A stretch of 33,036 bases of DNA, taken from positions 1-33,036 of IMG/VR virus record IMGVR_UViG_3300045922_001048; one strand, given 5' to 3'. Under the pieces are notes generated by a model. That model saw only the letters and a list, made by a program, of their open reading frames with translations, searched no databases and was not told where the DNA came from. The stretch's first letter is position 1; the number at the start of each line of letters is the position of its first letter. Below are positions 1-33,036 of this stretch, piece by piece. Source of the DNA: a virus. Position numbers and translations under genes: made by a program.

Positions 1-16
1 GCAGCAGGAGGAGCGC

Positions 17-322
17 ATGGACACCCACACCAGCCCGGTGATCGTCGTGAACATCACTGGCGACCAGCTCGGCGACCTGACCGGCTACGACGAGGAGCGC
101 AGCGACGAGCGGTTCGCCGGCCTGGTCGAGGCGGCCATCGAGGCCGCCTACCCTGAGGCGGACGTGCGGGTGCGCCTCGACACCCGCACCGTCGGGCGCG
201 GCGCCCCCCCGGTCGCCGTCCACGGCACCGGCAGCAGCGCTGAGGATGAGGCCGTCCTGCGGGCGGTCGAGGCTATTGTCGGTCGCGTGTTCGTGACCGG
301 CGACTGGGCCGTCGAGTCCTAG
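17..322 (+). CDS. Hypothetical small acidic protein
   Basis: A 101-residue acidic protein that I do not recognise. ATG 17 has a good ribosome binding site (aggaggagcgc) immediately upstream. The protein begins with a short beta-like stretch (VIVVNITG) and is rich in Asp and Glu. The pattern may be a small alpha/beta fold. It is the first of five small genes upstream of the packaging genes. No catalytic motif, membrane segment or signal peptide is visible. Its reading frame has the strong third-position GC bias of the neighbouring genes, which supports it as coding. Confidence 0.6.
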   Translation: MDTHTSPVIVVNITGDQLGDLTGYDEERSDERFAGLVEAAIEAAYPEADVRVRLDTRTVGRGAPPVAVHGTGSSAEDEAVLRAVEAIVGRVFVTGDWAVES

Positions 323-335
323 ACCGTCGAGATGC

Positions 336-360
336 GGGGCCGGGTGAGGCGCCCGGCCCC
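336..360 (+). promoter_or_regulatory. Perfect hairpin in intergenic leader
   Basis: A 9-bp perfect inverted repeat (ggggccggg / cccggcccc, 7-base loop) lies between the first two genes, directly before the purine-rich ribosome binding site of the gene at 385. No T-tract follows. It could be a weak terminator, an mRNA-stabilising stem or a processing site. The structure is seen; its role is inferred. Confidence 0.4.
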
Positions 361-384
361 ACCAGGGAGAGAGGAGACCATTCC

Positions 385-861
385 ATGCCGCTCGCACCCC
401 GCGTCCAGTTCCGCGCCGGAGACGGCCTGGCCGAGCAGCTTGCCGCTCGCGCTGACCGGGCCGCGTCGCTCGGCCTGGTCGCCAAGCGCGACCTGGCGCG
501 CTACTACGCCCTGCTGGAGCGGGAATTGACCCGCATCCGGCTGAGCGAGCCCGAGGCGTCCCTGATCGTGGACGCCTACAGCGGCACCTTCTGGGAACCG
601 CACACGGCGCCGCTGCTGTGGGCGGATATCGACGACGCCATCCGCTACGACGGCCTCGACCAGAAATGGGGCGTCGACGGCGCCGACCTGTTCGCCCGGC
701 TGCGCGCGCTGGCGCCATTCGCGCTCCTGGCGCTGGTGGACGCCGCCGAGCGCTATTGGGTGGCCGCCGGCGCCGGCGACCAGCGCAGCAACGCCGACCT
801 GCTGCGCGCCGTCGGCCTGGTCCGCTCCGGTCTACGCCGGGGAGAGGACGCGCCGGCTTAA
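385..861 (+). CDS. Hypothetical protein, mostly helical
   Basis: A 158-residue protein of unknown function. ATG 385 follows a clear ribosome binding site (gagagaggagacc). The sequence looks mainly alpha-helical. The central part (LSEPEASLIVDAYSG, then FWEPHTAPLLWADIDDAI) looks like a compact globular domain. Residues about 100-150 carry Ala/Leu-rich helices with aromatic residues. It resembles small conserved phage proteins found before the packaging genes, but I cannot name a family. No membrane segment or metal-binding cysteines are present. Confidence 0.6.
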   Translation: MPLAPRVQFRAGDGLAEQLAARADRAASLGLVAKRDLARYYALLERELTRIRLSEPEASLIVDAYSGTFWEPHTAPLLWADIDDAIRYDGLDQKWGVDGADLFARLRALAPFALLALVDAAERYWVAAGAGDQRSNADLLRAVGLVRSGLRRGEDAPA

Positions 862-1011
862 CCGCAGCACCATCTCGACCACCTCACGGTGCTGCACCGC
901 GCGGACGTTGAGGCATATGCCGCGACTCGCCGGCCGCGCCCGTCCCGGCCGGACCAGACGATCCGGTAGGCCAGGCATGGCGCCCGGCCTGCCGGGAGAG
1001 AGGAGCCCACG

Positions 1012-1293
1012 ATGGACTGTATCCTTAACCATACGCCCGCAACGTGCGGGTTCGGCTGCGATCGCCTCGGATACTGCTACGCCCGTGCTATTATGTACTG
1101 TAGCCTTAACCATACGCCCGCGGACTGTAGCCTTAACCATACGCCCGCAACGTGCGGGTTCGGCTGCGATCGCCTCGGATACTGCTACGCCCGTGCTATT
1201 GATGCGCTCTGCGAGCGCATCCGCGCGGCTGGCGAGGCGCGCCGCCTCATCGCTCTGCTCGACCTGGCCGACCAGGCCGAGCGGGAGGAGTAA
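1012..1293 (+). CDS. Cys-rich protein with internal duplication
   Basis: A 93-residue protein. ATG 1012 is preceded by a strong ribosome binding site (gggagagaggagcccacg). The N-terminal two thirds is built from a repeated unit: HTPATCGFGCDRLGYCYARA occurs at about residues 8 and 44, with a truncated third copy (LNHTPADC) between them. The Cys spacing (C-x3-C-x5-C) suggests metal binding or disulphides. The C-terminal 30 residues are an ordinary acidic helix. Without the duplication the product would be about 57 residues. Codons in the repeat (ctt, cat, att, gct) are less GC-biased than in the neighbours. The repeat may instead be a DNA element that happens to stay in frame. Confidence 0.5.
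   Translation: MDCILNHTPATCGFGCDRLGYCYARAIMYCSLNHTPADCSLNHTPATCGFGCDRLGYCYARAIDALCERIRAAGEARRLIALLDLADQAEREE
1015..1200 (+). repeat. Direct repeat, 78 bp, with hairpin
   Basis: Positions 1015-1092 and 1123-1200 are identical except for one base (t1022 versus g1130). A partial third copy (about 25 bp) lies at 1097-1121. The period is 108 bp, a multiple of three. Each full copy contains a 6-bp hairpin (cccgca acg tgcggg) and the palindrome gcgatcgc. Confidence 0.9.
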
Positions 1294-1295
1294 TC

Positions 1296-1532
1296 ATGCC
1301 GCGCGCTCCCCACCGCCGGCGGTTATCCGTCTCTATCGCATCGATCATCGAGACGCTGGAGGAGCGCCAGGCGCTCAGCCTGGAGCATTTGGTCGATGCC
1401 GTGATGGCTGGCGGCACGGATTTTGTTGCGTTCGCCAGCGCGCTAGAGTTTCTGGCCCGCGCCGGCGTTATCGGCCAGCGCGATGGGCTATGGGAGTTGC
1501 GCGACCAACTCCCGGATGGAGGCCGAGCATGA
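1296..1532 (+). CDS. Small winged-helix-like protein
   Basis: A 78-residue protein. ATG 1296 follows gggaggag, which overlaps the end of the previous gene. After a basic N-terminus the pattern is helix, helix, helix, then a hairpin ending in GLWELRD. This resembles a small winged helix-turn-helix, with ALEFLARAGVIGQRDG reading like a recognition helix plus wing. The stop overlaps the next start as ATGA, so the two genes are translationally coupled. A DNA-binding role is inferred from the pattern only. Confidence 0.5.
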   Translation: MPRAPHRRRLSVSIASIIETLEERQALSLEHLVDAVMAGGTDFVAFASALEFLARAGVIGQRDGLWELRDQLPDGGRA

Positions 1533-1888
1533 AGATCGTCAACGCCACCCCCCACGAGATCATCCTGTACCTCGGGGGGAACGACCCCGACTACCCTGGC
1601 ATGGGCGAACTGCGCCTGCCCCCATCCGGGCTGATCGCTCGGGCGGAGGAGCAAACGCAGCCGGCCGGGGAGTTCTACTACGATGGCGAGATCGTCCCCA
1701 TCGTGGCCTGCGAATTTGGCAGCCTGACCGGGCTGCCGCCCGAGAACGAGGACACGGCCTACGTCGTGTCCGCCATCGCCGCGCGGGCCGCCCGCGCCGC
1801 CGGGCGGACCGACTGCTACACCGTGGCCCTGCCGGTCCGCGATGGCGCGGGCCGCATCGTCGCGGCGCGGGCCCTCGCGCGGATGTGA
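1529..1888 (+). CDS. Conserved phage protein with N-x-TPH motif
   Basis: A 119-residue protein. The frame is open much further upstream, but ATG 1529 in the ATGA overlap with the preceding gene is the sensible start. It shows the pattern of a widespread small phage protein of unknown function: VNATPHEI near the N-terminus, LPPSG, a central EFGSLTGLP, then YVVSAIAARAA, and a C-terminal VRDGAGRIVAARAL. Related proteins, as I recall them, occur in phages and integrative elements of Gram-positive bacteria. The function is unknown. A hairpin begins at its stop codon. Confidence 0.7.
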   Translation: MKIVNATPHEIILYLGGNDPDYPGMGELRLPPSGLIARAEEQTQPAGEFYYDGEIVPIVACEFGSLTGLPPENEDTAYVVSAIAARAARAAGRTDCYTVALPVRDGAGRIVAARALARM

Positions 1889-1924
1889 GGCCGGCGCGTT
1901 CTTCTCAGGGGCGGCGCCGGCCTC
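1887..1924 (+). terminator. Strong hairpin after first gene cluster
   Basis: An 11-bp perfect inverted repeat (gaggccggcgc / gcgccggcctc) with a 16-base loop starts within the stop codon of the preceding gene. It is followed by attctg and not by a real T-tract. It probably marks the end of the first small transcription unit. The rest of 1925-2011 is GC-rich with short gccgcc(c/g)tg iterations and no convincing gene. Confidence 0.5.
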
Positions 1925-2011
1925 ATTCTGGGTGACATCGCGCAGCGCGCGCCGGGCCCAGCGCGCGGCGGCGCCGCCCGTGCCGCCCCTGCCGCCCGTG
2001 CCGCCGGCGCC

Positions 2012-2040
2012 TTGACACGCCGTCGTAGGATGGGATTAAC
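2012..2040 (+). promoter_or_regulatory. Possible promoter for packaging genes
   Basis: A perfect TTGACA at 2012-2017 stands out in this GC-rich sequence. It is followed after 17 bases by attaac (2035-2040), a poor -10 match. It lies in a 203-base gap after a terminator-like hairpin and upstream of the HNH gene, where a promoter for the structural genes would be expected. The weak -10 keeps confidence low. Confidence 0.3.
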
Positions 2041-2091
2041 CAGGATGCGGCGCTGTCCCCCCTCAAGGGCGGCGCCGGTCGGGGGTGTCGC

Positions 2092-2478
2092 ATGCCTACC
2101 CGCCCGCTGCCTCCCTGCCGCGCGCCGGGCTGTTTTGCCCGCAGTGTCGCGGAGGGCTATTGTGCGCGCCACCTCGCCGCGGCCCGGGAGCGCGAGCGCG
2201 AGCGGAAACGGCGCGCTGACGACGGCCGCCCCTCGGCGGCCGCCCGCGGCTACGGCCCCGCCTGGCGCGCCCTCCGCGCCAGCTTCCTCCGCGCCCATCC
2301 ACGCTGCTGCGTCTGTGGCCAGCCAGCCACCGACGTCCATCACGTCATCCCCCGGCGCGCCGGCGGGACGGACCACTGGGACAACCTCGCGCCGCTCTGC
2401 CATCGCTGCCATGCGCGCGTGACCACCACGATCGAGGGCGCTGGCTGGGGAGCGCGCCACCGGCGGGAGCAGCAGTAG
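2092..2478 (+). CDS. HNH endonuclease
   Basis: A 128-residue HNH nuclease. It has an N-terminal Cys-rich stretch (C-x4-C then C-x2-H), a charged helix (about residues 27-42) and a core containing AHPRCCVCG, the catalytic DVHHVIPRRAGG, then the Asn-containing DNLAPLCHRCHARVT. Two CxxC-type pairs suggest a structural zinc. HNH proteins next to terminase genes are common in HK97-type cos phages, where the HNH protein works with the large terminase in cutting cos. Its position just before the terminase genes fits that role, which is inferred here. It ends at a 6-bp hairpin. Confidence 0.9.
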   Translation: MPTRPLPPCRAPGCFARSVAEGYCARHLAAARERERERKRRADDGRPSAAARGYGPAWRALRASFLRAHPRCCVCGQPATDVHHVIPRRAGGTDHWDNLAPLCHRCHARVTTTIEGAGWGARHRREQQ

Positions 2479-2493
2479 GGAGCGGTGCGCTCC
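2479..2493 (+). terminator. Small hairpin after HNH gene
   Basis: A 6-bp perfect stem (ggagcg / cgctcc) with a 3-base loop begins immediately after the HNH stop codon. It has no T-tract. It may be a weak terminator or part of the putative cos region that follows. Confidence 0.3.
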
Positions 2494-2711
2494 GGGGCGT
2501 ACGGCAACCCGACCGCAACGGCGTGCACCACCTGCCGCTCGGGCGCCCGCTGATGCGACGGATCGTGCACCGGCAGGCCTGCCGACGTGCAACGAAGAGT
2601 GCGTGGCGGGGGGAGGGGGGGCCAGATCGCTGGGCCCGCCGCTGGGACCGGCAAGCGGCAGCCACGCGCATCCGTAACCGTTCCCCGTTGCCGTTAACGC
2701 CGGGAGGGGCG
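2494..2711 (+). other. Candidate cos or packaging site region
   Basis: A non-coding stretch of about 220 bp between the HNH gene and the small terminase, a usual place for cos or pac. It contains cgtgca three times (2522, 2564, 2586). It has a 14-bp palindrome, cggcaggcctgccg (2571-2584), with flanking gcac/gtgc arms (2567-2570 and 2587-2590) that could extend the stem with a small bulge. It also has a G-rich tract at about 2605-2625. A frame is open from 2523, but its codons and composition do not look like protein. No tRNA is present. The cos role is inferred from position and repeats. Confidence 0.35.
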
Positions 2712-3065
2712 ATGGCCGAGCGACTACCGCAGCCGCCGCGCCACCTGAGCGCGGAAAGCCGGCGCTGGTGGCGCGAGATCGTGACCGACTACGAGCTGGA
2801 GGCGCATCATCTGCGCCTGCTCCAGGCCGCCTGCGAATGCTGGGACCGCGTCCTCCAGGCGCGGGCCGCCGTCGAGCGCGACGGCGCCTACTACCGCGAC
2901 CGGTTCGAGCAGATCAAGCCCCACCCGGCGCTGGCCGAGGAGCGGCAGAGCAAGGTGCTGATGGCGCGGCTGCTGCGCGAACTGGCGCTGGATGTCGAGG
3001 CGCCGAACGACTCGGTCGGGCGACCGCCGCAGATCGCGCCGGGGGCCGGCCGCCGGGCGCGCTGA
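2712..3065 (+). CDS. terS: Terminase small subunit, P27 family
   Basis: A 117-residue DNA-recognition subunit of the packaging motor. The start is ATG 2712, after gggaggggcg, and not the upstream in-frame ATG at 2523, which would add a Trp/Arg-rich non-protein-like tail. The sequence follows the P27 pattern. An N-terminal LSAESRRWWREIVTDYEL is followed by helical hairpins and the family signature around YYRDRFEQIKPHPALAEER. A final helix contains LLRELALD. The stop overlaps the large subunit start as TGATG. It should bind the packaging site and hand DNA to the large subunit. Confidence 0.85.
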   Translation: MAERLPQPPRHLSAESRRWWREIVTDYELEAHHLRLLQAACECWDRVLQARAAVERDGAYYRDRFEQIKPHPALAEERQSKVLMARLLRELALDVEAPNDSVGRPPQIAPGAGRRAR

Positions 3066-4663
3066 TGCCACGGGTCCGGCGCCGGGTGGTCGGCCGGCGC
3101 GCCGCGCCATCCCTCGACGAGGATCTCGCGCTGCCGGCGTGGCCGCCCGATGCGCGCGCGATCGCCTTTATCGAGTCGCTCCGCCACACCAAGGGCCGCT
3201 GGGCCGGGCAGCCCTTCCGCTTGCTGCCCTGGCAGCGGGAGCGGGTGATCCGGCCGCTCTTCGGGACGCTCCGGCCGGATGGGACGCGCCAGTACCGCAC
3301 CTGCTACGTCGAGCTGGGCCGCAAAAACGGCAAGACGACGCTGGCGGCCGCCATCGCGCTCTATCTCCTCTGCGCCGACGGCGAGGCGCGCGGCGAGGTC
3401 TACTCGGCCGCCGGCGACCGGGACCAGGCGGCGCTGGCCTACAACGAGGCGGTGGCGCTGGCCGGCGCCACGCCGGCGCTGGCCAGCCGCTGCCGGATCG
3501 TCCGCAGCGGCAAGGTCATCGAGTACGCCGAGACGGGCGGCGTTTACCGGGCCATTCCCGCCGACGCCGCCGGCAGCCATGGCTACAACGCCTCGGGGAT
3601 CATCCTCGACGAGGCCCACGTCCAGCCGAACCGCGACCTCTACGACACGCTGGTCACCTCGGTTGGCGCGCGCCGCCAGCCGCTGATCTTCATCATCACC
3701 ACCGCCGGCTGGGACCGGCAATCGCTCTGCTGGGAGCTGCACGAGTACGCCCGCCAGGTGGCGGCGGGCGTTATCGACGACCCGACCTTCCTGCCGATCC
3801 TCTACTCAGCGGCTGAGGAGGATGACTGGACCGATCCGGCCGTCTGGCGCCAGGCCAATCCGAGCCTGGGCGAGACCGTCAGCGAGGAATTCCTGGCCGA
3901 GGAATGCGCGCGGGCGCAGCAGATGCCGGAGTATCAGAACACCTTCCGGCGTCTCTACCTCTCGCAGTGGGTCAGCCAGGAGACGCGCTGGATGCCGATG
4001 GCGGCCTGGGATGCCGCCGGCGCGCCGCCGGCGGTCGCGCCGGGCCAGCGCTGCTGGGTCGGGCTCGACCTGGCCAGCACGACCGACCTGGCCGCGCTGG
4101 TGGCGCTCTTCCGCGGCGACGACGGGACCTACAGCGTCCTGCCCTACCTGTTCGCGCCGGAGGCGAGCGCGCGCGAGCGCGGCCAGCGCGACCGGGCGCC
4201 CTACGAGCGCTGGGCGGCCGAGGGCTACCTGGAGCTGACGCCCGGCAACGTCATCGACTACGGCCGGATCGCCGCCCGGCTCGATGCGCTGCTAGAGGCG
4301 TATGACGTCGTCGAGGTGGGCTACGATCCCTGGAACGCGACCCAGTTCATCCAGCCCTACGCGGATGCGGGCGTGGTCTGCACGCCGGTCCGGCAGGGCT
4401 ATCAGTCGCTCTCCGAGCCGACCAAGCGCCTGCTGGCGCTGGTGCTGGAGGGCAAGATGCGCCACGGGGGTCACCCGGTGTTGCGCTGGATGGCCGACAA
4501 CGTGGTGGTGCGGACCGACGAGAACGAGAATGTCCGGCCGATCAAACCGAGCGCGCGGCAGCGCATCGATGGCATCGTGGCGCTGATCATCGCGCTATCG
4601 CGGGCGCTGGCCGACGACGGCGCGGGGAGCGTCTATGACGAGCGGGGAGTGCTGGTGATATGA
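3065..4663 (+). CDS. terL: Terminase large subunit (ATPase-nuclease)
   Basis: A 532-residue packaging motor protein of the Terminase_1 type. The frame is open further upstream, but ATG 3065 overlapping the terS stop is the likely start. The ATPase domain has a Walker A-like GRKNGKT at about residues 85-91 and a Walker B IILDEAH at about 179-185. A probable coupling motif sits in LIFIITTAG. The nuclease domain begins at VGLDLAST (Asp about 335). Further acidic positions lie in VGYDPWN and in the C-terminal QRIDGIVALIIA. It cuts concatemeric DNA and drives it into the prohead. Length and motifs are complete. Confidence 0.95.
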   Translation: MPRVRRRVVGRRAAPSLDEDLALPAWPPDARAIAFIESLRHTKGRWAGQPFRLLPWQRERVIRPLFGTLRPDGTRQYRTCYVELGRKNGKTTLAAAIALYLLCADGEARGEVYSAAGDRDQAALAYNEAVALAGATPALASRCRIVRSGKVIEYAETGGVYRAIPADAAGSHGYNASGIILDEAHVQPNRDLYDTLVTSVGARRQPLIFIITTAGWDRQSLCWELHEYARQVAAGVIDDPTFLPILYSAAEEDDWTDPAVWRQANPSLGETVSEEFLAEECARAQQMPEYQNTFRRLYLSQWVSQETRWMPMAAWDAAGAPPAVAPGQRCWVGLDLASTTDLAALVALFRGDDGTYSVLPYLFAPEASARERGQRDRAPYERWAAEGYLELTPGNVIDYGRIAARLDALLEAYDVVEVGYDPWNATQFIQPYADAGVVCTPVRQGYQSLSEPTKRLLALVLEGKMRHGGHPVLRWMADNVVVRTDENENVRPIKPSARQRIDGIVALIIALSRALADDGAGSVYDERGVLVI

Positions 4664-4842
4664 GGCGCAGATGGCCCCGGCTGCCCCGCCCGCGGCTGAC
4701 GCGCGGCCACCTCGCCGACGCCTGCTACCTGGCGGCGGCGCTGCTGCTGGCGGGCGCGGCCGGGCTGGCGGCCGGGCTGGCGGCCGGGCTGGCGGTGCTC
4801 GGGCTGGCGCTGCTGGTGGCCGGCTGGGCGCTGGCGGAATGA
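4660..4842 (+). CDS. Small hydrophobic membrane protein
   Basis: A 60-residue protein with a basic N-terminus (about 16 residues, many Arg) and then a hydrophobic Ala/Gly/Leu stretch (residues about 20-57) that could form one long or two short membrane helices with a GLAAGLAAGLA repeat. It overlaps terL by ATGA and the portal start by ATGA, which argues for a translated gene. Small membrane proteins between terL and portal occur in some siphoviruses. The function is unknown. Confidence 0.6.
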   Translation: MRRRWPRLPRPRLTRGHLADACYLAAALLLAGAAGLAAGLAAGLAVLGLALLVAGWALAE

Positions 4843-6056
4843 GCATCCTCGGGGCGCTCAAGCGCGAGCGCCGGGCGCTGACAGAGAGCGAGTGGCTGCT
4901 GAAGGCGCTCGGTGGCAACGTCTCGATCACCGGCCGCCAGGTCGGCGCCAGCGACGCGCTGCGCATCTCGGCCGTGTACGCCTGCGTCCGGATCATCGCC
5001 GAGACGATCGCCTCGCTGCCGCTGGTCACCTACCGCCGGCTGGAGCGCGGCAAGGAGCGCAATCCGCGCCACCGGCTCTACCGGCTGCTGCACGACCTGC
5101 CCAATCCGGAGATGACGGCGCTGGAGCTGCGCGAGGCGCTGACCGGCCACGCCGTGCTGCGCGGCGTCGCCTACGCCAATATCCAGCGCGATAACCAGGG
5201 GCAGGTGACCGCGCTCTGGCCGCTGCGCCCGGACCGGATGACCGCCTTCCGCGATCCCGCCACGGGCGCGCCGCGCTACCTCTACACGCTGCCAAGCGGC
5301 GAGCAGGTCCGCCTCGAGCAGCAGGACCTGCTGCGGCTGCGGAATTTCGGCAGCGGCGACGATCTGAACGGCTACAGCACGATCGGCCTCTTCCGCGAGA
5401 CCTACGGGCTGGCGCTGGCGGCCGAGGAGTACGGCGCGCGATTTTTCGCCAACGACTCCCGCCCCGGCGGCGTGCTGGAGGTGCGGGGCAAGCTCAAGGA
5501 CCCGGAGCGCCTCAAGGAGAGCTGGGAGAACGCCCACCGGAGCATGACCGACGCCTGGCGGGTGGCGATCCTGGAAGAGGGCGTCACCTGGAAGCAGATC
5601 GCGATCCCGCCCCGCGACTCGGAGTTCCTCGGGCTGCGGAAATTCCAGATCAGCGAGATCGCGCGCATCTTCCGGGTGCCGCTGCACATGATCGCCGAAC
5701 TCGACCGGGCGACGTTCTCCAACATCGAGCACCAGGCGATCGAGTTCGTCGTCCACACCATCCGCCCCTGGGCGGTGCGCTGGGAGCAGGCGATCGCCCG
5801 CGACCTGTGGCCGGGCCAGGTGGGGGAGCAGACGCATTTCAGCGAGCACGTCCTCGACGGGCTGTTGCGTGGCGACGCGCTGGCGCGGGCGCAGGCGCTG
5901 GCGATCCAGCGCCAGAACGGCGCGCTGACGGCCAACGAGTGGCGCGAGATCGAGAACCGCAACCCGTTGCCCGGCGGCGACGAGCTGCTGGTCAACGGCA
6001 ATATGCTGCCGGCCGGTCAGGTTGGCCGGCCGGAGGCGGGGGCGGAGGGGCCATGA
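4839..6056 (+). CDS. Portal protein, HK97 family
   Basis: A 405-residue portal of the HK97 type. It forms the dodecameric ring through which DNA enters and leaves the head. The start is ATG 4839 in the ATGA overlap with the small membrane gene. Typical features are the N-terminal VYACVRIIAETIASLPL, then YRLLHDLPNPEMTALELRE, a central LRLRNFGSGDDLNGYSTI, and RIFRVPLHMIAELDRATFSN with EHQAIEFVVHTIRPW. The Pro-rich C-terminal tail ends in an ATGA overlap with the protease gene. The length is normal for the family. Confidence 0.95.
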   Translation: MSILGALKRERRALTESEWLLKALGGNVSITGRQVGASDALRISAVYACVRIIAETIASLPLVTYRRLERGKERNPRHRLYRLLHDLPNPEMTALELREALTGHAVLRGVAYANIQRDNQGQVTALWPLRPDRMTAFRDPATGAPRYLYTLPSGEQVRLEQQDLLRLRNFGSGDDLNGYSTIGLFRETYGLALAAEEYGARFFANDSRPGGVLEVRGKLKDPERLKESWENAHRSMTDAWRVAILEEGVTWKQIAIPPRDSEFLGLRKFQISEIARIFRVPLHMIAELDRATFSNIEHQAIEFVVHTIRPWAVRWEQAIARDLWPGQVGEQTHFSEHVLDGLLRGDALARAQALAIQRQNGALTANEWREIENRNPLPGGDELLVNGNMLPAGQVGRPEAGAEGP

Positions 6057-6838
6057 GCGCGAAACGGGCGGAGCGGCAGCGGCGGGCGCTGCCGGTGGAG
6101 CTGGTCGAGCTACGGGCGGCGCGCGACGGCGGCGCGCCGGGGGTGCTGGCGACGCTGACCGGCTATGCCGCCGTGTTCGACCGCTGGAGCGAGCCGCTGT
6201 TCGGCTTCCGCGAGCGGATCGCGCCGGGGGCGTTCCGCAAGACGATCCGGGAGGGCGACATCCGGGCGCTCTGGAACCATGACGATCGGATCGTGCTCGG
6301 CCGCAACCGGGCCGGCACGCTGCGCCTGGCCGAGGACGAGCGCGGGCTGCAGACCGAGATCGACCTGCCCGACAACGAGTGGGGCCGGCCGGTGCTGGAT
6401 GCGGTCGAGCGCGGCGACGTGACCGGCATGTCGTTCGCCTTCGATGTGATCAAGGAGTCCTGGGTCTGGGCGCGGGATAGCGCCGGGCTGGACGAGCGGA
6501 CGCTGCACGAGGTGCGCCTGTTCGACGTGAGCCCGGTGACGTTCCCGTCCTACCCGGACACCACGGTCGATATCCGCTCGGCGCTGGCCGACGCGGGCAT
6601 CGACCTGGCGGTGATTGCCCGGCTGCTGGCGCGCGGTCGGGCCGGCCTGCCGCCGCGGCCCGGCGACGGGCCGGCCGCGCAGGCCGCGATTGAGGCGCTG
6701 CGGCGCGCGCTCCCTGCCGAGCCGGCCCCTGCGGGGGACCACTCGGCGGCGCCCACGGTGGACGAGCCGGCCCCGCCAGGGGGTCACTCGCTCGACCGAG
6801 CCCGCGCGCGCCTGCGGCTGGCGCTGGCCGACGATTGA
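6053..6838 (+). CDS. Prohead protease, S78 (HK97) family
   Basis: A 261-residue maturation protease. The start is ATG 6053, overlapping the portal stop. The core shows the S78 pattern: TGYAAVFDRWSEPLFGFRE, then RIAPGAF, the catalytic His in LWNHD (about H76), RAGTLRLAEDERGL, and the catalytic Ser in VTGMSFAF (about S127), followed by LFDVSPVTFPSYPDT. The C-terminal 80 residues are Ala/Pro/Arg-rich and probably disordered. It would cleave the N-terminal delta domain of the capsid protein encoded next. The GHS/DHS Pro-rich tail may be a scaffold-like or self-cleaved segment. Confidence 0.93.
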   Translation: MSAKRAERQRRALPVELVELRAARDGGAPGVLATLTGYAAVFDRWSEPLFGFRERIAPGAFRKTIREGDIRALWNHDDRIVLGRNRAGTLRLAEDERGLQTEIDLPDNEWGRPVLDAVERGDVTGMSFAFDVIKESWVWARDSAGLDERTLHEVRLFDVSPVTFPSYPDTTVDIRSALADAGIDLAVIARLLARGRAGLPPRPGDGPAAQAAIEALRRALPAEPAPAGDHSAAPTVDEPAPPGGHSLDRARARLRLALADD

Positions 6839-6846
6839 GGGTATAT

Positions 6847-6865
6847 CCGCGCCGGACCGGCGCGG
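6847..6865 (+). promoter_or_regulatory. Hairpin upstream of capsid gene RBS
   Basis: A palindrome (ccgcgcc / ggcgcgg, 5-base loop) lies just before the gggggag ribosome binding site of the major capsid gene. The 39-base gap is one of few in the head genes. It could stabilise the 5' end of a highly expressed capsid mRNA. The role is inferred. Confidence 0.35.
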
Positions 6866-6877
6866 GGGAGCAGAAAA

Positions 6878-8107
6878 ATGCTTGAGGAACGGATCCGCGA
6901 GCTGCGGCGCCGGCGCGGGCAGGCGATCGCCACCGCCCGGTCGATCCTGGAGACGGCCGAGGCCGAGCGGCGGTCGATGACCGCCGACGAGTCGCGGCAA
7001 TTCGACGAGCACATGGAAGAGGCCGACCGCCACAAGGCCGAGGCGGAGCGCTGCGAGCGCCTGATGGCCGAGGAGCAGGCGGCCGGCCCGCCGCGGCCGC
7101 CGGCGGTCGGCCGGGCCGGGCTGGCCGCCGGCGGCGAGGAGGAGTCGCGCCAGGTGGCGCGGCGCGGCATGGCCGCCTTCCTGCGCGGCGGCCTGCCGGC
7201 GATGAGCGAGCCGGAGCGCCGCGCGTTGCAGGCCGACATCGACACCGCCGGCGGCTACGTCCGCCCCGACCAGGAGTTTGTCGGCCAGCTGATCAAGGCG
7301 GTCGACAACCTGGTCTTCGTGCGGCAGTTCGCGACCGTCCGCCAGGTGATGAATGCCGACAGCCTGGGCGTGCCGGTGCTCGACAGCGATCCCGACGACG
7401 CCGACTGGACCTCGGAGCTGGGCACCGGCAACGAGGACGCCGCGATGGTGTTCGGCAAGCGCGAGCTGCGGCCGCATCCGCTCGCCAAGCGGATCAAGGT
7501 CAGCAACAAGCTGCTGCGCGTCTCGACCATCGATATCGAGGCGCTGGTGCGCCAGCGGCTGGCCTACAAATTTGCCGTGCCGCAGGAGAAGGCCTTCCTG
7601 ACGGGCAACGGCAGCCAGCGCCCGCTGGGGGTGTTCACCGCCTCGGCCGACGGCATTTCGACCGCCCGCGACGTCCAGACCGGCTCGGCGACGGATTTCA
7701 CCGCCGACGGGCTGATCGATGCCAAATACGCCCTGAAGGGGCAGTACTGGGGCCGGCCGAGCACCCGCTGGTGCTTCCATCGCGACGCCATCAAGCGGAT
7801 CCGCAAGCTCAAGGACAGCCATAACCAGTACCTCTGGCAGCCCGGCCTGGCCGGCGGCCAGCCGGACACGATCCTCGATATCCCGTTCGTGGTCAGCGAG
7901 TACGCGCCGAACACGTTCACCACCGGCCAGTACGTCGGCATCCTCGGTGACTGGTCGTACTACTGGATCGCCGAGTCGATGGCCTTCCAGATCCAGCGGC
8001 TGATCGAGCTGTATGCCGCGACCAACCAGACCGGCTTCATCGGCCGGGCGGAGATCGACGGCATGCCGGCGCTCGAGGAAGCCTTCGTGCGGCTGAAGAC
8101 CAACTAA
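6878..8107 (+). CDS. Major capsid protein, HK97 fold
   Basis: A 409-residue capsid protein. Residues 1-70 form a charged coiled coil, MLEERIRELRRRRGQ onward, which is the delta/scaffolding domain expected to be removed by the upstream protease. Around residues 70-110 lies a Gly/Arg/Pro-rich linker. The HK97 fold follows: GGYVRPDQEFVGQLIKAVDN, VPVLDSDPDDADWTSELG, RIKVSNKLLRVSTIDIEALV, QEKAFLTGNGSQRPLGVF and IPFVVSEYAPN. A good ribosome binding site precedes ATG 6878. It builds the icosahedral shell. Confidence 0.95.
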   Translation: MLEERIRELRRRRGQAIATARSILETAEAERRSMTADESRQFDEHMEEADRHKAEAERCERLMAEEQAAGPPRPPAVGRAGLAAGGEEESRQVARRGMAAFLRGGLPAMSEPERRALQADIDTAGGYVRPDQEFVGQLIKAVDNLVFVRQFATVRQVMNADSLGVPVLDSDPDDADWTSELGTGNEDAAMVFGKRELRPHPLAKRIKVSNKLLRVSTIDIEALVRQRLAYKFAVPQEKAFLTGNGSQRPLGVFTASADGISTARDVQTGSATDFTADGLIDAKYALKGQYWGRPSTRWCFHRDAIKRIRKLKDSHNQYLWQPGLAGGQPDTILDIPFVVSEYAPNTFTTGQYVGILGDWSYYWIAESMAFQIQRLIELYAATNQTGFIGRAEIDGMPALEEAFVRLKTN

Positions 8108-8124
8108 TGCCCGGCGCCGCCGGG

Positions 8125-8156
8125 CCGGTCGGGCGGCGATCCAGCCGCCCGGCCGG
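8125..8156 (+). promoter_or_regulatory. Hairpin after capsid gene
   Basis: A 13-bp stem with one G-U pair (ccggtcgggcggc / gccgcccggccgg) and a 6-base loop lies between the capsid gene and the next gene. A smaller hairpin (cccggc / ccggg) lies at 8110-8124. It has no T-tract. It may be a partial terminator or a 3'-end stabiliser that raises capsid mRNA over downstream genes. Confidence 0.45.
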
Positions 8157-8167
8157 GGGAGGATGAG

Positions 8168-8542
8168 ATGCGGGACCTCGAGAATGCGATCGATATCGCC
8201 CAGTCGCTGGCGCCGGCGGCGCGGACCGCCACCGCCAATGGCACCGGCGTCGATCTGGCCAACTACAACGGGGCGGTGGTGGTGTTCGCGGTCGGGACGA
8301 TCACCGACGGCACTCACACGCCGAAGATCCAGGAGAGCGACGACAACAGCACCTTCACCGACGTGGCGGCGGCCGACCAGATCGGGACGTTCGCCAACCT
8401 GGCCTCCAGCACGCCCCAGAAGGTCGGCTACGTCGGCAGCAAGCGCTATCTCCGCGCCGTCAGCACCGTGACCGGCGCGACGACCGGCGGCGTGTACGGG
8501 GCGGTGGTGGTCCGCGGCTACGCCCGGAAGCAGCCGAGGTAG
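8168..8542 (+). CDS. Probable head decoration/structural protein
   Basis: A 124-residue beta-rich protein directly after the capsid gene, with the ribosome binding site gggggagg. The pattern VDLANYNGAVVVFAVGTITD, then PKIQESDDNSTFTDV and VGYVGSKRYLRAVSTVTG, matches a family common beside capsid genes in siphoviruses and gene-transfer-agent-like elements. Its proteins are predicted to form a jelly-roll-like accessory or decoration protein. The role is inferred from position and pattern. A decorating or head-stabilising function is most likely. Confidence 0.65.
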   Translation: MRDLENAIDIAQSLAPAARTATANGTGVDLANYNGAVVVFAVGTITDGTHTPKIQESDDNSTFTDVAAADQIGTFANLASSTPQKVGYVGSKRYLRAVSTVTGATTGGVYGAVVVRGYARKQPR

Positions 8543-8545
8543 GCG

Positions 8546-8767
8546 GTGGGCCTGACCTGGGTGCGGCTGCGCGCGACCTACGCCGCGGCACATGGCCTCG
8601 TCCGGCCCGGCGACGTGGTCGTCGCGGTCACGGAGGACGAGGCGCAGGCGCTGGTGGCGGGCGGCTACGCCGAGCGCCTGACCGCGCCGGCCGAGCGCGC
8701 CGTGGCCGCGCCGGCGGCCGAGCGCGCCGTGGCCGCGCGGCCCGGCCGGCCGGGAGGCCGCGCCTAG
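8546..8767 (+). CDS. Small head-region protein with short repeat
   Basis: A 73-residue protein starting at GTG 8546, 3 bases after the previous stop. The first 45 residues (VRLRATYAAAH, then VRPGDVVVAVTEDEAQALV) look like the small proteins that often follow the capsid gene. These have a Pro-Gly-Asp turn and a Glu/Ala helix ending in AGGYAERL. The C-terminus contains a tandem AERAVAA unit and an Arg/Gly/Pro tail, probably disordered. The function is unknown. It may be a head-tail interface or accessory head protein. Confidence 0.55.
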   Translation: MGLTWVRLRATYAAAHGLVRPGDVVVAVTEDEAQALVAGGYAERLTAPAERAVAAPAAERAVAARPGRPGGRA

Positions 8768-9349
8768 GTGGCCGCGCGCGGCTATACCAATCCGGACCGG
8801 GTGGCCGGCTACCTGGGGCTGACGCTCACCGCGGCGCAGGTGGCGCAGGCCGGGACGCTGCTGGAGGCGGCCGAGGCCGCCATCGACGAGCACTGCCATC
8901 GCGCCTGGCTGCTGGGGACGCAGACCGACGAGACCCACTGGGGGCCGTTCGGGCCGAACCTCTACGTCCGGTACCCGCCCTGCACCGCCATTACGGCGGT
9001 CAAGGGGCGGTCCGGTCTGGGCGCGAGCGAGACGGTGCTGGTGGCCGGCGAGGACTACGAGGTCCGCGACCTGGCCGCCGGGCGGATCTGGCTGGCGGCG
9101 CCGGCGGTCTACGACCGCCTGCGCGTCACCTATACGCCAGACGCGGCGCTGCCGCCGGACGTGGCGCTGGCGGCGACGGAACTGGTGGCCAGCTACCTGG
9201 TCGAGCACCTGCGGCCGGAGAGCTACGGGCTGGAGTCGTTCCGGCTGCCGGACCTGGAGGTGCGCATCGCCCGCTGGCTGCGCGAGCGCGAGCTACCGCC
9301 GGGCGTGGCGGCGCGGCTGGCGCCGCACGTGTTCCACCGCGTGGCGTGA
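8768..9349 (+). CDS. Head-tail connector (gp6-like)
   Basis: A 193-residue connector protein starting at GTG 8768, directly after the previous stop. The N-terminal helices (TNPDRVAGYLGLTLT, VAQAGTLLEAAEAAIDEHCHR) match the HK97 gp6-like adaptor pattern. They are followed by a beta-rich middle, YVRYPPCTAITAVKG and EDYEVRDLAAGRIWLA, and a C-terminal helical segment. It would form a ring below the portal. The beta insertion makes it longer than HK97 gp6 and more like gp15-type adaptors. Confidence 0.7.
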   Translation: MAARGYTNPDRVAGYLGLTLTAAQVAQAGTLLEAAEAAIDEHCHRAWLLGTQTDETHWGPFGPNLYVRYPPCTAITAVKGRSGLGASETVLVAGEDYEVRDLAAGRIWLAAPAVYDRLRVTYTPDAALPPDVALAATELVASYLVEHLRPESYGLESFRLPDLEVRIARWLRERELPPGVAARLAPHVFHRVA

Positions 9350-9660
9350 TGGTTGGGCTGGACCAGCGCGCCGACGTCTACACCCCCGACCCGACCACCG
9401 GCGCCTACACGGTGCTGGCGCGGGCGGGGCTGGCCTGCCGGCTGGCGCTGGCGAGCGTGCCGCAGGAGCCGGTCGAGGAGCGGGCGGAGCGCGATGCGCT
9501 CCGGCTGCTGCTCTGGGAGCCGGGCTACGCGCTGGCCGAGACGGCGCAGATCGCGCTGGGCGGCGAGCGCTGGAATCCGCGTCCCGGCACGTTCGCGGTC
9601 GCGCGCGGACCGGGCGGCGGCGCCATCTACCGGCGCTGCGAGGTGGTGCGGGTGGTGTAA
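9349..9660 (+). CDS. Head closure/head-tail adaptor candidate
   Basis: A 103-residue beta-rich protein. ATG 9349 overlaps the previous stop (TGATG) and is preferred over the GTG one codon upstream. It begins LDQRADVYTPDPTTGAYTVL and continues with LACRLALAS, then ALAETAQIALGGERWNPRPG and CEVVRVV. This resembles the small head-closure or stopper proteins (SPP1 gp16-like) found at this position. It is followed by an overlapping gp10-like gene. The assignment is by position and fold pattern. Confidence 0.55.
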   Translation: MVGLDQRADVYTPDPTTGAYTVLARAGLACRLALASVPQEPVEERAERDALRLLLWEPGYALAETAQIALGGERWNPRPGTFAVARGPGGGAIYRRCEVVRVV

Positions 9661-10088
9661 TGGCACGACGATCAGCGGTGGATCTCCAGCTGCATGGCGT
9701 CGATGAGGCGCGGGCGCGCCTGACGCAACTGGCCGTGACCGTCTCCGGCTACGGCCGGACGGTCATGGTCGGCTCGGCGCTGCCCTACGCCTACGGTCAG
9801 GAGACCGGCCGCCATCGCGTCAGCGGCAAGCTGGCGCGGCGGAGCGGGCCGAGCTATTTCTTGACCTTCGCCGCGCAGGAGGTGCTGGCCCAGGCGACGC
9901 CGGACCTGCTGCGCGGGCTGGAACTGGCGGCCAGCGGCCGGCGGCTGACCGGGCTCGGCCAGGTCGTGCGGGTCGCCCGCTGGATCCGGCGGCTGGCCAA
10001 AAAGTACGCCCCGCTCGGCGAGGGCAACCGGAAATTCCCGGCCGGCAGCCTGCGGCGCAGCCTGCGGGTGACGGTGCGGCGGCGCTAG
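9660..10088 (+). CDS. HK97 gp10-like tail completion protein
   Basis: A 142-residue basic protein starting at ATG 9660, overlapping the previous stop as TAATG. It resembles HK97 gp10-type proteins: an N-terminal VDLQLHGVDEARARL helix, VGSALPYAYGQETGRH near the centre (the usual YA..QEfG-like motif) and an Arg/Lys-rich C-terminus. These proteins act in head-tail joining and tail completion. The order connector, closure, gp10-like, terminator is the usual one. Confidence 0.65.
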   Translation: MARRSAVDLQLHGVDEARARLTQLAVTVSGYGRTVMVGSALPYAYGQETGRHRVSGKLARRSGPSYFLTFAAQEVLAQATPDLLRGLELAASGRRLTGLGQVVRVARWIRRLAKKYAPLGEGNRKFPAGSLRRSLRVTVRRR

Positions 10089-10520
10089 ATGGCCTACTCG
10101 CTGACGGGGCCGGCCAACCGGCTGCTGGCGATCCTCCAGGGGCTGGCCGGCATCGGCGGGGCGCAGATCGGGGTGCCGGAGAGCATCGGCCCGCGCGTCT
10201 ATGCCTATCTCACGGCCGGCGGCGCGCCGACCGGGCGCAAGGCGACCGGCGTCCTCTACCGGGACGCGCGCTACCGGGTGGTGTTCGTCTACCGGCTCGA
10301 CGGCGCGGAGGCGACCGCCGAGACGACCTTGATGGGCCTGGTCGATGCGTTCCTGGCGGCGCTGCACGCCGATCTGACGCTGGCCGGGACCTGCGAGGGG
10401 ATCGAGATCGACGCCGGGCTGGCCGACGCGCCGGAATACCAGATCAGAGCCGGGCGCGAGTACCGGGAGTGGCCATTGCTGGTCACCGCCCGGCAGTACG
10501 CGACCCATACCGTCCCATAG
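10089..10520 (+). CDS. Tail terminator-like protein
   Basis: A 143-residue protein abutting the previous stop. It has an N-terminal helix (PANRLLAILQGLAGI), beta-strands around GPRVYAYLTA and RYRVVFVYRL, a helix (TTLMGLVDAFLAALHAD) and a final REYREWPLLVTARQ strand. This matches the small alpha/beta tail terminator fold (lambda gpU-like). Such proteins cap the finished tail and bind the head. The call rests on position before the tail tube gene and on the predicted pattern. Confidence 0.55.
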   Translation: MAYSLTGPANRLLAILQGLAGIGGAQIGVPESIGPRVYAYLTAGGAPTGRKATGVLYRDARYRVVFVYRLDGAEATAETTLMGLVDAFLAALHADLTLAGTCEGIEIDAGLADAPEYQIRAGREYREWPLLVTARQYATHTVP

Positions 10521-10535
10521 GTCAGAGGAGGGGGC

Positions 10536-10745
10536 ATGGACGAGGTCGTTTACCGCTACATCGGGCAGGGGACGGAGCACCACTCCGGCATCCCCGCCCG
10601 CGACCTGCGCGCGAGCGAGGTCGCGGCGCTGAGCGAGGAGCAGCGCGCGACGCTGGCGGCGAGCCCGCTCTACGCGGCCGTGACGCCGGCGCCGCCACGC
10701 GCGCCGGTCCGCCGGCCGGCGGCCGGGACGGAGGGGGATAACTGA
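10536..10745 (+). CDS. Small head-tail region protein
   Basis: A 69-residue protein with ribosome binding site agaggaggggg before ATG 10536. The N-terminus (VVYRYIGQGTEHHSGIPARD) is followed by a short helix (LSEEQRATLAASPLYAAV) and a Pro/Arg-rich tail. It resembles the small protein at 8546 in style: a beta start, one Ala/Glu helix, and a disordered tail. The stop overlaps the tail tube start as TGATG. The function is unknown. Confidence 0.55.
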   Translation: MDEVVYRYIGQGTEHHSGIPARDLRASEVAALSEEQRATLAASPLYAAVTPAPPRAPVRRPAAGTEGDN

Positions 10746-12061
10746 TGGCCGGCGAAGAGTGGCGCGAAAAACTCCAGATCGGCCGCGAGACGACCTACGG
10801 GACGGGCGTGGCGGCCACGCGGATCGTCTACGTGGCCGATCCGGCCTTCCCGCGCGAGCGCGAAGAGCGAGTTCACCGCTTCGCGACCGGCACGCGCGAG
10901 CGCGTCCGGGCCGTGACGCTCGGCCCGGCCAAGCCCTCCGGGAAGGTGACGCTGCCCTGCTCGGCCGACGAGCTGCTGGAGTGGCTGCTGATCTCGATCC
11001 AGGGCAACGTCACGCCGACCACGCCGAGCGGCGGCACGCTGACGCGGCTGTGGCAATTTATCCCCTCGACCGTCCTCGACTCGATGACCATCGAGTACCT
11101 CGACGGCGCCAATCTCTGGCGGATGCGCGGCGTCTACGGGTCGAAGGTGACCTTCTCCGGCTCGGCGATGGGCGAGAATACCGTCACCGTCGAGCTGTTC
11201 GGCAAGGCGAAGGAGATCCTTGGCAGCCTGACCGGCAGCCTGGCCGAGCGGACGCCGACCTTCATCGAGGGCTGGCAGACGCGGCTGTTTGTGGACGCCT
11301 TCGGGGCGACGCCTGGCACGACCCAGGTCTCCGGCACGCTGATCAACTGGACGGTCGAGATCAATCTCAACCTCGGCCGCAAATATACCGCTGACAACAC
11401 GCTGGAGATGAAGGCGGCGGTGGTCGGCGAGGTCGACGTGACCGCCAAGCTGACCTTCGAGGCGGCGGCGGCGGCGGCGACCAGCGAGTACAGCAACTGG
11501 GACGGCGAGACGGCGCGGCTGGTGCGGCTGGAGTTCGGCGGCCGCGAGCAGATCGAGGCCAGCCCGACCAACGAGGTCCAGAGCCTGTCGATCACGGGCT
11601 CGCCGACCGGCGGCACGTTTACCCTCAGCTTCCGCGGCCAGACGACGGGGACGATCGCCTACAACGCCACCGCGGCGCAGGTCCAGAGCGCGCTGGAGGC
11701 GCTGGGGGCGATCGGCTCCGGCAACGTCGCCTGCACGGGCGGGCCGCTGCCGGGCACGGCGGTGACGATCACCTTCCAGAACGTGCTGGGCGGGTTGAAC
11801 GTGCCGCAGCTGGCCATCGGCAGCAACAACCTGACCGGCGGCACGAGCCCGGCGCCATCGGTCAGCACGACCACGCCGGGCGTCGGCTACAAGCGCACGG
11901 TCCAGGTCGATCTGCCGGGCAAGTGGACGGCGGTGGACACCGGCGGGATGGACGAGGGCACGCGGGTGTACGAGTTCAACCTGCGCGCCTACTACGACCC
12001 GACCAACGCCTTCAGCGCCGCGATCCGCTGCTACACCAACCGGACGGCCGCCTTTGCCTAG
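10745..12061 (+). CDS. Major tail tube protein with inserted domain
   Basis: A 438-residue tail tube candidate. The N-terminal part (KLQIGRETTYGTGVAATRIV) and the beta-rich body (VTLPCSADELLEWLL, GVYGSKVTFSGSAMGENTVTVEL) fit long siphovirus tail tube proteins. Residues about 277-378 form a separate Gly/Thr-rich domain (VQSLSITGSPTGGTFTLSF, IAYNATAAQVQSALEALG) of a type I recall as an insertion or repeat in phage virion and surface proteins. After it the tube fold resumes with KRTVQVDLPGKWTAVDTGG and a final YEFNLRAYYDP. The insertion probably decorates the outside of the tail. Position before the chaperones and tape measure supports the call. Confidence 0.75.
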   Translation: MAGEEWREKLQIGRETTYGTGVAATRIVYVADPAFPREREERVHRFATGTRERVRAVTLGPAKPSGKVTLPCSADELLEWLLISIQGNVTPTTPSGGTLTRLWQFIPSTVLDSMTIEYLDGANLWRMRGVYGSKVTFSGSAMGENTVTVELFGKAKEILGSLTGSLAERTPTFIEGWQTRLFVDAFGATPGTTQVSGTLINWTVEINLNLGRKYTADNTLEMKAAVVGEVDVTAKLTFEAAAAAATSEYSNWDGETARLVRLEFGGREQIEASPTNEVQSLSITGSPTGGTFTLSFRGQTTGTIAYNATAAQVQSALEALGAIGSGNVACTGGPLPGTAVTITFQNVLGGLNVPQLAIGSNNLTGGTSPAPSVSTTTPGVGYKRTVQVDLPGKWTAVDTGGMDEGTRVYEFNLRAYYDPTNAFSAAIRCYTNRTAAFA

Positions 12062-12080
12062 GCGAGAGAGGGGGACGGCG

Positions 12081-12458
12081 ATGACTCCGCTGGTGGCGGT
12101 CCCGCGACGGACGCGCTGGCTGGCGGTGGACCCGGTGGATTATCCGGGCCTGGAGGTGGAGGTCTGGCTCAACCCGCCGCACCGGCTGCTGGTGGCGCTG
12201 ACGAGCAAGGAGGCCGCGGCCAGCGAGGCCGAGGCGGCGCTGCGGCAGGTCGTGCTGGCCCATAACGGCTGGATGGATGGCGGCGGCGCGCCGCTGCCGC
12301 CACCGTCCGAGATGGCCTTCTGGGAGGCGATTCCGACCGAGCTGGCGGCGCTGACCGTCGGCGCCTACCTGCGGACCTTCAACGATCTCCCAAATTTTCT
12401 CAGCGCGAAGCTCGGCGGCTCGGCGTCTGGCTCCGCGCCAGCGACCGGCGGGGACTGA
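12081..12458 (+). CDS. Tail assembly chaperone, first frame
   Basis: A 125-residue chaperone (gpG-like). The start is ATG 12081 after agagggggacggcg; the extra upstream codons are not needed. It binds the tape measure during tail assembly. Typical traits are a beta-rich N-terminus (VDYPGLEVEVWLNPPHRLL), a helix with EAALRQVVLAHNGW, and a C-terminal helical part (ELAALTVGAYLRTFNDLP). A slippery A AAT TTT at 12392-12398 lies in this gene in the correct phase. A -1 shift there leads without a stop into the next ORF, giving an approximately 179-residue fusion. Confidence 0.7.
   Translation: MTPLVAVPRRTRWLAVDPVDYPGLEVEVWLNPPHRLLVALTSKEAAASEAEAALRQVVLAHNGWMDGGGAPLPPPSEMAFWEAIPTELAALTVGAYLRTFNDLPNFLSAKLGGSASGSAPATGGD
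12392..12438 (+). promoter_or_regulatory. Probable -1 ribosomal frameshift site
   Basis: The heptamer A AAT TTT (12392-12398) is in register with the chaperone reading frame. Four bases later a possible 9-bp stem with one mismatch begins: gcgcgaagc (12403-12411) pairs with gctccgcgc (12430-12438). The -1 frame stays open from here to the stop at 12619. This is the usual arrangement for gpG/gpGT-type chaperones. Frameshifting itself is not shown by sequence alone. Confidence 0.6.
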
Positions 12459-12460
12459 GC

Positions 12461-12619
12461 GTGCCCTGGGTCTACGTCCGCCGCGAGATCGCGCGGTCCT
12501 GGGGCGTGCCGCCCTGGGTGGTCGATGCCGCGCCGGCGGATGAGGTGCTGCTCGAAATCCGGATCCGGGGCGTCGAGGGGCGGGCGGCGGCCGAGCGGCC
12601 GCCCGAGCCGGGCGGGTAG
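12461..12619 (+). CDS. Tail assembly chaperone, -1 frame extension
   Basis: A 52-residue ORF from GTG 12461 to 12619, too short for many gene finders. It contains REIARSWGVPPWVVDAAPAD, which matches the C-terminal (T) half of gpGT-like chaperones, where a short helix with a Pro-Pro-Trp-x-Val turn precedes a tail. It lies in the -1 frame relative to the first chaperone gene. The region between the slippery site and this GTG is open in the same frame, so it is more likely made as a frameshift fusion (73 residues after the slip) than from its own start. The tape measure gene follows. Confidence 0.6.
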   Translation: MPWVYVRREIARSWGVPPWVVDAAPADEVLLEIRIRGVEGRAAAERPPEPGG

Positions 12620-12631
12620 GAGCGCCGGCGC

Positions 12632-15600
12632 ATGGCCGACCTCAACGTCGCGATCAAGATCGCGGGCCAGGATGCCGGCGCCTCGGCGGCCATCGAGCGC
12701 GTCAACACGGCGCTGGGCGGGATGCAGAGCGCGGCCGGCCTGGCGGTCAAGGCCGTCGCCGGCGTCGGGCTGGCGGCGGCCGGGCTGGCGGCCGGCGGCA
12801 TCGGCGCCTCGATCAAGGCGGCCAGCGATTTCGAGCGGACGCTGAGCGGCGTGAAGGCGGTCTCGGGCGCGACCGCGGCGGAGATGGAGTCGCTGTCCGG
12901 GCTGGCGCTCCAGCTCGGCAAGGACACCGCCTTCTCGGCCGCGGAGGCGGCGGCCGGCATCGAGGAGCTGGTCAAGGGCGGGCTGAGCATCCCTGACATC
13001 ATGCAGGGCGCGGCCAAGGCGACGCTGGACCTGGCGGCGGCCGGCCAGGTCAGCCTGCCGGAGGCGGCCACCATCGCCGCCAACGCGCTGGCCCAGTTCA
13101 GCCTGCGCGGCAGCGACATGGCCCACGTCGCCGACCTGATCGCCGGCGCGGCCAACGCCAGCGCGCTCGACGTGCGCCAGTTCGCCCTCTCGCTCCAGGC
13201 CTCCGGCGCGGTCGCGGCCACCGTCGGCTTCTCGTTCGACGATCTGGCCCAGGCCATCGCGGTGATGGGCAAGGCGGGCATCACCGGCTCGGACGCCGGC
13301 ACCAGCCTGAAAACGATGATGCTCAAACTCCAGCCGTCCACCAAGGAGCAGGTGGCGCTCTTCCGCAAGCTGGGCCTGGTGACGGCGGATGGGGCGAACC
13401 GGTTTTTCGACGCCAGCGGCAAGATCAAATCGATGGCCGAGGTGGCGCAACTGCTCCAGGACGCCACCGCCGGCATGACCGAGCAGCAGCGGATCGCGAC
13501 GCTGGAGGTGATGTTCGGCTCGGACGCGATCCGGGCGGCGGCGGTGCTGACGCGCGAGGGCGCGGCCGGCTTCGGCGAGATGGCGGCCGCGATGGGCAAG
13601 GTCTCGTCCGCCTCGGTCGGCGCGGAGCGGCTCAACAACCTCCAGGGGATGCTGGAGCAACTCAAGGGCAGCCTGGAGACGGCTGCCATCACGCTCGGCA
13701 TCGCGTTTCTGCCGATGCTGACCGAGCTGGCGCGCGGCGCGACGGACGCGGTCAACGCCGCCGTTCCCTTCCTGGAGGCCTGGGGGCCGCGGCTGGCGGC
13801 CGGCGTCGGCGCCACGCTGCGCTTCGTCACCGACGCCGTGCTCACCTTCGTCGGCGCGGTCAGCGGCGACTGGGAGCCGGCGCCGGGCATCGAGCGGCTC
13901 CACCTGCTGGTCGGCCAGGTCGGGCTGGTGGTGGGCCAGGTGATCCCGGTGGTGATGACCACGCTCGACACGCTCGGCCAGGTGGCGGAGCGGGTGTTCG
14001 CCGGGGATATCCCCGGCGCGGTGGGCGCGCTGTTGACCGGCCTGAGGGATGGCAACGTCCAACTGGGCACGATCCTGGCCGGCTGGGGACAGCAGTTCCT
14101 GGCCTGGATCGGGCCGCTGCGCTTCGTCACCGACGCCGTGCTCACCTTCGTCGGCGCGGTCAGCGGCGACTGGGAGCCGGCGCCGGGCATCGAGCGGCTC
14201 CACCTGCTGGTCAGCCAGGTCGGGCTGGTGGTGGGCCAGGTGATCCCGGTGGTGATGACCACGCTCGACACGCTCGGCCAGGTGGCGGAGCGGGTGTTCG
14301 CCGGGGATATCCCCGGCGCGGTGGGCGCGCTGTTGACCGGCCTGAGGGATGGCAACGTCCAACTGGGCACGATCCTGGCCGGCTGGGGACAGCAGTTCCT
14401 GGCCTGGATCGGGCCGTTGATCCCGCCGCTGCTGGCCGAGGCGAACCGGCTGTTCCTCGAGCTGGTGGGCTGGATCACCGCGAACGCGCCGCCGCTGCTG
14501 GAGCGGTTCCTGGGCGAGTGGCTGCCGGCGGCCATCAAGTGGATCGTCCAGGCGGCCATCTACGCGATTCCGAAGCTGATCGAGTTTATGGACGCGGTCA
14601 AGGATTGGATCGACGGCCCCGGCGGGCAGGCGATCGGCATGCTGTTCCTCAAGCTCGGGGAGGCAGCCATCCGCGGACTGTTGACCGGCCTGAGGGATGG
14701 CAACGTCCAACTGGGCACGATCCTGGCCGGCTGGGGACAGCAGTTCCTGGCCTGGATCGGGCCGTTGATCCCGCCGCTGCTGGCCGAGGCGAACCGGCTG
14801 TTCCTCGAGCTGGTGGGCTGGATCACCGCGAACGCGCCGCCGCTGCTGGAGCGGTTCCTGGGCGAGTGGCTGCCGGCGGCCATCAAGTGGATCGTCCAGG
14901 CGGCCATCTACGCGATTCCGAAGCTGATCGAGTTTATGGACGCGGTCAAGGATTGGATCGACGGCCCCGGCGGGCAGGCGATCGGCATGCTGTTCCTCAA
15001 GCTCGGGGAGGCAGCCATCCGCGGACTGGCGAAGGGCATCTGGGAACTGAACGTCTGGGCCTATACCGAACTGGGGAAATGGCTGGGCGAGCTGGCGACG
15101 CAGGCGCTGGCGGCGGCGGGGAAGGTCGGCGATGCGATCGTCGCCGGCATCCGGGCCGGCATCGAGGCGAAGTGGGCGGAGCTGACGGCCTGGCTGGGCG
15201 CGGGCGTCCAGGCGCTCATCAGCGCCGCCCGCGCGGCGCTGCGCATCAGCAGCCCGTCGCAGGCGTTCGCCGATCAGGTCGGCGCGCCGATCGTCGAGGG
15301 CATCGCCGCCGGCATCCGGGCCGCCGAGCCGGACGCGCTGGCGGCGCTGGCGACGGTGGTGGCCCGGCTGACCGGCGCCGCCACGGCCGGCGTGGCCGGC
15401 GTTCAGGCGATCCTCGCCCGCCCCGGCGCCGGCGGGGGCGGCGGCGGGGGCGGCGGCAGCGGGGAGGGCAGCGGCGGGGAGAGCGGTGGCCCGCCGGACG
15501 GCGGACCGATGCCTGGCGCGAGCTGGCTCGCCGATCCGCTCTACCGGCGCATCCAGGCCAATCTCGGCTGGCACCCCAACGTGGCCGGCCGGGCGCCGCT

Positions 15601-16066
15601 CGATCTGGGAGCGATCGATTACGACCCGGCCCAGGACACGGTGCGCGGGCGCGGCACGGCCGGCACCAACCGCTACAAGTCGGGTTACTACCGGGTCTGG
15701 TACCGACTCAACTCGCTGCTCAACGCCGGGCACGCCACCAGCGTGGCGGCGGCGCTGGCGCAGGCGGTCGAGTGGGTGCGGGCCAACACGCCGGCCGACG
15801 CCTGGGGCCAGCTCGGCTGGATGGTCGAGGGGCGGGCGGCCGGCGGGCCGGTCGCGGCCGGCCGGACCTACCTGGTCGGCGAGCGCGGCCCCGAACTGCT
15901 GCAGATGGGCGATCAGAGCGGGATCGTCCGGCCGCTGGGCGGCGACACGATCTACATCACCGTCAATGTCCCGCGCTGGATCAACGACGCCGACCGCATC
16001 GCCGACGACATCCACGCCGCGTTGCTGCGCAAAAAGCAACGCGGCGTGGTGATGGGGCTGGCCTGA
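12632..16066 (+). CDS. Tail tape measure protein
   Basis: A 1144-residue tape measure of the TP901 type, setting tail length. The start is ATG 12632 after taggagcgccggc. The N-terminal half has the family core: SDFERTLSGVKAVSGATAAE, LGKDTAFSAAEAAAGIEELV, GSDAGTSLKTMMLKLQPST and MFGSDAIRAAAVL. Residues about 396-798 consist of two tandem duplications rich in hydrophobic and Trp residues. A Gly/Ser-rich linker (about 931-955) leads to a C-terminal domain with RAAGGPVAAGRTYLVGERGP, a common tape measure ending. Without the duplications it would be about 928 residues. The stop overlaps the next start. Confidence 0.93.
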   Translation: MADLNVAIKIAGQDAGASAAIERVNTALGGMQSAAGLAVKAVAGVGLAAAGLAAGGIGASIKAASDFERTLSGVKAVSGATAAEMESLSGLALQLGKDTAFSAAEAAAGIEELVKGGLSIPDIMQGAAKATLDLAAAGQVSLPEAATIAANALAQFSLRGSDMAHVADLIAGAANASALDVRQFALSLQASGAVAATVGFSFDDLAQAIAVMGKAGITGSDAGTSLKTMMLKLQPSTKEQVALFRKLGLVTADGANRFFDASGKIKSMAEVAQLLQDATAGMTEQQRIATLEVMFGSDAIRAAAVLTREGAAGFGEMAAAMGKVSSASVGAERLNNLQGMLEQLKGSLETAAITLGIAFLPMLTELARGATDAVNAAVPFLEAWGPRLAAGVGATLRFVTDAVLTFVGAVSGDWEPAPGIERLHLLVGQVGLVVGQVIPVVMTTLDTLGQVAERVFAGDIPGAVGALLTGLRDGNVQLGTILAGWGQQFLAWIGPLRFVTDAVLTFVGAVSGDWEPAPGIERLHLLVSQVGLVVGQVIPVVMTTLDTLGQVAERVFAGDIPGAVGALLTGLRDGNVQLGTILAGWGQQFLAWIGPLIPPLLAEANRLFLELVGWITANAPPLLERFLGEWLPAAIKWIVQAAIYAIPKLIEFMDAVKDWIDGPGGQAIGMLFLKLGEAAIRGLLTGLRDGNVQLGTILAGWGQQFLAWIGPLIPPLLAEANRLFLELVGWITANAPPLLERFLGEWLPAAIKWIVQAAIYAIPKLIEFMDAVKDWIDGPGGQAIGMLFLKLGEAAIRGLAKGIWELNVWAYTELGKWLGELATQALAAAGKVGDAIVAGIRAGIEAKWAELTAWLGAGVQALISAARAALRISSPSQAFADQVGAPIVEGIAAGIRAAEPDALAALATVVARLTGAATAGVAGVQAILARPGAGGGGGGGGGSGEGSGGESGGPPDGGPMPGASWLADPLYRRIQANLGWHPNVAGRAPLDLGAIDYDPAQDTVRGRGTAGTNRYKSGYYRVWYRLNSLLNAGHATSVAAALAQAVEWVRANTPADAWGQLGWMVEGRAAGGPVAAGRTYLVGERGPELLQMGDQSGIVRPLGGDTIYITVNVPRWINDADRIADDIHAALLRKKQRGVVMGLA
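13817..14416 (+). repeat. Tandem duplication of 300 bp in tape measure
   Basis: Positions 13817-14116 and 14117-14416 are identical except g13913 versus a14213, which gives one Gly-to-Ser change. Each unit encodes 100 residues. The near identity indicates either a very recent in-frame duplication or an assembly artefact. Confidence 0.92.
14330..15025 (+). repeat. Tandem duplication of 348 bp in tape measure
   Basis: Positions 14330-14677 and 14678-15025 are, as far as I can read, identical. Each unit encodes 116 residues. The first 87 bp of the unit also end both copies of the 300-bp repeat, so that block occurs three times (14030, 14330, 14678). The two events are therefore nested. Confidence 0.92.
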
Positions 16067-17250
16067 TGGCGGCGCCGGCGCTGCAATGCGCGGTCGCCTG
16101 GGCGACCGATCCCGGCGCGACGCCGGTCTGGACGGACGTGACTGCCTATCTGCAGTCGTTCCGCTTCCGGCGCGGCCGGCAGTACGAGACCGACAGCATC
16201 GCGCCGGGGCAGGCGACGGTGGTGCTCGATAATCGCGACCGGCGGTTCGACCCGACCTGGACCGGCGGGCCGTACGGGGCGAATGTCAAGCTGAAGCGGC
16301 GGCTGCGGCTGCAGGCGGTCTGGCAGAGCGTCACCTACGACCTGTTCCACGGCATCATCGCCGCCTACCGGCCGGAGATCGCGCCGCACAACGGCGACGC
16401 GACGATGGTGCTGGAGGCGGTCGATCTGATCTCGGTGCTGAGCGCGGCGGTGGTGAGCGGCACGTTCGCCCAGCAGCGCACCGACCTGCGCATCGGCGCG
16501 ATCCTCGATGCGATCGGCTGGCCGGCGGGCGAGCGAACGCTGGCGACCGGCCTGATCGAGACGCGGGCGGTGACGCTGACCGGCACGAGCGCCTGGGAGC
16601 ACCTGCGGGCGGTGGTGGCCGACGAGGGCGGGACGCTGTTCGTCGGCCGGGACGGCAAGGTCGTCTTCCAGGATCGCTACGCCCGGCTGCGGCCGAATGT
16701 GACGAGCCAGCTGACGCTGGGCGACGGCGGCGGGAGCGAACAGCTTTACGTCGATGTCGCGTTTAGCTTCGACGATGGGCGGGTGGTCAACCGGGCCGTC
16801 GTCACCCGCGAGGGCGGCGTGGCGCAGCAGGTGGACGATAGCGCGAGCCAGACGACCTACTTTCTGCACGGCGTCAGCCTGAGCGGCGGCCGCCAGGTGA
16901 CGGACGCCGACGCCTACGCGCTGGCGAGCTACCTGGTGGGGCGCTACGCGCAGCCGCAACTGCGGGCCGGCGAGGTGCAACTGAGCGCCGAGGCGAGCCC
17001 GGCGGTGATGTGGCCGCACCTGCTCGGGCGGGAGATCGGCGACCGGATCGTGCTGCGGCGGCGGCCGCCGGGCGGCGGCGGGGCGATCGACCAGAGCAGC
17101 ACGATCGAGGGCATCCGGGCCGAGTGGGATGCCGCCGGCGGCGCCTATACCTGGGCCTGGGAGGTGTCGCCGAACGACGCGACGCAGTACTGGGTGCTGG
17201 GCGATAGCACCTATGGCGTGCTGGACAGCACGACGCGGCTCGCGCCCTGA
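16066..17250 (+). CDS. Tail-tip/baseplate hub protein candidate
   Basis: A 394-residue protein. The frame is open from far upstream inside the tape measure gene, but ATG 16066 overlaps the tape measure stop (TGATG) and is the evident start. The N-terminal part (WTDVTAYLQSFRFRRGRQYE, VVLDNRDRRFDPTW) is typical of siphovirus minor tail proteins downstream of the tape measure. It continues with AVDLISVLSAA and EHLRAVVADEGGTLFVGRDG, a hub-like arrangement. The C-terminus ends YWVLGDSTYGVLDSTTRLAP. It probably forms part of the tail tip. The exact place (Dit-like or Tal-like) is not clear. Confidence 0.75.
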   Translation: MAAPALQCAVAWATDPGATPVWTDVTAYLQSFRFRRGRQYETDSIAPGQATVVLDNRDRRFDPTWTGGPYGANVKLKRRLRLQAVWQSVTYDLFHGIIAAYRPEIAPHNGDATMVLEAVDLISVLSAAVVSGTFAQQRTDLRIGAILDAIGWPAGERTLATGLIETRAVTLTGTSAWEHLRAVVADEGGTLFVGRDGKVVFQDRYARLRPNVTSQLTLGDGGGSEQLYVDVAFSFDDGRVVNRAVVTREGGVAQQVDDSASQTTYFLHGVSLSGGRQVTDADAYALASYLVGRYAQPQLRAGEVQLSAEASPAVMWPHLLGREIGDRIVLRRRPPGGGGAIDQSSTIEGIRAEWDAAGGAYTWAWEVSPNDATQYWVLGDSTYGVLDSTTRLAP

Positions 17251-17259
17251 GGAGAGACG

Positions 17260-18102
17260 ATGGCCTGGACGACGCCGGCCTCCTGGAGCACCAGCGAGGT
17301 CGTCACCAGCGCGAAGCTGAACGCGCAGGTCCGCGACAACCTCCAGTACCTCAAGGACGTGCTGGATGGGGCGCAGACGCAGGAACTGACGCTGCGGCGG
17401 GCCTCGACTGATAACGAGGGGCAGGCGCTATCGCTCCAGAAGGCGCGTGGCAGCCTGGCGGCGCCGGCCAGCGTGGCCGATGGCGATAAGCTGGGCATCG
17501 TGTTTTTCCACGGGCACGACGGCGCGGGGTACAAGCAGGGCGCGTTCATCATCGCCCAGGTGTCGGGCACGCCCGGAACCAACAGCATGCCGACGCTGCT
17601 GGCCTTCCATACCGCGCCAGCGGGGTCGGTCTCGCCCCAGCGGCGCCTCGGGATCGGGGCCAGCGGCGAGACGGTCGTCTACGGCCAGCTCCGCCTCGCT
17701 GACGGCTCGGCCGCCGCGCCGGCGGTGGCGTTCGATGCCGACACCGACACGGGGTGGTATCGTCCCGCGTCGAACCAGCTCGCGCTGACGCTCGGCGGAA
17801 CGGCGTACGCCCGGTTCGTTCCGAGCGGCGAATCGACCATCGGATCGACGAGTTTTGCGAACAATACCTATCGCATCTATTCCCAGTACACCAATGAGCA
17901 GCTGGTCCTCATGCTCCAGACGGGCATCACCGGCAACAATAGCACGCGCTGGGGCGTCACCGGCAGCGGGATCATCTGGCTCAATAACGTGCCGGCGGCG
18001 CCGGCGAATCCGCCGGGTGGCTCCGGCTACCTTTTCGTCGAGAACGGCGCGCTGAAATATCGCAGCGCCAATGGCACGGTCACCACCATTGCCCCGCTGT
18101 AG
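17260..18102 (+). CDS. Tail fibre-like protein
   Basis: A 280-residue protein with ribosome binding site ggagagacg before ATG 17260. The N-terminus (WTTPASWSTSEVVTSAKLN, VRDNLQYLKD) is a common start of phage fibre proteins attached to the tail tip. The centre contains AFDADTDTGWYRPASNQLAL, the D-x-D-T-G-x-Y repeat motif seen in fibre shafts. The C-terminus (GSGYLFVENGALKYRSANGT) is a typical beta-rich tip of such proteins. It likely takes part in host contact. Confidence 0.8.
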   Translation: MAWTTPASWSTSEVVTSAKLNAQVRDNLQYLKDVLDGAQTQELTLRRASTDNEGQALSLQKARGSLAAPASVADGDKLGIVFFHGHDGAGYKQGAFIIAQVSGTPGTNSMPTLLAFHTAPAGSVSPQRRLGIGASGETVVYGQLRLADGSAAAPAVAFDADTDTGWYRPASNQLALTLGGTAYARFVPSGESTIGSTSFANNTYRIYSQYTNEQLVLMLQTGITGNNSTRWGVTGSGIIWLNNVPAAPANPPGGSGYLFVENGALKYRSANGTVTTIAPL

Positions 18103-18111
18103 GAGGAGACG

Positions 18112-18345
18112 ATGGCGCAGATCCTGATCACCATTCCGGACACGGTGCTGCAGCGCGTGCTGGACGCGGTGGCGGCGGAGGACGGCTGGGACGCGGCGAG
18201 CGGGCTGACCAAGGCGCAGTTCGCCAAGCGGGTCTTGCTCGGCGAGCTGCGGGAGCGGGTGCGGCGGCACGAGACGAAGCTGGCGCAGGAGAGCGCGGCG
18301 GCGACGGTGCGCGCGTCGGTCGAGCAGGAGATCCTCCTGGCATGA
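18112..18345 (+). CDS. Small conserved phage protein before holin
   Basis: A 77-residue protein with ribosome binding site aggaggagacg. It begins ILITIPDTVLQRVLDAVAAE and continues with a helix containing LTKAQFAKRVLLGELRE and a long charged C-terminal helix. Small proteins with the same TKAQFAK motif occur between tail and lysis genes of many phages. The function is unknown. No membrane segment is visible. Confidence 0.65.
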   Translation: MAQILITIPDTVLQRVLDAVAAEDGWDAASGLTKAQFAKRVLLGELRERVRRHETKLAQESAAATVRASVEQEILLA

Positions 18346-18554
18346 GCGGCCGGATGCAACGCGACCTGGTCGAGCGGCTGGCGCGCCTGCGGGCGGCGCA
18401 GATCGAGGCGCAGGATCAGGCGGCGGCGCTGCGGCAGCAGGCGGCGGCGGCTGAGGAGCGCGCGCAGTATTTCCGCGGCGCCGGCGACGCGCTGGCCGAG
18501 GTGCTGGCCGGGCTGGCGCCAACCAGGGAGAGGGCCGATGGGGATCGAACTTGA
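18342..18554 (+). CDS. Small coiled-coil protein
   Basis: A 70-residue protein overlapping the previous gene by ATGA. Residues about 5-50 form one long Gln/Ala/Arg-rich helix with heptad character (LVERLARLRAAQIEAQDQAA). A short Leu-rich helix follows. It overlaps the holin start by 17 bases and carries the holin ribosome binding site. It could be a lysis accessory or a structural coiled coil. The function is unknown. Confidence 0.55.
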   Translation: MSGRMQRDLVERLARLRAAQIEAQDQAAALRQQAAAAEERAQYFRGAGDALAEVLAGLAPTRERADGDRT

Positions 18555-18960
18555 CCGGCTGAAGCCGTGGGCGGGGCTGGCGGCCGGGGCGGTGGCGGCG
18601 CTCTGGGCCGGACTGCCGGCGACGGCGGTGGCGCTGCTGGGGTTGATGGGGCTCGACCTGGCCACTGGTATCGTCGCCGGCTGGGCGACCGGCACGCTGG
18701 CGAGCGCGATCGGGTATCGCGGGCTGGCGAAAAAGTTGGCGACGCTGCTGGCGATCCTGGCGGTCGGGCTGATGCAGCGCTCCTTTGGCGACGCCATCCC
18801 GGCGGCGGAGGCGGTGGCCGGCTTCTACTGCGCGATCGAGGCGCTCTCGATCGTCGAGAATCTGGCGCGGGCCGGCGTGCCGATCCCCGGCCCGCTGCGG
18901 GCGGCGCTGGCGGCGCTCGATCCGGGCCGGGCGGCCGGCGAGCCGGGGCCGCGCCGGTGA
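18538..18960 (+). CDS. Holin, phage_holin_4 family
   Basis: A 140-residue membrane protein. It forms the holes that release the endolysin through the cytoplasmic membrane. ATG 18538 follows gggagagggccg. It has two or more hydrophobic segments (about residues 12-45 and 62-80). The family pattern is LMGLDLATGIVAGWATGTLA, then YRGLAKKLATLLAILAV and FYCAIEALSIVENLARAGVP. The Asp in GLDLATG and the Lys pair after YRGL are typical of this family. It starts the lysis cassette with a small membrane gene and the endolysin. Confidence 0.88.
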   Translation: MGIELDRLKPWAGLAAGAVAALWAGLPATAVALLGLMGLDLATGIVAGWATGTLASAIGYRGLAKKLATLLAILAVGLMQRSFGDAIPAAEAVAGFYCAIEALSIVENLARAGVPIPGPLRAALAALDPGRAAGEPGPRR

Positions 18961-19163
18961 GCCGGGCGGCGCTGCTGATCAGTCTGGTGGCGCTGGCGGT
19001 GGCCTGCTGGGCGGCGTGGCCGCTGCCGGCGCCGCCCGACCCGGCGCTGGCGGAGTGGCGGGGCTGGGCGACGCGGGCGGCGCGGGTGCTGACCGATCTC
19101 GACCGGCGGTTGACCGCGGTCGAGCGCGAGGTCCGGACGCGGGCCGGGGAGCCGGGCCGGTGA
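18957..19163 (+). CDS. Small N-terminally anchored membrane protein
   Basis: A 68-residue protein starting at GTG 18957, overlapping the holin stop as GTGA. Residues about 3-23 form one transmembrane helix or signal anchor (ALLISLVALAVACWAAWPL). After a Pro-rich turn the rest is a charged amphipathic helix. The topology (one anchor plus a soluble helix) resembles i-spanin or holin accessory proteins. No lipobox partner is seen. The lysis role is inferred from position between holin and endolysin. Confidence 0.55.
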   Translation: MSRAALLISLVALAVACWAAWPLPAPPDPALAEWRGWATRAARVLTDLDRRLTAVEREVRTRAGEPGR

Positions 19164-19585
19164 GCGTGGCCGGGCCGGCCGGCCTGACGCGGCGCGAGCG
19201 GCAGGTGGCGGAGCTGGTGGTGGCCGGGCTGCTGCACAAGGAGGTCGCCAGCCGGCTGGCGATCTCCGAGAACACGGTCCGGAACCACATGAGCGCCGTC
19301 TACGCGCGCACGGGCTGCCGCTCGGCGGTGGAGCTGGCGATCTGGTGGCATGGCTGGCGCGAGTTTGCCGAGCGCGGGACGCCGGCGCCGGCGGTCGATT
19401 GGGAGGCCGTCGATGTCACGCCGGCGCTGGCCGCGGCGCTGGCGCGCGAGGCGGAGCGGCGGCTGTATCGGCTGCCGCCGCATTTCTGCGGCGGGCGGCG
19501 TTACCTGCACGCGCAGGGCGCGATCGAATGCCTGCGGCAGCTGCTGACCGGCACGAGCCGGCGGCCGGAGGGGATGGCCGAATGA
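19160..19585 (+). CDS. LuxR-type HTH transcription regulator
   Basis: A 141-residue protein starting at GTG 19160, overlapping the previous stop. Residues about 9-60 are a LuxR/GerE helix-turn-helix: LTRRERQVAELVVAGLLHKE, then SRLAISENTVRNHMSAVYAR and a helix with CRSAVELAIWW. No receiver or autoinducer-binding domain precedes it. The C-terminal 80 residues are of unknown fold and end in a Cys/His/Arg-containing stretch (RLPPHFCGGRRYLHAQGA). It would bind DNA as a dimer. A DNA-binding regulator inside a lysis cassette is unusual. It might control late or lysis genes. Confidence 0.8.
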   Translation: MSVAGPAGLTRRERQVAELVVAGLLHKEVASRLAISENTVRNHMSAVYARTGCRSAVELAIWWHGWREFAERGTPAPAVDWEAVDVTPALAAALAREAERRLYRLPPHFCGGRRYLHAQGAIECLRQLLTGTSRRPEGMAE

Positions 19586-19716
19586 GGTGGGCGCTGCGTC
19601 AGGCCATTGACCTCCTCTGGTCGCTCGGCGTGCGCTGGCCGGCGCTGCGGCGGCCCTGCGCCCGGTTGCGGCTGCGGCTGGAGCACGCGCTCTGGCGGGG
19701 GCGACCGTGGCGCTGA
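19582..19716 (+). CDS. Very small basic protein
   Basis: A 44-residue Arg/Leu/Trp-rich peptide from ATG 19582 (ATGA overlap with the LuxR-type gene) to 19716, overlapping the endolysin start by 10 bases. The pattern (RQAIDLLWSLGVRWPALRRP) is a basic amphipathic helix. It fits the run of translationally coupled genes. It could be a lysis accessory peptide or only a coupling ORF. The function is unknown. Confidence 0.4.
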   Translation: MRWALRQAIDLLWSLGVRWPALRRPCARLRLRLEHALWRGRPWR

Positions 19717-20960
19717 CCGATTACCTGGTGGTGCGCGCCGCGCCGGACATCGACGCCGGCCGGTTCGCCGCGCTGCTGCGGCAGGGCGATAGCCCGGCGG
19801 CGCCGGAGGCGGCCGGCATCCATGGCGCGCTGACGCGGCGCTGGATCAGCCCGCTCTTCGCGCTGGCCGTCTTCCAGCACGAGTCGCGGTTCGGCCGGGA
19901 GGGGATCTGCGCGCGGCACGACACGCGCTCGCTCGGCAACGTGCGGTCGCCGCACAACCCGGAGCATGGCGGGCGGGTGATCCAGACCGAGCGCGGGCCG
20001 TTCGCGGCCTACCCGACCTGGGAGGCCGGCGCGCGCGACTGGGCCGACCGGCTGCGCGGCCCGCGCTACGCGGGCGCCGGCCTGGTGACGGTGCGGCAGA
20101 TCCTGCCGGTCTATGCGCCGGCCAGCGATGGCAACCGGCCGGAGGCATACATCGCCAGCGTGCTGGCATTCATCGGCCGCCACGCGCGGCCGGAGGAGGT
20201 GGGCATGCCACCGGCGGCGATCGTGGACCGGCTGACGCCGGTGAATTTCTGGCCGGGGCGCGCCGGCCACGCGGTGCGGGCGGTGGTGCTGCATATCACC
20301 GACGGCGACACGGCGGCGGGCGCGCTGGCCTGGTTCCACAACCCGGACAGCGCGGTGAGCGCCCACTATGTGATCGACCGCGATGGCACGGTCTACCGGG
20401 CGGTGCGCGAGGAGGACACCGCCTGGTCCAACGGCCGGCTCAACCAGCCCGATCTGGCCCACCCGCTGATCCGGCGCTGGGTGGCCGGGGGCCTCAACCC
20501 CAACTGGGAGACGGTCGCGATCGAGGCGGCCGGCCGGCCGGCGAACGGCTGGACGGCGGCGCAGGTGGCGGCGGCGACGGGGCTGGTGGCGGCCATCGCG
20601 GCGCGGCACGGGCTGGCCGTCAGCCCGCTGACGGTGCTGGAGCACCGTCAGCTGGATAGCGTGACGCGGGCGCACTGCCCGTCGCTGACGGCGGCGCAAC
20701 TGGCGGCGATCCTGGCGGGGGCGGCGGCGGCGGACGTGGTGGACCTGGCGCTGGAGCGGGCCTGGCAGCAGGAGCAGGCGCAGCTCGGCGAGAAGCTGTT
20801 CAAGGCGCGGCTCGAGCGGCCGGGCTACGCGGGCGACGTGCTGGTCTGCCGGCGGGGCGTGGTGACGCCCGACGCGGCGGCGACGGCGGCGCTGCGGGCG
20901 GTGCTGATCGACGACCTGGTGACGTATCTGGAGGGCGCGGGAGTCCTGCGCCGCTATTAG
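19707..20960 (+). CDS. Two-domain endolysin (glucosaminidase-like + amidase)
   Basis: A 417-residue lysin starting at GTG 19707. Residues about 30-160 form a lysozyme/glucosaminidase-like domain with a probable catalytic Glu in AVFQHESRFG (about E59). It continues SLGNVRSPHN, FAAYPTWEAGARDWADRL and ILPVYAPASDGNRPEAYIAS. Residues about 165-340 are an Amidase_2/PGRP domain with VVLHITDGD (H196), SAHYVIDRDGTVYRAVREED, then EHRQLDSVTRAHCPS (H313 and C324), the expected zinc ligands. The last 75 residues are a helical region of unknown role. It would cut both the glycan and the stem peptide of peptidoglycan. No signal peptide is present, consistent with holin dependence. Confidence 0.88.
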   Translation: MALTDYLVVRAAPDIDAGRFAALLRQGDSPAAPEAAGIHGALTRRWISPLFALAVFQHESRFGREGICARHDTRSLGNVRSPHNPEHGGRVIQTERGPFAAYPTWEAGARDWADRLRGPRYAGAGLVTVRQILPVYAPASDGNRPEAYIASVLAFIGRHARPEEVGMPPAAIVDRLTPVNFWPGRAGHAVRAVVLHITDGDTAAGALAWFHNPDSAVSAHYVIDRDGTVYRAVREEDTAWSNGRLNQPDLAHPLIRRWVAGGLNPNWETVAIEAAGRPANGWTAAQVAAATGLVAAIAARHGLAVSPLTVLEHRQLDSVTRAHCPSLTAAQLAAILAGAAAADVVDLALERAWQQEQAQLGEKLFKARLERPGYAGDVLVCRRGVVTPDAAATAALRAVLIDDLVTYLEGAGVLRRY

Positions 20961-20993
20961 GCGGCCCTGGGCACGGCCGGGAGAGGAGCGAAC

Positions 20994-21470
20994 ATGACGG
21001 CAGCGGAGATCGAGGCCAGCCAGGCGGCCTGGCGGGCGTGGGAGGCGGCCGGCCGGCCATTCCCAATCCCGGAGGTGCCGGAATATCTGACGCTGGCGGA
21101 GCTGGCAGCGCGCTACGGGACCTACACGGCGGCGGGCGGGCAGGCGGTGCCGGTCCTGCCCGGCCACGTCCGGGTGATTGATTTTGTCTGTCCGGGCTGC
21201 GGCGAGCCGGCCGGGGGGTACGTCGAGTACGGCGGCGTCCTGGTCTGCTCGCGGCTCTGTGGCGCGCTGGTGGCGCCGGAGCACCCGCGCTTCAGCGCCG
21301 CGTTCAAGGAGCGGGCGGCGCGGGCGGCGGCGGCGCGAGCGCGGCGGCGCGAGCTTGAGGCCGAGCTGGCAGCGCTCCAGGAGGAGGAGGAGCGGGCGGC
21401 GCGGGCGGCGGCGGCCCGCGAGCTTGAGGCCGAGCTGGCAGCGCTCCAAGCGCTCCAGGAGGAATCCTAA
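20994..21470 (+). CDS. Zinc-ribbon protein with coiled-coil repeat
   Basis: A 158-residue protein with ribosome binding site gagaggagcg. The first 60 residues are helical and Pro-rich (FPIPEVPEYLTLAELAARYG). Residues about 65-90 contain CPGCG and CSRLC, a four-Cys zinc ribbon. The C-terminal 55 residues are a charged Ala/Glu/Arg coiled coil with an internal repeat (RELEAELAALQ occurs twice). The repeat is also visible in DNA at 21309-21380 and 21390-21449. It lies between the endolysin and fibre-type genes. The function is unknown. Confidence 0.6.
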   Translation: MTAAEIEASQAAWRAWEAAGRPFPIPEVPEYLTLAELAARYGTYTAAGGQAVPVLPGHVRVIDFVCPGCGEPAGGYVEYGGVLVCSRLCGALVAPEHPRFSAAFKERAARAAAARARRRELEAELAALQEEEERAARAAAARELEAELAALQALQEES

Positions 21471-22148
21471 ATGGGCATCCAGACCACGGCGCGCAGCCGG
21501 GAGCGGCTCGTTGTCACGCCGGCGGCCGAGTTGACCAGTCCCGGCCGCCTGTACACCCAATTCCTGCTCGACCGCTACGAGGGGGACCACCGGGCCTGGC
21601 TGGCGGCGCGCATGGCGCGGCACTGGGCCGAGGTCGTCCACCTGCTCCGGCACGGGCTCTGGACGGAGGCGGCCCGGCTGCGCGCCCGGATCGAGGAGAT
21701 CGAGCGCTGGCACTGCGCGCACGGCGGCGCGCGCTGGGGCACGCTCGCGTTCAGCGGCAACCTGGCGCTCAACGAGGGCTGGGACAACGACTGCTGGCTG
21801 CTGATCATCGGCGCCGCCAGCCAGACCGCCTTCAACAACACCAATGCCCGGCTCGGCGTCGGCGACAGCACCACGGCCGCCAGCGCCAGCCAGACCGATC
21901 TCCAGGCCGCGAGCAACAAGACCTACAAGGCGATGAACGCCAGCTTCCCGGCCCCCGGCGGCGCCGGCACGCGCCGGATGGACTTCAAGAGCACCTTCAC
22001 CACCGCCGACGCCAATTACGCCTGGGAGGAGGTGATCGTCGACAACGGCGCGACCGATGGGACGACGATGTTCCGGCGGGTCCAGAGCCTGGGGACGAAA
22101 ACCAGCGCGGCGGCCTGGGATCTGACGGCCCAGGTCACCATCACCTGA
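21471..22148 (+). CDS. Phage structural (tail fibre region) protein
   Basis: A 225-residue protein directly after the previous stop. The N-terminal half is helical (LYTQFLLDRYEGDHRAWLAA, ending in a Cys/His-containing RWHCAHGG). The C-terminal half is a known phage pattern: LALNEGWDNDCWLLIIGAAS, NNTNARLGVGDSTTAASASQ, YKAMNASFP and FKSTFTTADANYAWEEVIVD. Such domains occur in structural proteins of many siphoviruses near the receptor-binding genes. Virion location is likely. The exact role is unknown. Confidence 0.7.
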   Translation: MGIQTTARSRERLVVTPAAELTSPGRLYTQFLLDRYEGDHRAWLAARMARHWAEVVHLLRHGLWTEAARLRARIEEIERWHCAHGGARWGTLAFSGNLALNEGWDNDCWLLIIGAASQTAFNNTNARLGVGDSTTAASASQTDLQAASNKTYKAMNASFPAPGGAGTRRMDFKSTFTTADANYAWEEVIVDNGATDGTTMFRRVQSLGTKTSAAAWDLTAQVTIT

Positions 22149-22160
22149 GAGGCGCAGAGC

Positions 22161-22652
22161 ATGGCGATGACAGACGCATCCCTGCGGAGCGAACTCCAGA
22201 CCGACCCGGCCGGCCTCGGCTACGCGCCCTACCGGGCCGCCGGCAACCACCAGGCGCTGGCCGACCTGCTCAACTGGCCGCGCGACGGCGTGACGGCGCC
22301 GCCGCTGGCGGGCGCGCCGGCCGGGGCGGCCATCACGGTCCGCAACCCGTCGATCAGCGCCGCCGACCTGTTGGAGGCGATCGACAATCGCGATTTCGCC
22401 ACCACGCCCAACGCGGCGCACGTGGCCTGGTTCGAGAGCATCACCCAGCAGCGCACGATCGCGCTGCTCAACGAGGACGGCACCAATAACCGCGTGCTCG
22501 GCAACCTCAACCGGCTGATCACCAGCGATACCCAGGGCAGCCGGACGCGCCTGCTGGCGCTGGCCACCCGGCGCGGCTCGCGCGCCGAGCAACTCTGGGG
22601 GCCGGGCACGGTCGTGACGATCGACGATATCGGCCGGGCGCTGGCCAGGTAG
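22161..22652 (+). CDS. Conserved phage tail-region protein
   Basis: A 163-residue protein. It starts LRSELQTDPAGLGYAPYRAA and continues with ALADLLNWPRDGVTAPPL, a pattern I recall from a phage protein family of unknown function found with tail fibre genes. The second half has ADLLEAIDNRDF, helices with AWFESITQQRTIALLN and a C-terminal WGPGTVVTIDDIGRAL. In related phages it lies next to the same structural neighbours. The role is unknown. Confidence 0.65.
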   Translation: MAMTDASLRSELQTDPAGLGYAPYRAAGNHQALADLLNWPRDGVTAPPLAGAPAGAAITVRNPSISAADLLEAIDNRDFATTPNAAHVAWFESITQQRTIALLNEDGTNNRVLGNLNRLITSDTQGSRTRLLALATRRGSRAEQLWGPGTVVTIDDIGRALAR

Positions 22653-22661
22653 GGAGCGAGC

Positions 22662-23093
22662 ATGGCCTCCTCATTCCGGCTCGACACGCTCGCCAGCGCC
22701 GTCACCTGGCTGTCGACGGAACTCAACAGCCTGGCCAACGGCGCGCGGGCGGTGAGTGGCACGCTCACCAACACCAACCAGGAGCTGTTCGCCCAGGTCG
22801 AGCTGGTGGTGACCTTCGGCACGGCGCCGGCCGCCGGCACGATCTGCGAGCTGTACCTGCTGCCCAGCAACGACGGGACGAACTTCCCCGACGACGCGGT
22901 GGCGGACCTCCAGGCGGCGCTGTGGGTCGGCAATTTCGTCCTGCGCAACGCGACCGCGCAGCGCCGGCTGCTCTGGCCGGTGCTGCTGCCGCCGAACACG
23001 TTCCGGGTGGCGCTGATCAACCGGGCCGGCGTGGCGTTTCCGGCCTCCGGCTCGACCGTCAGCGCCGCCTACTACAGCACGCGCGGGACCTAA
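22662..23093 (+). CDS. Beta-rich virion protein candidate
   Basis: A 143-residue protein with ribosome binding site agggagcgagc. The sequence is beta-rich: FAQVELVVTFGTAPAAGTIC, ELYLLPSNDGTNFPDD, WVGNFVLRNATAQRRLLWPV and FRVALINRAGVAFPASGSTV. This is a jelly-roll-like pattern seen in phage structural proteins beside the two preceding families. It likely belongs to the tail tip or capsid decoration. There is no catalytic signature. Confidence 0.6.
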   Translation: MASSFRLDTLASAVTWLSTELNSLANGARAVSGTLTNTNQELFAQVELVVTFGTAPAAGTICELYLLPSNDGTNFPDDAVADLQAALWVGNFVLRNATAQRRLLWPVLLPPNTFRVALINRAGVAFPASGSTVSAAYYSTRGT

Positions 23094-23095
23094 CG

Positions 23096-23818
23096 ATGCC
23101 GGCCAGCGCGATGCCGCAGTCGGTCCTGATCGACAGCAGCGACCGGCTGCTGCGCACCAGCGACCTGCTCAGCTACGACGCGCCCTACACGATGATGACC
23201 TGGCTGTACGTGGTGACCGCGCCTGGCCTCAACGTCTACGACACGATCTTCAGCATTAACGTCAATAGCACCTCAGTCAATTATGACATCTTTGACATCA
23301 AGGGCATCGGCTCCAGCCAGTTCAACCTGCTGATCGGCACAGATTCCGGTGACGTCTATGCCGAAACATCGGGTCCGACCGCGCTCGCGTCGGCGACCTG
23401 GTACCACGTCTGCATCGTGCGGGCGGCCGCCAACAGCCGGATCGCCTACCTGGACGGCGCGCAGGAGGTCAACCACACCAGCAGCGTCTCCGGCCGGCCG
23501 ACCGTGACGCGCAATGAGGTGGGGGGGCTCTCGACCAGCAACATCGATGTGATCATCGGTCGGTTCGCCGGGATCAAGCTCTGGCGGCGCGCGCTGAGCC
23601 GGGCGGAGGTCCAGGCGGAGCGGCTCTGGCTCTACCCGGTCAACTGGCGCGACCTCTATCTCTGCACGCCGCTGCGCGGCGGGCACAACGATCTGCAGGA
23701 CGTTTCCGGCGCCGGCCGGAACTGGACTGCCGTTGGCACGCTGACGACGGCCGACGGACCGCCGGCGGTCGGCCTCTACCCGCCGGCGATGCTGGCGCGC
23801 CTGGCACGGGGGCGGTAG
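23096..23818 (+). CDS. LamG/concanavalin A-like adhesin
   Basis: A 240-residue protein. ATG 23096 lies 2 bases after the previous stop; ATG 23111 is an alternative. It has a laminin-G/concanavalin A-like lectin pattern: PYTMMTWLYVVTAPGLNVYD, ASATWYHVCIVRAAANSRIA, YLDGAQEVNH and RFAGIKLWRRALSRAEVQAE. The C-terminus LYPVNWRDLYLCTPLRGGHN is typical of lectin-like domains in phage tail proteins. It probably binds surface glycans of the host. Part of the gene (about 23250-23350) is less GC-rich than its neighbours, which may indicate an acquired module. Confidence 0.75.
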   Translation: MPASAMPQSVLIDSSDRLLRTSDLLSYDAPYTMMTWLYVVTAPGLNVYDTIFSINVNSTSVNYDIFDIKGIGSSQFNLLIGTDSGDVYAETSGPTALASATWYHVCIVRAAANSRIAYLDGAQEVNHTSSVSGRPTVTRNEVGGLSTSNIDVIIGRFAGIKLWRRALSRAEVQAERLWLYPVNWRDLYLCTPLRGGHNDLQDVSGAGRNWTAVGTLTTADGPPAVGLYPPAMLARLARGR

Positions 23819-24678
23819 TGTTCGCGCCCTACGTGCCGCTGCCGGGGCTGGACGCGGCCTTCGTGCCGGAGCCGGCAGGCGCGGTGGCCAAAACGGCCAC
23901 GGAGGCGCTCGCGCTCGGCGAGGCGGTGGTGGTGGCGGCAGCGGTGACGCTGGCGGAGGGGCTGGCGCTGGCGGAGGCGCCGAGCATTGCCGCGCAGCTC
24001 AGCCTGGCGGAGGCGCTCGGGCTGGCCGAGACCGGCCGGATCGAGCTGATCGCGGCCGAGGGGCTGGCGCTCGGCGACGGCCTGACGCCGGTGGCCGCCG
24101 TGGCGGCGAGCGATGCCCTGGCGTTGGGGGAGGCGCTGGCGCCAGTGGCCACCACAACGCTGGCCGACGGGCTGGCGCTGGCGGAGGGGCTGGCGCTGGC
24201 GGCGACCGCGACGCTGGCCGAGGGCCTGGCGCTGGCCGAGGGCCTGGTAACGGATCAGGGGAACCTGCCAGTGACGCTGGCGGACGGGCTCGGGCTGGTC
24301 GAGGGGCTGGCGCCGGCGGCGACCGCGACGCTGGTGGACGGGCTGGCGCTGGCCGAGGGGCTGGCGCTAGCGCCGGCGGTGACGCTGGCGGACGGGCTCG
24401 GGCTGGCCGAGGGGCTGACGCTGGCGGCGACCGCGACGCTGGCGGACGGGCTGGCGCTGGGGGAGGCGCTGGCGCTGGCGCCGGCGGTGACGCTGGCCGA
24501 GGGGCTGGCGCTGGCCGAGGGGCTGGTGGTGATCGCCGGCGGTGTTGCCCTGACCGGGCCGTTCGCCTCAACCAGCGCGCTGCAGCCGGCGCCGGTCAGC
24601 GGCAGCGCGCTGCAGCCGGCGCCGGTCAGCGGCAGCGCGCTGCAGCCGGCGCCGGTCAGCGGCAGCGCGCTTCGGTAG
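23818..24678 (+). CDS. Repetitive Leu/Ala/Gly-rich protein
   Basis: A 286-residue protein starting at GTG 23818, overlapping the previous stop as TAGTG. Residues about 20-245 are built from a degenerate unit of roughly 9 to 20 residues, (T)LA(D/E)GLALAEGLALA(A/P)A, repeated many times. The C-terminus has three exact copies of SALQPAPVSG. Similar LxDxLxLxExL repeats occur, as I recall, in extracellular and fibre-like proteins. No enzyme motif or signal peptide is visible. It may be a spacer or fibre between the lectin-like protein and the baseplate protein that follows. High GC also leaves the antisense frame open, so I judged strand by position and overlap. Confidence 0.6.
   Translation: MFAPYVPLPGLDAAFVPEPAGAVAKTATEALALGEAVVVAAAVTLAEGLALAEAPSIAAQLSLAEALGLAETGRIELIAAEGLALGDGLTPVAAVAASDALALGEALAPVATTTLADGLALAEGLALAATATLAEGLALAEGLVTDQGNLPVTLADGLGLVEGLAPAATATLVDGLALAEGLALAPAVTLADGLGLAEGLTLAATATLADGLALGEALALAPAVTLAEGLALAEGLVVIAGGVALTGPFASTSALQPAPVSGSALQPAPVSGSALQPAPVSGSALR
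24574..24663 (+). repeat. Three tandem 30-bp repeats
   Basis: Three identical 30-bp units at 24574-24603, 24604-24633 and 24634-24663, each encoding SALQPAPVSG, followed by a 9-base partial copy. They lie at the 3' end of the repetitive gene. Copy number is likely to vary between isolates. Confidence 0.95.
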
Positions 24679-24691
24679 ATGGGGAGGAAGG

Positions 24692-25042
24692 ATGGCGGAG
24701 TACACGATCGCCCGCGGCGCTGACCACCGGATCCTCATCACGATCACTGAGAGCGGCGCCCCGATCGATCTGACCGGGCGCGCTATCACCTTCACCGCCA
24801 AACGCAGCCGCGAGGATGCGACGCCGCTGCTGCAAAAAACGGTGGGGAACGGGATCGCGTTGCTGACCCAGAGCGGCGGCACCCTCGGCCAGTGCGTGGT
24901 CTCGATCGTGCCGGCCGACACGACGTCACTGCCACGCTGGAGCAGCGTCCTCTATTATGATGTGTGGCTGGTCGATGCCGGCGGGCAGCAGCATCAGACC
25001 GAGGATGGCCTGCTGCTGGTCGAGCCGTCGATCACACCCTGA
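24692..25042 (+). CDS. Baseplate/fibre N-terminal (BppU-like) protein
   Basis: A 116-residue protein with ribosome binding site ggggaggaagg before ATG 24692. The pattern TIARGADHRILITITESGAP, IDLTGRAITFTAKRS, LLQKTVGNGIALLTQSGG, VSIVPADTTSLP and LYYDVWLVDAGGQQHQ matches the beta-sandwich found at the N-terminus of baseplate upper proteins. In those proteins it attaches a fibre to the baseplate. Here it stands alone without the fibre part, so the partner is likely another protein. It probably links receptor-binding proteins to the tail tip. Confidence 0.7.
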   Translation: MAEYTIARGADHRILITITESGAPIDLTGRAITFTAKRSREDATPLLQKTVGNGIALLTQSGGTLGQCVVSIVPADTTSLPRWSSVLYYDVWLVDAGGQQHQTEDGLLLVEPSITP

Positions 25043-25079
25043 CAGTGCCCGGCCAGGCGGCCGATCGACGGGAGGGGCG

Positions 25080-25529
25080 ATGGCGCCGGTGGAATGGCCG
25101 CTGCGGCGGATCGGTCTGACGCGGAGCGAGCGGACGCAGTTGCAGCTGGAGCTGCGGCGCTACTGGTGGTGGGTCGAGTCGGGCCGGCGGGCGGATCGCT
25201 GGCTGGAGAGCGGGGTGGCGCGGGCGAAGAATTACGCCGCGCCGGCCACGCGTCACCACCGGCCGAGCGGTGGGTATGCGCCGGTGGCGGCGCCGGTGGA
25301 TGAGACCGACGCCTGGTTGCTGCGGATGGACGAGGTGATCCAGTCGCTTGAGGCGTACCAGCGGCAGCTCGTGCGCTGGAAGGGGTCCGACCGGCCCCTG
25401 ACCAACGCGGAGATCGCGCAGCGCTGGGGGTGCAGCGAGCGGTTCGTGGTCAGCCAGTGGCACGACCTGGCGCTGCACCTGGTCAACGAGCTATGGCCGG
25501 GCACGAGTAGCAGGTTCGCGCGGCCCTGA
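25080..25529 (+). CDS. HTH protein, possible late regulator
   Basis: A 149-residue protein. ATG 25080 follows gggaggggcg; upstream in-frame codons are not protein-like. The N-terminal part has a Trp-rich helix (LQLELRRYWWWVESGRRADR). The C-terminal 60 residues contain RMDEVIQSLEAYQRQLVRWK and LTNAEIAQRWGCSERFVVSQ, a helix-turn-helix reading like sigma region 4 or ArpU/RinA-type late regulators. It is the last plus-strand gene and faces the opposing operon. Regulation of late transcription is plausible but not shown. Confidence 0.55.
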   Translation: MAPVEWPLRRIGLTRSERTQLQLELRRYWWWVESGRRADRWLESGVARAKNYAAPATRHHRPSGGYAPVAAPVDETDAWLLRMDEVIQSLEAYQRQLVRWKGSDRPLTNAEIAQRWGCSERFVVSQWHDLALHLVNELWPGTSSRFARP

Positions 25530-25560
25530 TCCCCCCTCGATGCCACCATTGTTCGTGGCG

Positions 25561-25597
25561 GCGGCGCCGGCATTGCCCATCGGGCGGCCGGCGCCGC
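25561..25597. terminator. Hairpin between convergent operons
   Basis: An 11-bp perfect inverted repeat (gcggcgccggc / gccggcgccgc) with a 15-base loop lies in the 118-base gap between the last plus-strand gene and the last minus-strand gene. The stem can serve both directions. A short attt follows on the plus side. It probably terminates both transcripts. Confidence 0.6.
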
Positions 25598-25647
25598 GGC
25601 ATTTAAGGCGACCGCGTCATGGCGAGCCACCCGGTCGATCTCCTGGC

Positions 25648-26079
25648 TCATCCCGCGCCGCGTGCCCGCCAGGCGCGCTCGATCAGATCGAGCGCCCGGC
25701 CGTCCCGCACCATCGCGCCGGTGACGCGCACCAGCAGCCAGCCCAGGATGGAGGCCTCGCTGTACTTGATCGCATCCTGCTCGTAGCCGGCGCCGCGCAC
25801 GTGCCGGCCATCGCTCCAGGTGCCGCCCTCGACCTCGACGGCCAGCCGCCGGTCGGGCCAGGCGAAGTCCAGCGCCCACTGGCGCTCGGGATGGAAGCGC
25901 CAGTTGCGCTCGGGCAGCGGCAGACCGACGGCGCGCAGGTGCGCCAGCAGCGTGATCTCCAGGTGCTCGCGCCGCGCCCGCAGGTGGAGGCGCTCCAGTT
26001 CGGTCAGACGGCGCTTGGGGCGCTTCGGCTCGGGCTCCTCGAATGGGTCGCGGTCGAGCACGATGGCGCGCGGGCTCAT
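25648..26079 (-). CDS. PD-(D/E)XK-like endonuclease
   Basis: A 143-residue protein. The core WRFHPERQWALDFAWPDRRL, then AVEVEGGTWSDGRHVRGAGY and DAIKYSEASILGWLLVRVTG, follows a small phage nuclease pattern related to DUF559/VSR-like enzymes. The presumed metal ligands are D71 and the E-V-E pair (E82, E84). A basic helical N-terminus precedes the core. ATG 26079 overlaps the preceding gene stop as ATGA. It is the last gene of the minus operon. A role in recombination, resolving branched DNA or host DNA attack is possible. Confidence 0.75.
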   Translation of the reverse strand: MSPRAIVLDRDPFEEPEPKRPKRRLTELERLHLRARREHLEITLLAHLRAVGLPLPERNWRFHPERQWALDFAWPDRRLAVEVEGGTWSDGRHVRGAGYEQDAIKYSEASILGWLLVRVTGAMVRDGRALDLIERAWRARGAG

Positions 26080-26954
26080 CGCGCCAGTCCCTGGCCGACC
26101 GGCGCTGGCAGATCGCGCTGAAGGCGCCCGCCGGACCGATCCTGGCGCCGGCGCCAGGGCTCGGGCGGCACCTCATCCCAGGTCCGACCATCGAGCAGGC
26201 GCCCACCGGCGGCGTGATGCGGACCGCCGACCTGCTTGAAAAAGAAGGGGACCTGAGCCGCCTGGCATTGGGCGCGCAGGTCGCGCGCCCAGGACAGATC
26301 CATCGGCCGGGCGTCACGGCCGCTCTCGCCACCGGCGATGACCCAGTTTATGCCGGGCCAGTCGAGCAGCCGCGCCGCGCCGGCGGCGCCGGTCGGGTAG
26401 TCGTATTCGTAGCGCCGGCGTAGGACGGACCGCAGGTCCAGCGGGCCGAGCAGTGGCTCGCAGGAGAGGAAGCGGACCTGGCAGGGCGTCAGGCCGAGTG
26501 GTGGGATGCGCAGCGCGGCGGCCTCCTGATGCTCGACCGACACGCCCAGCCAGAGGTGCGGCGGGAGGGCTGCCAGGCCGCGCTCGCGGCAGTAGCGCGC
26601 GATGAAGGAGCGCATTTTGCCGGGGCGCTTGGTCAGGATGAGGTAGGTGTGGCGGTTGACGCGGCAGAACATGTCCAGCGCCAGCCGCACGAACTCGTAG
26701 GTGGCCTGCTCGTGGAAGAAGTCGGACATGCTATTGACGAAGATGCGCTCCGGCGTCTGCCATTCCTCGACCTTGTGCAGCACCGCCGGGTGCTCGGTGT
26801 AGGCGAAGCCGTTGGAGTACTTGGGCTGACCCATGGCGCGCAGCCGGCGGGTGAGGGTCTCGGCATAGCAGTGGTCGCAGCCGGCCGAGACCCTGGTGCA
26901 GCCCGTGGCGGCGTTGAGGACGGCGGTAGCCCATTCGATCCTGGTCCTGCTCAT
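26076..26954 (-). CDS. Gp37/Gp68-family protein (DUF5131)
   Basis: A 292-residue protein of the phage Gp37/Gp68 family. The N-terminal signature IEWATAVLNAATGCTRVSAG, followed by CDHCYAETLTRRL, has three cysteines (C19, C26, C29) in a pattern like an iron-sulphur, radical-SAM-type site. Further family blocks are RIFVNSMSDFFHEQATYEFV, HTYLILTKRPGKM, WLGVSVEHQ, VRFLSCEPLLGPLDL, WVIAGGESGRDARPM and VPFFFKQVGG. The reaction is unknown. It starts in an ATGA overlap with the upstream gene. The C-terminal 30 residues are Arg-rich. Confidence 0.9.
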   Translation of the reverse strand: MSRTRIEWATAVLNAATGCTRVSAGCDHCYAETLTRRLRAMGQPKYSNGFAYTEHPAVLHKVEEWQTPERIFVNSMSDFFHEQATYEFVRLALDMFCRVNRHTYLILTKRPGKMRSFIARYCRERGLAALPPHLWLGVSVEHQEAAALRIPPLGLTPCQVRFLSCEPLLGPLDLRSVLRRRYEYDYPTGAAGAARLLDWPGINWVIAGGESGRDARPMDLSWARDLRAQCQAAQVPFFFKQVGGPHHAAGGRLLDGRTWDEVPPEPWRRRQDRSGGRLQRDLPAPVGQGLAR

Positions 26955-27307
26955 GCAGGTTCCTCATCATGGGCGGCGGCCCGGTACTGCCTCCAGGCCG
27001 CCTGCTTGACGGCTCCGTACTGATCGAGGGCCGCCTGTGTGGCGGCCACGTACTGCTCCCAGGCCGCGTCGCTGGCCGCCGGCGCCGCCCAGTACTCCGC
27101 CAGCGCCCGGAGGAGGGCGGCCAGGTAGCGCTCGCCGGCCGCGCGCATGGCGGCCTCGTACTGCTCCCAGGCCGCATCCCGGCGCGGCGGGGGGGGGGTG
27201 ATCGGCGCCGGCCCCGCTAACAGCCGGCTGGGCAGCGCGCCGGGCAGCCGCAGGCTTTCGTCGCCGGGGTCGCGGTCGCTCATCACGGGGCGCTCATCGG
27301 TCGTCAT
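26951..27307 (-). CDS. A-W-x-Q-Y repeat protein (copy 4)
   Basis: A 118-residue protein. The start at 27307 (MTTDERP) is chosen over 27331 because a gggaggtg ribosome binding site lies 6 to 7 bases before it, inside the upstream gene; the two genes overlap by 14 bases. After a Pro-rich N-terminal 45 residues, the rest is an Ala/Trp/Tyr repeat: DAAWEQYEAAMRAAGERYLA, DAAWEQYVAATQAALDQYGA and KQAAWRQYRAAA. The 11-residue spacing suggests a long helix with aromatic residues on one face. It belongs to the same family as the genes ending at 30606, 31346 and 32944. The function is unknown. Confidence 0.65.
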   Translation of the reverse strand: MTTDERPVMSDRDPGDESLRLPGALPSRLLAGPAPITPPPPRRDAAWEQYEAAMRAAGERYLAALLRALAEYWAAPAASDAAWEQYVAATQAALDQYGAVKQAAWRQYRAAAHDEEPA

Positions 27308-27671
27308 GGTCGTCACCTCCCGTTGGCTCATCCAGTGTCAGCGCCTCGCGGCAGCGCGCGATGACGTCGGCGTGGGACTGCGACTGCTGCTCGGCGCCAG
27401 CCAAGAGGTCGCTGAGCGCCGCCTGATAGCGGCGCGCGCGCCACCGCCAGGCCGCGAGCGCCGCCAGTTGCCGATCGACCGTCGCATCCTCGCCGGCCCG
27501 GAGGCCGGCCAGATAGCCGTCGGCAAAAATGATCCTGACGAGCGGGTTGCGGCTCAACGACCGATCATCCGGGTCCTGGCCGGTGATCTCGGTCATGAGC
27601 GCCTCCAGCCCGGGACGGTAGGCGTCCCATGCTGCCAGGGCCGCATGCCGGCGCTGGTCATGCGTGTCCAT
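27294..27671 (-). CDS. Hypothetical helical protein
   Basis: A 125-residue protein. ATG 27671 follows gggaggtgacgg and overlaps the upstream gene by 14 bases. It is mainly helical: an N-terminal AALAAWDAYRPGLEALMTEI, a middle NPLVRIIFADGYLAGLRAGE, and a C-terminal Gln/Ser-rich helix. The GYLAGLRAGE stretch resembles short motifs in small phage proteins of unknown role. The end carries the ribosome binding site of the next gene. I do not recognise it. Confidence 0.6.
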   Translation of the reverse strand: MDTHDQRRHAALAAWDAYRPGLEALMTEITGQDPDDRSLSRNPLVRIIFADGYLAGLRAGEDATVDRQLAALAAWRWRARRYQAALSDLLAGAEQQSQSHADVIARCREALTLDEPTGGDDHDDR

Positions 27672-28275
27672 CCGTCACCTCCCTCGCGACCGGTCCAACC
27701 AAAAATACCCGCCGCGGGTATGGGTGCCGCCGCTCGCCGCAGGCGGGGCAGACGGCTGGCCCGCGATCCAGGGGGTCGCGCGGCTCCCACCAAAAATCGC
27801 CGTGGTCGCGGCAGTGCCAGACGCCGGGTGTCCAGCGCGCTCGCATCCATGGCAGCGCCGGCCCCGCCGCGCCGTAATCCAGCCCCGCGCGGAATGGATA
27901 GGGCTGGTCCCACCCCAGCGGGTGCGCCGGGGCGTCGAATAGGCTGAGCTGGAGGGTGCAGGCCGGACCGTCAGCGCGCTCGATCTCCAGCGCATCGCCG
28001 CCGATCGTCCGGTAGCCGCCGCGGTCGCGATAGATATGGTTGATCGTGAGGAAATCGCAGTCCATGTTGCGCGGCCGTGTCCCCGCCTTGATGAGCCGCA
28101 GGGAGACGACTGGCTCGTGGCTGATGAGGCGCGCATCCCCATCGTCCCACCAGTAGTATGGCCCCCAGATGCGCCAGATCTCGTACGGCCCCGTCCCATA
28201 GCTGGTCCGCACGACATCGCCCGTGCGAAGCCCGAGCCCCTCCTGGACGATCGGGCGGTAGAGCCCCGTGCTCAT
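27658..28275 (-). CDS. Hypothetical protein with C-terminal zinc ribbon
   Basis: A 205-residue protein. ATG 28275 follows gggggaggcgcc and overlaps the upstream stop as ATGA; the longer open frame upstream is shadow. The N-terminal part contains GDVVRTSYGTGPYEIWRIWG, PYYWWDDGD and HIYRDRGGYRTIGG, a beta-rich pattern seen in some phage proteins of unknown role. The C-terminus has W-H-C-x2-H-G-D and CPACGERRHPYPRR, which could bind zinc. No catalytic motif is recognised. Confidence 0.6.
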   Translation of the reverse strand: MSTGLYRPIVQEGLGLRTGDVVRTSYGTGPYEIWRIWGPYYWWDDGDARLISHEPVVSLRLIKAGTRPRNMDCDFLTINHIYRDRGGYRTIGGDALEIERADGPACTLQLSLFDAPAHPLGWDQPYPFRAGLDYGAAGPALPWMRARWTPGVWHCRDHGDFWWEPRDPLDRGPAVCPACGERRHPYPRRVFLVGPVAREVTDGHA

Positions 28276-28532
28276 GGCGCCTCCCCCGAGGGCGGCCAGC
28301 CGGCCCGGCGCAGGCTGCGCTTGCGCCGGGCCTCGGCCAGCGCCAGCCGCTCCTCGTGCCGGTCCATGCACGCGGGGCAGAGGTCGACCAGGTCGTACTC
28401 GGCGGTGCGCGCCTGCCCCCAGCCCTGGACTGATGCGAGCGTATTGGCGCGGGTGATCGTGCTGGCCGGCAGCGGCTCGCTGGCCGAACCACAGCCATCG
28501 CAGATGAGGATGCACTGGAATCGTTTGGTCAT
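28272..28532 (-). CDS. Small zinc-ribbon protein
   Basis: An 86-residue protein starting at 28532 (MTKRFQ), with ribosome binding site ggggaggcccc. It has CDGCG near residue 10 and CPAC near residue 53, a likely four-Cys zinc site with an approximately 40-residue loop. A basic C-terminal helix follows. Its last residues, PSGEAP, are the same as in the gene just upstream, reflecting a similar stop-ribosome binding site junction. Both ends overlap neighbours as ATGA. The function is unknown. Confidence 0.6.
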   Translation of the reverse strand: MTKRFQCILICDGCGSASEPLPASTITRANTLASVQGWGQARTAEYDLVDLCPACMDRHEERLALAEARRKRSLRRAGWPPSGEAP

Positions 28533-28771
28533 GGGGCCTCCCCGCTCGGGCAGAGGCCGAGCAAAAACTGCCGCACGATCGCGGGATCGCTGCCACACCA
28601 GGCGCACCAGTCCTCAAAATCGCGGGTGTCCAGCCAGGCGTGCAGATCGGCCCGGCCGCTGGCGGCGTCCCACCGGACCTGTTGCCAGAAGGCCAGCACC
28701 AGGCCCAGCATCCCGCCGGCCGGCAGGCCAGACTTGCCGCAGCCATAGCGCGTCCGCCGCCGGCGCCTCAT
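28529..28771 (-). CDS. Hypothetical small Trp/Cys protein
   Basis: An 80-residue protein with a basic Arg-rich start, a hydrophobic stretch (GGMLGLVLAFWQQV) and a second half with WCAWCGSDPAIVRQFLLGLC. The C-x2-C and single Cys residues could bind metal. ATG 28771 overlaps the previous stop as ATGA. I do not recognise the family. Confidence 0.5.
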   Translation of the reverse strand: MRRRRRTRYGCGKSGLPAGGMLGLVLAFWQQVRWDAASGRADLHAWLDTRDFEDWCAWCGSDPAIVRQFLLGLCPSGEAP

Positions 28772-29133
28772 GTGACGGACCCCGCGCGGTCGGACCGGGC
28801 CAGCGCCGCCCGCACCGCCAGCGCCGCCCGCTCCGGGTCGCCGGCGCAGACCGAGCAGCGCCTCAGCATCCCCAGCCGGGCGAACAGCTCCGGCCGCCCA
28901 TCGACCACCCAGCCGGCGCCGCGGCAGCCGGGGCAGACGGCGCCAGTCCCCCTACAGGTCGGACACCGGCCCTGGCTGCCGCTGCCGCGGCAGTCCGGGC
29001 AGGCGACCTGGTCCCAGGCCGGGTGGGCCGGCGCCGTTGAGGCCGAGCGCGGCGCGGTAGCGCTCGGCCTCGGCACGTTCGCGCTCCTCAGCACGGCGCC
29101 GGTCGTCAGCGGTCGATCCTGGTCGTATGCCAT
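28768..29133 (-). CDS. DnaJ-type zinc-finger protein
   Basis: A 121-residue ORF starting at 29133 after ggagggacacc. The middle contains CPDCRGSG, CPTCRGTG, CPGCRGAG and a later CSVCAG, the CxxCxGxG repeats of DnaJ-like zinc fingers. The N-terminal 45 residues overlap out of frame with the end of the replisome-organizer-like gene and look unstructured. The real coding part may start near PAHPAWDQVACP. It could be a separate small protein or the C-terminus of the upstream protein reached by a +1 shift. Confidence 0.6.
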   Translation of the reverse strand: MAYDQDRPLTTGAVLRSANVPRPSATAPRSASTAPAHPAWDQVACPDCRGSGSQGRCPTCRGTGAVCPGCRGAGWVVDGRPELFARLGMLRRCSVCAGDPERAALAVRAALARSDRAGSVT

Positions 29134-30022
29134 GGTGTCCCTCCGGGCTGGCACAGCGATGCCAGTGTTTGACGAGCGCCGGCAGGGTCAGCAGGATCGG
29201 CTTGCCGGCGCCATCGACGCCCATCACCCGCCCGTAGTTGGCGGCGCGGCGCTGGATCTCCTCCGGCGTGGCCTGCAGCTCGTCCAGCGCGCGCAGGTTG
29301 GCTGCGTACAGCGCCCACTGCGGCCCGGCCGGGCGGCCGAACAGCTCGACCACCGGGCCGAACAGCGGGTGGCGCTCGACCCAGCCGCGCTCCGGCCGGT
29401 CCCGCGGTCGCGACGCCGTCACGCGGCGGGCGGCGGCCGGCGCGGCAGCGGCCGGCCCGAGCCCGCTAGGGCTCGGTATGTCCTGTCCTGTACTGTACTG
29501 TAGAAGCGTGAGTGACGCGTCCGTCACGCGTGACAGCTCGACCGCGGCGCCAGGTGGTGACGGATCGTGGTCGTCTGACGGCGGCGTGAGTGGCGCGCTG
29601 GTCGGGGCGGCGCGGGCGATGCGCGCCGGTGCGTGGTCCTGATGGCGCTCGTGGCGCTCGCGGTAGGCGCGCTGCCGTTCGGTGGCGGCGCGGCGGCGGG
29701 CGATGGTCTTCCCGCCGCCGTCGGCCCAGTCGTGGATGCGATAGCCGTCGCTCCCCGCCTCGAGGAAGCCGGCGCGGCCGCCGGCGCCGCACGACAGGAG
29801 CGCGGCGACGAACGCGTCGGCCGCGCCCTCCCAGTCCGCAGCAGCGGCGATATCGTCGTCGCTGTAGCCGGCCAGGTCGCCGTCCGGCGCGTAATCGAGG
29901 CACCACCACCAGAGGCAGTGGAGGTGGCCGATCAGTTGCGGCAGGCTGATGCCAAGCGCGCGCGCCGCGCGCCGCGTTTTGGGGTGATTGCGGAGTTCCT
30001 GGTGGGATTCGAGCCAGGCCAT
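28952..30022 (-). CDS. Replisome organizer / replication initiation-like protein
   Basis: A 356-residue protein starting at 30022 (TAATG overlap with the upstream gene). The N-terminal 110 residues follow a common phage replication pattern: WLESHQELRNHPKTRRAARA, LIGHLHCLWWWCLDYAPDGD, GYSDDDIAAAADW and YRIHDWADGGGKTIARRR, a winged-helix domain. A long Pro/Ala/Arg linker follows. A DnaD-like segment reads LDELQATPEEIQRRAANYGR, then LTLPALVKHWHRC. The last 25 residues are Gly/Pro/Arg-rich and look out of frame. They overlap the zinc-finger ORF by 182 bases. It should bind the phage origin and recruit the host helicase. Confidence 0.78.
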   Translation of the reverse strand: MAWLESHQELRNHPKTRRAARALGISLPQLIGHLHCLWWWCLDYAPDGDLAGYSDDDIAAAADWEGAADAFVAALLSCGAGGRAGFLEAGSDGYRIHDWADGGGKTIARRRAATERQRAYRERHERHQDHAPARIARAAPTSAPLTPPSDDHDPSPPGAAVELSRVTDASLTLLQYSTGQDIPSPSGLGPAAAAPAAARRVTASRPRDRPERGWVERHPLFGPVVELFGRPAGPQWALYAANLRALDELQATPEEIQRRAANYGRVMGVDGAGKPILLTLPALVKHWHRCASPEGHHGIRPGSTADDRRRAEERERAEAERYRAALGLNGAGPPGLGPGRLPGLPRQRQPGPVSDL

Positions 30023-30609
30023 TACTGCTCCTCGACCGGCGCGAGGCGCGCCGTCCCGTCCGGCTGATCGACCAGGCGCCGCTGGCCGCGCGCCCAGTCG
30101 ATCAGCTCGGCCATCTCGGCATCGGTGAGGTCGGCCGTGCGCGCCGCCGCGTAGCAGCGCTGGATCACCGGCAGGACGTCGGCCGGCCCGAGGCCGCGCT
30201 CGTCCAGCAGCGCCAGCAGCATGCCATTGAGCTTGGCGCGTGGCGGCAGGCGGCGCCCGCCCGCCTGCCGCCGGCCCACCCCCTGGTCCAGTTCGGCGGC
30301 GAACTGGGTGCCGTAGCCGAGCGCCGCCAGCGCCCGGCCAATGGCGCTGGTCTCGCCATTGGCGATGTAGTCGCGGGTCGCGCCGGTCGGCTCCTGGATG
30401 ACGGTGCCGGTGGCGGTGCCGCCACCGGGGATCGTCACCGTGGCCCGCACGATCGCGTAGGGCTCGTCGCGATTGTGCTCGATGATCTGGGTGACGATCT
30501 GGGCGTCGGGGTGCTCCTGGCGCAGCCAGACGAGCCGCCACCGCACCTCCAGGTACTCCTGACCCTGCAGCCGGATTAGGTGCCGGCGCGGGTCGAAGCG
30601 CTCGCTCAT
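30022..30609 (-). CDS. Candidate single-strand annealing protein
   Basis: A 195-residue protein. The pattern FDPRRHLIRLQGQEYLEVRW, RLVWLRQEHPDAQIVTQIIE, then YIANGETSAIGRALAALGYG, is found in phage proteins placed near replication genes. It resembles the core of Rad52/Erf-type annealing proteins, where an E-T-x-A-I-G-R-A-L helix follows a beta-sheet. The C-terminal 80 residues are helical with acidic ends. It would anneal single strands during recombination. The family assignment is from memory of the motif. It starts with an ATGA overlap. Confidence 0.6.
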   Translation of the reverse strand: MSERFDPRRHLIRLQGQEYLEVRWRLVWLRQEHPDAQIVTQIIEHNRDEPYAIVRATVTIPGGGTATGTVIQEPTGATRDYIANGETSAIGRALAALGYGTQFAAELDQGVGRRQAGGRRLPPRAKLNGMLLALLDERGLGPADVLPVIQRCYAAARTADLTDAEMAELIDWARGQRRLVDQPDGTARLAPVEEQ

Positions 30610-30989
30610 CGCTCATCCTCCGCGGGCCGGACGGCGGCGCGCTCGGCCGGCGTCAGCCCCAGGGCGGCCAGCTCCGCCTCGTACTCCGCCCGCGCGGGGC
30701 CGGTGGCGGCGTCGTACTGTTCGCGGGCCGCCCGCTTGGCGGCCTTAAACCGCGCCCAGGCCCGGCGCTCGGCGGCGCCGTACTGCTCCCAGGCCGCGCC
30801 GATGGCGGCCTCGTACTGCGCCAGGGCCGGGCGCGTGGCGAGCTGGTATCGCGCCAGCGCCGCCGCGAGCGCCCGGACCGGATGTGGACCGTCCTGACTG
30901 GCCAGCCGGACGGTGCAGCGTCTGCCCTCGTGCCGCCGGCGCGGCTGGGGGGTGGGATCACCGGGCGCCGTCGGCTCCGGGGTGGTCAT
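30606..30989 (-). CDS. A-W-x-Q-Y repeat protein (copy 3)
   Basis: A 127-residue protein starting at 30989 (MTTPEPTAPG), with ggaggcgg before it. Residues 1-45 are Pro/Arg/Thr-rich. Residues about 47-105 are repeats with an Ala-aromatic rhythm: AAALARYQLATRPALAQYEA, AIGAAWEQYGAAERRAWARF, then REQYDAATGPARAEYEAELA. The 29-codon block at 30754-30840 is identical in DNA to 31476-31562 in the copy ending at 31346. The repeat predicts one long helix with Tyr/Trp at regular spacing. No known domain is recognised. Confidence 0.65.
   Translation of the reverse strand: MTTPEPTAPGDPTPQPRRRHEGRRCTVRLASQDGPHPVRALAAALARYQLATRPALAQYEAAIGAAWEQYGAAERRAWARFKAAKRAAREQYDAATGPARAEYEAELAALGLTPAERAAVRPAEDER
30754..30840 (-). 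repeat. 87-bp block shared with 31476-31562
   Basis: Identical to 31476-31562 as read base by base and in the same reading frame of two A-W-x-Q-Y genes. The flanking codons of the two genes differ. This points to recent gene conversion or a copied module, not ancient duplication alone. Confidence 0.92.
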
Positions 30990-30990
30990 G

Positions 30991-31359
30991 TCAGCCGCCT
31001 CCGATCCGGCCGGCGACGCCGGCAACGATCAGGCCGAGCAGGATGCCGGCCAGCAGACAGCCAACCCAGTCCACGAGCTGGACCGCGCGCAGCCGGGTAT
31101 TGGCCGCGGCCAGGTAGGCAGCGGCGCGCTGGACGCGGGTGGCGGACGCCGCCACGCGCTCGGCCTCCGCCTCGGCGGCATCCAGCGCCTGGCGGAGTTC
31201 GTCGCGCTCCCGCGCCAGGCGCGGGGTGAGGAAGCGGCTGACCTCGGCCGCCAGGTCGGGGTCGGCCAGCAGGGCGCGGATCATCGAGCGCGCCAGCGGG
31301 GTCGAGCCGATTGGCGCCGGCGCCTGGCGCTGCTGGGTGGGCGGATCACTCGGTGGCAT
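30991..31359 (-). CDS. Tail-anchored coiled-coil membrane protein
   Basis: A 122-residue protein. The start at 31359 (MPPSDPP) is preferred to 31368 because gaggagg lies 9 bases before it but abuts the other. It overlaps the upstream gene by 14 bases. The first 16 residues (PPSDPPTQQRQAPAP) match the start of the protein encoded from 32957. A charged coiled coil follows (RDELRQALDAAEAEAERVAA). Residues about 95-118 form a C-terminal membrane anchor (WVGCLLAGILLGLIVAGVAG). The topology is cytoplasmic with a C-terminal anchor. The function is unknown. Confidence 0.65.
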   Translation of the reverse strand: MPPSDPPTQQRQAPAPIGSTPLARSMIRALLADPDLAAEVSRFLTPRLARERDELRQALDAAEAEAERVAASATRVQRAAAYLAAANTRLRAVQLVDWVGCLLAGILLGLIVAGVAGRIGGG

Positions 31360-31438
31360 TGGGGACATCCTCCTCAGCGGCGAGGGCGGCCAGCGCGGCG
31401 TCGTACTGCTCCCGCGCGGGGTCGGTGGCGGCCAGGTA
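31313..31438 (-). repeat. Copy of junction segment also at 32911-33036
   Basis: This 126-bp segment matches 32911-33036 with only four mismatches, at 31380, 31382, 31392 and one near 31422. It covers the 3' end of an A-W-x-Q-Y gene and the ribosome binding site, start and first 16 codons of the next gene. The first 67 bp are identical. The second copy runs off the window edge, so the repeat may be longer. Confidence 0.92.
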
Positions 31439-31630
31439 CTGCTCCAGCGCCGCGCGCTTGGCCGCCTCATACCGTGCCCAGGCCCGGCGCTCGGCGGCGC
31501 CGTACTGCTCCCAGGCCGCGCCGATGGCGGCCTCGTACTGCGCCAGGGCCGGGCGCGTGGCGGCCACGTACTGCTCCCAGGCCGACCGGCGCTGCTGGAA
31601 GGCGACGTCGGGATTGGTAGGGGCGCTCAT
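31346..31630 (-). CDS. A-W-x-Q-Y repeat protein (copy 2)
   Basis: A 94-residue protein starting at 31630 after ggaggaggtcgaccc, overlapping the methyltransferase stop as ATGA. Nearly the whole protein is repeat: RRSAWEQYVAATRPALAQYE, AAIGAAWEQYGAAERRAWAR, KRAALEQYLAATDPAREQYD. It ends with AALAAEEDVPNATE. The aromatic residues recur every 7 or 11 residues, as in a coiled or stacked helix. Its C-terminus and following junction are duplicated at the window edge. The function is unknown. Confidence 0.65.
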   Translation of the reverse strand: MSAPTNPDVAFQQRRSAWEQYVAATRPALAQYEAAIGAAWEQYGAAERRAWARYEAAKRAALEQYLAATDPAREQYDAALAALAAEEDVPNATE

Positions 31631-32481
31631 GGGTCGACCTCCTCCGTTTGCAAGTGGACAGCAATGGCGCTCAGGATGGGATAGATCTGCTGGGGGACGA
31701 CGGCGTTGCCGAGGGCGCGACAGCGGTCCAGCCGTGAGGGAAGCCCATGAGCCACTCGACCACGTCGGGATCGGCTGCCGAGCCGTGCTCCCGCGTCGCC
31801 ATCTGCACCGACGGGTGGTAGCGTGCTCTCCCAGTGAGCGAGATCCCGAACCCGTGCCCGCCCCATGAGGCGGCTGGGGTTGGCAACAGGCTGTGGATGG
31901 CAGTGAGCCGGCGTTTCCAGGCGGCGCGGGCATCGGTCCCGTGGGCCGACGGCCCGCCCGTCGCTGCGCGCGGTGTGGTCCACAATAAAACACCGCTCTT
32001 GGATGTGCGGAGCACCGACGGCGCAAGCCGGTAGTACGACCGCCCCAGCGGTGTAGTCGAGGTCTTCCAGGTCAGCCAGCACATCGTCGAGCGCCATTCT
32101 GACGATGTGAGCAACGTTCTCAGCAACGATCCAACGGGGCCGGGCGGCAGCGATGACCCGGCGCATTTCTGGCCAGAGATAGCGGTCATCCTGCGTGCCC
32201 AGGCGCTTCCCGGCCGTACTGAAGGGCTGACAGGGGAAGCCGCCGCTGAGAAGGTCGATGGGTCCGAGTCCGGCCACAGTGGCGCGGTCGAGGGATTCGA
32301 TGGCGTCATAGATCGGCACTCCCGGCCAGTGGTGCGCGAGCACGCGCTGGCAGAACGCATCGCGCTCGCAGAAGGCGACCGTCTCGAAGCCGGCCCAGGT
32401 CGCCGCGAGGTCGATGCCGCCGATACCCGAGAAAAGAGAGAGGTGCGTGAGCGCCCTGGCAGTGGCAGGCGTGGCGCTCAT
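31627..32481 (-). CDS. C5-cytosine DNA methyltransferase, probably frameshifted
   Basis: A 284-residue ORF starting at 32481 after gaggaggtcgcccg. Motif I (LSLFSGIGGIDLA, about 14-26), motif IV (GGFPCQPFS, catalytic C84), the Glu of motif VI (VAENV, about 119-123) and GAPHIQERCFIV are present. The frame also ends with RALGNAVVPQQ (motif X-like). However, residues about 190-250 do not look like the family. The neighbouring minus frame over about 31900-31725 reads SLLPTPAASWGG, YHPSVQM and VVEWLMGFPHGWT, the normal target-recognition and motif IX region. Two compensating indels would explain this. It may be inactive, or two sequence errors may be present. Confidence 0.75.
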   Translation of the reverse strand: MSATPATARALTHLSLFSGIGGIDLAATWAGFETVAFCERDAFCQRVLAHHWPGVPIYDAIESLDRATVAGLGPIDLLSGGFPCQPFSTAGKRLGTQDDRYLWPEMRRVIAAARPRWIVAENVAHIVRMALDDVLADLEDLDYTAGAVVLPACAVGAPHIQERCFIVDHTARSDGRAVGPRDRCPRRLETPAHCHPQPVANPSRLMGRARVRDLAHWESTLPPVGADGDAGARLGSRSRRGRVAHGLPSRLDRCRALGNAVVPQQIYPILSAIAVHLQTEEVDP

Positions 32482-32957
32482 CGGGCGACCTCCTCGGGGC
32501 CGGCGGGAATGAGCCGGTCGATGCGGACGGTGCTGGTCGTGTGGGTGCTGCCGCTGAACCGCCGCGTCGCCTGCTCCCAGCGGACCCTGGCGCACGCGGG
32601 TTGCCGCTGCGTCGCCGCCAGGAGGGCGACCACCACGCCCACGGTGCGGCGCTCCCGCGGGTCGCGCCGCAGGACGCGCGTCCCGACGCGGATCGCCTCC
32701 TGCGGTGCGATTGGCCGTCTGCCGCTGCACTCGCGGCAGACGGCCGGATATTGACCGTATACCTTGTCTGCCGCGTCCACCGTGCGCGGCCAGCCGGGCG
32801 CGCCGTGGGCGTCCCACCTCTGGCCGCAGAGCGACCGGCTCAGGTCGTGGCGGTGGGCGATATGCCAATGGCGGCTGAGGTCGTAGGAGATGTAGACGAG
32901 ATCGGCACTGGGCGCCGGCGCCTGGCGCTGCTGGGTGGGCGGATCACTCGGTGGCAT
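32478..32957 (-). CDS. Hypothetical zinc-binding-like protein
   Basis: A 159-residue protein starting at 32957 (MPPSDPP), the same type of start as the gene at 31359, with gaggagg 9 bases upstream. After the shared first 16 residues it differs completely: VYISYDLSRHWHIAHRHDLS, LCGQRWDAHG, and VCREC, which with the first Cys could form a zinc site. The C-terminal half is beta-rich and basic. It appears chimeric, a borrowed leader on an unrelated body. It ends in an ATGA overlap with the methyltransferase. The function is unknown. Confidence 0.6.
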   Translation of the reverse strand: MPPSDPPTQQRQAPAPSADLVYISYDLSRHWHIAHRHDLSRSLCGQRWDAHGAPGWPRTVDAADKVYGQYPAVCRECSGRRPIAPQEAIRVGTRVLRRDPRERRTVGVVVALLAATQRQPACARVRWEQATRRFSGSTHTTSTVRIDRLIPAGPEEVAR

Positions 32958-33036
32958 TGGGGACATCCTCCTCAGCGTCCAGGGCGGCCTGCGCGGCGTC
33001 GTACTGCTCCCGCGCGGGGCCGGTGGCGGCCAGGTA
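32944..33036 (-). CDS. A-W-x-Q-Y repeat protein (copy 1, partial)
   Basis: Only the last 30 codons are in the window. They read YLAATGPAREQYDAAQAALD and end in AEEDVPNATE, nearly the same as the end of copy 2. The stop at 32944 overlaps the start of the next gene by 14 bases. The 5' part lies beyond the window edge. It belongs to the same family as the genes ending at 31346, 30606 and 26951. Confidence 0.7.
   Translation of the reverse strand, partial: YLAATGPAREQYDAAQAALDAEEDVPNATE

Follow-up and report, generated by a model that had tools for sequence, protein, structure and literature searches.

The repeat genes and their neighbours

The window, i.e. the whole stretch of DNA analysed here, is a linear virus record of 33,036 bp with a GC content of 71–76%. 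On its right lie short genes grouped on the minus strand, the strand of all features given below; four of them code for repeat proteins. The four repeat open reading frames listed in the preliminary description are all present, three of them complete and one partial. Of rep1 (32944..33036), a hendecad-repeat gene truncated by the contig end, the 3′ end remains, covering 30 residues. rep2 (P0001; 31346..31630) codes for 94 amino acids with six uninterrupted 11-residue units, rep3 (P0002; 30606..30989) for 127 amino acids with a basic N-terminus followed by six uninterrupted 11-residue units, and rep4 (P0003; 26951..27307) for 118 amino acids with a Pro-rich N-terminus and two blocks of three units each, between which a 3-residue insertion is located.

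rep1 is followed by geneA (32478..32957) and by the gene of a C5 cytosine DNA methyltransferase (31627..32481; PF00145, E 4.7e-35; phrog_363, E 2.2e-75), the stop of which overlaps the start of rep2. After rep2 lies geneB (30991..31368), whose product begins with MSPMPPSDPPTQQRQAPAP and carries a C-terminal hydrophobic stretch; its start was inferred within an open reading frame beginning at 31470. The stop of geneB and the start of rep3 are two bases apart (near-overlap), and the stop of rep3 overlaps the start of the next, translationally coupled gene (30022..30609). The product of the latter matches phrog_27776/11717, PHROGs of unknown function, and has a relative with 63% identity in L122. 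Further downstream a replication-initiation protein is encoded (29085..30022; phrog_9474, E 1.2e-38). The stop of rep4 overlaps the start of the coupled gene of a DUF5131 protein (PF07505; 26076..26954, E 1.3e-82). A Shine-Dalgarno-like sequence precedes the start of every complete copy, and their GC3 of 0.87–0.92 is comparable to that of the neighbouring genes. Judging from the Shine-Dalgarno sites, the overlaps or near-overlaps with neighbouring starts and stops and the coding-type GC3, rep2, rep3 and rep4 are real genes.

The repeat genes had initially been placed among DNA methylation, annealing, replication and nuclease genes. The matches to PF00145/phrog_363 and to phrog_9474 substantiate methylation and replication as neighbouring functions. 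For the presumed annealing gene the only matches are PHROGs without an assigned function, and the genes taken for nucleases match DUF5131 and phrog_503, neither of which is established as a nuclease.

A block of ~28 codons is common to rep2 and rep3 without a single nucleotide difference, with diverged sequence on either side. The 3′ ends of rep1 and rep2 are 97% identical across 126 nt (31313..31438, copy at 32911–33036), and this duplicated block runs from the end of the repeat gene into the opening codons of the gene that follows. Through this duplication geneA and geneB have their first ~16 codons in common; beyond the block the two genes are unrelated. As read from these nucleotide identities, the 126-nt block is a recent duplication, and the window copies arose via gene duplication plus mosaic exchange. 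That several non-identical copies are kept, as first described, is borne out by the rep2/rep3 mosaic, the 126-nt duplicate and the multicopy relatives presented below.

The 11-residue unit and its predicted fold

The unit in the window reads A-[W/L/R]-[E/A]-[Q/R]-Y-x-A-A-x-x-[A/P]. Among the 18 units pooled from the three complete copies, position 1 is Ala in all 18 and position 5 is Tyr in 17, the remaining one being Phe. Ala is found in 17/18 units at position 7 and in 16/18 at position 8, position 2 is occupied by Trp, Leu or Arg, and position 4 is Gln in 12/18 units. The repeats carry almost no net charge (-2, +2 and -1). The self-similarity at lag 11 amounts to z = 6.7 for rep2, 5.2 for rep3 and 4.9 for rep4, the top value among lags 2–22 in each of the complete copies (shuffle maxima over any lag 4.3, 4.0 and 4.7, respectively), and at lag 7 to only 1.9, -0.7 and 2.4. 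From the originally described spacing of "every 7 or 11 residues" the 11 is retained and the 7 is not; owing to the low z at lag 7 the period is given here as 11.

In the AlphaFold2 prediction rep2 forms a single continuous helix of 81 residues (residues 7–87) with a pLDDT of ~98 over the repeats, a value to be read in view of the tendency of AlphaFold2 towards confident helices for Ala-rich repeats. This prediction supports the long helix with a regular Tyr/Trp face that had been proposed. Three turns per 11 residues place residues 8, 1 and 5 at -33, 0 and +33 degrees; residues 9, 2 and 6 come to lie at 65, 98 and 131 degrees, forming one stripe of the helix beside the former. Since each 11-residue unit makes up three helical turns, Ala1, Tyr5 and Ala8 form one straight stripe, and they fit the small/non-polar positions a, d/e and h of a hendecad. 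The hydrophobic moment, however, is reached by a fraction of 0.14 (rep2), 0.35 (rep3) and 0.03 (rep4) of shuffles; it is significant in rep4 only and not clearly raised in rep2 and rep3. A G007 member with more units is predicted to consist of an N-terminal domain and, behind it, two long hendecad helices with a short turn between them (pTM 0.82). Comparison of the L049 model with the PDB (Foldseek/VIA) gives no significant match, and the best viral match is an uncharacterised phage protein.

According to two papers (PMC6191539, PMC4239116), hendecad coiled coils are found e.g. in parts of NadA, intermediate filaments and CMV IE1; for the last of these, targeting of a TRIM-family host protein through coiled-coil interactions has been reported. 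The window copies resemble these proteins in the 11-residue period, whose three turns would give a straight stripe of small residues. They differ from them by the Ala/Tyr composition of this stripe and by being free-standing multicopy phage proteins of 90–130 aa, and their relatives diversify position-specifically between units.

Relatives in other phages and position-specific change

No family match is obtained for the window copies in Pfam, PHROGs, NCBIfam (above chance), PADLOC or the PDB sequences, and the literature searched yielded no paper describing repeats of this kind in phages. A tblastn search with rep2 against phages, plasmids and IMG/VR returns nothing, for which low-complexity masking is one likely reason. 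The pattern AWEQYxAA has 25 matches in IMG/VR, none of them a repeat protein, and the pattern AAERRAxxRYxAAKR matches L067 solely. A pattern at the DNA level that repeats every 33 nt (Tyr-x-Ala-Ala-x3-Ala-x3-Tyr, three Tyr) matches 44 stretches of IMG/VR and 48 of bacterial/archaeal genomes; many of these contain the same hendecad with the other residues varied, others being Ala/Tyr low complexity or chance matches. The 26 matches of a period-12 control are, on reading, short-period repeats (mostly of 6 residues) or Ala/Tyr low complexity. With rep2 as the query, matches are found in G009 (per-record E 2e-10), in G008 and G003 (2e-7) and in G010 (4e-7), and the hendecad A-x-x-x-Y-x-A-A is common to rep2 and G009, G008, G010 and G012 (E 2e-10 to 2e-6). 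The view of the repeats as a family is upheld by these profile and pattern searches of phage sequences, in which the same hendecad recurs in other uncultured phages, often as several paralogues.

Many of the phage relatives carry a conserved N-terminal domain of ~50 residues (AC-x2-Q-x3-F ... FDWxWAAxxLL). Counted with the profile A1 of this N-domain plus hendecad family, G007 has 8 copies, G006 ~10, G012 two and G009 one; the window (G000) matches only the repeat end of the profile (positions 51–76), the domain itself being absent. The phage hendecad proteins L049, L126, L062/L209, L208, L063, L210 and L069 share the unit A-[R/W]-x-x-Y-x-A-A-x-x-P with the window copies, and as in the window several are multicopy and several belong to the early region, whereas most of them possess the ~50-aa N-terminal domain, which the window copies lack, and longer arrays. 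Homology of the window copies to the N-domain family is likely; alternatively, the likeness may be a convergence of Ala-rich helices. Closer relatives of the window phage are L127, nearly identical over 14.2 kb, and L128, with an 86% identical terminase; both contigs end short of the repeat genes. The terminase gives no host assignment: its relatives are scattered over many hosts at <60% identity.

Where the neighbours of the repeat genes in other phages are readable, they include DNA polymerase A, VapE-like helicase-primases, Prim-Pol, RecD-like helicases and PD-(D/E)XK nucleases, and they vary from phage to phage. Replication genes lie near the repeat copies in 6 of the ~11 relatives whose neighbours were read. 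In the stretch read by eye, replication-type neighbours are absent near L118, L050, L063 and L209, and the L118 copy adjoins a terminase-like gene. The location beside replication genes seen in the window does recur, which is suggestive for a set of selected loci and is confounded by the early-region organisation of phages. An association with DUF5131, present in the window and L207 only, is too weak to be used.

In a unit-by-unit comparison of the window copies, with units found by a rule favouring positions 1, 5 and 7/8, pN is 0.00 at position 1 (pS 0.42), 0.04 at position 5 (pS 0.63), 0.11 at position 7 and 0.13 at position 8, with pS between units ranging from 0.25 to 0.63. At positions 6, 9, 10 and 11 pN equals or exceeds pS, the excess not being significant. 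The substantial pS together with the low pN at positions 1, 5, 7 and 8 indicates that the repeat protein pattern is kept against ongoing nucleotide change. The window copies are older than the young arrays found elsewhere, and their fixed Ala/Tyr face is clear.

In such young arrays of other phages the units are nearly codon-identical save at set positions. Among the 20 units of L208, codons 3, 4 and 8 are identical in 20/20 and codons 1 and 7 in 19/20, while variation is found at positions 2 (Trp/Arg), 6 (Glu/Ala/Lys), 9 (Gly/Arg/Ala/Ile/Ser/Thr) and 11 (Pro/Thr/Ala). Minimal-change counts over 12 arrays from other phages give 117 amino-acid changes at positions 2/6/9/11 (1.06 per site) vs 43 synonymous changes over all positions (0.43 per site; p 1e-7), where changes within an array are not fully independent and the low synonymous change may also reflect conversion/homogenisation or codon preference. 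With codons reaching 10% frequency the comparison reads 0.79 vs 0.19. At positions 1/5/8 (Ala/Tyr/Ala) 10 amino-acid changes are counted (0.12 per site), with units found by a rule that fixes 1, 5 and either 7 or 8. When the four most variable positions are picked on one half of the arrays and tested on the other half, p < 0.006 is obtained in 924/924 splits with a median ratio of ~4, positions 2/6/9/11 being picked in 722 of them. At the level of sequence, these counts show position-specific diversification of the relatives with a constrained Ala/Tyr face.

Site-limited amino-acid variation in a phage protein is likewise brought about by diversity-generating retroelements. Such an origin is unlikely, because no reverse transcriptase is found in seven records (G000 and six relatives, which may be fragments) and the changed bases in the L208 array are not confined to adenines.

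Interpretation of the repeat proteins

We tentatively favour, at slightly less than even chances, a reading of the repeat proteins as small early-region hendecad coiled-coil rods which act as non-enzymatic binders or adaptors with a changing partner. The Ala/Tyr stripe would pack helix on helix as a hendecad coiled coil, in many-unit relatives by way of the predicted hairpin and in short copies such as rep2 by formation of oligomers of one or several paralogues. The neighbouring stripe (9, 2 and 6) would constitute the partner-binding surface and be free to change. The copies would multiply by whole-gene duplication and by gain, loss and shuffling of 33-nt units, thereby providing the phage with a set of rods differing in length and surface. 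Their likeliest use would be that of binders or adaptors early in infection, directed at a partner from the DNA transactions of host or phage and including counter-defence. A more specific proposal, which we consider rather unlikely, is that of a modular arms-race recognition rod of a type not described before: the fixed Ala/Tyr stripe would join the helices, and the variable stripe (9, 2 and 6, plus 11) would be diversified by selection and unit shuffling, giving phages a changing repertoire of surfaces for use against host targets.

Alternatively, the Ala/Tyr face could serve self-assembly into a structural scaffold or filament organising the phage replication complex, the other face being under relaxed constraint only. 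The predicted helix, the hendecad pattern and the replication/recombination genes near the copies in the window and six other phages agree with this explanation, which is nevertheless improbable: change at positions 2/6/9/11 beats the synonymous rate in the other arrays, so relaxation alone is insufficient, some relatives lie away from replication genes (L118, L050, L063), and the copy number ranges from 1 to ~10.

It is also unlikely that the repeats represent a coding minisatellite, in which slippage and recombination multiply and rearrange 33-nt units, the Ala-rich product is tolerated with little function, and the genes serve at most as recombination joints that duplicate the ends of neighbouring genes. 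The mosaic identity of rep2 and rep3, the extension of the 126-nt block into the next gene and the near-zero synonymous divergence of young arrays are in keeping with such a process. In the window, however, positions 1, 5, 7 and 8 hardly change their amino acid despite substantial synonymous change, the same face is preserved across unrelated phages, and coupled starts, Shine-Dalgarno sequences and the conserved N-terminal domain of the relatives speak against it as well.

The helices of the LEA group, phasins and apolipoproteins contain Ala-rich or amphipathic repeats of the 11-residue type. An amphipathic surface-coating helix of this kind, binding a membrane or hydrophobic granule, is very improbable: relatives show weak sub-threshold or borderline matches to these long amphipathic helices (LEA_4, PF02987, L062 with 31.2 bits vs a cut-off of 51.1; Phasin_2, PF09361, L062 borderline at 25.5/24.9 with no passing stretch; Apolipoprotein, PF01442, L068 with 15.5 bits vs a cut-off of 90), but no window copy matches any of the three models, two of the three complete copies have a weak hydrophobic moment and the repeat net charge is near zero. 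The window copies further differ from these helices in their fixed Tyr5 and frequent Trp2.

Returning to the reading as binders or adaptors, the hendecad repeat proteins look like a class of binding or scaffold proteins of phages that has not been described so far. They would represent a new kind of early phage protein, multicopy, distributed over unrelated uncultured phages and absent from Pfam, PHROGs, NCBIfam and the PDB. Should the variable stripe serve for binding, the arrays record which residues change; they would thus lead directly towards the partner in host or phage, and may serve as a natural template for programmable helical binders.

Left end of the window and its direct repeats

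The near-identical contig L127, a close relative of the window phage, shares 99.6% identity with the window across 14.2 kb and reaches 296 nt past its left end, so the window is incomplete on that side. A near-perfect 79-nt direct repeat at 1014-1200, which reads SLNHTPATCGFGCDRLGYCYARAI in one frame, is present in L127 too. Internal direct repeats are also found in the tape-measure gene region (13770-14770, plus strand), where they show up as several matches of L127 to the window. A tRNA search of the window found none.

A second repeat protein among the virion genes

The repeat search of the window depicted a further repeat protein, encoded in the virion-gene region (23818-24678, plus strand) and unrelated to the hendecad family. 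It harbors Ala/Leu-rich units of the type LAEGLALAxxxTLADGL, which step by 18, 36 or 54 nt, and its gene ends with three exact 30-nt repeats coding for SALQPAPVSG.

Hendecad arrays and their neighbors

In the phage locus L208, the hendecad array (8586-9467, plus strand) comprises 20 units, within which the constant positions are codon-identical and positions 2, 6, 9 and 11 are limited to few amino-acid choices. Two repeat families occur together in the phage region L049, as the hendecad paralogues adjoin a leucine-rich-like repeat protein (7905-8993, minus strand) built of tandem LPEGLxVxGDLYLxxCxALTxL units. Proximity of a DUF5131 gene to a hendecad gene is observed in only two cases, namely in the window (26076-26954, Pfam match) and in the 100-kb record of L067 (stretch L207, 2658-3407, motif match).
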